Part shown: in pieces, positions 1 through 64,000 of the stretch
Position numbering within the stretch: the stretch's first letter is position 1
Layout of the letters: every line of letters starts with the position of its first letter
DNA from: Carnobacterium sp. 17-4
GTDB lineage: Bacteria > Bacillota > Bacilli > Lactobacillales > Carnobacteriaceae
Direction of reading: 5' to 3'
Length of the DNA: 64,000 nt
Assembly: GCF_000195575.1 (NCBI RefSeq)
Contig: NC_015391.1
Span: 1,600,363-1,664,362, forward strand
Notes under the pieces: model-generated
Database searches by the model: none
Told to the model about the DNA's origin: nothing
Seen by the model: the letters and a program-made list of their open reading frames with translations, nothing else
Translations under genes and position numbers: made by a program

Positions 1-443
1 TTTTGAACTCCATATGTTGAAATTGGATTTGTACCCATTTCTTCTGTTAGTAGTTTTGTATTTGTCTTTCCATATACTGTTCCACCTGATGATAAAAACA
101 CAATTTTATTTACATTGTTTTTCACACATGCATCTAGCAAATGTATCGTAACAATTACATTTGCTTCAATTTCTCCAGCAATTTGTTTATTTGAATTAGA
201 AGGAATTGAAGTACTTATCAAATGATATATCATATCTTGATTTTTTGTAAGATTTAAGAAATCCGTTTCCTTGTTAAAATTTCCTTTAGTTATTACAATA
301 TTTGAAAAATTTTGATTTAATATATGTGAAAAATTTGCGTTTTCTCTATCAAATAATGTTATTATATTATCCTTATCTTTTGCTAGTTTAAGTGTAAGAT
401 TACTTCCGATGAAACCAGCTGCTCCTAATATTAAAATATTCAT
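1..443 (-). CDS. NAD-dependent epimerase/dehydratase, N-terminal part (runs off window edge)
   Basis: Reading the minus strand from an ATG at 441-443 gives an open frame of about 147 residues that is still open at base 1. It begins MNILILGAAGFIGSN, the GxxGxxG Rossmann motif of extended short-chain dehydrogenases. Later it has FLSSGGTVYGKT, the position of the catalytic Ser/Thr in GalE-like UDP-sugar epimerases. The YxxxK motif would be just outside the window (the last visible residues are STYGVQ). GGAGTGAAGG lies just upstream of the ATG. It sits at the downstream end of the exopolysaccharide locus, so a nucleotide-sugar epimerase is expected, but the substrate cannot be told from this fragment. 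Confidence 0.85.
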   Translation of the reverse strand, partial: MNILILGAAGFIGSNLTLKLAKDKDNIITLFDRENANFSHILNQNFSNIVITKGNFNKETDFLNLTKNQDMIYHLISTSIPSNSNKQIAGEIEANVIVTIHLLDACVKNNVNKIVFLSSGGTVYGKTNTKLLTEEMGTNPISTYGVQ

Positions 444-542
444 TACCTTCACTCCGATTTCATATTCCTAATAAGTATATTTTAAAAGGCAATTTCGCTC
501 TAAAATAATACTGAAAAGGTTTTTTATTAATATTTTCAAATT

Positions 543-955
543 ACCAAAAAAACTTGACTTAAAATAAAATTTATATCAAGTTCAACCATTTGATTAAATG
601 ATAACGAACTACGGCTCCTAGTTGCCACAACACTGTGATATCTCGAATAATAATTACCCATTTTATAGTAACTCGTGTACTCAGCAACTTAACAAACCGG
701 TGTAGGACTTGGTCCAGCTAAGGTCATTTCATCTTTTAATACATTAATGAGTTGTGGTAATCCATCTAAAATATACTTTCGTAAAAAGAATCGATATTGG
801 TTATCCTTTGGGCATTTCGATTTTAAACATGTCTACATTAACTTTGTTATACTTTAAAATTTTTTCTGATTTTCCTTCAGCATCACAATACATAGAATCA
901 GTCCTTTATAGTGATTTTGAATAAGTTACCTTATCAGACATTATAAAAGTTTTTT
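543..955 (-). pseudogene. decayed polyprenyl-phosphate sugar-1-phosphate transferase remnant
   Basis: No open frame spans this stretch, but minus-strand fragments in different frames match the C-terminal catalytic domain of the intact transferase at 1164-2579, in the same order. The fragments are DSMYCDAEGKSEKILKYN (intact RSMYMDAEERKKEL), then DGLPQLINVLKDEMTLAGPS (intact IDELPQSINILKGDMSLVGT), then DITVLWQLGAVVRY (intact GLTGMWQVSG), then FNQMVELDINFI (intact FEEVVKLDTEYI). Stops and frame changes separate them. The N-terminal membrane half is not visible. It is most simply an old duplicate or a leftover from serotype exchange. Confidence 0.8.
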
Positions 956-1163
956 TTGTAAAAAGTCAGTTTGACTAGGCCGGTTTGACAGTACAGATAA
1001 TAAATACTATTTTCTGTACTAAAAAAATTCTACACTCTCAGTGTTTTTAATTGTCAGATTTCCCCTAACTTATCTCTACTATTTTTGGGTTTTCTAACTC
1101 AAATATTGTTTTTTCAAAATCTATACTTTCACAAACTCAAAATATAATTTTATGAGTATTAAG

Positions 1164-2579
1164 TTATACTGAACCTTTTTTTCTTAATACAACCCCTACT
1201 GTTTTAAAGAGAATTTTCAGATACAAACTCAAAGAAAAATTTTGGATATACTCTGTATCTAGTTTAACAACTTCTTCAAAATCAGTAATGTCACTTCTGC
1301 CACTTACTTGCCACATACCAGTTAATCCTGGTTTAGCCGCTAGTCTGCGCTTATGATGTAATTTGTATTTTTCATATTCATCAACTGTAGGTGGTCTTGT
1401 TCCCACAAGGCTCATATCACCTTTAAGAATATTTATACTCTGTGGTAGTTCATCTATCGAAACACGACGAATGAATTTACCAATTGGCATAATCCGTGGG
1501 TCGTTGTCCATCTTGAACATCAAACCAACCATCTTGTTATGTATCATCAATTCTTTTTTCCGTTCCTCAGCATCCATATACATAGATCGAAATTTGTAAA
1601 TACGGAAACGTCTGCCATTTCTCCCCACTCTTTCTTGCGAGAAGAAAATTGGGCCAGGAGACTGAATATAAATAATCGGTGCAATTATGACAAATGCGAT
1701 TATAGTTGCGAACAATCCGAACAATCCTCCACAGATATCAATAACTCTCTTTATAAATAACTGACGGTTGGTTGCCATTTTGATGCTTGTTGTTAAGACT
1801 GTAAAACCGTTAATTTCCTCAACCACCTTATTCGGCATCTCACTCGATAGGTGAGTCAAAGAAATATGAACTGTGACTCCCATTTCTACCAATTTAGTAG
1901 CTATTTCATCCATCTCATTATGTGAATTATGGAGATTGATAAAGACACCATCAACCGTATTTACTCGAAGATATTCATAAAGAGTATCATTATTCGCTAC
2001 AACTGGGACTCCTTTAATTGTATGACTTTCCATATCGTCATCTACAATTACGAGCCCTTTCACGACATAATTATTATACTTTCCTTCTTGAAGCTGTCGC
2101 ATTATTTTCTCTACTTCTACTTTTGTTGAAGTCACAACCAACATATATCGCAAATTTTTTTCGTTTGAATAAGCAAACAGCAATGCCTTCTTCACAAAAG
2201 CTCTGCCCATACAAGAAAAAATGATATTAATCCCAAATATTATGAAGAAAACACTGCGGGAATAATATACTGATTGCTGTGTCGCAAACAAATAGGAAGT
2301 TAACATTGCAAACAATATAAGGTTATGTTGCAAAACCGCTTTAAATTCTTTCAGATATCCCCTTTTCAATATCCCTGAATACTCCTCAGTGAAAAAAACA
2401 ATAAAGATATGCAAAATAGGAAGAATTACACCTAACACTGAATAGTTAGGTGTTTCGATTAGTGAGGAGAAACCGAAACGAATTTTATATGCACTAATAA
2501 ATGCAGCTTCCAATAATAAAATATCAAATAACATGAAATCAAAATGCTTTAACCAACCACTATTCGCTATTTTATACAT
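1164..2579 (-). CDS. polyprenyl glycosylphosphotransferase (initiating sugar-1-P transferase)
   Basis: This 471-residue membrane enzyme should transfer a hexose-1-phosphate from a UDP-sugar to undecaprenyl phosphate, the first step of repeat-unit synthesis. The N-terminal half has several hydrophobic segments and a CoA-binding-like soluble domain (about 110-240). A further transmembrane helix near 275-305 precedes the bacterial sugar transferase domain with RIYKFRSMYMDAEE, VSIDELPQSINILKGDMSLV, TRPPT and GLTGMWQVSGRSD. It lies downstream of cpsD with a 160-base gap. A second, different transferase is at 18955. Sugar specificity (Glc or Gal) cannot be read from the sequence. Confidence 0.92.
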   Translation of the reverse strand: MYKIANSGWLKHFDFMLFDILLLEAAFISAYKIRFGFSSLIETPNYSVLGVILPILHIFIVFFTEEYSGILKRGYLKEFKAVLQHNLILFAMLTSYLFATQQSVYYSRSVFFIIFGINIIFSCMGRAFVKKALLFAYSNEKNLRYMLVVTSTKVEVEKIMRQLQEGKYNNYVVKGLVIVDDDMESHTIKGVPVVANNDTLYEYLRVNTVDGVFINLHNSHNEMDEIATKLVEMGVTVHISLTHLSSEMPNKVVEEINGFTVLTTSIKMATNRQLFIKRVIDICGGLFGLFATIIAFVIIAPIIYIQSPGPIFFSQERVGRNGRRFRIYKFRSMYMDAEERKKELMIHNKMVGLMFKMDNDPRIMPIGKFIRRVSIDELPQSINILKGDMSLVGTRPPTVDEYEKYKLHHKRRLAAKPGLTGMWQVSGRSDITDFEEVVKLDTEYIQNFSLSLYLKILFKTVGVVLRKKGSV

Positions 2580-2739
2580 CCTACAACCCTCTCAACACTT
2601 GACTAATGATATTTTTCATGCAATTTTCACAAAAATCATACTGGCTTGATCTGGAAATTATTCCCCTCCATTTTTGGCAATTAAGATATTCCTAGTTTCT
2701 TGATTTATCCCTTATGACACAGAAGAACACATTCGTATT

Positions 2740-3444
2740 TTATTCTTCTCCATAATAGTAATAATAATTATCTCCTTTTAATTCTACTCGATTTAATACT
2801 ACACCAATAACATTTGCGTTTACTTTTTCAAGTAAGTTTTTTGATTTTGTTACCATTTCTTTATCTGCACCATCTTTGTTAACAACAAAAATGGTGCCAT
2901 CTGTTTTACTTGACATCACTTGAGCATCCGTAACTGCGATAACAGGTGGCATATCAAAAATAATCAAGTCAAATAGTTCTTCGAATTCTGACATTAATTG
3001 ATTCATTCGGTTTGATGCTAATAACTCAGACGGATTTGGTGGAATAACACCACTTGTAATAACAAATAATCCTTCTGTATCTAAGCGATGAGCGATATCT
3101 TTTATTTCAACATCTCTTTCAGTCAATAATGTTGTCAAACCATCACGATTAGGCAAACGAAATGTTTTATGGACTGTCGGTTTACGCATATCCGCATCAA
3201 CGATTAAAACTTTTTTGCCTTGCATAGCAAAAGTAACAGCTAAATTAGCTGATATTGTTGATTTACCTGCGCCAGGTCCAGCTGACGTAATAACTAGTGT
3301 CTTGAGATTTTTATCTACCATTGAAAATTGAATATTGGTACGTATCGTTCTAAATTGTTCAGCAATTACTGAACTTGGTCTTGTTAGTGTAACTAAACTT
3401 GGTCGTTCGTTATTATCAAGTTTTTTTTCTTTTTTGTTAAACAT
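2740..3444 (-). CDS. cpsD: CpsD/CapB-type BY tyrosine kinase
   Basis: A 234-residue cytoplasmic autokinase that works with the membrane adaptor CpsC to control polysaccharide chain length and export. It has the BY-kinase set: Walker A SAGPGAGKST (about 54-63), Walker A' VLIVDADMRKP (79-89), Walker B LIIFDMPP, and a C-terminal tyrosine cluster NYYYYYGEE that is the usual autophosphorylation site. I start at ATG 3444 because AGAGGTGA lies five bases before it; the GTG nine bases earlier falls inside that ribosome-binding site. It follows cpsC almost directly. No CpsB or Wzb phosphatase gene is seen beside it. Confidence 0.93.
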   Translation of the reverse strand: MFNKKEKKLDNNERPSLVTLTRPSSVIAEQFRTIRTNIQFSMVDKNLKTLVITSAGPGAGKSTISANLAVTFAMQGKKVLIVDADMRKPTVHKTFRLPNRDGLTTLLTERDVEIKDIAHRLDTEGLFVITSGVIPPNPSELLASNRMNQLMSEFEELFDLIIFDMPPVIAVTDAQVMSSKTDGTIFVVNKDGADKEMVTKSKNLLEKVNANVIGVVLNRVELKGDNYYYYYGEE

Positions 3445-3456
3445 CTCTATCACCTC

Positions 3457-4197
3457 TTATACTCTACTTTTTGTTCTTCTTGAATTTACCTCTGGTCGCT
3501 TAACTTTTACTTCAGCATGCAATTCATCATTTGACATTTCAGAAACACTTCCTAATACTGACCAGCCTAATGTTTCTGTAATGAAACGTTCATCTCTGAC
3601 AGATTTATCCATAAATTCTAGTACGAAGGCAATTCCCACACCTAATATTACTCCAACTAGTGAACCTATCACTAAATTCAATAGATTATTTGGTGAAATT
3701 TGATTTGTATTAGGGACAGCTTCAGAAATAATCGTCACGTTTTCCACATTCATGATGTTTCCAATGCCATCTTGAAATGTTGTTGCAACGGAATTTGCAA
3801 TCTCTGCAGATTCGTATGGGCTTTCATCAGTTACAGTTAATGAAAAAACCTGTGAGTTTTCTTGCGTTGTAATTTCTATTTTCTCAGATAATTCAATTGT
3901 AGTTAATTTTGTTCCTAAATTTTCTCGGACTTCATTTAAAATAACTGGTCCTTTTATAATATCTTTGTATGTATTGATCATTTGCACATTAGAGTTGATA
4001 TCATTCAGTTGCAGTCCTTCTGTGGATTCTGTTGTACGATTGACCAATATTTGAGTTGTTGCATTGTATTGTGGTGTTGCGATGAAAAAGGTAAATCCAG
4101 CTGCTACTATTAAACCAATTAGACTTAAACTAACTACCATTGACAAACGTTTCTTTAGTGTAGCAAATAATTCTGATAAACTAATTTCTTCTTCCAT
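3457..4197 (-). CDS. cpsC: CpsC/Wzz-family chain-length and kinase adaptor protein
   Basis: A 246-residue protein with two membrane helices, about 20-40 and 175-200, flanking an extracellular domain. This is the layout of polysaccharide co-polymerases (Wzz domain) of Gram-positive capsule loci. The N-terminus MEEEISLSELFATLKKR is typical. The C-terminal basic tail should contact CpsD, which is encoded immediately downstream. The start at 4197 is set by AGGAGGAAAAC directly before the ATG; a longer reading frame upstream lacks such a site. A terminator after galU and a promoter-like sequence at 4257-4284 suggest cpsC opens its own transcript with cpsD and the transferase. Confidence 0.92.
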   Translation of the reverse strand: MEEEISLSELFATLKKRLSMVVSLSLIGLIVAAGFTFFIATPQYNATTQILVNRTTESTEGLQLNDINSNVQMINTYKDIIKGPVILNEVRENLGTKLTTIELSEKIEITTQENSQVFSLTVTDESPYESAEIANSVATTFQDGIGNIMNVENVTIISEAVPNTNQISPNNLLNLVIGSLVGVILGVGIAFVLEFMDKSVRDERFITETLGWSVLGSVSEMSNDELHAEVKVKRPEVNSRRTKSRV

Positions 4198-4256
4198 GTT
4201 TTCCTCCTGCGTATACCTTTTTTTGATAACTGATTTTATTTTCAGCGACATTAAAT

Positions 4257-4284
4257 AGTATACCATATCAATTTTGACTGTGAA
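4257..4284 (-). promoter_or_regulatory. putative promoter of cpsC operon
   Basis: On the minus strand TTCACA (4279-4284) and TATACT (4257-4262) are 16 bases apart, with TGG before the -10 box (extended -10). It lies about 60 bases upstream of the cpsC start and downstream of the galU terminator. Inferred from sequence only. Confidence 0.5.
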
Positions 4285-4352
4285 CTATAATTTTTATTTT
4301 TTTATAAATATCATCTCAACATTCACAGTAATTTGTATTGTTGGTATTCTAA

Positions 4353-4388
4353 AAAAAGTAAAGAGCTTATTTAAGCTCTTTACTTTTT
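4353..4388 (-). terminator. intrinsic terminator after galU
   Basis: A 17-base perfect inverted repeat (AAAAAGTAAAGAGCTTA and its complement) with only two bases between the arms. It starts a few bases past the galU stop and ends in a T-run on the minus strand. It separates the galU transcript from cpsC. Confidence 0.9.
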
Positions 4389-4391
4389 GCA

Positions 4392-5276
4392 TTACTCTCT
4401 GCCATCTAGTTCCTTACTTAATTGAATAATGTATTCTTTTAAATTATCTTTTATTTCTTTATGTTCAAGTCCATATTCAATATTAGTCATCATATAACCG
4501 AACTTGTCTCCAACATCATAGCGTTTCCCTTTGAATTCATGAGCTAAGACTTGTTGTGTTTTGTTTAATGTTTCAATTGCATCTGTTAATTGTATTTCAT
4601 TTCCAGCACCAGGTTCTTGATTTTCTAATACTTCAAAAATTTCAGGTGTTAATAAGTAACGCCCAATGATCGCTAAATCACTCGGAGCATCTTCTGGTTT
4701 TGGTTTTTCAACAAAGTGACTAACTTTATACAAGTCTGTAGAAACTTCTCCATCAATGTCAACAATTCCATACTTAGAAGTCTCTTTATGCGGTACACGC
4801 ATCGTAGCTAGTACCGAAGACCCGGTTTCATCGTAGTGATTCATCAATTGTTTTGTTAACGGAATGTCATCAGTCATTAAATCATCACCAAGTAACACAA
4901 TAAACGGTTCGTTTCCTATGAAACTTTTCCCATGTAAAACTGCATCTCCAAGGCCTTTAGGATACGATTGACGAACGAAATGTAATTTAATTTTCGTTGT
5001 ACTTTCAACTAATTTAAGCAATTCGTATTTTTCTTTCATTTGAAGATTTTGCTCTAATTCAAAGTTAGAATCAAAATGATCTTCAATCGACCGTTTGCTT
5101 CTTCCAGTAACGACCAAGATTTCTTCAATCCCTGAATCAATCGCTTCTTCAATAATAAATTGAATAGTCGGTTTATCCACGATTGGGAGCATTTCTTTGG
5201 CAGTAGCTTTAGTAGCTGGTAAAAAACGTGTTCCTAATCCTGCTGCGGGAATAACAGCTTTTCTTACTTTTGACAT
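4392..5276 (-). CDS. galU: UTP-glucose-1-phosphate uridylyltransferase
   Basis: A 294-residue enzyme that makes UDP-glucose from UTP and glucose-1-phosphate, the substrate for ugd, galE and the initiating transferases here. The nucleotide-binding signature [13 protein letters not shown] is at the N-terminus, followed by [10 protein letters not shown], the GDD metal-binding region and FVEKPKP. The length is normal for bacterial GalU. The start at 5276 follows TGGAGGTAAAAGAT; a longer frame from 5291 has no ribosome-binding site. It lies 39 bases downstream of ugd and is probably cotranscribed with it. Confidence 0.97.
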
Positions 5277-5315
5277 ATCTTTTACCTCCATTATATTCTT
5301 TCATACACTTAATTA

Positions 5316-6482
5316 TTAATCAGTATGAAATAAATCTCGTGTATAGACTTTTCCTTGTACATCCATCAACTCTTCCGCTAAGCGATTTGAAACAATTACA
5401 TCTGACACTTTTTTAAATTCTTCAAAATCACGAATAACTTTTGAATTATAGAAGGTTTCGTCTTTCATAACAGGTTCATAAATGACCACTTCAATTCCTT
5501 TTGCTTTAATCCGTTTCATGATGCCTTGTATAGATGAAGCTCTAAAATTATCGGAATCCGTTTTCATAGTCAAACGGTAAATACCGACTACTTTTGGATC
5601 AAGTTTTATAATCATATTTGCCACATGATCTTTGCGTGTGCGATTCGCATCCACAATCGCTCCAATAATGTTATTCGGTACATCTTCATAATTAGCAAGC
5701 AACTGTTTCGTATCTTTCGGCAAGCAATAACCGCCATAACCGAATGAAGGATTGTTGTAATGTGTACCAATTCTTGGGTCTAATCCTACACCTTCAACAA
5801 TCGATTTTGTGTCCAAACCTCTAACTTCTGCATACGTATCTAATTCATTAAAATAAGCTACACGCAATGCTAAATACGTATTAGAAAATAATTTAACAGC
5901 TTCAGCTTCAGTTGAATTCATGAATAAAACATCAATGCTTTCTTTAATGGCAGCTTCAACTAATAAGTCTGCAAAAACTTCAGCTGTTTCTGAGTTTTCT
6001 CCTACAATTATACGTGATGGATAAAGGTTATCATAAAGTGCTTTTCCTTCACGTAAGAATTCTGGAGCAAAAATAATATTGTCTACACCATATTTTTCTT
6101 TCGTTTCTTTAGTGTATCCCACAGGTACAGTTGATTTGATAATCATTGTCGCTTTTGGATTGTATTTAAGAACATCTTCGATAACACCTTCGACTGTTGA
6201 CGTATCAAAGTAATTCCTTTTATCATCATAGTTTGTCGGTGTAGCGATGATAACGTACTGAGCACCTTGGTAAGCAGTTGTTTTATCCATTGTAGCTTTT
6301 AAATCCAACTCTTTTATTGCTAAGTATTCTTCAATCTCTTTATCTACAATAGGAGACTTTTTATTATTGATTAATTCTACCTTTTCTTCAATAATTTCTA
6401 ATGCTGTTACTTCATTGTGTTGTGCTAAAAGAACGGCATTGGATAGTCCAACGTATCCCGTTCCAACTACTGTAATTTTCAA
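5316..6482 (-). CDS. ugd: UDP-glucose 6-dehydrogenase
   Basis: A 388-residue enzyme oxidising UDP-glucose to UDP-glucuronate with two NAD+. The N-terminal [10 protein letters not shown] is the NAD-binding fold, [10 protein letters not shown] and TVPVGYT are family signatures, and the catalytic cysteine lies in [13 protein letters not shown]. The start is a TTG at 6482, seven bases after AAAGGAGT. This gives the common family length, while the upstream ATG has no ribosome-binding site. The gene implies that glucuronic acid, or an acid derived from it, is part of the polysaccharide. It precedes galU in the same transcript. Confidence 0.96.
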
Positions 6483-6610
6483 ATTGATTACTCCTTTAAT
6501 TTTTATATTAAACAAAACTGGAAAATTAAAACTAACAGGTTAATAATAGCAGATTACTTATATAAAAACAATCAGTTCCACTGTCCTCACACACTTTTAT
6601 ATGAACTTGC

Positions 6611-6646
6611 TTAAAATAAAAAGACACTACAAAGCACATAGTGTCT
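6611..6646 (-). terminator. intrinsic terminator after LCP gene
   Basis: GACACTA (6623-6629) pairs with TAGTGTC (6640-6646), and the minus strand continues into TTTTTATTTTA. It lies directly past the stop of the LCP gene. Confidence 0.75.
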
Positions 6647-6652
6647 CCATTG

Positions 6653-7618
6653 TTAATTTAGTTTCAGTTGTTCTTTCAATATTCCAGAAACTCTGCTCAT
6701 TTCTTCATCCGAAACAATTCCATAGTATATTCCATCAATTGTTGTACCCTCAGCTTTTAATTGAACTTGCTCAATGTTTCCTGCTGCTGAACGATAATTA
6801 TTAAATATTTTTACCATATCGTTAAATTCAAGATTTGTTTGCATATTATTCTCTAAAGAACCTAAAATGTCTTGATAATTTGAAATTGTTGATAAAGAAG
6901 CCACTTTTTCTAACGTTGCTTGGATGACTTGTCGTTGTCGTTCTTGACGGCCATAATCTCCATTTGGATCTTCATAACGCATTCTAGAATAAGCAAGTGC
7001 AGTTTTACCGTCTAGTGAAATAGATTCACCTTCTGTAAAGTTATACCCTTCATATGAGAATGTTAATGGGCTGGTGACTTGAACTCCTCCAACTGCGTCA
7101 ACAATATCTTGTAATCCTTTCATGTTCACTTCAACATAATAATCGATTGGAATATCCAACATATTTTGTACAGTATTTACTGACATGGATGTTCCACCAA
7201 ATGCATAGGCATGATTGATTTTATCAGTTGTTCCGTGACCTACGATTTCAGTACGTGTATCACGAGGAATACTAACCATTGTTGCTTTATTTGTAGTTGG
7301 ATTTACAGTCATGACCATCATTGTGTCTGAACGTCCTTGCTCAGTTCTTCCTAAATCTCCTGTATCCACACCCAACATTAAAATAGAGAACGGTTCTTTT
7401 TTGCTTATATCAACAGTACTTCCACGAACCTCTTCTGTTTCAACATCTTTATAAATTTTTTCAGTTGTTCCAGCTACATCACTATAAATTTTCCAAACAA
7501 ACACGCCTAATGCAATAAAAACTACTAATACAATAATCAGAAAAATTTTCAAACCTTTTCTCTTTTTCTTTGGTTTGTTACTTGAATTACCTCTCATTTC
7601 AGATCTTGATTGTGACAT
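6653..7618 (-). CDS. LytR-CpsA-Psr family glycopolymer ligase
   Basis: A 321-residue membrane-anchored protein. After a basic N-terminus (KPKKKRKG) there is one transmembrane helix (about 25-45), then an extracellular LCP domain with ILMLGVDTGDLGRTEQGRSDTM, SIPRDTRTEIVG, INHAYAFGG and AYSRMRYEDPNGDYGRQERQ. These contain the Arg and Asp residues that bind the polyprenyl pyrophosphate. Such enzymes attach capsule or teichoic acid to peptidoglycan. Its place between the glucosaminidase and ugd suggests it anchors the polymer made by this locus. The start at 7618 follows AAAGGGTGAAGAA. Confidence 0.94.
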   Translation of the reverse strand: MSQSRSEMRGNSSNKPKKKRKGLKIFLIIVLVVFIALGVFVWKIYSDVAGTTEKIYKDVETEEVRGSTVDISKKEPFSILMLGVDTGDLGRTEQGRSDTMMVMTVNPTTNKATMVSIPRDTRTEIVGHGTTDKINHAYAFGGTSMSVNTVQNMLDIPIDYYVEVNMKGLQDIVDAVGGVQVTSPLTFSYEGYNFTEGESISLDGKTALAYSRMRYEDPNGDYGRQERQRQVIQATLEKVASLSTISNYQDILGSLENNMQTNLEFNDMVKIFNNYRSAAGNIEQVQLKAEGTTIDGIYYGIVSDEEMSRVSGILKEQLKLN

Positions 7619-7683
7619 TTCTTCACCCTTTTCTTGACAGTCTTTATAAACAGTCACATTAATTATATGTACTTTTCTTTTTT

Positions 7684-7711
7684 ATTGTACCAGTAGAATA
7701 ATATTTTGCAA
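7684..7711 (-). promoter_or_regulatory. putative promoter of LCP gene
   Basis: Minus-strand TTGCAA (7706-7711) and TACAAT (7684-7689) with a 16-base spacer, about 65 bases before the LCP start. Sequence match only. Confidence 0.45.
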
Positions 7712-7730
7712 TTATAATTTTAATAATATT

Positions 7731-7771
7731 AAAAAAAGGATAACTCCGAACTTAATTCGAAATTATCCTTT
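7731..7771 (-). terminator. intrinsic terminator after glucosaminidase gene
   Basis: AAAGGATAA pairs with TTATCCTTT, with an inner TTCG/CGAA pair, and is followed on the minus strand by seven T. It lies just past the stop at 7790. Confidence 0.85.
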
Positions 7772-7789
7772 CTTAATTTTAATTTTTTA

Positions 7790-10700
7790 TTAGTTAAGGC
7801 TTTTTTTATCTACCCAGCCTAAAGTAACACCATCTAATGAAATTAAAACATATTTACCATTTCCAGTTTCTTTCATAACGTCCACTTTTTTCCCAATAAA
7901 ATTATTGGTCTTTGCAACCGTTTGATAGCCTTTAGTTCCCCATGGCTTAGTATCAATTGAAAAAGCTGATTTTGCTACAACAGCACTATATGAAACATTT
8001 TTAGATGAGGGAATAGCAGCATCCACTGTATACAGCTGTATAGCTTTTCTATCTACCCAGCCTAATGATTGTCCATTTGTTTCGATTAATACATAAGATC
8101 CTTTTTGTTTTGTTACTTTAACAGGAGTCCCAACATAATCTGTAGTTTTCCCAACGGTTTGATATCCAGAAGTTCCCCATGGTTTAGTATCAATTGAAAA
8201 AGCTGATTTCGAAACAATTCCAGTAAATGAAACTGAATTTGCTCCTGTAATATCTGTTACAACATTATATGACTTCAAAGCATTTTTATCTACCCATCCT
8301 ATTGCTTCTCCATTAACAGAAATCAGAACATAACTATTTTTTTTTCTGATGACATCAACTTCAGTACCTACATAATCAGTAGTTTTAGCGATCGTTTGGT
8401 ATCCAACAGTACCCCATGGCATTGTATCAATGGAATATGAATTTTTATCAACAACTGCTTTATAATTAACTGGTTGAGATGATGCAATATCCGTCACAAC
8501 TTCATAAATTTTTAATGCTTTTTTGTCTACCCAACCTAATAACTTTTCATCATGAGAGATTAGAACATACTGGTTATTATTTGTTTGTTTTACTACTTCA
8601 ATTGTTCTGCCTAGATAATCAGAAGTTTGGTTAAGTGTATGGTATCCACTCATCCCCCATGGTTTAGTATCAATTGAATAGCCCGCTTCATTAATAATTG
8701 CTTCATATGAAGTAGTATGTGAAGCGGGAATATTTACTTCAACATCATAAGTTGATATAGCATTGCTATCCACCCAACCTAGCAATTTACCATTCAAGGA
8801 AATCAATGAATAAGTTCCATTCTTAGCTTCTTTAACGACTTCAATTTCTTGTCCAACATAATCCGTAGATTTAGCCAAAGTTTGATATCCAGAAGTTCCC
8901 CATGGTAGCGTATCGATTGAGTAACCTGATTTAGAAATTTTTGCTTTGTAACTAACCGGTACTGAAGATGATACATCTCCTATTTTCGTAGACATTTCTA
9001 AAGCTGTTTTATCTACCCAACCTAGTACATTTCCATTATAAGTTACCAATGCATATTTTCCATTTGAAGTTTCTTTTGTAACTTTTACTTCCGAACCTAA
9101 ATAAGTATTTGTTTTGTCTAACGTCTGGTATCCAGCGGTACCCCAAGGTCTAGAATCTATTGTATAACCGCTTAAAGATATTAATGCATTATATGAAACA
9201 TTTACCGTATCTTTCAAATCTGAATCAACAATATATGAGTCATATTGAGTTAAATTATACTGCTCAATGATGTTATTAACCTTAACATTATATTGCGTAT
9301 CAGTAGCATAAGTTCCAGTAAGAAACTTTGTAGCATCTTTATAAGAGTTTGTATTTTTAACCCATGCTTTGGCATAAAAATTAGGAGATCCTGTTAACCC
9401 AGTTCTAAGCAAATCAGCATAATCCATCATTGATTCATAATAAGAAGGATAATCTCTAAAATTAGCAGTAATGTTTATAATACCGCCATTTACATCTTCC
9501 CAAGTTCCCATCGGAATTGTTTGACCATTATACGATCCTTTAATTCCAAATAAATTATAGTATGGTGGAGAAGCAAGTAAACTTTGACCAAATGCACTTT
9601 CATGTGCAGCTTGAGCAATCATTACAGATGCATACAATTGGTCTTTGCCATATGCGTTTGCAATCTCTACAGCATAAGGCGTTATAAAATCTATAAATTC
9701 TTGATTTGTTTTGAAAGGACGAGGTTGAGCTTGATTATTTCCTTTATTATCATTTAAGTATTTTTCATAAGCAGCTTTTGTTACATTAATTTTTTGCCCT
9801 ACACTAATTACATTCGCATTTTTTATTTGAGGATTCCAATCTAGTAATTGTGCTAATGAAATGCCAAATGAACTTGCAATGGCTCCAGAAAAATCTCCAG
9901 ACTTAACTGTATAAACACCATTTACGGCAGTACGTGTAGCTGTGGTCTTAGCCATAGTAAATGTTTGTATCGTATTAGTTTTAGGAATTTCTTTTTCAGT
10001 TACAGTTTCTTTTACTGCATTCGGTACTTTTGTTGGTTCTTCTATTACTGGCGCTGATTTTCCTTCTTCACTCGGTAATTCTGTTGGTTCTTCTACTATT
10101 GGCGTTGATTCTTCACCTTCACTTGGTACCTTTATTGGTTCTTCTACTACTGGCGTTGATTCTTCCTCTTCGCTTGGTACTTCTGTTGGTTCTTCTACTA
10201 CTGGTGCTGATTCTTCCTCTTCGCTTGGTATTTCTGTTGGTTCTTCTACTACTGGTGCTGATTCTTCCTCTTCGCTTGGTATTTCTGTTGGTTCTTCTAC
10301 TACTGGCGTTGATTCTTCGGCAGTGGGTTTTTCTGCTTCAGATACATCATCATTTACAGGTTGCTCAATTATCTCTAATTGTTGAATAAGATCTGCTAAT
10401 GGAAACTCTACAGAATATGTATTATCTTGATTATCTTTTATAAAAGCTCTCACAGACGAAGCTTCTGCTAACTCTTTAATCTCTATTTCAAAGTTGCCGT
10501 CTTCATTTGAGATACCCATAAACTTTTCAGTATCATCAATGACAAGAATAACTTCACTATTTTCTAATGTATTACCTGATACTTTATATGTTTTTTCATC
10601 TATTTGAGTAATGGTTATTTGTTCAATCAAATCTTTAACTTCTACCTTATTTTCACCTTCCATGCTATAAGCAGTAATGTCTTCAATAACAATTGCATTA

Positions 10701-10837
10701 TTGACTAATTCAATATTATTTATTATTTCAGGCTGTTTTGCTTCAGCTGCGTAGATAACTTCTTGATTTGTTCCTAATGACAATAACATTCCACTAGACA
10801 AGGTAAAAAACAACTTTTTTCTATTATTTTTTTTCAA
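7790..10837 (-). CDS. secreted N-acetylglucosaminidase with LysM and six GW modules
   Basis: A 1015-residue cell-wall hydrolase. It has a signal peptide (1 to about 33, ending YAAEA), an N-terminal region with a possible Ig-like fold, and a Glu/Pro-rich region of six 17-residue repeats (175-273). A LysM module (308-353) and a glucosaminidase domain follow (about 377-535), with AAHESAFGQS holding the likely catalytic Glu and YNLFGIKGSY. Six GW modules (545-1015) have the recurring core YSIDTKPWGTSGYQ and end GWVDK. GW modules usually bind lipoteichoic acid, so it is probably surface-retained and used in cell separation. It lies between polysaccharide genes and the LCP ligase but has its own terminator. 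Confidence 0.95.
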   Translation of the reverse strand: MKKNNRKKLFFTLSSGMLLSLGTNQEVIYAAEAKQPEIINNIELVNNAIVIEDITAYSMEGENKVEVKDLIEQITITQIDEKTYKVSGNTLENSEVILVIDDTEKFMGISNEDGNFEIEIKELAEASSVRAFIKDNQDNTYSVEFPLADLIQQLEIIEQPVNDDVSEAEKPTAEESTPVVEEPTEIPSEEEESAPVVEEPTEIPSEEEESAPVVEEPTEVPSEEEESTPVVEEPIKVPSEGEESTPIVEEPTELPSEEGKSAPVIEEPTKVPNAVKETVTEKEIPKTNTIQTFTMAKTTATRTAVNGVYTVKSGDFSGAIASSFGISLAQLLDWNPQIKNANVISVGQKINVTKAAYEKYLNDNKGNNQAQPRPFKTNQEFIDFITPYAVEIANAYGKDQLYASVMIAQAAHESAFGQSLLASPPYYNLFGIKGSYNGQTIPMGTWEDVNGGIINITANFRDYPSYYESMMDYADLLRTGLTGSPNFYAKAWVKNTNSYKDATKFLTGTYATDTQYNVKVNNIIEQYNLTQYDSYIVDSDLKDTVNVSYNALISLSGYTIDSRPWGTAGYQTLDKTNTYLGSEVKVTKETSNGKYALVTYNGNVLGWVDKTALEMSTKIGDVSSSVPVSYKAKISKSGYSIDTLPWGTSGYQTLAKSTDYVGQEIEVVKEAKNGTYSLISLNGKLLGWVDSNAISTYDVEVNIPASHTTSYEAIINEAGYSIDTKPWGMSGYHTLNQTSDYLGRTIEVVKQTNNNQYVLISHDEKLLGWVDKKALKIYEVVTDIASSQPVNYKAVVDKNSYSIDTMPWGTVGYQTIAKTTDYVGTEVDVIRKKNSYVLISVNGEAIGWVDKNALKSYNVVTDITGANSVSFTGIVSKSAFSIDTKPWGTSGYQTVGKTTDYVGTPVKVTKQKGSYVLIETNGQSLGWVDRKAIQLYTVDAAIPSSKNVSYSAVVAKSAFSIDTKPWGTKGYQTVAKTNNFIGKKVDVMKETGNGKYVLISLDGVTLGWVDKKSLN
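10019..10315 (-). repeat. 51-bp in-frame tandem repeat (six copies) in glucosaminidase gene
   Basis: Six consecutive 51-base units encode variants of ESAPVVEEPTEIPSEEE (17 residues). The first three copies are almost identical and the last three have diverged. Such a tract can change copy number by slippage, altering the length of an acidic stalk between the N-terminal part and the LysM/catalytic part. Confidence 0.92.
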
Positions 10838-11201
10838 CTAACAATCCTCCAAACATATTATAAAAAAATGATACCATTCTAGTATAACATATGAAAGTTA
10901 ACAAAATTAAATTACATTGTTCTTTTATTAAAACAGTTAATAGTTGTTCACATTCTATTAATAAATGAAAAAAGACCAGTATAAACTGACCTTTTTTCAT
11001 TTACAACTAACTATTTTTCATATACATTTTTGAAATCAATTTGAACCTATAATACCAATTTTATAAACTGTTACACCCTATAAAATGAATTAATAATCTA
11101 ATCCTCAATAAAAAAAGAATAATATAAGATAATTAACGAGTAAAACAAATAAATTAGAAAATTCTATTTTTTTTTAAGTGCATCAATTCTTACAATCTAT
11201 T
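10838..11201. other. intergenic gap upstream of glucosaminidase gene
   Basis: No gene is seen. It holds a TATACT-like -10 box on the minus strand (10881-10886) without a convincing -35, the terminator at 10966-11003, and otherwise very AT-rich sequence. Confidence 0.5.
10966..11003 (-). terminator. putative terminator at the end of the glycosyltransferase run
   Basis: An imperfect hairpin with A6/T6 outer pairs around GGTCAGT...ACTGGTC on the minus strand, 200 bases past the glycosyltransferase stop at 11202. It reads as a terminator in both directions. Confidence 0.6.
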
Positions 11202-12215
11202 TCAGCTCAGAGTTTTAATTTTTCTAATTGTAATTAATACCTTCTGTAATATTCTGTATATTTCTGGATGTTTAAAATAAAAAATATATTTTCTATATAC
11301 ACTATACCCATTGTTTATAATTATAAGTTTAATATTTTTTAATTGTATATAATTATTTTTTCTATCTTTTAAACTCATTTTCATACAATAGATAATACAT
11401 TGGCCTAGAAGATGATTAACTCTACTATTAAGAGCATCATCCATTTCTACAGTAGTTTCTTCTAAATGACTATTAAATTCTATAGTTTTTTGAATAACTT
11501 TGGTAAGAGATTCAATACGACGTTCATAATTTAGGGATGTTATAGTAGAATCCAAACGTATTCTTCGATAAAATAACTTATCCTTAATGCATTTAACTTT
11601 TTTACTCTTCATTAAAAGTTGGTAACTAAACAATTCATCCTCATGTATAATGCCTTCTAGAAAATAAACACTATTTTCTAGAAGCACTTTTTTCTTTATA
11701 AATTGCAAGCAAGGCGATGCGTAAAAATCTTTATTTACTGTCATTTCTATAAATAAATCTTGTCCATTTAATGTTTTGTCATATACCTTATTTCTTTCAT
11801 AGTTCATATTTCCAATTTTCATGTTATCTACAGATTTATCAAAAAAAGATTTCCCTTCAAATAAAATTAATTCTAAATCTTCTTTAACTGCTAAATTATA
11901 TAGGTGCTCCATGGCTAAATCAGGTATTAAATCATCACTATCTAAAAAATAAATATATTTGCCTTTTGCATTTTGAATGCCTTTATTTCTAGCCTTACTT
12001 TGACCAGCATTTTCTTGATAATAACCTAGTATATTAGTATAAGATTTTGTATAATTTTTAATAATCTTACTTGACTGATCCGTAGATCCATCATCAATAA
12101 GAATCAACTCAATATCCGGGAAATTTTTTTGAGAAATTACACTTTCAATACAATCTTCCAGATAGTTTTCAACGTTATAAACAGGTACAATAACCGAAAT
12201 CTTTACATTCCCCAT
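11202..12215 (-). CDS. GT2-family glycosyltransferase
   Basis: A 337-residue GT-A fold transferase. It starts VKISVIVPVYNVENYLEDC, continues ELILIDDGSTDQS, and has the metal-binding FLDSDDLI. The C-terminal half contains IIHEDELFSYQLL, common to capsule glycosyltransferases of this type. It should add one sugar to the lipid-linked repeat unit on the cytoplasmic face. It is the last gene in the run of glycosyltransferases before the terminator near 10985. Donor and linkage cannot be predicted. Confidence 0.9.
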   Translation of the reverse strand: MGNVKISVIVPVYNVENYLEDCIESVISQKNFPDIELILIDDGSTDQSSKIIKNYTKSYTNILGYYQENAGQSKARNKGIQNAKGKYIYFLDSDDLIPDLAMEHLYNLAVKEDLELILFEGKSFFDKSVDNMKIGNMNYERNKVYDKTLNGQDLFIEMTVNKDFYASPCLQFIKKKVLLENSVYFLEGIIHEDELFSYQLLMKSKKVKCIKDKLFYRRIRLDSTITSLNYERRIESLTKVIQKTIEFNSHLEETTVEMDDALNSRVNHLLGQCIIYCMKMSLKDRKNNYIQLKNIKLIIINNGYSVYRKYIFYFKHPEIYRILQKVLITIRKIKTLS

Positions 12216-12317
12216 ATTTTAATAGCCCTTCTCTCTTACATAAATACATCAACTTAAATAATAGAGCCATTCCTAAACTATACTTATAAATAACAATAAA
12301 ATTTCGCAATAAGTATA

Positions 12318-13493
12318 CTAAAAATTTTCAGAATAGATTTCACTTAACTTTTCCATGTATCCTTTAACTGAATGATTTTTTGATACCGCATCATATGATT
12401 GTATGCTTTTTTCTTTAATTTGTTGCGGATTCTCTAAAATTTCTAAAACAATTTTTTCCAGTGAATTTTGTAGATGAGCTCGTAGTGTTTGCTTTTTGGT
12501 AATGCTACTCACTTCAACTTCACCTGAATTATCTAGAGGAAGCTGAATCATCCATCCAATAGTAGTATTATTTATTTCTGGAAGAGCCCGAACATTAGTT
12601 GTGATAACAGGGCAGCCAGATGCTTGAAATTCTAAAACTGAGTAGCCATAAGTATCTGCCCAAGTTGGCAACAAGCCCACATCACTATTTTTCATCATCT
12701 CAAGTAACTTTTTATTGTCTAAACTTTCGTAAAAATTTATCCAATCTGTATTTCTTAGTTTATTTTTCATCTCTTGTATTTCTTCTTCAGTATCTTGATA
12801 TTTACCAAAAGCATAATTATAGCTTTTGCCTAGGGAAACAATTGTTAGTTCAAAATCGAAATGATGCTCTTCTTTAATCTTGGAAAATACATCTAGTATC
12901 TCTTTACCACCTTTACGAGTAAAGTCTTTTCCAACAAACAAAAATTTTAAAATAGAGTTAACTACCTTTAGCTCCACTTCCGATTTTTCCATCAATTTCT
13001 CTTGTGGTGGGTTTATTTGAATCATTTTTTTCTTAATAATATTTTTATATTGTGGAAAAAATTCTAAAAAATTCAATTCCATTTCATAGTTATTTTTAGA
13101 TAACGATATCACTTTTTTGCAATGATCTTTTGCTAATATTTTCACATATTTTTCTGTTCTATTCTTTTCTTTTATACTCTTTTTAGCAGGGTTTTTATTG
13201 TTTAAAAATGATGTTGCCGAAGTTCGAGGAATGTAAGTTTCAAAAGTTGAAATCCATGGGATTTTTTTATTCGTAACAGTGTTAAAAAGATGTAATCCGT
13301 CTACACCTTCATTGTTAAAAACTATATCTTTAAAATAAACTACTGCATTTCTACCTATAAGGGGGATTCTTTTTAATGCTGTATGTGGATAATAAGTATT
13401 TAAACTTTTCACTTTTTTTAATGGGTGAAGATTACCATTTATAATAGTTCTTCTTTCAGGATATGAATCATTAGTATAACCTATTCTTTTCAT
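12318..13493 (-). CDS. GT4-like (GT-B) glycosyltransferase
   Basis: 391 residues. The C-terminal half is a typical GT-B donor domain with LKFLFVGKDFTRKGG and GLLPTWADTYGYSVLEFQASG, which contains the E-x7-E-like nucleotide-sugar motif, then CPVITTNVRALPEI. The N-terminal acceptor half is less conserved; it has the segment STFETYIPRTS. The start follows GAGAGGTGCCCA. It is one of the sugar-adding enzymes of the polysaccharide locus, 47 bases downstream of another glycosyltransferase. Confidence 0.85.
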   Translation of the reverse strand: MKRIGYTNDSYPERRTIINGNLHPLKKVKSLNTYYPHTALKRIPLIGRNAVVYFKDIVFNNEGVDGLHLFNTVTNKKIPWISTFETYIPRTSATSFLNNKNPAKKSIKEKNRTEKYVKILAKDHCKKVISLSKNNYEMELNFLEFFPQYKNIIKKKMIQINPPQEKLMEKSEVELKVVNSILKFLFVGKDFTRKGGKEILDVFSKIKEEHHFDFELTIVSLGKSYNYAFGKYQDTEEEIQEMKNKLRNTDWINFYESLDNKKLLEMMKNSDVGLLPTWADTYGYSVLEFQASGCPVITTNVRALPEINNTTIGWMIQLPLDNSGEVEVSSITKKQTLRAHLQNSLEKIVLEILENPQQIKEKSIQSYDAVSKNHSVKGYMEKLSEIYSENF

Positions 13494-13540
13494 TGGGCAC
13501 CTCTCTTTTAAGAATAATTCATTTACTTATTCGAAATTGC

Positions 13541-14479
13541 CTAATCATTATTTTTCATCATATAAATAATAATTTTCCAAGTATATGGTCTAAATTTAGT
13601 TGTTACAGATAAATTTTGATATCTTATTTTTATTTCTAGTCTTCTTTGTGTTCTGCTAAGATTTTTGTCAGAAGCAATACCAAGTAGAATATAGTTTAAT
13701 ATAAAACTTTCATACGCTAGTTTTGAGAAAAATTCTTTATGGGTTTCTAACCACTGTTCAGTAAAGTTCCATCTATTAATATACCCAACTCTAGAATCCA
13801 TGGGTACATCAGAATGATAAATTATCTTTGGATCTTCAACTTGTATTATTGTTAAATCATAGCTATTATCGACATTTAGCAACCAGTCCCAATCCTGATG
13901 CTTGATCAGTCCTTTAGTAAAAGGCGTTTCAATCAGAATGTGTTTGGGAACAAGCACGGTTGAAGTTTGAATAAATCCTATATTTTTTAATCCTTTTGTT
14001 TCAAATAAATAGTCGGAAATTGTTTTTTTACCGCTATTTTTATAATCAACATTTGGTAATTTATCATATTTTTTTTGATTTGGCTTTTTATATCTTTCTA
14101 GTGACGTAAAGCATAGAAAATCATCATCAATTGACAATTGATTTTTATTAATTAAATCCATCTGACTACTTAATTTATCACTAAACCATTCATCATCATC
14201 GTCTAACAGACCTATTAATTCTCCATTAGCTTTTTTTACACCTATATTTCTTGCTTCACTTCCACCAACTTTAGTATTTGTTTGAATCAAATTAATTTCT
14301 ATATTACTCATTTTTTTAGCTTGTTCAATATATTCTCCAGTTCTAGCAGAGAATCCATCCACAACAACGACAATCTCTATATTTTTATAGTCTTGTTTAA
14401 TAACGCTCTCAATTGCTCTTTTTAAAAAGAACGGTCTATCAAATGTAGGTATTACAACACTAATTAGTGGTTCATTCAT
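13541..14479 (-). CDS. GT2-family glycosyltransferase
   Basis: 312 residues starting MNEPLISVVIPTFDRPFFLK, with IEIVVVVDG, ARNIGVKKANGELIGLLDDD and a WLLNVD segment, all typical of GT-A family 2 enzymes. The first aspartate pair and the DDDDEW metal-binding patch are present. The start is set by AAGGATG six bases before the ATG. It lies between an EpsG-like polymerase and a GT4 enzyme in the same direction. Specificity unknown. Confidence 0.88.
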   Translation of the reverse strand: MNEPLISVVIPTFDRPFFLKRAIESVIKQDYKNIEIVVVVDGFSARTGEYIEQAKKMSNIEINLIQTNTKVGGSEARNIGVKKANGELIGLLDDDDEWFSDKLSSQMDLINKNQLSIDDDFLCFTSLERYKKPNQKKYDKLPNVDYKNSGKKTISDYLFETKGLKNIGFIQTSTVLVPKHILIETPFTKGLIKHQDWDWLLNVDNSYDLTIIQVEDPKIIYHSDVPMDSRVGYINRWNFTEQWLETHKEFFSKLAYESFILNYILLGIASDKNLSRTQRRLEIKIRYQNLSVTTKFRPYTWKIIIYMMKNND

Positions 14480-14535
14480 TCAATTCATCCTTTAATTTTA
14501 ATTCTTATTATACTAATAACAAATTTCAAAAAATC

Positions 14536-15600
14536 CTAAAAACTGAAAATAGTCTCATAAGGTATATAGTCTATATACGTTCCAGAAATAATAAATATTA
14601 AACAAAAGACTACAAAAGTAAATCCAAAAAATAGAAATAGGTTAATTAATTTATTTTTACTAAAAGATGAAAATAAAGTTGGTACAATAAGTATTTCACT
14701 AGTAGAAAATAAAGTACCTAATCTCCCACCCACAGTACTTAAAGTTCCAGTAAATATTAATATTAAGGACGCTATAAAATATATTTTTAGTAATAAATTA
14801 AATCTATCCTTTTCTTCTTGTATTTTTGGATAAGCTAAAAATACTGCTGCAAAAAAAAGAACTAATTGCATCCACAATATTGGATTAAAAATCCATTGTC
14901 CATTTGTATAATTTGGGCTAGTAAAATAGGCATTGTACCGATCAGGAATTGCCCAAATATATATTTGGGGAATTTGTACAATTATTCCAATTATGAGACT
15001 AATACTTAATAGAGAAAATATATTTTTTAATGTCAAATGCTTGAATAGATAGTGAAAAATATAAACAATTATAAATGACAAAGCTGTTATGTGAAATAAC
15101 GAAGCTATAAAAGTAATAAGTAAAAATTTAAATGGCTTTTTATTTAATATATATGGTATAGAGTATAAGATTATAATACATGCCATTGCAGATCTAATTT
15201 GTCCCATATCACGAACCAAAAAAAATCTAGCATAATAATAAAGTAATACTAAAGAAGGAAATGGAGTGAATTTATAAACGAAATTAGTTAGTAAAATTAA
15301 GCTCACGAAAGAAAAAAATAATATAAATGTATAATAATTAAAGCCCATAGACTTAAAAAGATAATTTAAAAATAGAAAACCACTTTCTGCTTCTATTTTC
15401 CCATTAAAAACATCAGAGAATTTTTCAATCTCTGAATAAAATTTTCCATATGAGTTAAAATCATATCCTGTATAAAAACGGAATCCCGCTACGATAGCAA
15501 GTATACTACCAGTTATAATAGAGATCTTTTTATTTCTCAATACTACTTCGATAGTCGCTAAAATAAGCAAGATAACAAAAATACTTACATAAAAAAACAT
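14536..15600 (-). CDS. EpsG/Wzy-like polysaccharide polymerase
   Basis: A 354-residue protein made almost wholly of hydrophobic segments (about nine to ten helices). The early motif IVAGFRFYTGYDFNSYGKF matches the EpsG family, which polymerises repeat units outside the membrane. It has RDMGQIRSAMA in the middle, another conserved feature of that family. GGAGGCCCAAT precedes the ATG. It is the second polymerase candidate of the locus; the other is at 20480. Confidence 0.85.
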   Translation of the reverse strand: MFFYVSIFVILLILATIEVVLRNKKISIITGSILAIVAGFRFYTGYDFNSYGKFYSEIEKFSDVFNGKIEAESGFLFLNYLFKSMGFNYYTFILFFSFVSLILLTNFVYKFTPFPSLVLLYYYARFFLVRDMGQIRSAMACIIILYSIPYILNKKPFKFLLITFIASLFHITALSFIIVYIFHYLFKHLTLKNIFSLLSISLIIGIIVQIPQIYIWAIPDRYNAYFTSPNYTNGQWIFNPILWMQLVLFFAAVFLAYPKIQEEKDRFNLLLKIYFIASLILIFTGTLSTVGGRLGTLFSTSEILIVPTLFSSFSKNKLINLFLFFGFTFVVFCLIFIISGTYIDYIPYETIFSF

Positions 15601-15619
15601 ATTGGGCCTCCGTTATTTA

Positions 15620-16765
15620 TCATATTAAAATCACTTTTATCTCACTTTTATAAATCTTCAGTAATTCTCTTTGTGTTTCATACCATTTCTTCGTAGTATA
15701 ATGCTTTTTACATATGATTATAACTTCATCAAATGATAATGTAGGATTAACTGATGATACAGAACTACTAAATAGAATAGAATTTTGATTTTTCTTAGTT
15801 TTCATATTAGGTTTATCCATTAACTTTTCAACAATATAATTGTCTAATTCTTCTTCAGAAAGTATAAGTTTTGTATCTCTTTCTGGATGAAGTATTGCAT
15901 GTATCATTTGATCATACTTTTCATTTTTATTCTGATATTTGTTATTGCTTATATTCAATATTGTATCATTATCTTTGAAAGCAAACCCGTATATATCGGT
16001 AACTTCTTTTTTTAATAAGTTTCTGATTAGTGCTATAATAATCCCACCAAAAATACTGATTAATAAAGCTATAGCAGTGTACAAAATGATTTTTTTGTAA
16101 GAAAATCTTTCTTCAACATTAATATCTAAATCAGAATTAGGGATTGACTCTGATTCAATTTCGTAGCTCTTAATTACTTCAGGTTCCGTGACAACATAAA
16201 CCGTTTTGTTATCAAAGAAAGAACTATCCTCATTAGAAATCATATTAAAATAAGCATCTGCAATCAACTGATTTTTTTGCTTATCTCCTGTTCCAACTTT
16301 TAAAGTCATTACTTGGGTATTTGGATTTAGTGTTACTTGAACTGCAAGTTCAGGACTAGGATCAATAGAAGTACCCGTTTCTTCTTCAATTTTTTTAAGT
16401 ACATCTTCAGAAGTTAAAAGTTCATTCATTAATGAATTAGCTAAAAAGGGCTCACCTACATCGTTTTCCATATAGAAACTAAAAGCCATTCCTTCATCTT
16501 TTTGAAGATTTTTCATAATTAATTTTATCTCTTCAGGTTCTAGTTGTGCCTCAAAAGGTATATCCTGATTCAGTTCACTAAGTTTAACTTCTTGTTTTTC
16601 TAAAATATTAGTATTCTCATCAATTTTACTGTCTGTGTAAATTGTATAACCTATGCCTAATAAAAATATAGAAAAGAACAAAACTGTCGTGGTGATAATT
16701 ATTTTTATATTATCTTTAAGAAAAAATACTAATTCATCTAAAGTAGGTAAATTCTTCAAGTACAT
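15620..16765 (-). CDS. Wzz-like chain-length protein with degenerate kinase-like tail
   Basis: About 381 residues. Two membrane helices (about 28-50 and 225-248) flank an extracellular domain, as in polysaccharide co-polymerases. The cytoplasmic C-terminal 130 residues are unusual. They end with SFDEVIIICKKHYTTKKWYE and LLKIYKSEIKVILI, which resemble the end of a BY-kinase domain, but there is no Walker A motif and no tyrosine cluster. The start is uncertain: ATG 16765 is only two bases after AGGAGG, TTG 16759 is eight bases after it, and an upstream ATG at 16792 overlaps the previous gene. It may replace or modulate CpsC/CpsD for the second polymer. Confidence 0.75.
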   Translation of the reverse strand: MYLKNLPTLDELVFFLKDNIKIIITTTVLFFSIFLLGIGYTIYTDSKIDENTNILEKQEVKLSELNQDIPFEAQLEPEEIKLIMKNLQKDEGMAFSFYMENDVGEPFLANSLMNELLTSEDVLKKIEEETGTSIDPSPELAVQVTLNPNTQVMTLKVGTGDKQKNQLIADAYFNMISNEDSSFFDNKTVYVVTEPEVIKSYEIESESIPNSDLDINVEERFSYKKIILYTAIALLISIFGGIIIALIRNLLKKEVTDIYGFAFKDNDTILNISNNKYQNKNEKYDQMIHAILHPERDTKLILSEEELDNYIVEKLMDKPNMKTKKNQNSILFSSSVSSVNPTLSFDEVIIICKKHYTTKKWYETQRELLKIYKSEIKVILI

Positions 16766-16772
16766 GTCCTCC

Positions 16773-17865
16773 TCATTTTGAGTAAATTTCATCTAATAAC
16801 ATAGCTGTATATTTCATATCATATTGTGATAATTCCGGAAGAGGCTCATTACCGTATGGTTTTTCGAGTATTATTTCAGCCCACTTTTCTACACTTTCTT
16901 CTAATTTAATAAAGTGGACATTTTTAGATAGTTTTGTTTCAGAAGAAACTTCAGTTGAAAGAATTAATTTAATATTTGCTGCTTGAGCTTCTACAGCTGA
17001 AATTGGTAACCCTTCATACAAAGAAGGCATTGCAAGAACATCCATAGCTGTTAATAAATTTGGAATATCATCTCTTATACCTAAAAATAAGACTTTTTTT
17101 TGTTAGTTTTTTTGAAAGAACTTTTTCTTCTATTTTATTCCGTAAAGAGCCTTCACCTATTAAGATTAGAAAACTATTAGGATTTTTCTGAACTATCTCT
17201 TCAAAAATATCAATTAGGAAAAAATGATTTTTTTGCTCTTCGAACCTTCCTATGTTTCCTACAACAAAAGCTTCTTTAGGTATATTTAGGCTTTTTCTAA
17301 TAATTTCTTTTTTTACAGGTACATTCCGATACATATCTATATCAATGCCATTAGGAACAAAAATAAACGGTTGATTTTCACCATAAAGACCAACCCCTGC
17401 TTCAGTTGAACAAGCTAAATAATCAGTTGCATTCACTTTCATCAAATAATCAAAAATTTTACGCGCTGTGGTCAAAAATAAATTACTTTTTTTCCCATCT
17501 TTGGTAGCATGACTATGAATAATTCTTTTTTCAATCCCAGCCCACTTAGCTAATAATAAATTTAGTCCTCCACCAAAAAACACTTCATTATGAACTATGT
17601 CAAAATGTTTTTCTTTCAATAAAGCATTAACACCTTTTATATATCCAACAATATTTTTTTTAGGATTAGGGACAGCGTATATATGACCACCCAACTCATG
17701 AATTTCTGCATTGTATGGTTTAACATCTACAAAATCGTTGTAAATTAAAAAATCAAATTGAAATTTTGAGCGATCAATATTACGGTAAGCATTCATCATA
17801 AAAGTTTCAGCTCCGCCTTTTCCCATCCGTCCTTGAAAATGGAGAACTCTCAATGGTTTGTTCAT
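16773..17865 (-). pseudogene. GT4 glycosyltransferase split by a frameshift in an A8 tract
   Basis: The first frame (17865 down to 17068) gives a GT4 N-terminus with VLHFQGRMGKGGAETFMMN, FVPNGIDIDMYRNVP and VGNIGRFEEQKNHFFLIDIF, ending out of frame in IFRYKR. The rest (DVLAMPSLYEGLPISAVEAQ, the E-x7-E motif region) continues in another frame to 16773. The break is at a run of eight A (plus-strand T at 17094-17101). Removing one A restores VLFLGIRDDIP and one 363-residue open frame. It may be a null allele, a phase-variable gene, a slippage-expressed gene or a sequencing error. Confidence 0.85.
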
Positions 17866-17885
17866 TATTTTCTCAAACCTTTCTT

Positions 17886-18929
17886 TTAAAATCTTCTTTT
17901 AAACTTTTCAATTGTTTTTGGTGAAGTTGTACTAATTGAATACATTATTTTTGAAGCTGTATAATTTAAAAGCACAGATTTTGACTCAAACAATATTTTC
18001 ATTACTTTCCTCATTTTAGTATCTAAAAGGGTTTCGTCAGCGGCTTTCTTTACATCCGGAAAATTCACAATTTCTCTAATATACTCTAATTTATCACGAT
18101 AACTTAACTTACAACTTTTACTGTGTAAGGGGATTATACAAGACATGACGCCTTTAAGAAACAGAGCACTAGATCCTCTACGATTTTTTTCAGTCAGGAG
18201 TATTAGTTCCCGGTAAAATTCTACAAATGTATCAAATTTATTATCAAAATATTTATTTGTTAAACTATTTCGTCCATCAAATGAATAATTATAAAGAACG
18301 TCATTAACCACTTTGCAACTGTTCACATGATGAAAATATTGAATATTAAATAATCTATCTTCACAACTATTATACGCTGGGAAAACTACATTATTTCCCT
18401 TCACAATAGATAGTTTATATAATTTGTTCCAAACAACATACATTAACTGTTTATTCATTAAAGGATAGATATTATTTAGAAATTCTTTATCAGTATTTAT
18501 CATTAGTTCAGGAGCCTCTACTTCACGAGTGTCGACAACTACATCGCCATCTAACACCTTCAAATTATAAGAAGAAATAATTAAATCCACATTTTTTTCA
18601 TTTATATAGCTGGCGTAAGTACTTAGTGTGTGCTCTTTCATTACATCATCTGAATCAATAAATAACAAATAGTTTCCATTAGCTAACTCAATACCTTTAT
18701 TTCTTGCATTACCTGGTCCGCCATTTTGAATGGTTTTAAACTTCACTCGATAGTCTTTATTATGGTAACGTTCAATTACTTGTTTTGTACTATCTGCAGA
18801 CCCATCATTTATAATAATCAATTCGAATTCAGTAAATGATTGAGCCAATACACTGTCAATAGTTAGGCCTATTGAACTTTCGCAATTGTATGCAGGCATA
18901 ACTATGCTGAAAAAAGGAGTATTCTCCAT
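17886..18929 (-). CDS. GT2-family glycosyltransferase
   Basis: 347 residues starting with FFSIVMPAYNCESSIGLT, then ELIIINDGSADST, GGPGNARNKGIELANG and the metal-binding LLFIDSDDVM. The C-terminal half has YNSCEDRLFNIQYF, similar to other capsule glycosyltransferases here. AAGGTGAA lies just before the ATG. It ends 20 bases before the frameshifted GT4 gene and follows the sugar-1-phosphate transferase by 25 bases, so it probably adds the second or third sugar. Confidence 0.9.
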   Translation of the reverse strand: MENTPFFSIVMPAYNCESSIGLTIDSVLAQSFTEFELIIINDGSADSTKQVIERYHNKDYRVKFKTIQNGGPGNARNKGIELANGNYLLFIDSDDVMKEHTLSTYASYINEKNVDLIISSYNLKVLDGDVVVDTREVEAPELMINTDKEFLNNIYPLMNKQLMYVVWNKLYKLSIVKGNNVVFPAYNSCEDRLFNIQYFHHVNSCKVVNDVLYNYSFDGRNSLTNKYFDNKFDTFVEFYRELILLTEKNRRGSSALFLKGVMSCIIPLHSKSCKLSYRDKLEYIREIVNFPDVKKAADETLLDTKMRKVMKILFESKSVLLNYTASKIMYSISTTSPKTIEKFKRRF

Positions 18930-18954
18930 TTCACCTTATCCTTTCATTTACAAA

Positions 18955-20337
18955 TTAAACCAAGTAAGTTATATCATTTGGAATTTCTTTACTTTTTTCT
19001 TCTTCCTCATCTAATCCTTTAGAAGAAACTTTATCAAATAATATTTTTATTGTTTGCAACATGATTTTCACATCAAGTAAAAGTGAATACTTTTTAATAT
19101 ATAACAAATCAAAATTTAGTTTGCTATTAAAATCTGATGCATATTTACCGTATACCTGAGCGTATCCTGTAATACCCGCTCTAACATTATGGCGCAAATA
19201 ATAATGAGGATTCTCTTTTTGGAATTGATCTACAAAAAATGGACGTTCAGGTCTAGGTCCTACTACAGACATATCGCCCTTTAAAACATTAAACAATTGT
19301 GGTAATTCATCAATTCTTAAAGAACGAATGTATCTACCAACTGTTGTTACCCTAGCATCATTAGAAGATGCTAAAATCGGACCTGAGTCCTTTTCAGCAG
19401 TTGCACTCATACTTCTAAATTTTAAAACATTGAACTCTTTACCGTCTTTGGTAATTCTTACTTGCTTGTATAGTACTGGTCCTTCAGAAGTTAACTTGAC
19501 TAATAAAGATGTTATCAACATAAATGGTGATGTAACCATGATTAGAATAATAGAAAAAAGAATATCCATTATGCGTTTAATTAAATCATCTTCAGAAGAA
19601 ATTTCAAAATTAGAAATTTCAATAATACTCTCATCCTCAATATTCATAATATTTGGATTAACCAATAATAAATTATCAAAGCTAGTTGTTAAAAACAATT
19701 TTTTCTTTTCATGAACTAACAAATTATAAATATTTTCTTTTTCTTTTTCACTTAGTCCACTAGCTAAATAAACAATATCCACCTCGTCAAGGTATTTCTT
19801 TACATTGATATAATAGCTAGATACTACAGCATATTTAACTATATGTCTTTTACTTTTTGCATTTCCAATATTGAATATTGCATTTTTAATATCTTTTTCA
19901 GTTCCAACAACCATTACTTGTTTACTTCCACTGAAACGTTCATAAAATTTATAAACAACTACACGCCAACAGAATAAGATAAATGTACTAAAAATAAAAC
20001 TAATCAATAATACTGATCTTGGAAAAGTAAACCATCTACCAAAAAAAGTTAATGCCATGATTGATATGGTCATAATTAATTGTATTATAATAGTAAAATA
20101 TAAAAAATCTGCAATAGATTTATTATAAAAAACGTACACTCCAAATAATAAATTTAATAACACAAATAAAATTAAAATATAGAAAATTGAATTCTCATAA
20201 GCATTATAATTATATATAGGAATGTCACTTTTATAGCGTACATAAAAAGAAAGAAGAATAGATAGATGATATAAAACAACATCCATTAATACTATTATTA
20301 TCTTTTTCGTTTTGGTAAATTTTTCTCCTTGAGACAC
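18955..20337 (-). CDS. second polyprenyl glycosylphosphotransferase
   Basis: 460 residues beginning at a GTG after GGAGGGGAAAATT. Five hydrophobic segments occupy the N-terminal part. The C-terminal sugar transferase domain has FNVLKFRSMSATAEKDSG, LRIDELPQLFNVLKGDMSVV, GPRPERPFF and ITGYAQVYGKYASD. PRPERP and AQVYGKY resemble initiating transferases of the WbaP/PssY group, and differ from TRPPT/WQVSGRSD in the copy at 1164. The two enzymes therefore probably start two different glycans or use different sugars. It lies upstream of a GT2 gene in the same transcript. Confidence 0.92.
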   Translation of the reverse strand: MSQGEKFTKTKKIIIVLMDVVLYHLSILLSFYVRYKSDIPIYNYNAYENSIFYILILFVLLNLLFGVYVFYNKSIADFLYFTIIIQLIMTISIMALTFFGRWFTFPRSVLLISFIFSTFILFCWRVVVYKFYERFSGSKQVMVVGTEKDIKNAIFNIGNAKSKRHIVKYAVVSSYYINVKKYLDEVDIVYLASGLSEKEKENIYNLLVHEKKKLFLTTSFDNLLLVNPNIMNIEDESIIEISNFEISSEDDLIKRIMDILFSIILIMVTSPFMLITSLLVKLTSEGPVLYKQVRITKDGKEFNVLKFRSMSATAEKDSGPILASSNDARVTTVGRYIRSLRIDELPQLFNVLKGDMSVVGPRPERPFFVDQFQKENPHYYLRHNVRAGITGYAQVYGKYASDFNSKLNFDLLYIKKYSLLLDVKIMLQTIKILFDKVSSKGLDEEEEKSKEIPNDITYLV

Positions 20338-20479
20338 AATTTTCCCCTCCGATTAATAACTGTTATTCAAACACGGCTTATATATAATATCATAAAAACA
20401 CTCGAAATCCTATTACGTACTCATTAAAAAATTACTAATAATTCAAATCATACCACAAATTTTTAAAGATTTCATAAAA

Positions 20480-21721
20480 TCAAAATGTCATTATCTTACA
20501 CTCTATATCCTTCATTTTTTTATTTCCTATATAAATAAAAAGCAAGAGTAAAAATATTGAAAAAGCTGGGTTTAAATATCCTCCTTTTTGAAAATTTAAT
20601 GCTATAAAGACTAACCCCATCTTAAAATTTGTTAATAATACATAAATACTGAATACACAACTTAGTAAAAATGTTACCAAACCTAAATCGGATAAAAAAT
20701 AAGCATAAACATTCCAAACATTAGGCGTATGTCCTATTCCATTCCCAAGAAAAATATGCTCCGTATTAACATAATCCCAGCTTCTGATAATTCTAAAATA
20801 AGCCGATCCATCTTCTCCACTTAATATATCAACTGTCCTATTTATAATCGTTTCATTGATTAAATCCCTTGAAAAGAATATCACAGCTATAATCAGTAAT
20901 AAGTATATACTGGTTTTTTTCGTCCATTTTAATTCTCTTAAATTAATTTTATCTATAAAGTGTAATGCTTGTATCATCAACATAATTCCTATAGCACTAT
21001 ATGAAAAAGTCAAAAATATGGTCAAAGAAATAAAAATAGTAAATCCTTTTTTTATTTTCACATCTACTTTATTGAAGTAATTCATTGATAAAATAATATT
21101 TAAAAAATATCCAAGGTAAGCTGGTTCTGAAAAAATGCTCCTTGTTCTAATAAAATTAATATTTTCATTAAAGGCATAACTCAATAAATCTGTCCGAGTA
21201 AATTTCCAAAAAAATTCATATGGTAGCTGACCATTTGAATACAATGCAAGAGTAATATAAATTCCTATCAAACAAATTATGACAGCTATAATATTAAGAA
21301 TTTTCAAAAATAGCGCTTCTAACTTTTGTTCTTTAACATAATTATATACTCCAAAAGTTATAGCAATATAATATGAAATCCTTATTAAGCTTGCTAATCC
21401 AGTCTTTAAAATAAAACTACTATTTAGCTGTATATTCATTATAATATTCATTGCTATTAAGCCCAATATCAAAAGAATCCAAAGCGGTTGTTTTTTTTTC
21501 ACTTTATAGTTCCCACTAACTATGAGGCTTACTCCTACTAAAGCAAAAATATAATCACTTAAAGTGAAGATACCAATCATCCAATCTGTTACGATAAATG
21601 ATACACTCATCAAACTCAAGATAATTACTGCCCATATGCTATGGTACTGCTTATTAAAATTCAACCATTTTGCTAAAACAGAACTGTTCTCCAAAACCAA
21701 AACCCACTTCCTAAAATTCAA
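20480..21721 (-). CDS. O-antigen/capsule polymerase (Wzy-like) membrane protein
   Basis: 413 residues with about ten to eleven hydrophobic helices and a larger loop around residues 170-215 (FFWKFTRTDLL...NENINFIRTRSIFSEPAYLGY). FSEPAYLGYFL and LGNGIGHTPNVW are typical of Wzy-type polymerases. The start is not certain: a TTG directly abuts the wecB stop, and another TTG at 21700 is preceded by AGGAAG. It probably polymerises the repeat units exported by the flippase at 24009. Confidence 0.85.
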   Translation of the reverse strand: MNFRKWVLVLENSSVLAKWLNFNKQYHSIWAVIILSLMSVSFIVTDWMIGIFTLSDYIFALVGVSLIVSGNYKVKKKQPLWILLILGLIAMNIIMNIQLNSSFILKTGLASLIRISYYIAITFGVYNYVKEQKLEALFLKILNIIAVIICLIGIYITLALYSNGQLPYEFFWKFTRTDLLSYAFNENINFIRTRSIFSEPAYLGYFLNIILSMNYFNKVDVKIKKGFTIFISLTIFLTFSYSAIGIMLMIQALHFIDKINLRELKWTKKTSIYLLLIIAVIFFSRDLINETIINRTVDILSGEDGSAYFRIIRSWDYVNTEHIFLGNGIGHTPNVWNVYAYFLSDLGLVTFLLSCVFSIYVLLTNFKMGLVFIALNFQKGGYLNPAFSIFLLLLFIYIGNKKMKDIECKIMTF

Positions 21722-22873
21722 CTATTTATTCCCTGAGAATTCTGTTGGTTTTTGTTTGTCTATACCGAATTCATATGAGATTGCAGATAAAATTCTTTTA
21801 CTTGCTTGTCCATCTCCATAAGGATTGTTAGTTGTGGCCATTTTTTTATACTCAGATTCATTTTCTAGTATTTTGGTCATTTCTTTTATGATACTTTCGG
21901 TTTGAGTACCTACCAACTTAAGTGTCCCAGCTTCTACGCCTTCAGGTCTTTCAGTTGTATTTCTAAGTACTAATACTGGTACTCCCAAAGAAGGCGCCTC
22001 TTCTTGAACCCCACCTGAATCCGTCATGATCATATAGCTTTTAGCAACTAAATTATGAAAATCCATAACTTCAAGTGGAGCAATTAGATGAATTCTAGGG
22101 TGTTGCCCTAAAACCTTTTTAGCCATATTCTGAACATTAGGATTTAAGTGAACGGGATAAATAATTTCAACATCTTGATGTTCATCCACTACTTGGCGTA
22201 TAGCTTGAAATACCCGTTCCATGGGTTTTCCTTGGTTTTCTCGGCGATGCATTGTCACTAAAACAACTTTACTATCTGGATTTATATTTTCTAGAACAGT
22301 ATGGTGATAGTCCTTTTGTATAGTTTCCTCAAGCGCATCAATTGCAGTATTTCCTGTAACGTAAATTTTTTCTTTCGGATGATTTTCTTTTAACAAGTTT
22401 AGTTTACTCTCTATTGTAGGTGCAAAATATATATCTGCGATTACATCGGTTAATTGACGATTCAACTCCTCAGGAAACGGTGAATGTTTATTTCCTGTCC
22501 TAAGCCCAGCTTCAACGTGTCCAACTTTGATTTGATTATAATAAGCAGATATACTTGCAGCAAACGTAGTTGTCGTATCTCCATGAACTAGAATGATATC
22601 TGGTTTGGCTTTCTTCAAAATTTCGTCAAGACCCACCAATACAGATGATGTAATTTCTGATAAAGTTTGATTTTCTTTCATGATATTCATATCATAATTT
22701 GGTTTAATTCCAAATGTCTGTAAAACTTGATCCAACATTTCTCTATGTTGAGCAGTAACCGCAACGATAGATTCAAACCTGTCTGATTGCTTATTTAATT
22801 CTTTAACTAATGGAGCCATTTTAATTGCTTCAGGCCTAGTACCAAATATTGTCATTACTTTTATTTTCCTCAT
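21722..22873 (-). CDS. wecB: non-hydrolysing UDP-N-acetylglucosamine 2-epimerase
   Basis: A 383-residue cytoplasmic enzyme interconverting UDP-GlcNAc and UDP-ManNAc. Family motifs are clear: GTRPEAIKMAPL, VHGDTTTTFAAS, GHVEAGLRTG, FPEELNRQLTD, TMHRRENQG, TDSGGVQEEAP and RNTTERPEGVEAGT. AGGAGGTTAGCTTT precedes the ATG. A terminator upstream (near 23000) suggests it starts a new transcript. UDP-ManNAc could feed the polysaccharide here and also the TagA-type transferase at 32481. Confidence 0.97.
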   Translation of the reverse strand: MRKIKVMTIFGTRPEAIKMAPLVKELNKQSDRFESIVAVTAQHREMLDQVLQTFGIKPNYDMNIMKENQTLSEITSSVLVGLDEILKKAKPDIILVHGDTTTTFAASISAYYNQIKVGHVEAGLRTGNKHSPFPEELNRQLTDVIADIYFAPTIESKLNLLKENHPKEKIYVTGNTAIDALEETIQKDYHHTVLENINPDSKVVLVTMHRRENQGKPMERVFQAIRQVVDEHQDVEIIYPVHLNPNVQNMAKKVLGQHPRIHLIAPLEVMDFHNLVAKSYMIMTDSGGVQEEAPSLGVPVLVLRNTTERPEGVEAGTLKLVGTQTESIIKEMTKILENESEYKKMATTNNPYGDGQASKRILSAISYEFGIDKQKPTEFSGNK

Positions 22874-22984
22874 AAAGCTAACCTCCTGAACATTTATTTA
22901 ACTATTTAATTTTTTTCTATTAATTCTTATAAACCTATATCTCAGTTTTCTTATTTTTTTCAATTTATGCAGTATACTTTATTT

Positions 22985-23021
22985 TTATTAAAAATAAAGC
23001 TGCCGATTTTTTAATGGCAGC
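22985..23021 (-). terminator. intrinsic terminator between GT2 gene and wecB
   Basis: GCTGCC (22999-23004) pairs with GGCAGC (23016-23021), with TTTATTTTTA following on the minus strand, just past the stop at 23034. It splits the polysaccharide region into at least two transcripts. Confidence 0.7.
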
Positions 23022-23033
23022 ATATATTTTATG

Positions 23034-23966
23034 TTATTTGACTATATTGATTATTTTTTTGACGTATATATAACCTTTATCTATTAAATTGATACCTTTT
23101 ATTTCTTTAAGTACCTGTTCTTTTTTACTTTTTTTAATTGAGCTAGTTGTTAATCCTGAATAAATTGAAAGCATTTCTCTTTTAATTAATTTTTTCTGTT
23201 CTTTAGAATATTCACTTTTTAAATATAAATTCCTGAGTTCTTTATAAATAACAAGATAAGAATTAAATGTTTGTTGCAACCGTTCTTGGCTTTGATTCGT
23301 CATAATTGAATTTTCACGATATCTTCTATTGTAATAAAAAATATTGACGTAACACATAGACTTAATATTTAGAAATACCTGAGTAGTAAATAATTCATCC
23401 TCGTGTAAAATTCCTTCATAAAAAGAAAGAGCATTTTTTACCAAAACTTCTCTTTTAACCATGTACAAATATACTGGAGATGCTAATGTTTGACGATTTG
23501 CTTTGAAACAATCTTGTGTATATTTTTTTCCTACTTGCAGACGTTGGCTAAAATCATAGTTATTTTGTTTGATTGGTTTATTTAACCCATCTAAAAATGC
23601 TTTGCCGTTAAACCTTATAAGATCTATTTGTTTTTCTTCCATTAAATCAACAAGTTCTTTTACGGTCGTTAATTCAATATAGTCATCAGAATCTACAAAT
23701 AATACATATTTTCCAATAGCTGCTTCTAATCCTGTATTTCGAGCACTGGAGAGTCCTTTATTCGCTTGTTGAATAAGTTGAACCCTACTATCTAACAGAA
23801 AGGGTTTCAATTTTTGATTACTTGTATCTGTGCTTCCGTCGTCCACTATAATAATTTGCAAGTTCTGATAATTTTGTTTTATGATAGATTTCAAACATTC
23901 TTCTATATATAGTTCAACATTGTAGACAGGCACAATTACTGAAACCAAAGGTTGATTTTGCACCAA
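23034..23966 (-). CDS. GT2-family glycosyltransferase
   Basis: 310 residues; the start is probably TTG 23966, nine bases after AGGA. Motifs are PLVSVIVPVYNVELYIEECL, IIIVDDGSTDTS, GLSSARNTGLEAA and YVLFVDSDDYIE, plus GILHEDELFTTQVFL in the acceptor half. It closely resembles the enzyme at 11202, so the two may be distant duplicates or use similar acceptors. It is followed by a terminator and preceded by the flippase. Confidence 0.9.
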   Translation of the reverse strand: MVQNQPLVSVIVPVYNVELYIEECLKSIIKQNYQNLQIIIVDDGSTDTSNQKLKPFLLDSRVQLIQQANKGLSSARNTGLEAAIGKYVLFVDSDDYIELTTVKELVDLMEEKQIDLIRFNGKAFLDGLNKPIKQNNYDFSQRLQVGKKYTQDCFKANRQTLASPVYLYMVKREVLVKNALSFYEGILHEDELFTTQVFLNIKSMCYVNIFYYNRRYRENSIMTNQSQERLQQTFNSYLVIYKELRNLYLKSEYSKEQKKLIKREMLSIYSGLTTSSIKKSKKEQVLKEIKGINLIDKGYIYVKKIINIVK

Positions 23967-24008
23967 AATTATCCATCCTCTTTTCTAATTTATATTGCCT
24001 ATTATTAC

Positions 24009-25439
24009 TTATTTATTTTTTAAAATTAGTTCTTTTAACATTTTCAATTGTCCTGTAACCAATAGTCCTATAAAAAATAAAACAATAAAAGCAATTCCAT
24101 AAATTACAAGATTTATAAAATTAGCAAATGGTAAATTAGGTACTGCTAAAAAGAATACTCCTTGAATAAGAGCCATGATAATTGGCTTTATTAAAACTTT
24201 TATGACTCCTTCAAAATTAGATTGAAATAATCGATACATCAATAGGTAATTCATTTGAATAAAATTTATCGTAAAAGCTAACACGACCATCAATGCAACA
24301 GATTCAATACTTCCAGCTACCACTCCTATTGTTATAGCTGTTACTGTTACAATTGCTGATAAAATTCCAGAAAGTAGCAATAAGTCTGTACGGTTGGCAG
24401 ATTGAAAAATTGCACCACTACTACTTGATATCATTTGTATCCATACAGAAAGTGCTAATATTTGAAATGTTATTACACTATCTCCCCATTGGTTACCAAA
24501 GAGAAACAGAATAATTTCATTAGAGTTAAAAAATAAGAAAACTGATAAAGGAAGTCCAATTGTTGCTAATATGGATGTAATCTTTAAATATACTTCTTTA
24601 ATTTTTTTATAATCTGTTTCATAATTAGACATTATAGGTTGAATTACTGGAGAAATTACATTCGTCAAAATCTGATTAGGGTATAAAGACACCTGATAGG
24701 CTTTGTCATAAAAAGCTAAAGAGCTAGATGACAAGTAACGTCCAATTAACATACTATCTAAGTTTCTAGAAAAATAATTAATAAAATTAAATAGAAACTG
24801 GTTTTTTGAAAAACTAAAAATCTTTTTCAACGGTTTTTTATCTATTTTTAATTTAGCTTTTAAATTTGTCTTCATATAGAATATACCAAACAATAATGCT
24901 GCTTTTACCGTATTACTTATAATTAGTGAATAGTAACTAAATCCATTTATAGCAAGGACAACAGATACAACCCCTGCTGCGATATTAGCTAATATCATTA
25001 CAATATTTACCGTGCTAAATTTTTTCTCTCTTAATAATATCGATTGTGGCACAACCAGAATACCATAAAAGAATAAGGTCACTGCTAATACTAAGCTGAT
25101 TGGTTTATAAACTTGGTTATTATAAAAAGCACTAATAGGATAACCTGCAAATGCAAAGATAATTCCTAAAAACAATGCTAAGTACAACGAAAACCCAAAT
25201 ATACTATTAATTTCTTGTTTAGTTAATGTTTTATTTTGAATAATAGCCGGACCTATTCCAAAATCGGCAAGCATTTGAAAAAATATCAAAAAGACATTTA
25301 CAACAGCTACTATTCCATACTCATCTGGTGTTAAAATTCTTGACAGTATTGCAGTAACCAATAATTGAATCACAACATTAGAATATTTTCCTAATGCACT
25401 ATAAAAAATTCCTTTTTTAAACTCTTCAGCCATTCCCAT
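24009..25439 (-). CDS. Wzx-type polysaccharide flippase
   Basis: A 476-residue membrane protein with 12-14 hydrophobic helices. It starts EEFKKGIFYSALGKYSNVVIQL and has ILTPDEYGIVAVVNVF and ADFGIGPAIIQNKTLT, typical of lipopolysaccharide/teichoic acid exporters of the MOP superfamily (MATE-like fold). It moves undecaprenyl-linked repeat units across the membrane. It is the only flippase in the window, though two polymerases are present. AGGAG lies eleven bases before the first ATG; a second ATG lies six bases further in. Confidence 0.93.
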   Translation of the reverse strand: MGMAEEFKKGIFYSALGKYSNVVIQLLVTAILSRILTPDEYGIVAVVNVFLIFFQMLADFGIGPAIIQNKTLTKQEINSIFGFSLYLALFLGIIFAFAGYPISAFYNNQVYKPISLVLAVTLFFYGILVVPQSILLREKKFSTVNIVMILANIAAGVVSVVLAINGFSYYSLIISNTVKAALLFGIFYMKTNLKAKLKIDKKPLKKIFSFSKNQFLFNFINYFSRNLDSMLIGRYLSSSSLAFYDKAYQVSLYPNQILTNVISPVIQPIMSNYETDYKKIKEVYLKITSILATIGLPLSVFLFFNSNEIILFLFGNQWGDSVITFQILALSVWIQMISSSSGAIFQSANRTDLLLLSGILSAIVTVTAITIGVVAGSIESVALMVVLAFTINFIQMNYLLMYRLFQSNFEGVIKVLIKPIIMALIQGVFFLAVPNLPFANFINLVIYGIAFIVLFFIGLLVTGQLKMLKELILKNK

Positions 25440-25627
25440 AATTTCTACAACTCCTAAATTCTTTTAATAAAGTTGTTAACTTTTTTAGCAATTAACAATC
25501 CTTACATAATGTATTTACTCTTATAATTTTAAATATTTTCTAAAGATCTATATTCATTCTATAGTTAAAAAATTTACTAGATAATCTTTACAAAAGGTAA
25601 CGATACTATTTAAATAAAAAATATTGA

Positions 25628-26686
25628 TTAACTAAATATTCTCTTAATCACGTTAAAGCTTTTTTGAAATTTCTTTCCTACTGTTACTCTCAACTGCATC
25701 ACTTTTAGTGCCCCAGAATATTTTTCGTTTCTCATTAGTAGAATTAGTATTCTAACAAATGAGTTTTTTTCTTTTTCAGTTTCTATTTCGGAAATTGCTT
25801 GGTTAATTTTCGAATCATCCATTAGTTCTTCGATCCGTTCGGCTTTTTCAGTCCATGCTAATGGACAATCTTCCCAAGATAGGTTACTTAATTCTAAGTA
25901 CAATGCACCCCAGTAGTGTTGATTCACTAAGTCACGATACTCTTTTTCCTTGTCCCAATACACCATCCAATCTTCAAAGTGCCTGGCAATTGTGTACTCA
26001 TAAAAAAAGCGTTCTTTACGGTAGCGATTAACAGCCGAACCTTCTCGGAAGACATAATGATAATAGGCTTTTTGATGGTAATAAATGGTTTGGACATTCA
26101 TTCCTACTTGTTGATTAAATAAAGCATCTTGCCCAACTTTTTGATTGGTAAATCGGCAATTGTGTCGCTTCAAAAAATCGTGTTTGTATAATTTATTCCA
26201 TAAAGCATACGGAGATAAAGAAAAGTGTTTTCTAAATTGATCTTTAAAGGCTTCTTTTGTTAAAAGTCCATTTAACTCAAGTTTTTTTTCTATTGTCGTA
26301 ATGTGGCCTTCTTTGTCTACTCTTTCATCATAGTATCCACAAACCACTACATCAACATTCGATTCGATTGCTTTTCCAACAGTTTCTTCAATTAAGTTCG
26401 TTTCAAAATAATCATCTGGATCCGCAAAATAGATGTACTCACCAGTCGCTCTATCCAATCCGGCATTTCTAGCAAACCCTGAACCGGCATTTTTTTGATG
26501 GATGACGCTTATACGAGGATCTTTTAACTGATATCGATCGCATATTTCTCCAGACGCATCGGTTGATCCATCATTCACTAAAATAATTTCACTATTGTTA
26601 TACGTTTGATTCAGCGCACATTGGATTGCTTTTTCTAGTTGTTCTGCAACATTATATATAGGCATAATAATTGATACTTTCTTCAT
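25628..26686 (-). CDS. GT2-family glycosyltransferase, first gene of the run
   Basis: 352 residues starting KKVSIIMPIYNVAEQLEKAI, with EIILVNDGSTDASGE, GSGFARNAGLDRATGEYIYF and the metal-binding ADPDDYFE. The acceptor half has NKLYKHDFLKRHNCRFTNQK and GQDALFNQQVG, as in capsule glycosyltransferases. GAAAGGGG precedes the ATG. It is transcribed away from galE across a shared 218-base gap and is separated from the flippase by 188 bases, so it may be transcribed alone or lead the operon. Confidence 0.9.
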   Translation of the reverse strand: MKKVSIIMPIYNVAEQLEKAIQCALNQTYNNSEIILVNDGSTDASGEICDRYQLKDPRISVIHQKNAGSGFARNAGLDRATGEYIYFADPDDYFETNLIEETVGKAIESNVDVVVCGYYDERVDKEGHITTIEKKLELNGLLTKEAFKDQFRKHFSLSPYALWNKLYKHDFLKRHNCRFTNQKVGQDALFNQQVGMNVQTIYYHQKAYYHYVFREGSAVNRYRKERFFYEYTIARHFEDWMVYWDKEKEYRDLVNQHYWGALYLELSNLSWEDCPLAWTEKAERIEELMDDSKINQAISEIETEKEKNSFVRILILLMRNEKYSGALKVMQLRVTVGKKFQKSFNVIKRIFS

Positions 26687-26821
26687 CTTTATACCCCTTT
26701 CACTTTACTGACACAATGACTTACCTATTATAGCATAATCAATTAACTGAAACATTACAGTTTTCTAAAGTCTGCGCTCAGTTTCCGATGTAATCTTTAC
26801 CAAATTTTAACTCGGTAAGCG

Positions 26822-26850
26822 TTGACTTATTTTCGTTAAATGAGTAGACT
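26822..26850 (+). promoter_or_regulatory. putative galE promoter
   Basis: TTGACT (26822-26827) and TAGACT (26845-26850) are 17 bases apart, 55 bases before the galE start. Confidence 0.6.
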
Positions 26851-26904
26851 TAACCTTGTTGAATAGAACTATTGAAATTAAAATTCGAAAAAAAGAGGGA
26901 TAAT

Positions 26905-27939
26905 ATGGCCATTTTAGTAACTGGTGGTGCTGGTTATATCGGCAGCCATACAACTGTAGAATTATTGAATGCTGGACATGAAGTTGTCATCGTAGATAAT
27001 TTTTCAAACAGCAAGCCTGAAGTGTTAAATCGAATTAAGGAAATTACTGGAAAATCGTTTTCTTTTTATGAAGTAGACGTATTAAATAAAAAAGAGTTAG
27101 AAGCAATTTTCAAACTTCATGACATTGAAGCTGTTATACACTTTGCGGGTTACAAAGCTGTAGGTGAATCCGTTAGTGAACCGTTAAAATATTACCACAA
27201 TAACTTAACTAGCACCTTTGTTTTGGCTGAGTTAATGGAAGCTTATAATGTTAAAAAAATGGTTTTCAGTTCTTCTGCAACAGTTTATGGGATGAACAAC
27301 ATTTCTCCGTTAACTGAAGACTTGCTTTTAAGCACAACAAATCCATATGGCACAACTAAAATGATGATTGAACAAATCTTACAAGATGTTTATGTTTCGG
27401 ATCCTTCTTGGAGTATCGCTTTACTTCGTTACTTCAATCCTATTGGAGCTCACGAGAGTGGACGAATTGGAGAAGATCCAAATGGGATTCCAAATAACCT
27501 AATGCCTTATATCACACAAGTTGCTGTAGGTAAACGGGATCAATTAAGTGTATTTGGTGGCGATTATGATACTGCAGATGGTACAGGCGTGCGCGATTAC
27601 ATTCATGTAGTTGATTTAGCTAAAGGCCACTTAAAAGCTGTTGAGAAAGTCCTTTCTACTGAAGGCATCGAAGCTTACAACCTTGGAACTGGCATTGGCT
27701 ACAGTGTACTAGATGTCGTAACCAATTTCGAAAAGGCTACAGGAGAAAACGTGCCTTATTCGATTACAGACAGACGTCCTGGAGATATTGCTACATGTTA
27801 TTCAGATGCTTCAAAAGCTGCTACAGAACTTAGCTGGAAAGCTGAACACACCCTAGAAGACATGTGTCGTGATTCTTGGAAGTGGCAAGAAACGAATCCA
27901 AACGGATACGAAGAACTAAACGTTGAACAAACCCACTAG
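26905..27939 (+). CDS. galE: UDP-glucose 4-epimerase
   Basis: A 344-residue enzyme interconverting UDP-glucose and UDP-galactose. The NAD-binding [10 protein letters not shown] is at the N-terminus, followed by [16 protein letters not shown] (Ser/Thr of the active site), NPYGTTKMM (YxxxK) and [15 protein letters not shown] lies five bases before ATG 26905, which I prefer to the longer frame from 26872. It is the only plus-strand gene at the edge of the polysaccharide region and has its own promoter. It supplies UDP-galactose to the locus or to galactose metabolism. Confidence 0.97.
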
Positions 27940-28030
27940 TAAATAAACTCATTCCTAGACCTGATGATTCATTTCATTAGATATGGGGGTGTTTTTTTAT
28001 TTTCTACTATTATAATGAGCAGTCCCTTTC

Positions 28031-28146
28031 CATGAACAAGTGGCACAGAAAATTGCCTCTATTCTTTCTTGTAATCGCTCTGCTTGAAAGAGTGGCACAA
28101 AGCAAAGACTCCACTTTTCCGTCAAGGATGATTCCTTGTAAAAGTG
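28031..28146. repeat. degenerate 52-bp tandem unit with hairpin
   Basis: Units starting at 28031, 28083 and 28135 (exactly 52 apart) each begin C[AT]TG[AT]A followed by AGTGG; the first two share AGTGGCACA. At 28111-28146 CCACTTTT..CAAGG pairs with CCTTG.AAAAGTGG around an ATGATT loop. No gene overlaps it. It lies between galE and the terminator of the YihY gene. Confidence 0.55.
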
Positions 28147-28153
28147 GTTTAAG

Positions 28154-28188
28154 AAAAAAATTCACGCTTCCATGTAAGCGTGAATTTT
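28154..28188 (-). terminator. intrinsic terminator after YihY gene
   Basis: AATTCACGCTT pairs with AAGCGTGAATT, followed by a T-run on the minus strand. It lies 17 bases past the stop at 28205. Confidence 0.88.
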
Positions 28189-28204
28189 AACAGTAAATAT
28201 GGAA

Positions 28205-29164
28205 TTATTTTTTTATGACATATTTTTTATTAGAAAATACCTTTATTTTAGATCGAATATATTTTCTTGTACGAAATGGTTTTGGCTCATTAATGAATCC
28301 GTTTTGATAAACTTCTATAGATGCATTGATAACTGCACCTGCAGTCATTAGTGACCCAATAACTTGAAGCCATATCAACATGATCATGAATGTTCCAATA
28401 GTTCCATACGTTTTTGCACCAAAAGCAAAGTATTCTACATAAATAGCAAATACTTGGGAAACCAACATCCAACCAATCGTTGAAATTGCTGCTCCAGGAA
28501 GAACACTTTTTAAGGTTACTTTTGCATGTGGAACAAAGTAATACAACACACAAAAAATAATAAATAGCACACTCACCGTTACGGGCCACCTTAGACTTTG
28601 AAACGTCTCACTAATCATTAAAGGCAATTCGAATACTGGAGTAATGTATTCTAATATCAATTGACCAAATCCGAAAATAATGACCAGTACCATAATACAC
28701 AAAATTAGTGATGTCGTTAAAATTAGCGAAAATAATCGAATGATCACAATATTTCTTCTAGGCTCAACACCATAAGCTTTATTCATACTTACTTGCATCG
28801 CATTCATTCCTCGACTGGATGACCAAAGTGCTCCAATTACGGCAATAGATAAAATACCCCCACTGCTCTTACTAAACCAATTCATCAATAAGTTCTCTAA
28901 TTGATGAAAAAAGTAAGTTGGGACAGCATTTTCTATATAAGGCAATAGTTCTGCGGCATCTAAGCGCAAGTAAGGCAGTACATTACTAACTACAACCATC
29001 ACGGGGAAAATGGACAATAACAAATAATAACTAATAATAGCTCCTGAATTCCATACTTCAGCTTCCCGATATTTTTGAATGAGAATGACACCAAACTTTT
29101 TTACTACCCTTATTATTTCTTCTTTCTTTAATTCTAACTTGCTTAACTGACCTTTTGCCAACAT
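28205..29164 (-). CDS. YihY/BrkB-family membrane protein
   Basis: 319 residues with about six hydrophobic helices. Family features are WNSGAIISYYLLLSIFPVMV near the N-terminus, SSRGMNAMQVSMNKAY in the middle and FGAKTYGTIGTFMIMLIWL near the end. The family was once named ribonuclease BN, a misassignment; its true function is unknown, with roles in envelope or transport proposed. Start 29164 follows AAAGGGG. It lies alone between two terminators. Confidence 0.93.
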   Translation of the reverse strand: MLAKGQLSKLELKKEEIIRVVKKFGVILIQKYREAEVWNSGAIISYYLLLSIFPVMVVVSNVLPYLRLDAAELLPYIENAVPTYFFHQLENLLMNWFSKSSGGILSIAVIGALWSSSRGMNAMQVSMNKAYGVEPRRNIVIIRLFSLILTTSLILCIMVLVIIFGFGQLILEYITPVFELPLMISETFQSLRWPVTVSVLFIIFCVLYYFVPHAKVTLKSVLPGAAISTIGWMLVSQVFAIYVEYFAFGAKTYGTIGTFMIMLIWLQVIGSLMTAGAVINASIEVYQNGFINEPKPFRTRKYIRSKIKVFSNKKYVIKK

Positions 29165-29249
29165 ATTTAAACCCCTTTTCGAAACCAAACCTCATTATAC
29201 CTACTTGATTGAATAAAATAAAACAATTCTTTTTATAAAAAACAACTTA

Positions 29250-30290
29250 TCAAATAAATCGTTTTATAATCGGCAACTGTGCCATCCCTTTCACACAAAT
29301 GTAGCTGATACAAAAGATCATAGTAGTCAAAATTGGCACAGATAAAATTGGAGTCATAAACAGTGTGGTTACTCCTGTTTTCCATACAAGAAAGATAAGC
29401 AGTACATGAATCAAATAGATTCCAAATGAGTAGTTTGAAAATTCTGTAAGAACGCTCCTAAACAAGGTCGAAACACTCTTGAAATGCAATTTTTCTTTCG
29501 CTAATAAAAAGACAGCAGCACTCATAAAAAAGACATTTGGTGTCAAATATTGATAATGGAGATCAATATGCTTGCCTTGTTTTAATGATTCTATACTTGT
29601 TACTACAATCGTGCTTACCAACCCGGCCACTCCTAAAAGGTAAATCGCAACTTTGATCCATTTTTTCAAGTCATAATGAGCTAGGTAATAACCAGCAAAA
29701 AAATAGCCAACATATCCAAAAGTAATGTCTAAGTTAATGCCTCTTTCAGCAAAGGTTACCGTCGAACTTACAGGAAATTCATAATAGGAAGGTAATATAA
29801 TACCGACATACCAACAAAAGGCAATTAGGTAGAGAATGATCTTTTTCTCTTCTGCAATTTTTCTTAAAAAGGGAATCATGACGTAAATCTCAATCATCCG
29901 AAAAAGAAACCATAAATGAAAATGCCCTTCCTTAAATGCCTCAACGATAACGCCCCACACTTCGGCATTGAATGTTCGATATTCATTCCAAGTAAAAAAG
30001 GCTGCATACAATGCTGACCAAAATATAAACGTTGTTACCAATCGGAAAATATTCTTTTGATAGAGTTTTTTAATCGAAAATGCTCGATTTGGATCTAAAA
30101 AAAAGATTCCGCTCAGCATGAAGAAAATTGGTACACTCATCCGAGCAAAACTATCGTAAATATTTAATACTTGCCACTGGTATGAATCAATTGCATACAA
30201 TTCAAAATCGCGTGAGACAATGTGAATCGTAATCACTAAAAATGTAGCCGCTACACGAAGAATATCCGCATAAAGTACCCTTTCTTTCAT
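29250..30290 (-). CDS. acyltransferase-3 family membrane protein
   Basis: 346 residues with about ten hydrophobic helices. It has the family start RVLYADILRVAATFLVITIHI (the His of the R-x10-H motif) and SVPIFFMLSGIFFL. These proteins O-acetylate or O-succinylate polysaccharides, peptidoglycan or teichoic acids. AAAAGGAGATAAAAAACTA precedes the ATG. It lies close to the polysaccharide region and between galE and wall glycosyltransferases, so it may decorate one of these polymers; that link is inferred. Confidence 0.9.
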   Translation of the reverse strand: MKERVLYADILRVAATFLVITIHIVSRDFELYAIDSYQWQVLNIYDSFARMSVPIFFMLSGIFFLDPNRAFSIKKLYQKNIFRLVTTFIFWSALYAAFFTWNEYRTFNAEVWGVIVEAFKEGHFHLWFLFRMIEIYVMIPFLRKIAEEKKIILYLIAFCWYVGIILPSYYEFPVSSTVTFAERGINLDITFGYVGYFFAGYYLAHYDLKKWIKVAIYLLGVAGLVSTIVVTSIESLKQGKHIDLHYQYLTPNVFFMSAAVFLLAKEKLHFKSVSTLFRSVLTEFSNYSFGIYLIHVLLIFLVWKTGVTTLFMTPILSVPILTTMIFCISYICVKGMAQLPIIKRFI

Positions 30291-30356
30291 TAGTTTTTTA
30301 TCTCCTTTTAACTGTTTTATTTCCTCATTATTAGTATACCATCAAAAGAAACAAGA

Positions 30357-30400
30357 AAACGAGACAACCCTACATTTTCACATGAGGGTTGTCTCGTCTT
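30357..30400 (-). terminator. intrinsic terminator after map
   Basis: ACGAGACAACCCT pairs with AGGGTTGTCTCGT around a 13-base loop, with a T-rich continuation on the minus strand, 33 bases past the map stop. Confidence 0.85.
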
Positions 30401-30432
30401 CTTAGTTTTCTCAAATTTAATAATTTTCTAGA

Positions 30433-31188
30433 TTAGTCTTTTTGTTCCGTCAAAATTTTTGGACCATCTTTTGTGATCGCTAATGTGTGTTCAAATTGAC
30501 AACTTAATCCACCGTCTTTTGTGCGGGCAGTCCAACCGTTGTCATCCATTTTAGACTTCCATGTTCCAGTATTGACCATGGGTTCAATCGTAATCACCAT
30601 ACCTTCTTTTAAGCGAAGGCCTTTTCCAGCTTCCCCATAATGTGGTACAGATGGTGCTTCATGCATAGTGGGTCCAATCCCGTGTCCAACAAATTCACGA
30701 ACTACAGAGAATCCTTCTGCTTCAACGTACGTTTGGATAGCATGGCCGATGTCGCCGATACGATTTCCAACTTGTGCTTGCTCAATCCCTAGGTAAAGAG
30801 CTTTTTTTGTTACTTCCATCAATTTTTCCGTTTCAGGAGTTCCTTCACCGACGATATAGCTCCAGCAAGAATCAGACATAGCTCCTTTTAAATTAACAAC
30901 CATATCGACTTTGATCAAATCCCCATTTTTCAAAATTTCTTTTTTGCTTGGGAAGCCATGACAAATTTCATCATTCACGCTGACACATGTTGCATATTCA
31001 TATCCTTCAAACCCAATTTGTTCTGGGATAGCTCCGTGTTCTTCAATATAATTGTGTGCAAATTCGTTGATTTCCCAGCTTGTAATACCTGGTTTGATAA
31101 AATCTCTTAAGGCTACATGGACATTCGCCAACAAAGCACCTGATTCATCCATTGCATCAATTTCACGTTGTGATTTTAGTGTAATCAA
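30433..31188 (-). CDS. map: type I methionine aminopeptidase
   Basis: A 251-residue enzyme that removes the initiator methionine from new proteins. The five metal ligands are recognisable: Asp in LIKVDMVV, Asp in MSDSCWSY, His in GHGIGPTMHE, Glu in ITIEPMV and Glu in CQFEHTLAI. The start is TTG 31188, after AGAGGAACGAAA. It is a housekeeping gene with its own terminator, in a single-gene unit divergent from the pseudouridine synthase. Confidence 0.97.
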   Translation of the reverse strand: MITLKSQREIDAMDESGALLANVHVALRDFIKPGITSWEINEFAHNYIEEHGAIPEQIGFEGYEYATCVSVNDEICHGFPSKKEILKNGDLIKVDMVVNLKGAMSDSCWSYIVGEGTPETEKLMEVTKKALYLGIEQAQVGNRIGDIGHAIQTYVEAEGFSVVREFVGHGIGPTMHEAPSVPHYGEAGKGLRLKEGMVITIEPMVNTGTWKSKMDDNGWTARTKDGGLSCQFEHTLAITKDGPKILTEQKD

Positions 31189-31460
31189 TTTCGTTCCTCT
31201 TTTCTATTTAGTCATTCATATGAGTTTGTTTTTACTCTTCTATTCATTATAAGCTTAATTCTTAAAATTGTGAACCATTCTTCTGATTGATTAAAATTTA
31301 TGCCTTTTCTCTCATAAATAAATGGTTTTAATTCTTAATTTTAGTGTGAATTAATCTTTAAAAGGCTTTCTATTTGAAAATTTCTTACTTTAGGGTTATT
31401 TTTATGCCGTTTTCCGTTATACTTTACTTTAGAACAATTAATGAGAGCGAGTGGTTTTTA

Positions 31461-32369
31461 ATGAGTAAAAAAACAACCTATACCCCTAAAAAAAATACCA
31501 ATAATCAGCTATATACGGTAACTGAACCAATGGAATTACTGCCTTTTCTATTAAGTATCATGAGTCACACAAGTCGTAATTCAGTCAAATCAATTTTAAC
31601 CAGAGGCCAAGTGACTGTGGATGGAAAAGTAATAAAAAAACATAACCATCCTTTGCTTCCTAATCAAGTTGTCGCAATTCAATCCAATAAAGCAGCGATT
31701 AAAGAGACAGCTTTAGTTGGAATGACTATTCTGTATGAAGACGATGCGATTATTGTTATCGATAAAGAAGCTGGTTTATTGTCTATTGCTGCTAAATTCG
31801 CTCAAGAATTAACAGCACACCGTCAATTGATCAACTATGTCAAACAAGAGAATCACAACAACCGTATATACGTGGTTCATCGCTTAGACCGCGATACTTC
31901 AGGTGTAATGGTTTTTGCAAAAACAGAACAGGTCAAACAAGAGATGCAAGAAAACTGGAAAGACATCGTCAAAGAACGGATCTACTCTGTTTTAGTCGAA
32001 GGCATCGTTTCTGAAGATGAAGGCTCGATTAAGACGTGGTTAACAGAAAGCAAAGCGATGAAAGTTCATTCAGCTACCTATGATAATGGTGGGAAATTAG
32101 CCATTACCCATTACAAAAAAATACGGAACAACGATGAATTCACATTACTAGAAGCACGTTTGGAAACTGGACGTAAAAACCAAATTCGTGTTCATATGGA
32201 AACACTTGGTCACCCCGTTGCAGGAGACAAGAAATATGGCGCAACTTCTAATCCTTTAAAACGATTGGGTTTGCATGCCACTACATTAGCTTTGATTCAC
32301 CCTACTAGCAAAGAACTGGTTCGGTTCCATTCAAAAGTGCCTAAAGTTTTCTTGATGCACTCAAAATAG
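31461..32369 (+). CDS. RluA-family pseudouridine synthase
   Basis: 302 residues. An N-terminal S4-like RNA-binding part (SRNSVKSILTRGQVTVDGKV) is followed by the catalytic domain with VVHRLDRDTSGVMVFAKT, where the Asp of HRLDRDTSG is the nucleophile, and TGRKNQIRVHMETLGHPVAGD. It isomerises specific uridines in rRNA or tRNA; the target cannot be told. I start at the ATG before SKKTTYTPKK because the longer frame from 31374 has an atypical hydrophobic leader. No clear ribosome-binding site precedes either. Confidence 0.93.
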   Translation: MSKKTTYTPKKNTNNQLYTVTEPMELLPFLLSIMSHTSRNSVKSILTRGQVTVDGKVIKKHNHPLLPNQVVAIQSNKAAIKETALVGMTILYEDDAIIVIDKEAGLLSIAAKFAQELTAHRQLINYVKQENHNNRIYVVHRLDRDTSGVMVFAKTEQVKQEMQENWKDIVKERIYSVLVEGIVSEDEGSIKTWLTESKAMKVHSATYDNGGKLAITHYKKIRNNDEFTLLEARLETGRKNQIRVHMETLGHPVAGDKKYGATSNPLKRLGLHATTLALIHPTSKELVRFHSKVPKVFLMHSK

Positions 32370-32480
32370 TTCTATATTAATAAAAAAATAATAAAGCTTT
32401 GCTTTATCTCTCCTCTAGTTCAATGGTATGATAATTAAAATGTCTATATTAGTAAAAGGGTTTAAGGATGGTTGGCGATT

Positions 32481-33221
32481 ATGGAGCATAAAAAAGTATC
32501 TGTATTAGGAGTTTCTTTTGACAATAAAACAAAAGAAACTTTCCTTGAAGAGTTAATGGATCGGGTCAACCACAAACAAAAATCTTTTGTGGTGACCGCT
32601 AATCCAGAAATTGTGATGTATGCAAAAAAAGATCCTGCTTATATGTCACTAATGAAAAAAGCGGACTATATTATTGCTGACGGAATTGGCATTATAAAAG
32701 GATCAAAAATATTAGGAACTCCAATTGTAGAACGAGTTGCAGGGTACGATTTAATGTTGGCTTTGCTTGAAGAAGCCAATAAAAAAGGCAGCCGAGTTTA
32801 CTTGTTAGGCGCACAAGAAGAGGTTTTACAAAATACTGTTAAAACCGTGCGTGAACGCTACCCTTCTATCAATCTAGTAGGTGCTAGAAACGGCTACTTT
32901 GATTTTTCGGATGGTTCGATTATTGAATCGATTCAAGCGACACAACCAGACATGGTCTTTGTTGCGTTAGGTTATCCAAAACAAGAACAATGGATCCAAC
33001 ACTATATGACTACCGCTTCAAAAGGTTTGTTAATGGGCGTAGGCGGCAGCTTCGATGTTCTTTCAGGAAAATCAAAGCGTGCGCCAAAAGTATTTATTCA
33101 ATTGAATATGGAGTGGTTGTATCGTTTAATTAAACAACCTTATCGATTGAAACGGATGATGGCCTTGCCTCACTTCTTACGCGAAGTAAGAAATGAAAAG
33201 AAACAATTCTCCAAAAAATAG
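32481..33221 (+). CDS. tagA: WecG/TagA/CpsF-family (GT26) glycosyltransferase
   Basis: 246 residues with SFVVTANPEIVMYAKKDP, ADYIIADGIGIIKGSK, ERVAGYDLM, FVALGYPKQEQWI and MGVGGSFDVLSG, the GT26 signatures. In the TagA case it adds ManNAc to undecaprenyl-PP-GlcNAc to make the teichoic acid linkage unit. wecB at 21722 could supply UDP-ManNAc. The start is uncertain: ATG 32481 is twelve bases after AAGGA, and TTG 32472 is closer. It is followed by a terminator and then a GT4 gene. Confidence 0.93.
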   Translation: MEHKKVSVLGVSFDNKTKETFLEELMDRVNHKQKSFVVTANPEIVMYAKKDPAYMSLMKKADYIIADGIGIIKGSKILGTPIVERVAGYDLMLALLEEANKKGSRVYLLGAQEEVLQNTVKTVRERYPSINLVGARNGYFDFSDGSIIESIQATQPDMVFVALGYPKQEQWIQHYMTTASKGLLMGVGGSFDVLSGKSKRAPKVFIQLNMEWLYRLIKQPYRLKRMMALPHFLREVRNEKKQFSKK

Positions 33222-33229
33222 TCCGAAAA

Positions 33230-33257
33230 AACTGAACAGATTTGTTCAGTTTTTTTT
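33230..33257 (+). terminator. intrinsic terminator after tagA
   Basis: AACTGAAC pairs with GTTCAGTT and runs into eight T, eight bases past the tagA stop. The next gene begins 47 bases on, so read-through or a promoter inside the gap is needed. Confidence 0.88.
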
Positions 33258-33304
33258 GCAAAATTTTTCAATAAAAAATCGAATGGAAATGAGGTTAGAC
33301 AAGT

Positions 33305-34393
33305 ATGAAAGTACTCCACATCAATGCGGGCTTAGAAGACGGTGGCGGAAAAAACCATATCCTTTCCCTGCTCTCTCAATTTGATCCTACAACGGCTGAA
33401 CTGCTCGTTCTAGAAAATGGCATCATTGCGGATGAAGCTAAAAAGCTAGGGATCGTTGTACATGTTTTTGAGCAGCAATCACGTTATGATTTATCTATTT
33501 TGAAACGCTTGACTCAGTTCATAAATAACCAGTCTTTTGATATTGTGCATACCCATGGCGCACGTGCGAACTTTATTTTTTCTACGATTCATAAAAAAGT
33601 TGCTGCGCAGTGGCTCATCACAGTCCATAGCGATCCTACACTTGATTTTATGAACAGAGGCATCAAAGGAACATTATTCACTAAATTTAATCTAGCCAGT
33701 TTAAAAAAAGCGGATCACTTGATTGTAGTAACGGACAGTTTAATGAATCCACTGCTTCAATTAGGCATCAACAAAAATAAACTAACCATTATTTATAATG
33801 GGTTACAATTTAATCCGGATACAACTAAACCAGCAATGACGAATGATAAGTTCACTTTGACTTGCGTTGCTCGCTTGCATCCGATTAAAGGACACGAACG
33901 ACTATTGGACAGTCTACATGCTGCTGACTTCACTAATTTCTCTTTAAACTTAGTTGGCGATGGGGAATTGAAAGGCACACTTGAAAAAAAGGTACAACAA
34001 TTCGGTATGCAAGAAAATGTTCATTTTTTAGGCTTTTTAAACAAACCACAAGTAGAAGAAACCATTGCTCACTCGGATATCACTGTCTTAGCCTCTTCAA
34101 ATGAAGGTTTTCCGATGGTTCTACTTGAATCAGCGAACCAAAAAGTGCCTTTTATTGCTACGGATGTCGGTGACGTCGCTCTCTTAGTGCCAGATAACAG
34201 CTATGGCTGGTGTGTTCCTGCCGATTCCGTAGAGTCGTTAACAACTGCTCTAAATGAAGCCTACGATGAGTGGGAAAATCATACCTTAGAAGCTAAAGGC
34301 GAGCGACTCTATCAATTGGCCTCTAATCAGTTTTCTCTTGACCGTTTTTATAAAGAAACGTTGTCTCTTTACGAAAAATTAGCGCAGCACTAA
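33305..34393 (+). CDS. GT4-family glycosyltransferase
   Basis: 362 residues, GT-B fold. The start is MKVLHINAGLEDGGGKNHIL, then FDIVHTHGARANF, IYNGLQFNPD, VARLHPIKGHERLLD and ASSNEGFPMVLLESANQ, the E-x7-E nucleotide-sugar site. It is next to the TagA-type gene and reads in the same direction, so it probably acts in wall polymer or glycolipid synthesis. A purine-rich GAAATGAGGT stands before the ATG. Confidence 0.9.
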   Translation: MKVLHINAGLEDGGGKNHILSLLSQFDPTTAELLVLENGIIADEAKKLGIVVHVFEQQSRYDLSILKRLTQFINNQSFDIVHTHGARANFIFSTIHKKVAAQWLITVHSDPTLDFMNRGIKGTLFTKFNLASLKKADHLIVVTDSLMNPLLQLGINKNKLTIIYNGLQFNPDTTKPAMTNDKFTLTCVARLHPIKGHERLLDSLHAADFTNFSLNLVGDGELKGTLEKKVQQFGMQENVHFLGFLNKPQVEETIAHSDITVLASSNEGFPMVLLESANQKVPFIATDVGDVALLVPDNSYGWCVPADSVESLTTALNEAYDEWENHTLEAKGERLYQLASNQFSLDRFYKETLSLYEKLAQH

Positions 34394-34498
34394 TCCGCTA
34401 TTTAATAAGTATACCCATTTCTTTTATTGCAGAACTTGCCTTTCCTTTGGTATACTCTGTTAAGGAAATACACACGCGTAGAAAAGGATGATAGATAA

Positions 34499-34954
34499 AT
34501 GACCAAAGCTTTGATTGTCTTTGCAAGTTTAACCGGGAACACAGCAGAGTGTGCAGATATTGTAGAAGAAGCGTTAAAAGATTTAGGTGTGGATGTTGAA
34601 ACAGTTGAATGCATGCAAGCTGAACCGGAAGATTTATTGGATGTCGACATCTGTATCATCGGTACGTACACTTATGGGAATGATGCAAATTTACCAGATG
34701 AATTCGTAGATTTTTATGAAGAACTGAGTGAAATTGATTTAACAGGCAAAATTTTTGGTACTTTTGGATCAGGAGATCATTTTTACGATAAATTTTGCCA
34801 ATCAGTAGTTGATTTTTCCGATAAGCTAGCTTCGATTGGTGCAGTAGAAGGTGCTGAAAGTGTCAAAGTTGACTTAGATGCTAATGAGGAAGATGTTGAA
34901 AATCTAAAAGCTTTTGCTAAAGCGTTAGTGGAAAAAGCAGAGTCTGTAGCATAA
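34499..34954 (+). CDS. flavodoxin
   Basis: A 151-residue acidic electron carrier. The FMN phosphate loop is FASLTGNTAE (residues about 8-17), the aromatic-loop region is GTYTYGNDANLPDEF, and the third loop is GTFGSGDHFYDKFC. It is a short-chain flavodoxin in length. AAAGGATG lies before the ATG. It ends at a terminator shared with the convergent TetR gene. A redox partner is not obvious nearby. Confidence 0.95.
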   Translation: MTKALIVFASLTGNTAECADIVEEALKDLGVDVETVECMQAEPEDLLDVDICIIGTYTYGNDANLPDEFVDFYEELSEIDLTGKIFGTFGSGDHFYDKFCQSVVDFSDKLASIGAVEGAESVKVDLDANEEDVENLKAFAKALVEKAESVA

Positions 34955-34991
34955 AAAAACTTCCTCGCCATAATGACGAGGAAGTTTTTTT
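34954..34991. terminator. bidirectional terminator between flavodoxin and TetR genes
   Basis: AAAAAACTTCCTCG pairs perfectly with CGAGGAAGTTTTTT around a nine-base loop and serves both converging genes. Confidence 0.92.
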
Positions 34992-35547
34992 ATGCTGTAT
35001 AATTTGGAACATGTTGTACTAATACTTGGTTGATATAATCGGTTACGTCTTTTTCGTGGAACTTCAAGAAGCCTTGTGCAATTAACACAGCTGTACCATG
35101 AACTGTAATCCAAATATTCTTAAATAGTTTCATTTTTTCAGCTTTAGACAAGTCTTTAGTTCCTTCATTTTGTTTAAAAACTTCGATCATCTTATCCAAT
35201 GAAATGTCATGCATTTGATCAGTGTCCAGTTGTGACTCAAAGAAAAGTGCTTTGAAAAAAACAGGTTCCTCTTTTGCAAAATAAACATAGTTCAAACACA
35301 TATTGAGCAATGGATCTTCTGTGCGTTCTTTTGTATAAATAGTCTCATCGATATAGTTTTTAATTTTCACAACGAGTTCTTGTTTTAAGTCATCCATGTT
35401 TTTAAATTCTAGATATATAGGCTGCGTTGAGCAATCCATTTTTTTAGCAATGTTGCGTGCTGTAAAACCTTCAAATCCTTCTGTTTTAACAACTTGATAA
35501 GCTGTTTCAAGAATTTGTGATTTTAAAATTGTTTTCTTTCTAGCCAT
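34990..35547 (-). CDS. TetR/AcrR-family transcriptional regulator
   Basis: 185 residues. The N-terminal helix-turn-helix (about 8-50) has ILETAYQVVKTEGFEGFTAR and NIAKKMDCSTQPIYLEFKN, where the STQPIYLEF recognition segment is characteristic of the DNA-binding domain. The C-terminal ligand domain is family-specific and unassigned. AGAGGTGAACTGAG precedes the ATG. It converges on the flavodoxin gene and no target gene is evident. Confidence 0.92.
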   Translation of the reverse strand: MARKKTILKSQILETAYQVVKTEGFEGFTARNIAKKMDCSTQPIYLEFKNMDDLKQELVVKIKNYIDETIYTKERTEDPLLNMCLNYVYFAKEEPVFFKALFFESQLDTDQMHDISLDKMIEVFKQNEGTKDLSKAEKMKLFKNIWITVHGTAVLIAQGFLKFHEKDVTDYINQVLVQHVPNYTA

Positions 35548-36091
35548 CTCAGTTCACCTCTTTTGCATCATTTACCAATAATTAGGAGACATTATAAACT
35601 ATTTTCGAATGTTTCAACATCTGCAACCAACAGTTTTTGACTTCTCTTTTACAACTAACTGTCCAACCTCATCTAGAAATTGAGTTCAGTGCCAAACAGC
35701 ATTATTCTTATGTTTGTGTTTAAAAACAATACTGTACCTGTCTTATTCGGATTCTCTCTCCAACAACCCTTAATTTATTCTATCACTATTGTGATTAAAA
35801 GAGAACTCTTTTGTACTGCAAAAACAAACACTTGTGCAGTATACGTTTGCATTATTAAATTGGTCTAGTCAAATGTACACTTAAAAAAAGATAAATATCC
35901 GAATGTTATTTATTGTCAAACTATTTTTGTTTTCCATTCTAAAAAAAGTTTTTTTCATGAAATTGTTTCTCTTTCTTTCGTATGCTATTATTGTCTAGTA
36001 AGAGTTTGAAACTGGACTAACTAGAAGTGTGTTTGATTGCTTTTAGTTTCTTTTGTTCCAACCTCATTTCGTATTATTAGGAGGAAAAAAT
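35548..36091. other. intergenic gap between TetR gene and pepS
   Basis: A 62-codon frame occurs here but lacks a ribosome-binding site and family resemblance, so I do not call it. The right part carries the pepS promoter. No repeat was found. Confidence 0.5.
35963..35991 (+). promoter_or_regulatory. putative pepS promoter
   Basis: TTGTTT (35963-35968) and TATTAT (35986-35991) with a 17-base spacer and TGC before the -10 box (extended -10), about 100 bases before the pepS ATG. Confidence 0.5.
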
Positions 36092-37330
36092 ATGGTATTG
36101 CCAAACTTTGAAGAAAATTTACAAAAATACGCTCATTTGCTTGTTAAATCAGGTATAAATGTTACAAAAGGACATACAGTCGTATTGCAAATCGATGTAG
36201 ATCAAGCACCCTTGGCTCGTTTAATTACCAAAGAAGCTTATGCTTTAGGCGCTACAGAAGTTATTGTGAAATGGGCCGATGATGTCGTGAACCGTGAACA
36301 ATTTATCGGAACACCTCAAGATCGTTTAACTGCTATTCCACAATATAAAATTGATGAATCATTAGACCAAATTGCTAAAGGAGCTAGCCGTATCAGTGTT
36401 CGTTCTTCAGATCCAGATGCATTATCTGGTGTAGATAGCGATAAAATCGCTGCTTATCAATCTGCAGCTGGAAAAGCATTAAGTGAACAACGTAAAGCGA
36501 CTCAAGCAAATAAAGTTAGTTGGACAGTTGCTGCAGCTGCTGGCGCCAAATGGGCAGCTAAAGTATTCCCTGACTTACCAACTGAAGAAGAACAAGTTGA
36601 TGCATTATGGGACGCTATCTTTAAAGCTGTTAGTCTTTATGACGCTGATCCTGTTGAATCTTGGGCTAAAAAAGATATCACGTTGAATGAAAAAGCTGAA
36701 GAATTAAACAAAGAACAATTTGTAGCCTTGCACTACACAGCTCCTGGTACTGATTTAACGGTTGGTTTACCTGAAGGTCATCGTTGGGAAGGTGCCGGTA
36801 GTGATAACGTTCGTGGCGAACGCTTCATGGCAAATATGCCCACTGAAGAAGTCTTCACTGCTCCTGACGCTAACCGCGTTGACGGTGTGGTTAGCAGCAC
36901 TAAGCCATTAAGCTATGCTGGTAACACGATTTTAAACATGGAATTTACATTTAAAGACGGTAAAGTAGTAAATGTTACTGCTGAACAAGGCAAAGAGGTC
37001 TTGAAAAATTTAGTTGCGACAGACGAAGGTTCTGCACGATTAGGTGAAGTAGCTTTAGTTCCTGATCCTTCTCCTATCTCTCAATCCGGTATCGTATTTT
37101 TCAATACTTTATTCGATGAAAATGCCTCAAACCATTTAGCTTTAGGCTCTGCTTATGCTTTTAGTTTGATTGGCGGGACAGAAATGTCGGAAGAAGAATT
37201 AAAAGCTGCCGGTTTAAATCGTTCAACGGTTCATGTTGACTTTATGATTGGTTCTGACAAAATGGATGTGGATGGTATCCGCAAAGATGGTAGTACTGTT
37301 CCCGTTTTCCGTAATGGTGATTGGGCTTAA
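36092..37330 (+). CDS. pepS: M29-family aminopeptidase
   Basis: A 412-residue cytoplasmic metallopeptidase that removes N-terminal residues from short peptides. The metal ligands of the family are visible: Glu in TAEQGKE, Glu in ARLGEVALV, His in NASNHLALGSAYAF, and His and Asp in STVHVDFMIGSDKMDVDG. AGGAGGAAAAAAT directly before ATG 36092 sets the start over a longer frame from 36053. It is a single-gene unit between a promoter and a perfect palindromic terminator. Confidence 0.95.
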   Translation: MVLPNFEENLQKYAHLLVKSGINVTKGHTVVLQIDVDQAPLARLITKEAYALGATEVIVKWADDVVNREQFIGTPQDRLTAIPQYKIDESLDQIAKGASRISVRSSDPDALSGVDSDKIAAYQSAAGKALSEQRKATQANKVSWTVAAAAGAKWAAKVFPDLPTEEEQVDALWDAIFKAVSLYDADPVESWAKKDITLNEKAEELNKEQFVALHYTAPGTDLTVGLPEGHRWEGAGSDNVRGERFMANMPTEEVFTAPDANRVDGVVSSTKPLSYAGNTILNMEFTFKDGKVVNVTAEQGKEVLKNLVATDEGSARLGEVALVPDPSPISQSGIVFFNTLFDENASNHLALGSAYAFSLIGGTEMSEEELKAAGLNRSTVHVDFMIGSDKMDVDGIRKDGSTVPVFRNGDWA

Positions 37331-37344
37331 TATAATAATTAATC

Positions 37345-37400
37345 TAGAGATACACAAAAAACGACGTGGCAATTGCCACGTCGTTTTTTGTGTATCTCTA
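37345..37400. terminator. 56-bp perfect palindrome, bidirectional terminator
   Basis: Two 28-base arms complement each other exactly with no spacer (centre CAATTG) and contain A6 and T6 runs in the arms. It lies between the converging pepS and S1-domain genes and can terminate both. Confidence 0.93.
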
Positions 37401-37411
37401 CTGTTTTTTAG

Positions 37412-38299
37412 TTAATCTTTTTTTACCAGACGAACAATTTTTCCTCGGACTCGTCTCTCTTCTTTTAAAACTTGTGTGATCCTGAAGGACACTGTATCGC
37501 CTTCTTTTATTTCTAAATGAGTCGGAATAGAACACAATGCATCTAAATTTGGTGCAATTCTTACAAAGATACCCCATTTTTTTATACTTCTGACATTTCC
37601 TAGCACAACTTGATTAGCTTCCATATCCTCTAAAGAAACAGAAACTTCATTTTTATATTTTACAATGGGTTCTACCCTCAAATTTTTATTTTCAGTAATA
37701 CGATTAAACCTTACATTTATTGTATCCCCTATAGTTAAGACATCGCCAATTGTAGTATGGTCTTCTGCGAAATCTTTATTGAGCATTTGAACAGAGGTAT
37801 TTCCAATTAAAAAGTAGGCTCCATAACGCAAGTTCTTGGTTAATTCAGCTTCGAATATTTTCCCTTTTTTTAATTCTTTATGTAGTAATTCAAATTCTTT
37901 TTCTTTTATTTTTTTTGCTGATCCTAGCATCCAACCTTCTTTTTCATTTATGCTGATTAGTTGAAACTGAATTTCTTCACCTACATAACGCATTAATGGC
38001 AGTTGATGCGTTTTAAATTCCAACTCATTCCGTTCAATAAAAATCGGAATCCCGTCTATTTCTACTTTTACGACATCACTAGCTAATTCTCCATCATATT
38101 GAGACGATAAAACGGTACTGGTCAATTCAACTTCTTGTTCAATCATATTATAATAAAATTCATAATCTATTGATTGATTCACTTCTGCATCGTTATTTAA
38201 AAAAACGTTTTCAATTCCTTCCAAAACTACAACATCTGTTGAGACTATATCCCTATTGTGATTTCCAATCCATTTTTTTACTAGATTCCTTATACCCAT
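37412..38299 (-). CDS. protein with S1-like RNA-binding domains
   Basis: 295 residues. The C-terminal 65 residues (VLGNVRSIKKWGIFVRIAPN...GDTVSFRITQVLKEERRVRG) form a recognisable S1/OB domain. The segment around LTKNLRYGAYFLIGNTS...IGDTINVRFNRITENKN looks like a second, degenerate one, and YVGEEIQFQLISINEKEGW like a third. The N-terminal 90 residues match nothing I know. The start is ATG 38299; a TTG at 38320 is possible. Likely an RNA-binding or translation-related protein; the function is not established. Confidence 0.7.
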   Translation of the reverse strand: MGIRNLVKKWIGNHNRDIVSTDVVVLEGIENVFLNNDAEVNQSIDYEFYYNMIEQEVELTSTVLSSQYDGELASDVVKVEIDGIPIFIERNELEFKTHQLPLMRYVGEEIQFQLISINEKEGWMLGSAKKIKEKEFELLHKELKKGKIFEAELTKNLRYGAYFLIGNTSVQMLNKDFAEDHTTIGDVLTIGDTINVRFNRITENKNLRVEPIVKYKNEVSVSLEDMEANQVVLGNVRSIKKWGIFVRIAPNLDALCSIPTHLEIKEGDTVSFRITQVLKEERRVRGKIVRLVKKD

Positions 38300-38643
38300 C
38301 CTTATTTTCTCACTCCTCAAAAATAATAAACAATTTGTTTAGTCGAACTTATTATAGCATACGTTTTTTAATTTTCATGTACTTTTTTTTATCCATTTAA
38401 CGACTGTTCTCTTTTAAATCGTTTGAATTTTTGTTTAGGCACTATATCGCTATTTTCATTAGGAAATTATTGAACAATTGGTGACAAATTACTGATATGT
38501 CACCAATTGTACACTTCTTAATTCTACTGCTTTGTCTTTTACAGCTAGTTTTACTGTATACTAATAAGTGTACAAACTATTGTTTAAATGTTAGTTTTCA
38601 TACGTAGATAATGAATATTACCATAATTTCAGGAGGAAACCTT
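38300..38643. other. divergent regulatory gap with 13-bp inverted repeat
   Basis: Between the S1-domain gene and the TetR gene. It contains the inverted repeat at 38474-38510 and a TATACT -10-like box at 38557-38562 on the plus strand with a poor -35 (TTGTCT at 38532, 19-base spacer). Confidence 0.5.
38474..38510. promoter_or_regulatory. 13-bp perfect inverted repeat, possible operator
   Basis: ACAATTGGTGACA and its exact complement are separated by 11 bases, 134 bases upstream of the TetR gene start. There is no T-run on either side, so it is unlikely to be a terminator. Confidence 0.5.
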
Positions 38644-39258
38644 ATGCCACAAAAAGAAGTAGTCGATATTCGCATTATGCGTAGTAAGAAGGCTATATCT
38701 GAAACGTTCATTACCTTATTAAATGAACGCGATTTTAAAACAATTTCAATTACTGAAATTGTCAATAAAGCTGGTGTCAATAGAGGGACATTTTATAAGC
38801 ATTATGCGTATAAAGAAGATATTTTAAAAGAAATACAAGATCACTTTTTAGAACAACTAACAAACATGTTGGAAGATAACTATCAAGGTATCTGTTATTC
38901 TAAATTAAAAACCGAGCCTTTATCAGATGCCCTTTTTATTTTCATCTCCGAACACCGTAATTTTTTTCATTTAGCCATTCACTCTGTCGGTTTTCTAAAC
39001 TTCCAATTGCATTTCTCTGCTGTTTTAAAACAATTTTTGATCGGAAATTTTTTCCCAACTGCCCGTTACTCTCTAAAATCACAAAAACTTCTTGGCGCCT
39101 ATATCGCTAATGGAATTTATGGTTATTTAGTTGAATGGGATGAAACGAACTATGCTTCTTCTACTACTGAGACGGCACAGCAACTGACGGACATCTTTGT
39201 TTTAGACCGTAGTGCTTTTAAATTGCCACTATCAGATCTTGTAATTGAAAACGACTAA
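38644..39258 (+). CDS. TetR-family regulator (DhaS-like)
   Basis: 204 residues. The N-terminal helix-turn-helix is KKAISETFITLLNERDFKT, SITEIVNKAGVNRGTFYKHY and AYKEDILKEI. The C-terminal half resembles the TetR_C group found with dihydroxyacetone-kinase-type regulators, ending in a YLVEWDETNYAS segment. The start at 38644 is fixed by AGGAGGAAACCTT. The upstream inverted repeat could be its operator, though the spacing is large. Confidence 0.9.
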   Translation: MPQKEVVDIRIMRSKKAISETFITLLNERDFKTISITEIVNKAGVNRGTFYKHYAYKEDILKEIQDHFLEQLTNMLEDNYQGICYSKLKTEPLSDALFIFISEHRNFFHLAIHSVGFLNFQLHFSAVLKQFLIGNFFPTARYSLKSQKLLGAYIANGIYGYLVEWDETNYASSTTETAQQLTDIFVLDRSAFKLPLSDLVIEND

Positions 39259-39346
39259 CTTAGTTCATTATTGAAAAAATTTATACTTTTATTTTAAACC
39301 TAGACATTTATTTTAAACTGTGAGAAAATAGAGCCTGTGTTCATAA

Positions 39347-39420
39347 GGTCCTATAGCTCAGGTGGATAGAGCAAACGTTTCCTAAACGTTAGGTCGGGAG
39401 TTCAAATCTCTCTAGGATCA
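39347..39420 (+). tRNA. tRNA-Arg (anticodon CCT)
   Basis: A 74-base cloverleaf. The acceptor arm GGTCCTA pairs with TAGGATC (one G-T pair), the discriminator is A, and CCA is not encoded. The anticodon arm AACGT-TTCCTAA-ACGTT gives CCT, which reads AGG. The T arm is GGGAG-TTCAAAT-CTCTC. A lone tRNA between the TetR gene and the ABC operon; I see no integrase or duplicated 3' end here. Confidence 0.95.
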
Positions 39421-39468
39421 TCTTACATTGGTACAGTTTAAAATTTTGACAAAAAAATAATAGTAATA

Positions 39469-39531
39469 AAAAAGAAGAATGACTTTCCTTCCATTTTAAA
39501 CATGGAAAGGATATCGTTCTTCTTTTTTACT
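39469..39531 (-). terminator. intrinsic terminator after ABC operon
   Basis: AAAAAAGAAGAA...CTTTCC pairs with GGAAAG...TTCTTCTTTTTT, a long stem with a small bulge, just past the stop at 39544. Confidence 0.85.
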
Positions 39532-39543
39532 GTCTTCTGCTAC

Positions 39544-40800
39544 CTACTGTTGAAATAAAACTTCGCTTAGATAAAGCTCATCTCTTTTAGCTGGTTGATT
39601 GACTTTTCCCTCGATTGCTCCTTCAAAAACAAGCTCCCCAGAATTACTGTCAATTGCCATAATTTGCATATCTTTATCTGTTACCTTAGAACTTTCTACA
39701 AAGAAAACAATTTCATTATTCACTTGTAGAATGACATCCGTTTTTAACGCTTTTAATTGTTCAGCAGTTAATTCAACCGATTCAACCTCTACTAATTCTT
39801 TTTGCTCTAAGGAATAAGAGTAAATAGACAGCGTTGTATCGTTCTTTTTATAAAAATACAAAGTAGAATTTTCCATAGCTGTCCTATTTCCTAAAGCTTG
39901 ACTACCTAATTCATCTGAAACATCTATTAAAAACTGTTCTCCAGTTTCTATGTTTACACCAATTAAGCCAGACACAGGTTGAGTTGTCATTTCATTTTCG
40001 TCATATATTTCCATTTCTGTCTGTGGAACATCAAGTGTTACACGGTAAACCAAAATTTTTGAAGAATCAATATCATTTCCTGCATTCATTAATTCAACAT
40101 ATTGAATTTGTTTGTCTTTTTCATCTATTAGATCCAATTGAATTTTTTCGTCTTTTTCAATTTTTTCATTTGGTAAATCGATTGAATATAAATGCTGTTC
40201 ATCCTGCCCATTTTCGCTATTTATTGAGTAACCATTTGTTACCACAATTAATTTATTATTGGCAACTTGAACGTCTTCAACATACACAGAAAAATAGTCC
40301 GTTGCATTGGGGAAATCCACTGAAAAAGAAAGCACGTCGTTTGTCTTTTTATCCAATACTTCAATGAGAAATTCCGAATCTTCAGTGATAGCAGACATGG
40401 AATCCAATGTTATATCTGCATACGCTAATATAGAATCATCTTCAAAATAGTTGACTAGATAAGGTTCTTTTCCACGCATGAAACTTCGATAATCTTTTTG
40501 CAATTGAGACATTTTTTCATTGCCGCTTACACTGTCTTGTAGTTGACTTAGATAAGACTGAGTTGAATAATAAGTTGTACCGTCTTTAGTAATTTCTGTT
40601 TCTGTTCCCATCCCATAAAAGTTACTTACATGGTAGTATCCTTCTATAGACATATTCTCTATTAATGTTTTATCGCCATTTTTTGCTGAGACTGTAAATT
40701 CCGGTCTCGTATCTGCCGCAAAAATAGGTTGAATGTAATAAATTCCAAATGAAAGAACAACTAATACTACAATGATAATTAATTTTCCATAACGTTTCAT
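39544..40800 (-). CDS. membrane-anchored exported protein of the GntR-ABC operon
   Basis: 418 residues, not recognised. A single N-terminal hydrophobic helix (about 7-28, LIIIVVLVVLSFGIYYI) ends in FAA and may be a signal anchor or cleaved signal. The rest is hydrophilic and rich in beta-type segments with Thr/Asp/Glu, such as LYSIDLPNEKIEKDEK and GVNIETGEQFLIDVSD; it could be a beta-propeller-like extracellular domain. It starts 16 bases after the permease gene, so it is probably an accessory of this ABC transporter facing the cell surface. Confidence 0.75.
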   Translation of the reverse strand: MKRYGKLIIIVVLVVLSFGIYYIQPIFAADTRPEFTVSAKNGDKTLIENMSIEGYYHVSNFYGMGTETEITKDGTTYYSTQSYLSQLQDSVSGNEKMSQLQKDYRSFMRGKEPYLVNYFEDDSILAYADITLDSMSAITEDSEFLIEVLDKKTNDVLSFSVDFPNATDYFSVYVEDVQVANNKLIVVTNGYSINSENGQDEQHLYSIDLPNEKIEKDEKIQLDLIDEKDKQIQYVELMNAGNDIDSSKILVYRVTLDVPQTEMEIYDENEMTTQPVSGLIGVNIETGEQFLIDVSDELGSQALGNRTAMENSTLYFYKKNDTTLSIYSYSLEQKELVEVESVELTAEQLKALKTDVILQVNNEIVFFVESSKVTDKDMQIMAIDSNSGELVFEGAIEGKVNQPAKRDELYLSEVLFQQ

Positions 40801-40816
40801 ATTCTTCGCCTCCTCT

Positions 40817-41650
40817 TTAGACCGTTACTTTTTTATTCAACAAGTAGTGACTCATCCAACTGCTTAATGCAATAACGAGTAACCCTATAATAACTTCTGT
40901 GATAATTATTTCACCTGGATAAAGCCAATTAAAGCCGAAAATATATTTAGCAATAATAGGTGACAAAAACAAAAGAAATAAAACAATACTAAAGCCTATA
41001 CCCATTATTATCCCTTTAAAGTGGAAACTTCTTTCAAACAATACAGTTGTGAATCCTAAGAAAAGCAATACAAACCCAGTACCATAATAAACGATAAAAG
41101 AAAGAAAAGATTGTGGTATAAAAAGAGAAAGATAATAAGATATTTCACTTAATTGTTGCAGAGATAGATCCAAACGAATATCACTTGTAACTAACAGTTT
41201 TAATAATTGACTTTCAACAAGCAATAAAATGAGCTGAATGGAAACCAATCCAAAAATCATCAAAGCTATTGTTGTTAGTTTAGACCAAAAGACAGTCATA
41301 CGGGATGTTGGCAGCATCAATAACCGATAAATAAACGTATTCTTCCCCATCCACTCAACATACCAGATATAAAAACTGTAAAATAATACAGCCGTAATAC
41401 AGATGAGGATAGGCAAGTAAAACCAGACATTAGTCACAACCCAAAACATACTCATTTCACCCGTTTCACTTAAAAATTGAGCTTTTGGTATTTTATTTTG
41501 ATAGACTGTTTCATTCATTTGAGCTAAGTATTGTCTTGATGCCACAAAAACTGCAATAAGCTGTGACACAATAGTCAACCCTATTAAAGAAAAATACAGT
41601 TTTGCACAGCGGTTAAATTCAAAATTTACTAGTTTTAAATAACTTTTCAT
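40817..41650 (-). CDS. ABC transporter permease
   Basis: 277 residues with six hydrophobic helices (first at about 20-37). It is a membrane subunit of the ABC-2 type: a long extracytoplasmic loop follows helix 1 and the soluble WMGKNTFIYRLLMLPTSRM segment connects helices 2 and 3. Its start overlaps the ATPase stop by four bases (ATGA), indicating translational coupling. It probably works with the ATPase at 41647 and the exported protein at 39544. The substrate is unknown. Confidence 0.85.
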   Translation of the reverse strand: MKSYLKLVNFEFNRCAKLYFSLIGLTIVSQLIAVFVASRQYLAQMNETVYQNKIPKAQFLSETGEMSMFWVVTNVWFYLPILICITAVLFYSFYIWYVEWMGKNTFIYRLLMLPTSRMTVFWSKLTTIALMIFGLVSIQLILLLVESQLLKLLVTSDIRLDLSLQQLSEISYYLSLFIPQSFLSFIVYYGTGFVLLFLGFTTVLFERSFHFKGIIMGIGFSIVLFLLFLSPIIAKYIFGFNWLYPGEIIITEVIIGLLVIALSSWMSHYLLNKKVTV

Positions 41651-42336
41651 GGCTGAAACACCTCTCTCATAACATCAACAACAGACTTTCCTTCTTCTTC
41701 ACGGACTTGTTCTGCGTTAAATTCTCTCAATACTATTCCTTCATCAACCAACACGACTTTATCAATCAAATGTTCAATATCATTAATTTCATGGGTCGTT
41801 ATGATAACTCCGCGATCTTCAATCAAGTGGCTTGTAAACACATTAGCAATCTGTTCGCGGCTAAAAATGTCAATTCCTGAAAAAGGTTCATCCATTAATA
41901 AATAATCAACGTCTAAAGCCAAACCTAACATCAAGTTCACTTTAGTTGTATTTCCCTTAGAAAGGGTTGAAATTTTATCCTCTTTTGTTAATTTGAAAAA
42001 TCCTAGTAATTCATCTGCACGTCCTTGGTTCCACGATTGATAAAAATCTTGCATGAATTGCATTGCTTGTTCAATTCTAAGCCCTGGCAGCATAGTCATT
42101 GCATCTGGGATAAATGTAATTTTTTCATAACTTTTTTTATTTATCTTCTCTCCGTCAATGAGAATCTCACCGCTATTCATTGGAGTTAAATTCATGATTC
42201 CATTTAAAATAGTCGTTTTCCCCACACCATTAATGCCGATGATACATGTGATCTCGCCTTTATTAGCTGTAAACGAAATACCCTTCAAAACTTTTTTCCG
42301 GCCAAATTTTTTCGTAATCCCTTTTACTTCAATCAT
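41647..42336 (-). CDS. ABC transporter ATP-binding protein
   Basis: 229 residues with Walker A GINGVGKTT, the signature region TLSKGNTTKVNLM, Walker B YLLMDEPFSGID and the switch-His region VIITTHEIND. The order GntR regulator, ATPase, permease resembles the ytrAB type of transporter. Four-base overlaps link it to both neighbours. It is a single ATPase that would dimerise. Confidence 0.95.
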   Translation of the reverse strand: MIEVKGITKKFGRKKVLKGISFTANKGEITCIIGINGVGKTTILNGIMNLTPMNSGEILIDGEKINKKSYEKITFIPDAMTMLPGLRIEQAMQFMQDFYQSWNQGRADELLGFFKLTKEDKISTLSKGNTTKVNLMLGLALDVDYLLMDEPFSGIDIFSREQIANVFTSHLIEDRGVIITTHEINDIEHLIDKVVLVDEGIVLREFNAEQVREEEGKSVVDVMREVFQP

Positions 42337-42713
42337 TTTACTCCTCCTGATTCATCGACGTACTTTTCTTTGATCAACCCTATGACTTTATCCAGTGGTA
42401 CCTGAATCGGACGAATCGCAGATACAAAAGAAGAAACGGCTTCTCCCAGCAATTCATCTTGAACGCCTCCCAAAACACTTTGATTCTCTGTAATTTTGCT
42501 TGGTGAATTGCTTTCTGTATAAATCAAGCCTTGTTCCTCCATTTCCTTATACGCTCGCTGAGCTGTGTTTGGATTGATTTTTAATTGACTGGCTAGTTCC
42601 CGTCTAGATGGCATTTCTTGACCCGGTAATAATTTTCCTGCTGCAATTTCTTCTTTAAAATGACGAACAACCTGTTCATAAAGCGGATCTCGTTTATTAA
42701 AATTAACGTTCAT
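42333..42713 (-). CDS. GntR-family regulator (YtrA type)
   Basis: 126 residues. The winged helix-turn-helix (about 8-75) has PLYEQVVRHFKEEIAAGKL, PSRRELASQLKINPNTAQRA and YKEMEEQGLIYTESN. The short C-terminal part has no large ligand domain, as in YtrA regulators that control an adjacent ABC transporter. AGGAGGCTGCC precedes ATG 42713. Two 20-base operator-like palindromes lie between its promoter and start, so it probably represses its own operon. Confidence 0.94.
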   Translation of the reverse strand: MNVNFNKRDPLYEQVVRHFKEEIAAGKLLPGQEMPSRRELASQLKINPNTAQRAYKEMEEQGLIYTESNSPSKITENQSVLGGVQDELLGEAVSSFVSAIRPIQVPLDKVIGLIKEKYVDESGGVK

Positions 42714-42747
42714 GGCAGCCTCCTGTTTGATCTCATTTCCTTGCAAA

Positions 42748-42767
42748 TGTATTAATCGATTAATACA
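42748..42767. promoter_or_regulatory. operator copy 2 of the GntR-ABC operon
   Basis: TGTATTAATCGATTAATACA is a perfect 20-base palindrome, centred 35 bases from the copy at 42783-42802. Confidence 0.75.
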
Positions 42768-42782
42768 CCACCGATAAAAAAG

Positions 42783-42802
42783 TGTATGAATCGGTTAATA
42801 CA
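42783..42802. promoter_or_regulatory. operator copy 1 of the GntR-ABC operon
   Basis: TGTATGAATCGGTTAATACA is a near-palindrome and matches operator copy 2 at 18 of 20 positions. It lies just after the predicted transcription start. Confidence 0.75.
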
Positions 42803-42814
42803 TCTCTCAGCTGT

Positions 42815-42844
42815 ATTATATCCTTCACACACTTTTCTTGTCAA
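42815..42844 (-). promoter_or_regulatory. consensus promoter of the GntR-ABC operon
   Basis: TTGACA (42839-42844) and TATAAT (42815-42820) on the minus strand, spacer 18. Both boxes are perfect consensus. The predicted start of transcription is near 42807, directly upstream of operator copy 1. Confidence 0.85.
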
Positions 42845-42920
42845 TCACTTTTTTATTCATTATTTTTGAACACTTGCACTTATAAAGAAACAGCATTATG
42901 TCAAATAATTTTGGTAAGTG

Positions 42921-42953
42921 AAGCTCCAGAAGGCTAATCTTCTGGAGCTTTTT
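42921..42953 (+). terminator. terminator-like hairpin with no gene before it
   Basis: AAGCTCCAGAAG pairs perfectly with CTTCTGGAGCTT around GCTAAT, followed by five T on the plus strand. No plus-strand gene lies upstream before 39258. Confidence 0.7.
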
Positions 42954-43003
42954 AGGTAGCACTGGAAATTGCTTACTATTCTTAAGTTATTTTTGGATCG
43001 GAG

Positions 43004-43023
43004 ACTTTTCGTGACCGAAAAGT
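43004..43023. repeat. inverted repeat with TGAC loop
   Basis: ACTTTTCG and CGAAAAGT form an 8-bp perfect stem around TGAC, 60 bases upstream of the 52-bp tandem repeat. It is followed by TTTTC on the plus strand, too weak to call a terminator. Confidence 0.6.
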
Positions 43024-43082
43024 TTTCTATATTAAATGTATTATTATATAGAGACTGTCTAGTTCATATTAGTTAGCTCTAA

Positions 43083-43342
43083 TTTGTTTGGTATGGTAGA
43101 TGGAGCCTCTATAGATGATATTTCATAGTGAAAATTTGTTCAGAATGTTAAGTAGTGGCCCTCTAGTTACCATTTACTCGTAATAATTTGTCTAGAATGT
43201 TAAGTAGAGGCTCTCTAGTTACTATTTGCTCATAATAATTCATCTAGATTGTTAAGTAGTACCTCTCTAGAAGACATTTGCTAGCATTAATTCGTGTAGA
43301 ATGATGAGTAGAACACCTCAAGCTCAAATATATTAAGTAGTT
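43083..43342. repeat. 52-bp tandem repeat, five copies, intergenic
   Basis: Units start at 43083, 43135, 43187, 43239 and 43291. Copies 2 and 3 are about 85 percent identical (TTTG..C.AGAATGTTAAGTAG..., then CTCTAGTTAC) and the outer ones are more decayed. Each unit holds a GAGGCTCTC- or CCTCTCT-type core. No open frame uses it, and it lies between the SRPBCC gene and the GntR operon. Confidence 0.85.
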
Positions 43343-43357
43343 TACTGTCCTTTCACT

Positions 43358-43401
43358 CAAAAAGAAACCAGTGAAATGATAATCAATTTCTCTGGCTTCT
43401 T
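43358..43401 (-). terminator. intrinsic terminator after SRPBCC gene
   Basis: An imperfect stem pairing AGAAACCAG.GAAAT with ATTTC.CTGGCTTCT, with TTTCTTTTT following on the minus strand. Confidence 0.7.
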
Positions 43402-43405
43402 AATT

Positions 43406-43876
43406 TTATTTAGTTAGTTGTTTCTTGTATTCAGGATAAACCTTTTCCCATTTATCTTGTCGATTTTCGATAGTTTTATTGGCTAATAACAGACTAATCA
43501 CATCTAAGCAAACATGCCAGCCTGCGATGTCCCGTGCTGTATGTTCAGTTACTTCTTTCATGTATTCTTTTAGCACTAAATGAGTACCTTCTGCATTTTC
43601 GCTTAAGTTAAATCGAATCAAATTTTCATCCCATGTAAATTCCCATACTGTTGGAATCTTAACTTCTGTTATCGTCATTTCTTCATAAGAACCATTTCCC
43701 ATATCAAATAACAATTTTCCGCCTTCAGTTAATTCTTGAATCTTAAGTTCACTAAACCATTTCACTAAGTGGTCATTATCCGTCAACATTGTCCATACTT
43801 CTTCTATAGGATAAGGAAAATCACGGTGAAACTCTGCAACTGTCTCATCATTCGATCGTTTTATTTCTGCCAACAT
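43406..43876 (-). CDS. SRPBCC (AHSA1/START-like) domain protein
   Basis: 156 residues with the family opening AEFHRDFPYPIEEVWTMLTD, then LVKWFSELKIQE and a hydrophobic-pocket C-terminus WHVCLDVISLLL. The fold binds hydrophobic ligands; the function of this subfamily is not known. GGAGGTAGTAAA before ATG 43876 sets the start. It begins 34 bases after the stop of the small membrane protein gene at 43911 and is probably cotranscribed. Confidence 0.88.
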   Translation of the reverse strand: MLAEIKRSNDETVAEFHRDFPYPIEEVWTMLTDNDHLVKWFSELKIQELTEGGKLLFDMGNGSYEEMTITEVKIPTVWEFTWDENLIRFNLSENAEGTHLVLKEYMKEVTEHTARDIAGWHVCLDVISLLLANKTIENRQDKWEKVYPEYKKQLTK

Positions 43877-43910
43877 TTTACTACCTCCATTAGGTTTTTC
43901 TTTTGAACAG

Positions 43911-44072
43911 TTAGTCTTCTTTCTTTTCCCCTTTATTGTATAAAACAAAACCTAAAATAATCAACACTATGCCGATTCCTAAAATGAGTATGCGGTGTTC
44001 CTCCAGACCTGTGAGACCTAATATAACGGCAACAAATCCAATTGTCATCATAAACAATCCGTTCTTCAGCAT
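43911..44072 (-). CDS. small two-helix membrane protein (53 aa)
   Basis: A short open frame from ATG 44072 to TAA at 43911-43913. The protein starts MLKNGLFMMTIGFVAVILGL, then TGLEEHRILILGIGIVLIIL, and ends GFVLYNKGEKKED. That gives two hydrophobic helices with a short charged loop and a positive C-terminus. GAGGA lies shortly before the start. It is directly upstream of the SRPBCC gene. Function unknown. Confidence 0.7.
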   Translation of the reverse strand: MLKNGLFMMTIGFVAVILGLTGLEEHRILILGIGIVLIILGFVLYNKGEKKED

Positions 44073-44373
44073 GATTCCTCATCCTCGCCATTTTGTATTC
44101 AATCCTTCAGTCAATAATTGAATTTTCTTCTTCACATATCTATTTTCACCAAAATGAAAACGTGTGTCAACTTTTTGCTCTTATTTTGAAGGTTAATGTA
44201 TAAATAACTCTTCCCCTTTATTTTAGAATGTGCTATCATACGGAAACGCTTACTTATCGCCGCTATATGCCCTTGTATCGTCAGCATGTCCATTAGCATA
44301 TTCCTTTGTTTCTTTACTAAATCTTGTTACACTAACGTTAGCGAGTTTGACTAAATTGAGATGAGGTAGTTTG
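44073..44373. other. divergent intergenic gap before lipoprotein gene
   Basis: It contains a CTAACGTTAG palindrome about 35 bases before the lipoprotein start and AT-rich promoter-like DNA. No gene is seen. Confidence 0.45.
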
Positions 44374-44964
44374 ATGAAACAGTTAAAGGTAGGCCATTAT
44401 TCCATTTTGACACACTCTATTCTTATCCTTGCTCTTTTTTTTGCTGGATCTGTTATTACTGGCTGTGGTACAACAGATGTAAACAGTGCTGATAGTGCTT
44501 CTATCCAGCAAAAAGAGTCCCCTGATTCTAAATCTAATACTGCGGTAACCACGCCACTCGAATCAACAACTATAAAAGAAGATGACGGTGTGATTACTTT
44601 TGACGATTTTAAAGGATATTGGGCTACTTTTGATTCAAAAGAATCCGTTCCTTTGCAATCTGATATCGGGAAATATACTGTTGCAATAACGGATGACTCC
44701 TTTATTCCAGGTGAATGGGGAACAACTTTAGGTGGTAGTGATATCCTTAGTTATACGATTGAGGGATCTATGCTAACGTTAGAACTTTATACGCCTGATT
44801 CGAATCTTGAGGGCAAAGACGAAACCTATTTATTAACACTAGAACTTGTCAAAAAAGACGGCTTGTTTGTTTTAAAATCAGCTAACGGATCGGTCATTTT
44901 TTACCCCGTCACCTCCCAAGAATTTTTAGATGCCGGTTGGAAAATACCTAGTGACAATTTATAG
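44374..44964 (+). CDS. putative lipoprotein
   Basis: 196 residues. The N-terminal hydrophobic segment (LILALFFAGSVITGCG) ends in a lipobox-like VITGC, so it is probably lipidated and exported. After a Ser/Thr/Lys-rich linker comes a domain starting DGVITFDDFKGYWATFDSK, with GSDILSYTIEGSMLTLELY and a C-terminal GWKIPSDN. This looks like a small beta-barrel-type domain seen in Gram-positive lipoproteins; no function is known. GAGGT lies six bases before the ATG. Confidence 0.8.
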   Translation: MKQLKVGHYSILTHSILILALFFAGSVITGCGTTDVNSADSASIQQKESPDSKSNTAVTTPLESTTIKEDDGVITFDDFKGYWATFDSKESVPLQSDIGKYTVAITDDSFIPGEWGTTLGGSDILSYTIEGSMLTLELYTPDSNLEGKDETYLLTLELVKKDGLFVLKSANGSVIFYPVTSQEFLDAGWKIPSDNL

Positions 44965-44982
44965 AATAGGCTATTCTATAAA
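44958..44982. repeat. 12-bp inverted repeat at the lipoprotein stop codon
   Basis: TTTATAGAATAG and its exact complement, one base apart, overlap the stop codon. There is no T-run, so termination is uncertain. Confidence 0.6.
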
Positions 44983-45038
44983 GCCTTTAGATCTTAGTTT
45001 ACTTTTTGAAACACTCTTTAAATCATTCCTTGAATAGA

Positions 45039-45082
45039 AAAAACGACTAGAAAATACATCACTGTATTTTCTAGTCGTTTTT
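45039..45082. terminator. bidirectional terminator after helicase gene
   Basis: AAAAACGACTAGAAAATACA pairs perfectly with its complement around TCAC, giving T-runs on both strands. Confidence 0.93.
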
Positions 45083-45085
45083 GCC

Positions 45086-46396
45086 TTATTCGATCTCTTT
45101 GTTTTTTGTTTTTCTACGAGCACCCTTATTTTTGTCCACTTTTTTGCGGTGTTTCTTCTTTTTCTTAACAGGTTCAATGATTTCTTTTTTAGTTGTCTCA
45201 ACGATTGGTTTAATAATCCTTTTTACTTTAACAGGTGCTTTTACTGCTTCAGATGTTTCCGGCTGTTCTTCAGACAACGGACGCTCTTTCACAATTTCTC
45301 CACCATACAAGTAGACTTGGCTCAATTTGATTTCCAATGAAGAAATCAATTTTTTGAATTCTCTTAATTCACGTTCATTGACCAAGGTCAAAACAGTTCC
45401 GGTTTTACCCATTCGCGCCGTACGGCCTGAGCGATGGATGTAACTTTCTTTCGTTTGCGGAACATCATATTGAATCACGTACGGTAAGTCTTGAATATCT
45501 AACCCTCTAGAACCTACATCCGTCGTTAACAATAATTTGATTTTACCATCACGAAATTGTTGCAAGGCTTGTTTGCGCTCTGTTTTGTATTTTTCACCGT
45601 GTAAAACAGCTACAGAGATGCCTTCATAATTCAATTTCTCAAAAGCCAATGTTAAGTTGGCAACATTGTTTACAAAAACCAACCCTCTAAAGTCTTTCAT
45701 ATGTGTCAATCGTCTAAGCGTCTCTACTCGTTTACGCGTAGGTGTTTCAATATACGCATGAAGGACTTCACCTTTAGATCGATCATCCTCTGTTGCATCG
45801 ATCCATTCTGGTTCTACATTAAACCATTTTGTCAAATCTTGCATCAGTTCATTGCTGGTAGCTGAAAAGAAGCCCATTTGACGTTGTCCAGGCATTTTAT
45901 TGACTAGCTTTCTTACCGTTGCCAATTGCTCTTGCTGCAATAATTGATCTGCTTCATCCAAGATAACCGTTTGTACCGTATGCAATTTTAATTTTTTTGT
46001 TTCAGAAATTTCAAAAATCCGACCGGGAGTACCGACAATAATTTCTGGTTTTTCTTTCAATTTATCCAACTGGCGATTTAAGTTCGCTCCACCAATGATA
46101 GTCTGACTACTCAACCCAATTTGGCTTGCCCACTCTTGGACTACTTCTCCCACTTGAATCGATAATTCTTGTGAAGGTGTCAAAATAACTACTTGGACAC
46201 CAGCTTTTGGTTCAACTTGTTCTAAAGTTGGAAGTGTATACGCTACTGTTTTACCAGTTCCTGTAGGTGAAATACCCACCACGTCTTTTCCTATTTTTAG
46301 CGGTTCATAAACTTTTTCTTGAATAGCAGAAGGTTCTTTATATGCCAAAGCATCCCAATGCTGTTTAAATGCGGGTAAACTGTTTTCTATCATCAT
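45086..46396 (-). CDS. DEAD-box RNA helicase
   Basis: A 436-residue ATP-dependent RNA helicase. The motifs in order are Q-like EPSAIQEKVYEPLK, I SPTGTGKT, Ia TPSQELSIQV, Ib TPGR, II ILDEADQLL, III SAT, then VFVNN, TTDVGSRGLDIQ and VI HRSGRTARMG. The C-terminal tail is very basic (VKKKKKHRKK, RRKTKNK) and likely binds RNA. It resembles the YfmL/CshB type. It may help ribosome assembly and cold growth; that role is inferred from the family. Confidence 0.95.
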   Translation of the reverse strand: MMIENSLPAFKQHWDALAYKEPSAIQEKVYEPLKIGKDVVGISPTGTGKTVAYTLPTLEQVEPKAGVQVVILTPSQELSIQVGEVVQEWASQIGLSSQTIIGGANLNRQLDKLKEKPEIIVGTPGRIFEISETKKLKLHTVQTVILDEADQLLQQEQLATVRKLVNKMPGQRQMGFFSATSNELMQDLTKWFNVEPEWIDATEDDRSKGEVLHAYIETPTRKRVETLRRLTHMKDFRGLVFVNNVANLTLAFEKLNYEGISVAVLHGEKYKTERKQALQQFRDGKIKLLLTTDVGSRGLDIQDLPYVIQYDVPQTKESYIHRSGRTARMGKTGTVLTLVNERELREFKKLISSLEIKLSQVYLYGGEIVKERPLSEEQPETSEAVKAPVKVKRIIKPIVETTKKEIIEPVKKKKKHRKKVDKNKGARRKTKNKEIE

Positions 46397-46501
46397 TTAG
46401 TCCTCGTTTCTTTACGTACCTGTTGCTGTCAGGCTCTATCATATCAAAATTATTCCGTTTCAGCTAACTTTTCTACTGTTATTTTTTTATTCCATCAAAT
46501 T

Positions 46502-46540
46502 AAAAAAGGAAGCTCGAATAAATGACTCGAGTTTCCTTTT
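46502..46540 (-). terminator. intrinsic terminator after oxidoreductase gene
   Basis: AAAAAGGAA.CTCGA pairs with TCGAG.TTCCTTTT around ATAAATGAC, 13 bases past the stop. Confidence 0.8.
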
Positions 46541-46553
46541 CGTTAACTTTGTT

Positions 46554-47558
46554 TTATTTTTCGTCTGCCGCAAAAATAATATCAGCATCTTTACGTAAAT
46601 CTGTCATCACTTGGTTCACTTCTTGACTTAGCATCAACCATTCTTTGTATTCTTTTTGTTTAACAACGTCATCAGGGAAGTTGATCACATCTGCAAAGTC
46701 TTTAGCTTCATCCATCATTGGATTCTCAGAAGTTTTTTGAGCAATGCTTTCTTTCAATTTGGTTTTACGATCAATCACTTCAATGGTTGTAATAGATTCA
46801 ATGCTGTCCATTGATAATGTTTTATTTAAGCCATAAATCTCAGCTGGCAAGTAAGAATTAACAATTTTACCGGCTAATATCGTTACATCAAACCCTTTGT
46901 AGCGTAAGATAATGGTTCCTTTTCCATCGACTCCTGTAGCAATTTTCGTACAGAAATAATGACTACTTTCCGGCATACCAAACCATGAAATCGCAGCATA
47001 CAACGGATAAACCCCTAGATCTGCTAAAGCTCCACCAGAATAGTTTAAAGAGAAAATATTTGGTTCTTCTCCATTTAAAACAGCATCATAACGAGAAGAA
47101 TACTTCATATATGCGAAGGTCGCACCTTGAAGACTTTCAATCGATTTCACTTCTTCTTTTACAATTTTAAAGTTTTCTTCGTGAACATGTCGAGCCGCTT
47201 CAAATAAAAACACCTTATTTTCTTCAGCTACTTGAGCTGCGGCGACCCATTCGCGCGGATTAGAAAAAATAGGTTTTTCAACAATAACATGCTTGCCTGC
47301 TTTCATTAAGGTAACGGCTTGTTCATAGTGCATGCTATTGGGTGATGCAACGTACACAACATCAATATCTGCATTTGTAGCAAAGGATTCTAAACTTGTT
47401 TCAAAAATAGTGGCATGATACGATTCACCAAAAGCTTTTGCTTTTTCAAGAGATCTTGAATATACACCAACTAATTGATACTCTTGTGTTGCAATCGCTG
47501 CATCTACAAATTGATTCGTAATCCAATTTGTTCCAATAATTCCTAAATTTAACACCAT
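46554..47558 (-). CDS. Gfo/Idh/MocA-family oxidoreductase
   Basis: A 334-residue NAD(P)-dependent dehydrogenase. The Rossmann motif GIIGTNWITNQF is at the N-terminus, then VYVASPNSMHYEQAV and the family EKP motif in HVIVEKPIF. The C-terminal half has GGALADLGVYPLYAA with the conserved Asp. The substrate is probably a sugar or polyol derivative; none can be assigned. GGTGGGGTTGAT precedes the ATG. Confidence 0.93.
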   Translation of the reverse strand: MVLNLGIIGTNWITNQFVDAAIATQEYQLVGVYSRSLEKAKAFGESYHATIFETSLESFATNADIDVVYVASPNSMHYEQAVTLMKAGKHVIVEKPIFSNPREWVAAAQVAEENKVFLFEAARHVHEENFKIVKEEVKSIESLQGATFAYMKYSSRYDAVLNGEEPNIFSLNYSGGALADLGVYPLYAAISWFGMPESSHYFCTKIATGVDGKGTIILRYKGFDVTILAGKIVNSYLPAEIYGLNKTLSMDSIESITTIEVIDRKTKLKESIAQKTSENPMMDEAKDFADVINFPDDVVKQKEYKEWLMLSQEVNQVMTDLRKDADIIFAADEK

Positions 47559-47633
47559 ATCAACCCCACCTATTAAATCGTTTACACTTTAAGTGCAACC
47601 GTTTTTTTCTTTTATCATACCATATTATTTCAC

Positions 47634-49127
47634 TTAATTGAAATGAGAATACGCATTTAACCAGTTGTCGCCATTCTCTTTAACCTGTTTGATATCAGAT
47701 AGAATTTTTTTAATATTTTCCCAATTTCTTTCATTTGGAGCATACTCTATGCCGATAATTGGTATCTCTTTAGCAATCTTTTTCCTTACCTCTTCTACTT
47801 GAGCATCGGTCACCACAAGTTGTATTTTTTCATTCCCAAATTTTTCCTCTGCAAGACTATAGCACATTAACTCATTAGGAAAAAAACTTTTTAAGATTTC
47901 AGCTAAAAACAATTCATGAGTTTCGCCAAATTGGGAGATAATTAAAACACTTATTTTAGTTTGTAACTCTATAATTTGATTTGTTAATCCTTTCCAATGG
48001 ATAATCAATAAATATAAAAACTCACTAATATCCTCGTTTTCTCTTGTAAACCATTCATCACTACCCCAGTCCTCTAGTTCAGTAATAGCCAATGTTATAA
48101 ATGAATGATACATTTTATCTATATGCTGTAATGTATTTTTTGTTCGATTAACAAGAAAATAATTCTGCCCTTGAAATTCTCTTTTAAACACAATATGATG
48201 AAAAATAATCTGCTGTAACTCAGGTTTATTTGGCAAAATAAATTCATTTTTTTCAGAAAAGCGAGTTAAAAATAGATCAATTTGCTGGGATATTAGTACT
48301 AGTTCTTTAGATAAATGGGTTGATTGAAGATTTGGCTTCAAAAATCGATTGGTAAAACAAAATCCTATATAATGAAGTTCTTGCTTAGGTATGTTAAATG
48401 GTAGTTCATTTAGAAGTTCTTCTATACTGTTTAAAACATTCTTCTCTATTTTCATGGGCGGCGTATACTTTTCCAGTATATAGCCATTACTAATGCGTTC
48501 GAGGTTAATTAGTAAATAAAGAGAGAGTTTATTTTCGGTAATAATGGATAGCGTTATGTCCGTTTTTTTTGCGAGTTTATGTACAATTTGACTTACTTCA
48601 TTAAAATTAGGATGTTCGTTTACAACTACTTTAGCTCCGTATTTTTCCCAGAAAAAAACACTATAAAAGTAACGAATTTGTTTCTCAGAACCGACTATTG
48701 TCATCGAATTTTTTTGAACACTTAATTTATATTGGTCAAGAAATAAATTAATCTGTTTAATGCTGCGTATAATAGAAGATGTACTAGTAAATAGTCTTTC
48801 AGCGTAATCTTCTATAGAATAGTTGGTTTCATTGTATAGACATTCTAAAAGTTGAATATTTAAATTTCTAGCTAAAATTTCTTGATAGACACTTTCCATT
48901 TGAAAAGTAGTTAGCACAATCAGCTTCACACCATGGTGATTAGACGTGATCAGTTTAATAGGAAGATGAGCGGATATATTGTAGTAATAGATGTCTGCCT
49001 TAACACTACGGACAGAACAATTTAAGCAAAAAGCTAACTCTTCAACTGTCCACCATTCATCGCTAGCATTCAATAATTCAATTAATTCTAAGCGTCTTAA
49101 TGAACTCGAATCTATCAATAATCTCAT
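47634..49127 (-). CDS. Mga/M-protein trans-acting positive regulator-like protein
   Basis: About 497 residues. The N-terminal winged-helix region has IELLNASDEWWTVEELAFCL and NCSVRSVKADIYYYN, a DeoR/Mga-type helix-turn-helix. A second HTH-like segment (YSIEDYAERLFTSTSSIIRS) follows, as in Mga regulators. The rest may include PRD-like and EIIB-like parts (LVVTDAQVEEV near the end), which would link it to sugar uptake, but I cannot confirm phosphorylated histidines. The start is ATG 49127 or GTG 49145. No target operon is adjacent. Confidence 0.85.
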   Translation of the reverse strand: MRLLIDSSSLRRLELIELLNASDEWWTVEELAFCLNCSVRSVKADIYYYNISAHLPIKLITSNHHGVKLIVLTTFQMESVYQEILARNLNIQLLECLYNETNYSIEDYAERLFTSTSSIIRSIKQINLFLDQYKLSVQKNSMTIVGSEKQIRYFYSVFFWEKYGAKVVVNEHPNFNEVSQIVHKLAKKTDITLSIITENKLSLYLLINLERISNGYILEKYTPPMKIEKNVLNSIEELLNELPFNIPKQELHYIGFCFTNRFLKPNLQSTHLSKELVLISQQIDLFLTRFSEKNEFILPNKPELQQIIFHHIVFKREFQGQNYFLVNRTKNTLQHIDKMYHSFITLAITELEDWGSDEWFTRENEDISEFLYLLIIHWKGLTNQIIELQTKISVLIISQFGETHELFLAEILKSFFPNELMCYSLAEEKFGNEKIQLVVTDAQVEEVRKKIAKEIPIIGIEYAPNERNWENIKKILSDIKQVKENGDNWLNAYSHFN

Positions 49128-49197
49128 GGTGATAATCACTCCCACGTTTTTATTTCAACTCATTCGACACATTTTAAACAGTTTTATTTGTTAGACA

Positions 49198-49227
49198 AAG
49201 AATCGTCTCGAATAGCAGACGATTCTT
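49198..49227. repeat. 11-bp perfect inverted repeat
   Basis: AAGAATCGTCT and its complement are separated by eight bases, upstream of the Mga-like gene. There is no T-run on either side. Confidence 0.7.
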
Positions 49228-49713
49228 GCGAGGTACTCATAAAATGAGTTTTATTTGCGAAGAGGATTACGTCTATCACAATTTGGCATGGGGTATTGTG
49301 AATAGATGGGGGTAAGTGTAAATTGGATCAATGTAACTGATTAAATGTAAAAACCAATCGTACAGATAAGTTTGCCAGACAAATCGTGGGTATACGTGGT
49401 CATTTTAATGGAGAGAAAATAAACTTTAGGGTATTTAACTAGGTAATTCTAGGAGTTTAAATCAGGGTATTTTTAATCTTTTAGAATTAGGGTATAGGAC
49501 CAGCTGGGGGTTCGGACAGTTGAACAAGAGACGGGGAAATCCTAAACAATTGTTTATTATTTTGTCGCATCACTCCTCTGATATTTAAGTAACATCAGTA
49601 TAGCAAATTCTAATCAGATTTTCATTTCAAATCATGCACTACAACAGGCAAATTATGATTAAATTGCTATTTGACAAATATCTCTTATCAAACATTTGTC
49701 CTGTGTCTTTTTT

Positions 49714-49771
49714 AAAAAAATAAACCAATGAATAAACAATGTTTAAAAAGAACATCGTATTCATTGGTTTA
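49714..49771 (-). terminator. intrinsic terminator after aldo/keto reductase
   Basis: TAAACCAATGAATA pairs with TATTCATTGGTTTA, with seven T following on the minus strand. Confidence 0.8.
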
Positions 49772-49856
49772 TGATTAAACCCCTATTAAATAACATCTTT
49801 CATTCAAAAATATTGATACTTCATTTATAAAATTTTTCTACCTAACTAAACTCTTA

Positions 49857-50744
49857 TTAACGTCTAGATTTCTTTTCCCGATGGTTACGTGATCTCATAA
49901 CTTCAGAACGAATCAAACTATTAGGATTTCGATCTCTATTTTGTTTATCTAAATTATTAATGGTATTCATATCCTCATCTGATAGCATAAAATCAAAGAC
50001 TTCGATATTTTCTTGCATCCGGTCTTTATTGCTAGATTTTGGAATTGGAATAACATCTCGCTGAATATCCCAGCGTAAAGCAACTTGAGAAGCTGTCTTA
50101 CCATATTTATCACCAATGGTTGTCAAATGGCGTTCTTTGCTGACATTTCCTCTTTTTAACGGGCTATAGGCCATAGTAACAATATTTTCAGAATCACAAT
50201 AGTCGTTTAATTCCTCGTTGGGATGTCCTGGATAAACTTCAAACTGATTGATAGCTGGATTTACTTTTGCTTCTTTTAATAATTCAGATAAATCGCCCCT
50301 ACTAAAATTAGAGACTCCAATTGATCTCGATCTACCTGATTCATAGATGTCTTCGAGTGCTCTCCACGTATCTATGTTTACTGCGTCATCTTTATCCGGC
50401 CAGTGGATCAGCAATAAATCAACATATGGTTGGTTTAACCGACTTAAACTTGCTTCAAAAGATTGAATAGCATTATCAAACCCAGCATCTGTTTTCCAGA
50501 TTTTAGTGACAAGAAAGATTTCATCACGAGAGACACCTGAACTAACTGCACGATTGATTCCACGACCAACGTCTTCCTCATTATCATACTGTGAAGCAGT
50601 ATCAATTAGTCTATAGCCCTTCATGATCGCTGAAAAAACGGCATCTTCAGCTTCTTTCCCAGTCATTCCACTAGTTCCTAATCCAATTCCAGGAATCGTG
50701 TACCCGTTGTTTAACGCCATTCTGTCTAATAAGCTTACTACCAT
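49857..50744 (-). CDS. aldo/keto reductase
   Basis: A 295-residue NADPH-dependent oxidoreductase. The catalytic tetrad is visible: Asp in YRLIDTASQYDNE (with the Tyr of ASQY), Lys in FLVTKIWK and His in LLIHWPDKDD. IGVSNFS and IPIPKSS are cofactor-binding signatures. The C-terminal tail, NRDRNPNSLIRSEVMRSRNH then REKKSRR, is unusually basic. GGAGGCGGATAACT precedes the ATG. Substrate unknown. Confidence 0.95.
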   Translation of the reverse strand: MVVSLLDRMALNNGYTIPGIGLGTSGMTGKEAEDAVFSAIMKGYRLIDTASQYDNEEDVGRGINRAVSSGVSRDEIFLVTKIWKTDAGFDNAIQSFEASLSRLNQPYVDLLLIHWPDKDDAVNIDTWRALEDIYESGRSRSIGVSNFSRGDLSELLKEAKVNPAINQFEVYPGHPNEELNDYCDSENIVTMAYSPLKRGNVSKERHLTTIGDKYGKTASQVALRWDIQRDVIPIPKSSNKDRMQENIEVFDFMLSDEDMNTINNLDKQNRDRNPNSLIRSEVMRSRNHREKKSRR

Positions 50745-50826
50745 AGTTATCCGCCTCCTAAACTTTGTGTTATCTTTAGTTTAAACAACAGTAGGTTAAA
50801 CTTCAAAAGAAAACACTTACAAATCG

Positions 50827-50887
50827 AAAAAAGACACAGCATGAAGCACACAATAACTTAACTATTGTTATCTTCATACTTGTCTTT
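50827..50887 (-). terminator. putative terminator after metallophosphoesterase gene
   Basis: AAAGACA..ATGAAG and CTTCAT..TGTCTTT form an imperfect long stem around an inner AATAAC/GTTATT pair, beyond the stop at 50911. Confidence 0.6.
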
Positions 50888-50910
50888 TCAGTTAGGTATT
50901 ATTTAGTTTC

Positions 50911-51756
50911 TTAATGTAAGGTAACAACTACCATTTCTGGTCTATTGTTGACTCGAAACGGAAAAGTAGAATTTCCAATCCCTCGGCTAACCATCATCCG
51001 ATATGCAGGCATATTGGGATCATAATAAATTCCATTGGTGAATGCAGGCAACTTCCCTTGACCTGGTGCAAACAAGCCACCTAGGAAAGGCAATCTAACT
51101 TGACCTCCGTGAGCATGGCCACTAAGCGTAAGAGCTGGAACACGTGTTAAATCCATTAAGTACTCTTCAAACAATTCTGGATGGTGTGCCAATAGAATAC
51201 GTGGCTTTTTGCGCAATGATTCTTCAATGGTCACCTCTCTCAAAATAGGTTTTGGTGTATTCTCAAAATCTTCTTTCTCAGACAAACCCATTACTACGAT
51301 TCCATCGTCTCCAATTGGTAGCCAATCTGCTTCATCAATCAATACTCGTACTCCAGCAGAGGTTAGGACCGTTTCCCACTTTTGCAAATGCCCTGAACCT
51401 AAGTCATGATTTCCAGTCACAGCATAAGTTGGAGCAATATCAACTAATGCCTTACAAAAAGATTCCAATTCTTTTTCTGGAAAATCACCCCGTACATCTA
51501 TCAAGTCACCAGTCAATGCAATCATATCTGGTTTCTCTTTTGCGACTTTTCCAATTAACTGTTTTATAGAAACGCCTTGACGTGGAAAATGTAAATCACT
51601 TAACTGAACAATTTTTGCTCCACTTAATTTTTTTCCCGTGAAAGGTAATTTAATTTCAACTTGTGTTCGTTGTAGTTGTGTATTTTGTAGATGCAAATAA
51701 AGAACGGTAACTCCTATAATGGCTATAAATATACCAACTATTGTCCATCCTGACAT
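50911..51756 (-). CDS. membrane-anchored metallophosphoesterase
   Basis: 281 residues. One N-terminal helix (about 4-20) is followed by a calcineurin-like phosphoesterase domain with QLSDLHFPRQG, ALTGDLIDVRGD, AVTGNHDLGSG, LLAHHPELF and LSGHAHGGQVRLP, the five metal/catalytic blocks. It resembles YkuE/YaeI, which act on lipid or wall-related phosphodiesters. The GGQ sequence after the last His is common to that group. GGGGGAATATTC precedes the ATG. Confidence 0.93.
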   Translation of the reverse strand: MSGWTIVGIFIAIIGVTVLYLHLQNTQLQRTQVEIKLPFTGKKLSGAKIVQLSDLHFPRQGVSIKQLIGKVAKEKPDMIALTGDLIDVRGDFPEKELESFCKALVDIAPTYAVTGNHDLGSGHLQKWETVLTSAGVRVLIDEADWLPIGDDGIVVMGLSEKEDFENTPKPILREVTIEESLRKKPRILLAHHPELFEEYLMDLTRVPALTLSGHAHGGQVRLPFLGGLFAPGQGKLPAFTNGIYYDPNMPAYRMMVSRGIGNSTFPFRVNNRPEMVVVTLH

Positions 51757-51897
51757 GAATATTCCCCCTTGACCAAACCAAAACTAATTATTTTTTATTT
51801 ACTGCCCTAATTAATTGATTCATTTATTGTAATAGTCTAGCACTATTGTATCATAATTTTCTTGGTAAAATGGTTACCAATGAATGGTTCTCATAAA

Positions 51898-51952
51898 AAA
51901 ATAAAATGAAATTCGATTCCTTTATTAAAAAGAATCGAATTTCATTTTATTT
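51898..51952 (-). terminator. intrinsic terminator after 230-codon membrane protein gene
   Basis: AAATAAAATGAAATTCGATTC pairs exactly with its complement around a 13-base loop. It lies immediately past the stop at 51957. Confidence 0.92.
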
Positions 51953-51956
51953 TAAA

Positions 51957-52640
51957 TTAGTTCGTATAAACCATTTTAGTATTTGTTAATCTATCAGCTT
52001 TTACTGATTCAAACGAATAATGTTCTTTGCCGCTTTTAATCTCAAGCTCAATAGCTTGGATTTCCTTTTCAGCATTATATGTCATTAATAAATCTATCAA
52101 TCCTTTTGATTGAGTTAATATAGTATCCATGCTTAACCCATCTTCAATTGTTAGTTGAATCGTAAGGACGCCAGTCACTAAGTCAAAATTATTCTTGCTG
52201 ACATCCCATTGTTTAGAAAGGGTAATGTCTGAGACCAAGGCTGCATTATGGTAAAAATGCGTCATTTTCACTCCATCATTCATTGTTTCAGCTTTATAAT
52301 TTAGTTCCTTTTTTGAATTCATTTCTTTTGCAGAATCATAATAGGTTAAAACAGTCACTTCTTGGTGTTTTTCTTTTTTCAATTCATTTGCTTCTTCAAT
52401 TAATTCTTCTTCAGTAACATCTGAAGAAAGACTGGATACTATAGGATTAATCTTTTCCAATTTTTCCGACTGAAAAGTAGTGCGGTAGGTGATGGCTAGT
52501 CCGTCTATTGTATTAGCGTAAATGGGTTGAAACAGATAGCCTAAAAAGAATATACTCCACCCTAGAAGTACAACTAAACTTAAACGAAGGTAAATTGCGT
52601 TCTTTTTATGTATATGAGTATGCACATTCGGATTTCTCAT
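51957..52640 (-). CDS. membrane-anchored extracellular protein, unknown function
   Basis: About 227 residues. One membrane helix (LSLVVLLGWSIFFLGYLFQP) ends in IYA, so the rest is outside the cell. The domain has VTVLTYYDSAKEMNSKKELN and ATNDGVKMTHFY-like beta segments, and SIESV-like ends; I do not recognise it. I start at ATG 52640 after AGGAAG, although a GTG nine bases earlier is possible. It is next to the SipW/TasA-like cluster but behind the terminator at 52883, so it may be a separate unit. Confidence 0.65.
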   Translation of the reverse strand: MRNPNVHTHIHKKNAIYLRLSLVVLLGWSIFFLGYLFQPIYANTIDGLAITYRTTFQSEKLEKINPIVSSLSSDVTEEELIEEANELKKEKHQEVTVLTYYDSAKEMNSKKELNYKAETMNDGVKMTHFYHNAALVSDITLSKQWDVSKNNFDLVTGVLTIQLTIEDGLSMDTILTQSKGLIDLLMTYNAEKEIQAIELEIKSGKEHYSFESVKADRLTNTKMVYTN

Positions 52641-52882
52641 AAAAAACACCGCTTCCTATTATTCAATTTTAATCTATTCTTATACAGTTATTTTACTCTT
52701 TATACCAGAAATGTCACGTTTTATTTGTGTAAACATTGTATAAAGATTCTAAACAATTAATAAAAGCCCTTACATTTAAAATTACAATAATTAAAATAAT
52801 CTTTCAACAAATTTTAAACCTCACTTATATAATCGGCACAAAGATTCAAATGTTAAGTATTATCTTTAAATAACATGAAAAT

Positions 52883-52908
52883 AAGACCCTAACAGTTGTT
52901 AGGGTCTT
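52883..52908 (-). terminator. intrinsic terminator after 594-residue surface protein gene
   Basis: AAGACCCTAACA pairs perfectly with TGTTAGGGTCTT across a two-base gap; a weak T-rich end follows on the minus strand. Confidence 0.75.
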
Positions 52909-52926
52909 TAAAATTTATTCACTTAA

Positions 52927-54711
52927 TTATTCACTTACTTTTCCAGTGATTATTTCCTTGTCTTCTTTCGTTACTTCAGGGACATTTTCTTTTACTTCAA
53001 TAATAGTTTCACTAGATGACAGGTCATCTGCCTCATCTACTTCTTGAGATTCATTAACCGGTTCTTCAACCACTTCTTTTGCGGTTTCTTCTACAGTTAA
53101 TGTTGAACTTTCTACTTCCGTAGCCGAACCTTCTTCACTTTCTTCAATACTACTTTGTGTTATAACATCTTCTACTAATCGCTCTTCATTAAGAGAACTT
53201 TTTCTCAACATACTAGTATCTTTTTGTACTTCTAGTTTTCTAGATATAACCAAAGTATTACCTGTATCACCTGTGATTTTTACGTGTAAGGTAGCCTCAT
53301 CCATTTTTTCACTGGAATTTAACCACAAAGAAAATGTTTTATCTGTATTTACCTTACTTGATACTAGCTTTCCATTCTTTCCAGTTATCTCAACATTAAC
53401 TATTTCATTCTTTAATTGAACTTCTTTGAAATCTTCTGGTCTTACATATGGGGCTGAATTATAGTAAAGATGTTTAATAGATAAAACTCGTTCATTATCT
53501 GTTAAATTAATTGACAATTGCGCATAATTTTTTGGCGCATCTGGTATATCAGTATTTAAGACTAATCTAGTGGCAAAAAAATGATCATAATTATGGGAAT
53601 TATCATAATAGTGATATTCATTTGATCCATACATACCATACTTTTGAATTTCAATATTTAAGCTTATAGCATATCTATCTTTATTTGATTGAGCAAGTGA
53701 TGTATCTGGATTTGATGGATTATAAACATATTCATCTTCTAGTTTAAATGTAATGATTATCCCATGATGCTCTTCATTTAGTTCTATAGATTCTACTTTG
53801 ATAGCTGCTTCGTTCGTTGTTAATTTAGAAACAATAAACATTTCTTTAGTTTCTTTTGTACCATTATTTTTAGTAATGATTTTTGTTAAAGGTTCACTTT
53901 CTGGCAACTGAATATATAACATAGCTTTGTTTAAATTTTTAATTTTTTTTGTTTCTGAATTAATTGTTTCATATGTTTCACTAAAAAGCATTTTCATATT
54001 TTCTAAACTATAGGTATAATTTCCATGCACAGCATTAATAAATGTTCTTTCAGCTGGCCAATAACTTTCTTTTTCAACAACTTCAGGGATAAGCGAAACA
54101 ATATTTTCTATTGTTAACGTATCAGAAAACAAATTATCATTCGCATCTAAAGCATTCGATTGAATCAATCTAAATGTAACCCTAATTTTCACCTTTTCTT
54201 CTTTAGTAGGAATACTACTTTTATACGAAATACTTACTGGTACTTTACCTACTGAATCAGGATCAATAACGACATCACTACCACTCGTATTTTTCACAAA
54301 AGTATAGCTATCTGAGTTTAAATTTGTTCCAGTTGCTTCTACATTATTTACTGTACTTCCTAAATCAATTGAAATGACCATATTTTTTAGTTCATCAGTT
54401 GTCAATATTGATTCATCTTCTTTTGTCACATCTATTTTATAAGCTAACTTCGCAGACAAACTTCCTTTATTTACAAGAATACTTGTAGCAATTTTAACTG
54501 ACTCTCCTTCAGTAAATTTAACTGAATCAACAATTTTAGTTTCCTTTGGATCTAAATTAATGGTTCCAAATTCCAACTGAATTCCTAAAGTTTGATTGAC
54601 TGTATCACTAAACATTGCTTTTACAGGTATTGAAGGGGATAACATAAAAAAAGCAAAGCAAAACAAACTTATTTTTACTAAACCTATTAAATCTTTCTTT
54701 ATTTTCCTCAT
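52927..54711 (-). CDS. large secreted protein with TasA-like start and acidic tail
   Basis: 594 residues. An N-terminal signal-like helix (ISLFCFAFFML) is followed by SIPVKAMFSDTVNQTLGIQL and EFGTINLDPKE, which match the start of mature TasA/CalY-type proteins. A long beta-rich part follows, then a Glu/Ser-rich, highly acidic C-terminus (about 510-594) with no LPXTG. GGAGGGATAAT before ATG 54711 sets the start. It follows the TasA-like gene by 113 bases behind a terminator. It is probably a cell-surface or matrix partner processed by SipW. Confidence 0.75.
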   Translation of the reverse strand: MRKIKKDLIGLVKISLFCFAFFMLSPSIPVKAMFSDTVNQTLGIQLEFGTINLDPKETKIVDSVKFTEGESVKIATSILVNKGSLSAKLAYKIDVTKEDESILTTDELKNMVISIDLGSTVNNVEATGTNLNSDSYTFVKNTSGSDVVIDPDSVGKVPVSISYKSSIPTKEEKVKIRVTFRLIQSNALDANDNLFSDTLTIENIVSLIPEVVEKESYWPAERTFINAVHGNYTYSLENMKMLFSETYETINSETKKIKNLNKAMLYIQLPESEPLTKIITKNNGTKETKEMFIVSKLTTNEAAIKVESIELNEEHHGIIITFKLEDEYVYNPSNPDTSLAQSNKDRYAISLNIEIQKYGMYGSNEYHYYDNSHNYDHFFATRLVLNTDIPDAPKNYAQLSINLTDNERVLSIKHLYYNSAPYVRPEDFKEVQLKNEIVNVEITGKNGKLVSSKVNTDKTFSLWLNSSEKMDEATLHVKITGDTGNTLVISRKLEVQKDTSMLRKSSLNEERLVEDVITQSSIEESEEGSATEVESSTLTVEETAKEVVEEPVNESQEVDEADDLSSSETIIEVKENVPEVTKEDKEIITGKVSE

Positions 54712-54751
54712 ATTATCCCTCCTCTTCCTCATTCTAAGCACAAAAAATTCT

Positions 54752-54787
54752 GAATAAAAAACGATTAGATAACTATCCTAACCGTTT
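54752..54787 (-). terminator. intrinsic terminator after TasA-like gene
   Basis: AACGGTTAG pairs with CTAATCGTT (one mismatch), followed by TTTTTATTC on the minus strand. Confidence 0.75.
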
Positions 54788-54824
54788 CTAGTAAACTATA
54801 AATTAAAATTTTATTTAGTATTTT

Positions 54825-55484
54825 TTAATTTTTCACTATTTGATTGGCTGTAATTTTTAGATTTTCTTTCAGAAAGTCCGAAACAACTAAATCTAAATTT
54901 TGATTCCCTGCTTTTTCTTTAGCTTTTGTATTAATATTAAAATCAGCAGCAGCATTTTCATCTACTTTAATTACAACAGTATATGTTGTTTGACTATCTT
55001 CACCAGAATTTGCCTTAAGCACTAATTTATTTTTGAAATCTTTAATAGTAATAATAAACGGAGTACCTTTAATTGGGTGCTCACCATTTATTTGTTCTTG
55101 AGTTAATGAATCTAATTTTAGTGGTTCTTTAGTTGGATTCATTTTTCCGCTATATTCTAATGTCACGTTTGTATCAAGAGATCCTGTATTCTTAATAGTA
55201 TAGTGTCTTGTAAAAAAATCTCCTGGTTTAACATTTTTAAACGAGTAATTTTGTGTCTTTTCATCTTTACCTAACTTATTCAAGTCAGTACCAGCTGCCG
55301 TTGGTACCCACTCTGAATCTTCTGTGCTTATTTCTACATTGCCTAGTTCTAATACGATATTTGCTTGTTGTTTTGCACTATCTGAAAAGTAAGCCCGAGT
55401 TCCATATGCTGCCACACTGATAATTAATAATGTCCCTAGTAAAATTGGTAATTTTTTCATTCTGCTTGCTGATGCTTTTTTCAT
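54825..55484 (-). CDS. tasA: TasA/CalY-like surface fibre protein
   Basis: 219 residues. A basic N-terminus (KKASASRMKK) and one hydrophobic helix form a signal peptide; the mature part starts near AYFSDSAKQQANIVLELGNV. The pattern NVKPGDFFTRHYTIKNTGSL is that of TasA/camelysin proteins, which form extracellular fibres after cleavage by SipW. ATG 55484 follows GGAGGAGATCATAAAA. The gene is downstream of sipW but separated by a 600-base gap and a terminator, so it likely has its own promoter. Confidence 0.82.
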   Translation of the reverse strand: MKKASASRMKKLPILLGTLLIISVAAYGTRAYFSDSAKQQANIVLELGNVEISTEDSEWVPTAAGTDLNKLGKDEKTQNYSFKNVKPGDFFTRHYTIKNTGSLDTNVTLEYSGKMNPTKEPLKLDSLTQEQINGEHPIKGTPFIITIKDFKNKLVLKANSGEDSQTTYTVVIKVDENAAADFNINTKAKEKAGNQNLDLVVSDFLKENLKITANQIVKN

Positions 55485-56086
55485 TTTTATGATCTCCTCC
55501 GTTATTTTAATTGTTTGCTTGTTTCCAACACTCGTAACTATAATCCCGGATAAAAAAGAAGTCAAACAATATAGTATTTATTCAAAAAAATAAATATTCA
55601 TCATCTAAGATGTAACTTTTGTTTCTAAATACTCAAAAAAAAATCACTTTGATATTCAAACAAATTGCATTATGATGGCCTTTCACGGAGTGTTTGTTAT
55701 ATTTCTGTACAAGAACGCATGTAATACTAAACAGATTCACGACATTTGTTTATAGATAAAAAGTATAAAATGAATATTTAATGAATAAAAAAGTTTTATT
55801 CTCTATCTTTTATTAGCATTAACTGTTATTTTATGAAAAAATGACTATTTTTTTGTATGAAGTATAAAAATTAGGATAGACACTTATTAGTTTTATTTTT
55901 TTTAATCATTTTTTTGCCCACGATAACTAGATTAATTCCTAAAAAAAAAAAGCAAAAAAAATAGAAAGCAGATAATTTATCCACTTTCTATTTAATAAAG
56001 ACGCTTACTATTGCATAAATATTTTTATGTCTAAAATGTGACAATTTAATACACAGTCATTTAACAAACAGTTGTTTATTAATTAA
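55485..56086. other. 602-bp gap between sipW and TasA-like gene
   Basis: It contains the sipW terminator on the right side and a weak minus-strand promoter candidate (TATACT at 55762-55767, TTTATT 16 bases before it). It is extremely AT-rich with long A and T runs. No gene is seen. Confidence 0.5.
55941..55993 (-). terminator. intrinsic terminator after sipW
   Basis: AAATAGAAAG pairs with CTTTCTATTT, then a long T-rich run follows on the minus strand. Confidence 0.8.
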
Positions 56087-56587
56087 TCACTCTACTATTT
56101 CATCCTTTGTTGTTGGATTAAGATAAAGGTAGATAAGATAGATTCCCATTAAAGCGATAATTACTGCAAAAGCAATTGGTTTTTGCAAAAACGTAATGAC
56201 ATACCCAAAGTATGGAATTAGTATTTTTTGAGTTCCTATATAAGACTCCGCTATTACAAAACCTTGATCTTGGATATTGTTAGCATCACCTTTTGTTACT
56301 AATCCATCAGCTGTTCTGTCCACTACTCTATGCGTGACAAGTTCTTGATTGTATTGAAATGTAATAATATCTTTTTTATTCACGTTATCAAAAGGATCCA
56401 TTTTAACAATGATAAAATCGCCTACTGCTATTTTAGGTTCCATACTTCCGCTTACCACGGTATATCCTTTGTATCCAAATAATCCGCTGCTTTCAGGAGC
56501 AGAAAAGAAACTGATTCCAGCAATCGCTACAAAAATAAAGACGACTATTACAGCTATAAAGGTTCCAATAGTTTTTACTATTTTCAT
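56087..56587 (-). CDS. sipW: SipW-type signal peptidase I
   Basis: A 166-residue membrane protease. N-terminal (about 7-26) and C-terminal (about 135-158) helices flank the catalytic part, with VVSGSMEPKIAVGDFIIV holding the catalytic Ser (about residue 48) and ELVTHRVVD holding the His (about 86). His in place of Lys marks the archaeal/eukaryotic-like ER type, as in SipW. Its usual substrates are TasA-like proteins, which lie downstream. GAGGAAATAATAAC precedes the ATG. Confidence 0.93.
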   Translation of the reverse strand: MKIVKTIGTFIAVIVVFIFVAIAGISFFSAPESSGLFGYKGYTVVSGSMEPKIAVGDFIIVKMDPFDNVNKKDIITFQYNQELVTHRVVDRTADGLVTKGDANNIQDQGFVIAESYIGTQKILIPYFGYVITFLQKPIAFAVIIALMGIYLIYLYLNPTTKDEIVE

Positions 56588-56687
56588 GTTATTATTTCCT
56601 CACTATCTGTACATTTATATTAAAGATAGCACATCTCCGCTATTAATTCTATCTCAGTTCTTACCTACCTGAACAAAAATCATCCAC

Positions 56688-57818
56688 TTATTCGTAAAAT
56701 ACTTTATCAATTAAACACCCATTATATTCATTTTTCAACTGACTTTTAGACAAATTAGGTCGAACGACATACAAAGACTGAGATGTATGGTAAGCATTTG
56801 TTAATCCTATCATGATACTTTCAGTTATAGATTTATCCTGTAGACGGTTAAATACGAGACCCGCACAAAAAGCTTCATTCATTCCCCAATTATAATGGTC
56901 ATTTTGTTCACTTGAATAATTAAAAATATGAACACCATCTTTTTGAGATCCATAAGCAATTTTGGTGCTTCCTTTAGAGACAAAAACATGTTCAGGTCCT
57001 TTTCCATTATTCAACCATTTTTCTACAGCCTCTTTTAAATCGTCATCGGTTTTGATGATCATATTAAAATGAGCCTCCGTTTCACTGCATTTCGTGATTA
57101 GTACATTTATTCCTTCTAAATAACTAGGTAGATTCGATAACCTTTGAACAGATACAGTTAACAAAGCAATAGGTACCTCATACTTAACGGCAAAACTAAT
57201 TAAAAATTCAATTGTTTCCTTAGGACAGTTTAAATCAATAATGATGTACTTTGAACGTTTTAAAACTGATAAATGCTTATTGATCCAATCAGGTGTCATT
57301 TTATCAAAAATATCTACTTCGGCTAAGCCTAAGACCATTTTACCGTCTACACCAATTACTTCCATAAATGTTCCAGTAGGACATCCTTCAATTGAATCGA
57401 CAGCTTTAATATTCATGAAATGTTCCGAATGACTTTCAATCATCTTCCACTCAGCGTCATTTCCAGCAACCGAAAACAACATCACTTTTTCTTCTAAACG
57501 ACCTAAATTTTCAGCAACATTGCGTGCGACACCCCCAACATTTGTACGAGATTGCACATTATTTGATGTTCCTTGAACCAACGCATCCTTAACTAAGTAT
57601 CGACGGTCAATATTCGCTCCACCAATGCAGATAATTGGTTCTTCATCATTTAACACATATGCCTTACCCAATAAATAGTCTTTTTTTACAAGTCCTGAAA
57701 TGAGATTTGCTGTAGCCGAACGCGACAATCCAATTAAATTTGCCAGCTCTTGTTGGGCTATAAAGGGATTTTCACGAATGGTTTCTAAAATTAGTTTTTC
57801 CTTTTCATTAAGGCTCAT
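56688..57818 (-). CDS. winged-helix protein with PfkB-like kinase domain, altered catalytic motif
   Basis: 376 residues. The N-terminal winged helix (ILETIRENPFIAQQELANLI, GLSRSATANLISGL) is fused to a PfkB-fold domain that starts IICIGGANIDRRYL and includes TNVGGVARNVAENL. The usual C-terminal GAGDAF motif, with the catalytic Asp and anion hole, is GMNEAF here (312-317), so kinase activity is doubtful. It may act as a ligand-sensing regulator. The start is ATG 57818 after GGAAGGG. It is 86 bases downstream of the MurE paralogue and probably cotranscribed. Confidence 0.85.
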   Translation of the reverse strand: MSLNEKEKLILETIRENPFIAQQELANLIGLSRSATANLISGLVKKDYLLGKAYVLNDEEPIICIGGANIDRRYLVKDALVQGTSNNVQSRTNVGGVARNVAENLGRLEEKVMLFSVAGNDAEWKMIESHSEHFMNIKAVDSIEGCPTGTFMEVIGVDGKMVLGLAEVDIFDKMTPDWINKHLSVLKRSKYIIIDLNCPKETIEFLISFAVKYEVPIALLTVSVQRLSNLPSYLEGINVLITKCSETEAHFNMIIKTDDDLKEAVEKWLNNGKGPEHVFVSKGSTKIAYGSQKDGVHIFNYSSEQNDHYNWGMNEAFCAGLVFNRLQDKSITESIMIGLTNAYHTSQSLYVVRPNLSKSQLKNEYNGCLIDKVFYE

Positions 57819-57904
57819 TGTAGTTTTCCCTTCCTGAGTTACATTTTTGTGATTGTTTAAATTTAATTCGTTCATGAACAAAACAAAAATTGATTGCTTA
57901 ATTA

Positions 57905-59368
57905 TTAATGACCTGACGTTGATAGTTTATTTTTTTGCAAATACAGAACTGTTTCTTGATCAGATTTTGTATTTAAATTATAGTTTTCTTTGTACAATTC
58001 ATGCCCCTTACCTAATAATAAAACCCAGTCGCCTGGTTGCGCATCCTTAATGGCTTTTTGTATAGCTAGTGTTCGATCCATGATAATACTCGTCGAATCT
58101 TCTACTTGGCATTCTTTTTGAATCATTACATAATCTGTGTACAATTTATCAATCGTTGAACCAAAAAGTTCCGTTACCGTTAGAATAGACGAGTCACTCA
58201 AACGAGTCACAATTTCAAGCATCGCTTTTCGTTTAGATGTATCACGGTTACCAGCAAACCCAAATACTGTGATAATATGATTCGCTCCATTGTTGATAGC
58301 CGTATTGATTGCTATTTCTAAGGCATCCGGTGTGTGCGCATAATCCACAACTACTGTTACATTGTTTTCTAAATGAAAGAGTTCAAATCGTCCTGAAATA
58401 CCTGTAAAATCTGACATATACGGTTTAACCTTTTCATATGGAACTCCTAACTCATGGACTGCACAGCTAGACATAGATAAATTATACAAGTTATGCATCC
58501 CAGGTAAAGGTGTACGTAGACTATACTCCATATTTTTATGCATTACTGATACGTCGTTGAGTTCTTTACTTAAAATTTGAACATTACTAAATGATTGTTC
58601 GCCTACTGTTAGAATTTTCTTACCTTCTGCAGTCAAATGCTCGATTAGTTTTAAGCCCCAACTGTCATCACTATTAATGATTGCTGTTCCATTTGGTTTA
58701 AGTTTTTGAAACAATAACGCTTTGCATTCAAAATATTCTTCCATAGTATTATGATAATCCAGATGATCATGTTGTAAATTATTAAATAGAGCATAATCAA
58801 ATTGAATCCCTTCTAAACGGTCTTGTTCCAGTCCTTGAGAAGAGACTTCCATAACAACAACTTGATCTGTTGACGCAACTAATAATTGATTGATTGTTTT
58901 CGCATTAGGGGTTGTATTAATAGTTTTGATTTTTTTACCGTTGATTTCATTGTGGATGGTTCCAATCGAGGAAACACTATAACCTTGTTTTTCTAATAAA
59001 TGTTTAATAAAGAAACTGATCGTTGTTTTACCATTTGTTCCAGTAATCCCTATCATAATTTTATCTTTTGAAGGATCTTTATAAAATAATTTCGCAACTT
59101 GTCCCAGTGCTTTTCGAGCACTTTTTACTTTTAGATAAGGAACCTCTAAATTCATAAGTTCGTTTTCTCCGATAATTAAAATAGCTCCATTAATAATTGC
59201 TTGTTGAATATAAATGTGCCCATCTTTCTTATATCCTTTTATTGCAATAAAAACATAGCCCGGTTTGATTTCATTTGAATTATCGGTAATCCCTTTCACT
59301 TCTAATGACTGATCCAAGGTGTCGCTGTATTCTAAATGACCCATTGTTAGCATCTCTTTTATTTTCAT
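57905..59368 (-). CDS. murE: MurE-family amide ligase, paralogue lacking DNPR-type motif
   Basis: 487 residues with the Mur ligase order: GITDNSNEIKPGYVFIAIKG, ATP loop GITGTNGKTT, NTTPNA, EVSSQGLEQDR, NLQHDHLDYH, VVVDYAHTPDALE and LLLGKGHE. YAHTPDAL and GKGHE identify MurE. Where MurE enzymes have DNPR (DAP) or a DNPA/DDPN-like motif (Lys), this protein reads ILTVTELFGST, so the added amino acid is uncertain. It is probably not the essential MurE. The start is ATG 59368, though its ribosome-binding site is distant. Confidence 0.87.
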   Translation of the reverse strand: MKIKEMLTMGHLEYSDTLDQSLEVKGITDNSNEIKPGYVFIAIKGYKKDGHIYIQQAIINGAILIIGENELMNLEVPYLKVKSARKALGQVAKLFYKDPSKDKIMIGITGTNGKTTISFFIKHLLEKQGYSVSSIGTIHNEINGKKIKTINTTPNAKTINQLLVASTDQVVVMEVSSQGLEQDRLEGIQFDYALFNNLQHDHLDYHNTMEEYFECKALLFQKLKPNGTAIINSDDSWGLKLIEHLTAEGKKILTVGEQSFSNVQILSKELNDVSVMHKNMEYSLRTPLPGMHNLYNLSMSSCAVHELGVPYEKVKPYMSDFTGISGRFELFHLENNVTVVVDYAHTPDALEIAINTAINNGANHIITVFGFAGNRDTSKRKAMLEIVTRLSDSSILTVTELFGSTIDKLYTDYVMIQKECQVEDSTSIIMDRTLAIQKAIKDAQPGDWVLLLGKGHELYKENYNLNTKSDQETVLYLQKNKLSTSGH

Positions 59369-59579
59369 TGTGATCAGCTTCTCCTCTTTTCCTTTGAATA
59401 CATACAAAGTGAAATTGTATTTTTTATTCTTTTGATTAATAAACACTACTTATTACGAGTTAAATCATTTTTCGTAATAATATTCAGTAGATATTCACTA
59501 TCTTAACCTAGATAATGCTTAAATTCAATTTACTTACCTTTTTTATAAAAAAATAATAAATAAAATAGATTTCTATTCA

Positions 59580-59780
59580 AAGTTAGCCTAATTAAGGTTT
59601 ATTGTGTCTATTTAAATAGAAAGCGGTACTGAGTTGATCAAACTAAGGCTCGTTACATCAACTTAGATGGTAATCGATTCTGAGATAATCGAATTAAGGC
59701 TCGTTACTTCAACTCAAATGGAAATTGAATTTGAGTTGATCGAACTAAGGATTGTTGTACCTACTCAAATGAGATTCTAA
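59580..59780. repeat. 51-bp tandem repeat, about four copies, intergenic
   Basis: Units begin near 59580, 59631, 59682 and 59733. Consensus features are GAGTTGATCGAACTAAGGCT, then CGTTACTTCAACTCAAATGG. GAGTTGA and TCAACTC within a unit can pair, giving one hairpin per unit. The first and last copies are the most degenerate. Confidence 0.85.
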
Positions 59781-60003
59781 GTTGGACCTGATAGTAATTT
59801 CCCTTCTCACTGTCAAATCCGGTCCATTTCGGAAGCAGTGGCAGCCTATCGCAAATCGGTTCGGTAAACGATAAACTCGCAAAAATTTATTTAGTCTTTG
59901 ACTATCTAACGGCTATTCTCCTCTTGATGAACTATTTTTAAAAATACACTCTAAGATAAATAGCTGTATAGTTAAATTAGTATTTGTATTGAATAATCTA
60001 CTG

Positions 60004-60047
60004 TAATAAAAAAATCACAGAGAAGATAAAGCATCTTCTCTGTGATT
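60004..60047 (-). terminator. intrinsic terminator downstream of PII-like gene
   Basis: AATCACAGAGAAGAT pairs perfectly with ATCTTCTCTGTGATT around AAAGC, followed by seven T on the minus strand. It is 160 bases past the stop. Confidence 0.92.
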
Positions 60048-60049
60048 CT

Positions 60050-60212
60050 TCTTTGTTTTTCTACGGAGCTAAACGTGACTCTTCGCATCCTTCTAGTTGA
60101 GTTCCGCACTCCAGACTTTCGGAAAAAACGTAATTCTTTCAGGGATGAAACATCCCTTCCAGAATTCCTTGTTTTTCTGTCAAGTCTAAGCGGTGTGCTA
60201 CACATCCTTTAG
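60050..60212 (-). repeat. hairpin-rich segment downstream of PII-like gene
   Basis: On the minus strand, CT..AGG-type starts recur at 60212, 60162 and 60114, each near a small hairpin (GTG.TAG.CAC; GGGATG-TTT-CATCCC; GAGT..ACTC). The later part, CTAGAAGGATGCG...AGAAAAACAAAG, resembles the first. It lies between the PII-like stop and the terminator, so it would be transcribed as a 3' untranslated region. Confidence 0.5.
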
Positions 60213-60877
60213 AATAAGCCTCTTGTGTTGGTTACGTCCATAGTGAAGAGTACACCGTTTCCAGGTTGTTCGATTTTTAGTGCATTACTGATGGATGCTA
60301 CCACGGCATCTGTGGTGTGTTGTTCTGTAAGGATCATCACTACTTCTTTTTCTGGTTCAATATCCATTGAGAAAAGTCGGCTAGTCTCGTGACTTCCAGA
60401 ACCACGAGCATTGATGATTGTTCCTCCTTGAGATCCAGCTGCAACGGCAGCATCGATCACTTCTTCAGCTTGTCCACGATCTACAATTGTAAAAATAGCT
60501 TGATGCATAATATCCTCAACCTTTCTGCCGTGAGCATCCGTTTTATAGACGCAATTTCGGTTTCCTAATAAATTCGCAATAGGAATCGTAAATGCAATTC
60601 CTCTATTTCTTTTTTTTAATTGCAATTTTTCTGTTAAAGCATCTAATGCTGTTTCAGCCGTTTCTTTACGTGCAGCCATAATTAAAACTTCTTTTTTGAC
60701 ATCTTCTAGTCCAAAAAATTTCAATGCTGAATTAGACGCTGTACCTAAACCTCGAAAAACCGTTCCTCCTGATACGCCATTCTTTTTAGCAATTTGCAGA
60801 GCTTTACTACCCGCACCATTATTCACTACTAAGCATAACAAATCATAATCCATTCCTTCAATAATCGCGTTACTCAT
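60209..60877 (-). CDS. tandem PII-like signalling protein
   Basis: 222 residues made of two PII-type halves. The first half has YDLLCLVVNNGAGSKALQIA, GVSGGTVFRGLGTASN and FFGLEDVKKEVLIM; the second has QAIFTIVDRGQAEEVIDAA, GSQGGTIINARGSGSHETSR and FSMDIEPEKEVVMIL. GGT and RG match the PII T-loop flank and nucleotide site. No classic uridylylated Tyr is evident. The start overlaps the DUF1538 stop by eight bases, so the two are coupled; it probably senses a nucleotide and controls that membrane protein. Confidence 0.9.
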   Translation of the reverse strand: MSNAIIEGMDYDLLCLVVNNGAGSKALQIAKKNGVSGGTVFRGLGTASNSALKFFGLEDVKKEVLIMAARKETAETALDALTEKLQLKKRNRGIAFTIPIANLLGNRNCVYKTDAHGRKVEDIMHQAIFTIVDRGQAEEVIDAAVAAGSQGGTIINARGSGSHETSRLFSMDIEPEKEVVMILTEQHTTDAVVASISNALKIEQPGNGVLFTMDVTNTRGLF

Positions 60878-62360
60878 TCGATCGGAGTCCTCCTTTACGA
60901 GATTTAATTTTAAACAATATACCAAGTATTTCTAATGTGATAATCGGCATCATAGCCACCATTGCGATCATACCAAATCCATCTAATAAGACATTTGCTC
61001 CTTCAATCGATTCAGCTGCTCCTTGTACAAAGGCCAAAATAAAGGTTGCTGTCATAGGACCTGAAGCTACTCCACCAGCATCAAATGCCATTCCGACAAA
61101 CATTTTTGGCGTAACATACATCAATCCTATGGCCAAAATATATCCTGGTAAAATGAAATGCCATAATTGCAACCCTGGAATTAAGATACGAATCATTGAT
61201 AAAAGAACCGCTAATCCAACACCAATGGATAAAGCTGTTAAAACCACTTTTCTCCTTACATAACCGTTCGTGACATCTTCAATTTGATGAGTTAAAACGT
61301 ATACAGCCGGCTCGGCTAATATGGTTACAATTCCTAATACAAAAGCTACGATTAATACATAAATGCTGTTGTCTAATGCAGCTACAGTATATCCTACCAC
61401 ACTTCCAACTTCCATGAAACCAGCATTTACTCCAACTAAGAAAATAACTAAACCTACAAAAACATAGAAAGCTCCTTTTAGGATTTTCATTAACTTTTTC
61501 TTTGATAGTTTCAAGAAAAAGACTTGGTAAATCAAGAAAATACTGACAATAGGTACTAAAGCAATTAATATTTCTTTTGTAATAGTAGGAAAATGATGAA
61601 TAAATGGTGCAATCACCGATTTAGACCCTGTTAAATCTACTGCTAAACTTCCTGAAAGTTCATCTTGTCCGCCAATAATGTTCATCAGCATGACAGCTAT
61701 AATGGCTCCTGAAGAAGAAATGGCTACTAAACCAAAGCTATCTTTTTCAGATGCTTTCCCGTCTTTTTTCAAATTTGATACACCTAATGCTAACGCCAGC
61801 ATGAATGGTACTGTTAGTGCACCTGTAGTAGCTCCCGAAGCATCAAACGCCATTGCTAGGAATTCATTTGATGTAAATAGTGCTAGTAAAAAAATAACAA
61901 AATAAATTCCAGTCAATAATTTGTATAACGGAATATTAAACACAATTCGCAATAAACCAATGGTCATCATGACTGCGATCCCAATAGAAACATAAATCAA
62001 TATGCTCATATTGTCGATAACGCCTCCAGTAACATCCGCAATTTGATTAGCTAAAATATGCAAATCGGGTTCAGCGATTGAAATAAAGAATCCCAGCACA
62101 AGTCCAGCGATAACGACGACCCAAACTTTATTGCTCTTGGCGACTCCTTTTCCTAAATTGGTTCCAATAGGGGTAATTCCTATATCTGTTCCTAATAAGA
62201 AAATAGCTAACCCAATAACCACAAACAAAGCACCCAATAAAAAGCGTAACAATAAACTAGTCTCAAGCGGTGCTATGGTAAAATTCAGTATTAAAACGAT
62301 CACAACGATCGGTAATACTGACAGTAAAACTTCTTTAAATTTTTCTGTAAGTATATTCAA
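60870..62360 (-). CDS. DUF1538 membrane protein, putative transporter
   Basis: 496 residues with about 12-14 helices and an internal duplication. Half one has VIGLAIFLLGTDIGITPIGT, ISIAEPDLHILANQI and MAFDASGATTGALTVPFML; half two has VGLVIFLVGVNAGFMEVGS, TILAEPAVYVLTHQI and MAFDAGGVASGPMTATFIL. The paired FDA(S/G)G motifs in inverted-repeat-like positions suggest a transporter fold. The start is TTG 62360 after AAAGGATG. The family has no established substrate. Coupled to the PII-like gene. Confidence 0.92.
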   Translation of the reverse strand: MNILTEKFKEVLLSVLPIVVIVLILNFTIAPLETSLLLRFLLGALFVVIGLAIFLLGTDIGITPIGTNLGKGVAKSNKVWVVVIAGLVLGFFISIAEPDLHILANQIADVTGGVIDNMSILIYVSIGIAVMMTIGLLRIVFNIPLYKLLTGIYFVIFLLALFTSNEFLAMAFDASGATTGALTVPFMLALALGVSNLKKDGKASEKDSFGLVAISSSGAIIAVMLMNIIGGQDELSGSLAVDLTGSKSVIAPFIHHFPTITKEILIALVPIVSIFLIYQVFFLKLSKKKLMKILKGAFYVFVGLVIFLVGVNAGFMEVGSVVGYTVAALDNSIYVLIVAFVLGIVTILAEPAVYVLTHQIEDVTNGYVRRKVVLTALSIGVGLAVLLSMIRILIPGLQLWHFILPGYILAIGLMYVTPKMFVGMAFDAGGVASGPMTATFILAFVQGAAESIEGANVLLDGFGMIAMVAMMPIITLEILGILFKIKSRKGGLRSNE

Positions 62361-62691
62361 ATAAATGGCACATCCTTTCTAACTTTGGTAATTATGTCTT
62401 TACCTAATGAGGGTTGCTGAAGAAAACAAAAAGATTAATAAATTGAATTAAACCCTTCTTTTTTGAACGTTCAAAGACCTATTTATCTAAGCCGAACTTT
62501 TTTTTTGCTTTCATCAACTACCCATGCAAGTACCTACTTCATTACCTATCTTTAATTGTACCATAAGATTTACCAGAATTAAAATCTGATTAATTTCACT
62601 TACTTACATAATCTATTGAGTGCATAATCCATTTAAACAGAAAAAAAGCCGAACTCCTAAAGTTAGAAGTTCAGCTTTTTATTCAACTATT
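62361..62691. other. 331-bp gap upstream of DUF1538 gene
   Basis: It contains the terminator of the CmpX-like gene at its right side. A promoter for the DUF1538 operon is expected, but I found no convincing box pair. No gene is seen. Confidence 0.5.
62641..62680 (-). terminator. intrinsic terminator after CmpX-like gene
   Basis: AAAAAGC.GAACT pairs with AAGTTC.GCTTTTT around an AT-rich loop, immediately past the stop at 62692. Confidence 0.82.
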
Positions 62692-63954
62692 TTATAAAGT
62701 TGGACCTTTATCATCTGTTGATTTGTTTTCTTTTTCCATTTTTTTATCTAATTTTGCTAATTGACTTTTAGCAAAGTCGCGTCCGCCAATACCAAATGCA
62801 ATTGCAAAGGCAACTGACAAAGCTCCTAAAATTAAGATAAACGCCAAGTTAACAATGCTTATAGCAAATTGTAATTGGTTTAGTGCCATAAAGACTGATA
62901 ACACGATTAGGATGTATTTCAAAATTTCGCCAGCAAATTTGTTGCCAGTAGATTTTGAAATGAATCCACCTAAAGCAGTTCCACCTACAACACCGATTCC
63001 TAAAATGATTAAAGCACTAAGAACAAGTGGTAAGTAAGCAATCACTGCTGCACCAATAGCATTTAGAACTTCTAAGTTTAAAACATTCAATGCTTCAACT
63101 ACGAAGAATACGCTAATAACAACTGTAACTGTTTGGCCAATAATTTTAGCTAAATCAAAATTCATATTTCCTGAATTTTTTACATATTTAGTTAAACCAT
63201 TGATGCCAGTACTTGAAAGTAAATCTGTCAACAAATTACCTACAAATTTAGCAATAGTGATACCAACAGCTAATAGAATTACAGCTACGATGATATTCGG
63301 AATAGCAGCTAATACTTGGTCCAATACACCTACGATTGGACGTGAGATAGATTGAATATTCAAAGTTTCTAAAGCGATTGTTATGATTGGAATTAAAACA
63401 ACAATATATACAATGTTTCCTAATACTTTAGCCATTGTATTCTTTGGACTAGCACTAGGAGTTGTATTGTCGTCTGAACCAGGACTTGTAAATTTAGAAA
63501 CCCATTTATCAACATTTAGAGTTAAAGCTAAGTTGTAAACAAGATTTTTAACAAACCGAGCAACAAACACTCCAACTACGACAATTACTGCTGCAGCAAG
63601 TAAGTTTGGCAAGAAGTTTAATGCACTATCAAACATATTTGAAATCGGTTGAGCAACTGCATCTAATCCTAACATGCTTAAAATACCTGGTAAGAACAAT
63701 AGCCAAATTAAGAAATAAAGTACTTGTGCTAGAGAATCGATGGTAGTGTCTGCTTGTTCCTGTGAGTTAGTTACACCCCATTTTGTTAATAGCCGATTAA
63801 ACCCGACTGCTTTCAGCCCTTTTTGCACAGCTTTTTTAACTAATGTGGCCACAATCCAAGCCAGTAATAATAATAAGATTGCACCTAACAACGTCGGAAG
63901 AAAATCCAAAAATGAATGTAATCCTGAGTTGACTGTTTCTGTTACGTTGTTCAT
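62692..63954 (-). CDS. mechanosensitive-channel-related (CmpX/TM-helix) membrane protein
   Basis: 420 residues with repeated hydrophobic modules of the TM-helix type: FLPTLLGAILLLLLAWIVAT, FLPNLLAAAVIVVVGVFVAR, AIPNIIVAVILLAVGITIAK and YLPLVLSALIILGIGVVGGT. Each module is followed by a K/R/N-rich turn. The C-terminus (FGIGGRDFAKSQL) is a family hallmark. The proteins are related to MscS-like channels or to CmpX; the function is unproven. AAAGGAGATGAGGAT precedes the ATG. It is a single-gene unit with a terminator. Confidence 0.9.
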   Translation of the reverse strand: MNNVTETVNSGLHSFLDFLPTLLGAILLLLLAWIVATLVKKAVQKGLKAVGFNRLLTKWGVTNSQEQADTTIDSLAQVLYFLIWLLFLPGILSMLGLDAVAQPISNMFDSALNFLPNLLAAAVIVVVGVFVARFVKNLVYNLALTLNVDKWVSKFTSPGSDDNTTPSASPKNTMAKVLGNIVYIVVLIPIITIALETLNIQSISRPIVGVLDQVLAAIPNIIVAVILLAVGITIAKFVGNLLTDLLSSTGINGLTKYVKNSGNMNFDLAKIIGQTVTVVISVFFVVEALNVLNLEVLNAIGAAVIAYLPLVLSALIILGIGVVGGTALGGFISKSTGNKFAGEILKYILIVLSVFMALNQLQFAISIVNLAFILILGALSVAFAIAFGIGGRDFAKSQLAKLDKKMEKENKSTDDKGPTL

Positions 63955-64000
63955 ATCCTCATCTCCTTTTTTTATTTGTTTCTTTACATTTATTAGTATA

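Follow-up and report, generated by a model that had tools for sequence, protein, structure and literature searches.

A MurE-type ligase gene beside a probable pseudokinase regulator gene: a genus-level pair in Carnobacterium sp. 17-4

ROK-family repressors such as NagC and Mlc consist of a DNA-binding domain joined to a sugar-kinase-like sensor that has no kinase activity. They resemble the regulator described here in idea only, its fold being that of PfkB/ribokinase. A closer relative is the pseudouridine kinase PsuK (E. coli structures 7VKP and 7VVA), together with the HTH-PsuK fusions encoded next to psuG: the likeness lies in the fold and in the nucleoside-contact residues, and the winged helix is common to the regulator and its psuG-linked relatives. 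For the second protein the closest described system is MurE (E. coli 1E8C, S. aureus 4C12, T. maritima 4BUB), with which it shares the fold, the P-loop, the carbamylated lysine and the motifs NTTP, SSxxLxxxR, DYAHT and GKGHE. As described in PMC3829189, S. aureus MurE binds lysine through Asp406 with Glu460, and its Asn407-to-Ala variant is inactive; in E. coli MurE, mDAP is bound by the Arg of the DNPR motif. Relatives of this ligase (MurE2, below) also occur on copper and heavy-metal islands and plasmids of Bacillota, where they adjoin CopA/CopB, CopY, YdhK (DUF1541), DUF305 and multicopper oxidase genes; the locus studied here lies outside such an island. Among the matches listed, in which subscription journals are thinly covered, we found no paper on the pairing of MurE2 with this regulator, or on metal islands that carry a MurE paralogue.

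The two proteins and their families

The window (the whole stretch analysed, 64,000 nucleotides of contig NC_015391.1) contains at 56688-59368 two neighbouring open reading frames on the minus strand, as the preliminary description had stated: a MurE-type ligase of 487 residues (57905..59368) followed by a winged-helix PfkB protein of 376 residues (56688..57818), the probable regulator. The likely ATG starts are at 59368 and 57818, each preceded by a ribosome-binding site, and the last bases are 57905 and 56688 respectively. The 86-nt gap between them (57819..57904, minus strand) contains no listed terminator-like site. Both genes are under purifying selection, with pairwise dN/dS values of 0.076–0.193 among six copies of the ligase gene and 0.050–0.154 for the regulator gene.

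The ligase belongs to the MurE family according to NCBIfam (TIGR01085, 405.6 bits against a cut-off of 257.3). Its AlphaFold2 model has a pLDDT of 92.3, and the top Foldseek matches are solved MurE structures; the nearest named relative found is a protein from Marinilactibacillus piezotolerans (77%), a likeness that would place the genome in that genus, probably as a marine lactic-acid bacterium. Phylogenetically, with 65 Mur ligases in the tree, the window protein belongs to a separate clade of 33 rows, which we call MurE2 (support 100/100). It retains the TGTNGKT P-loop, the carbamylated lysine (K in FECKALLF), NTTP and SSQGLEQDR; across the clade the carbamylated lysine, the Arg of SSxxLxxxR and DYAH are kept in 33/33 rows and TGTNGKT in 32. 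What sets MurE2 apart from the solved MurE enzymes is the position of the third-residue motif DNPR or DNPA, which differs in every one of the 33 rows, reading DDLN in 24, DDLD in two, DELH in one, and TELFG in all six copies from the genus, where the Asp of DDLN is also lost. Because DNPR is replaced, the known mode of mDAP recognition is missing, and the motif suggests that the choice of third residue is altered in MurE2. Since the genus proteins lack the Asp of DDLN, and the Asn407-to-Ala variant of the S. aureus enzyme is inactive, the window copy could be weak or inactive. A further difference from MurE is that MurE2 is patchy and mobile and, in the genus, additional to a DNPR MurE. The window genome has a normal murE with DNPR in its dcw cluster as well as a third, more distant Mur ligase, and all six genus genomes encode both DapF and a DNPR MurE (86–96% to that of the window genome), the dcw position of which was established in G000 only.

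The regulator contains, according to Pfam, only an HTH_24/MarR domain (PF13412) and a PfkB domain (PF00294); HisKA and HATPase domains were absent in the same search. Its AlphaFold2 model (pLDDT 89.5) finds E. coli PsuK as the best Foldseek match, and by sequence it is a homologue of pseudouridine kinase and ribokinase. Alignment with E. coli PsuK gave the residue positions, and their roles are those described in PMC9247573. The window protein keeps the nucleoside-contact residues N14, D16, G41, N45, N143 and S167, and has Arg in place of K170. It differs from PsuK in its catalytic Asp, anion hole and metal-binding Asn: the GAGD motif, which includes the catalytic Asp256, is replaced by GMNE, and Asn187 by Lys.

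The same pattern extends through the family, where 15 of the 18 genomes together contain 16 HTH-PfkB loci (E ≤ 1e-30). DUF1538 and P-II genes lie beside 14 of the 16, the other two being a differently degenerate second copy in one genome and an intact, psuG-linked copy in another. The DUF1538-linked rows all keep N14, D16, G41, N143 and S167, with N45 in 12/14 and Lys or Arg at 170 in 13/14; all 14 have D256 replaced by Glu, A254-G255 (the anion hole) by xN and N187 by Lys, with Trp at 252. The psuG-linked rows of the residue table are intact (4/4). A further 20 regulator loci were chosen by hand from the 79 of 395 genomes of the order that had matches. Every GAGD row examined (13/13) has a psuG-type neighbour, identified by Pfam in three cases, by genome search in one and by similarity to the gene at one of these loci (L070) in nine. 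The 26 degenerate rows form one clade with support 99/99, and none has a psuG-type neighbour, as judged for 15 by genome search and for 11 within the stretches shown, some of them short; an outgroup row of this tree without a motif reading (L075) lies outside the clade. The psuG gene (PF04227) is missing from 17 of the 18 family genomes, including that of the window, and the exception is the one that carries GAGD. In the degenerate rows of a different family (f4), N14 is Cys or Ala, N45 is Ser, and N187 is Lys, Thr or Ser. Only the lineage around the window therefore keeps all the contacts, and the ligands in f4 may differ or have been lost. In its residues the regulator looks like a sensor of a ligand, for which a nucleoside would suit the contacts that the window protein retains; Glu in place of the catalytic Asp is no proof that kinase activity is lost.

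These results revise the preliminary description, which had related both proteins to muropeptide or UDP-sugar metabolism, had called the second a sensor-kinase-like regulator, and had stated that both lack the usual catalytic or specificity residues. The metabolic relation is upheld for the ligase but not for the regulator, a homologue of pseudouridine kinase/ribokinase and no sensor histidine kinase. The statement about residues is correct for the catalytic site of the regulator and for the third-residue motif of the ligase, but not for the catalytic residues of the ligase. Of the two ligands suggested for the regulator, a nucleoside agrees with the retained contacts, whereas nothing ties it to a muropeptide. 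The idea that the ligase makes an alternative precursor gains some support, in that its motif points to an altered third-residue choice.

Adjacency, leader and history of the pair

Within the genus the gene order is DUF1538, P-II, (MurE2), regulator, SipW. In the window, the DUF1538 membrane protein (60870..62360, minus strand; PF07556, 453.7 bits) is of the same family as UmpAB, a DUF1538 pair from Halomonas reported to act as a Na+/H+ antiporter (PMC5484666). The P-II-like protein (60209..60925, minus strand; PF00543) is a neighbour of the regulator beyond the genus as well. A hairpin 3' of its gene (60013..60047, the stem listed on the plus strand) is followed by a run of T on the minus strand, seen by eye, and is the probable end of the DUF1538/P-II unit. 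On the other side lies a SipW-like signal peptidase I (56087..56587, minus strand), which scores 98.5 bits against TIGR02228, above the cut-off, and 88.3 bits against the SipW model NF046067, below the cut-off of 190. Of the 14 DUF1538-linked loci of the family, 11 have a SipW-like signal peptidase gene downstream of the regulator, as do two other genomes (G719 and G530).

MurE2 is intact and adjacent to the regulator in four of the six genus genomes (G000, G001, G002 and G004). At the corresponding position G003 retains a short MurE2 remnant (60% over 143 nt, E 1.3e-6), which scores 41.1 bits against 35.4 for the best of 300 shuffles, none of them as good. No remnant was found at the G005 locus (best E 0.11). 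At the eight DUF1538-linked loci beyond the genus, P-II is followed by the regulator with no MurE2 between them, which makes insertion of MurE2 the simpler history, and we infer an insertion rather than an old pairing. MurE2 was found in three of the 12 family genomes beyond the genus at E ≤ 1e-90, adjacent to the regulator in none. Nor was an HTH-PfkB neighbour found by blastp with the window proteins at 26 other MurE2 loci (L008, L057–L061 and L106–L125, the last group scanned over three open reading frames either side of MurE2), or by eye at three more (L009–L011).

Upstream of MurE2 is a promoter-like element, TTGAAT-N17-TAAGAT (59500..59528, minus strand). Promoter-like sites were no commoner than chance in a consensus scan (23 against 23.2), which did not list this one, so the case for it rests on conservation across the genus. 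In the four genomes with an intact MurE2, an element of the type TTGAA-N17/18-TAA..T precedes that gene by 150–165 nt; where no intact MurE2 exists, such an element precedes the regulator, by 341 nt in G003 and by 230 nt in G005. The leader of the G003 regulator aligns with that of MurE2 in G002 (81% over 75 nt, E 3e-15) and in G000 (E 2e-14), and the G005 leader aligns with that of G002 (74% over 50 nt, E 2e-6). On the strength of these alignments MurE2 appears to lie inside the transcription unit of the regulator; because it stands between the regulator and the conserved element, the two genes are likely to be cotranscribed.

An imperfect inverted repeat, AGATAGTGAATATCT (59489..59503, minus strand), overlaps the −10 part of this element and is a candidate operator, speculative as such. 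The genome contains a single exact match to its pattern AGATA-N5-TATCT, too few to define a regulon; with at most one mismatch there are 10 matches (eight distinct places), against four for a reversed-pattern control. In the window, the gap between MurE2 and the regulator also shows a palindrome on visual inspection; it is not kept in the other three genomes and was dropped as a candidate.

The likely cotranscription proposed in the preliminary description is thus sustained, by the gap that contains no terminator-like site and by the conserved upstream element. The conserved module that it envisaged is not: adjacency extends beyond a single strain, but at the loci examined it stays within the genus. 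We regard the pair as a probable operon at the level of the genus, whose two proteins are each of interest in their own right, and not as a conserved wall-sensing module.

Mobility of MurE2 and its metal-resistance neighbours

MurE2 occurs in at least 25 of 398 genomes of the class, including that of the window, at E ≤ 1e-95; the survey scored three candidates per genome, making this count a lower bound. Thirteen plasmid records also matched. Two of these (H12 and H13) were dropped because they lie in ordinary dcw clusters, and the 11 that were kept, from Planococcus, Cytobacillus, Peribacillus and Paenibacillus, were assigned to MurE2 by similarity (39–48% to the window protein), outside the tree. 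Eight of the 11 plasmid regions were opened (H6, H7 and H9 were left out), and all eight have a metal-associated gene within 6–10 kb of MurE2. These genes encode P-type ATPases, four-helix copper proteins, YdhK, DUF305 proteins, multicopper oxidases, zinc or metal ABC binding proteins and ZIP proteins. YdhK/DUF1541 and F510_1955 were counted as metal-associated on our reading of their company and their Met/His-rich sequences; in H5, YdhK is the sole such gene, beside a ferric-reductase-like gene. The MurE2 proteins of H5 and H8 are identical, as are those of H10 and H11, so there are about six distinct plasmid regions.

From the MurE2 plasmids we drew 18 reference proteins (11 metal, seven envelope) and compared them by blastp with the non-plasmid loci and with 38 control segments from 21 host genomes. 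A metal match was found at 9/29 MurE2 loci and in 1/38 control segments, the single control match being a ZIP protein (Fisher p 0.0016), and at none of 34 HTH-PfkB loci. Envelope matches (6/29 against 3/38, p 0.16) were not significantly enriched. Four further loci (L008, L011, L060 and L061) have heavy-metal P-type ATPases or CopY-, CsoR- or ArsR-type repressors, and adding them gives 13/29 MurE2 loci with metal genes against 0/38 controls for the extra references, a post hoc figure that uses references from the very loci counted, with related loci not independent; the plasmid regions and several of the chromosomal loci are near-copies. The remaining 16 of the 29 have no metal gene by the references used. 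At the window locus, a Pfam scan of the neighbours found no metal gene, and a metal role there is therefore suggested by analogy.

Matching islands illustrate the association. In G002, a second MurE2 (77%) lies in an island with CopB, CopA, CopY, GAPDH, a DUF1541 protein, Lgt, a PcsB-like hydrolase and a conjugation coupling protein. Another family genome, G014, has CopA, CopB, GAPDH, Lgt, PcsB-like and histidine-kinase genes 73–90% identical to those of G002, surrounding its own, different MurE2. A D,D-carboxypeptidase-type gene is directly beside MurE2 at four loci (L107, L108, L111 and L112, the last two near-copies), and in G035 (locus L061) the neighbours are an ATP-grasp protein, a second Mur ligase and an Asp/Glu racemase. 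A coarse Pfam tally over 131 of 134 neighbour proteins (three long ones, at L117, L119 and L125, were left out) gave four DUF1541, three D,D-carboxypeptidase (S11) and seven histidine-kinase domains. Viral carriage was not confirmed: 29 viral_contigs stretches matched a search pattern, none of them a confirmed relative. We rejected the idea of a cysteine-poor, copper-proof MurE2, as the 33 MurE2 rows have 2–8 Cys and 31 other Mur rows 1–10.

Explanations for the pair and their meaning

Taken as a whole, the locus is best explained, and on balance probably so, as a genus operon made by insertion, which combines an accessory stress or backup MurE2 with a nucleoside-binding, non-phosphorylating regulator. 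A mobile accessory MurE2 would have landed downstream of the promoter of an older regulator gene but ahead of its coding sequence, after which both genes would be read from that promoter. MurE2 most likely still makes UDP-MurNAc-tripeptide, as an isozyme with changed recognition of the third residue. At other loci MurE2 keeps company with metal-resistance genes and with further Lgt, GAPDH or D,D-carboxypeptidase genes, which suggests that it may sustain the supply of precursors when metals are a stress. For the regulator, the likeliest role is to bind a nucleoside, pseudouridine for example, and leave it unphosphorylated; binding would change the DNA binding of the winged helix, by analogy with sugar-kinase-derived repressors. 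We infer the ligand, the enzyme activity, the operator and the metal role. A more specific version is possible but doubtful: that MurE2 is a mobile metal-stress enzyme that replaces the housekeeping MurE under copper or heavy-metal poisoning (or uses another third residue when diaminopimelate is short), within a set of replacement enzymes on metal-resistance islands (GAPDH, Lgt, D,D-carboxypeptidase, LTA synthase, PBP2/RodA), and that a nucleoside-sensing pseudokinase regulator captured it in the genus. Such a set is plausible in view of the report that copper targets GAPDH in S. aureus (PMC6350627).

The metal linkage might instead be mere mobile-element cargo, MurE2 being a ligase for an alternative wall with a different third residue. 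The motif, unlike DNPR or DNPA throughout the clade, would suit this, as would the D,D-carboxypeptidase-type genes at four loci (two of them near-copies) and the neighbours noted above for G035; however, metal genes are enriched relative to segments of the same hosts, and the matching islands of G002 and G014 carry MurE2 along with CopA, CopB, GAPDH, Lgt and the PcsB-like gene, and we consider this reading rather unlikely. It is unlikely that the two genes are chance neighbours, an outgoing mobile gene next to a regulator with no common function or regulation. In its favour, two of the six genus genomes have no intact MurE2, one of them with a remnant, but dN/dS is about 0.1 among the six MurE2 copies and the leader is conserved in four genomes. 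Least probable, and distinctly so, is the dedicated module of the preliminary description, in which the regulator senses a muropeptide or nucleoside to control a ligase that makes an alternative wall precursor. Same-strand adjacency in four of six genomes behind one conserved promoter-like element, the altered specificity motif and the retained nucleoside contacts all agree with it. Against it, the regulator-type gene is present in 15/18 family genomes and MurE2 in 7/18, the two being adjacent in four, all of one genus; none of the 26 other loci scanned or the three inspected has the HTH-PfkB gene beside MurE2; and in G003 the regulator survives where MurE2 has decayed.

Should MurE2 prove to be an isozyme for metal stress, the synthesis of peptidoglycan precursors would count among the targets of metal poisoning, one that bacteria protect by carrying a replacement enzyme, and the replacement of poisoned enzymes would join efflux as a resistance strategy. 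The changed MurE2 motif offers a direct handle on the choice of the third residue. The regulator clade provides a clean case of a kinase turned into a probable sensor, with the intact psuG-linked relatives as built-in controls.

Mur ligase genes outside the window

The genome of Carnobacterium sp. 17-4 encodes a third Mur ligase-like protein (L003/L076, 8872-10479; contig C2, at about 150 kb), which lacks both the DYAHTPDA and GKGHE motifs and has close relatives in G001 and G005, two genomes of the same genus. In genome G035 (L061, 3923-9721), the accessory MurE-type ligase MurE2 lies in a row of genes, with an ATP-grasp ligase and a second, distant Mur ligase on one side and an Asp/Glu racemase and CopY on the other; the row is possibly an unusual cluster for a peptide or wall precursor.

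In two Clostridia MAGs that resemble each other, the MurE gene (L013, 5867-7352; L014, 6001-7486) has a reading frame that breaks at a near-identical point, after residue 402 or 409; in both, the tblastn match continues past the break.

Copper islands carrying MurE2

MurE2 is also found in copper islands of G002, from the same genus (L253/L057; G002:C8:1446000-1473000), and G014, from the same family (L060; G014:C2:795000-811000). The two islands match in gene content, sharing MurE2, CopA, CopB, GAPDH, Lgt, a PcsB-like hydrolase and a histidine kinase; that of G002 is further accompanied by a type IV coupling protein, along with CopY and a DUF1541 protein.

SipW-like and TasA-like genes beside the pseudokinase

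In G002, a Mutator-family transposase (L052, 5561-6739) occupies the place that the TasA-like genes hold in relatives.

Genes for a SipW-like signal peptidase and TasA/camelysin-like proteins adjoin the pseudokinase, the probable PfkB-type regulator, in genomes from three families of the order (window, 52927-56587; loci L203 and L206). It is possible that they constitute a matrix-fibre locus controlled by the pseudokinase.
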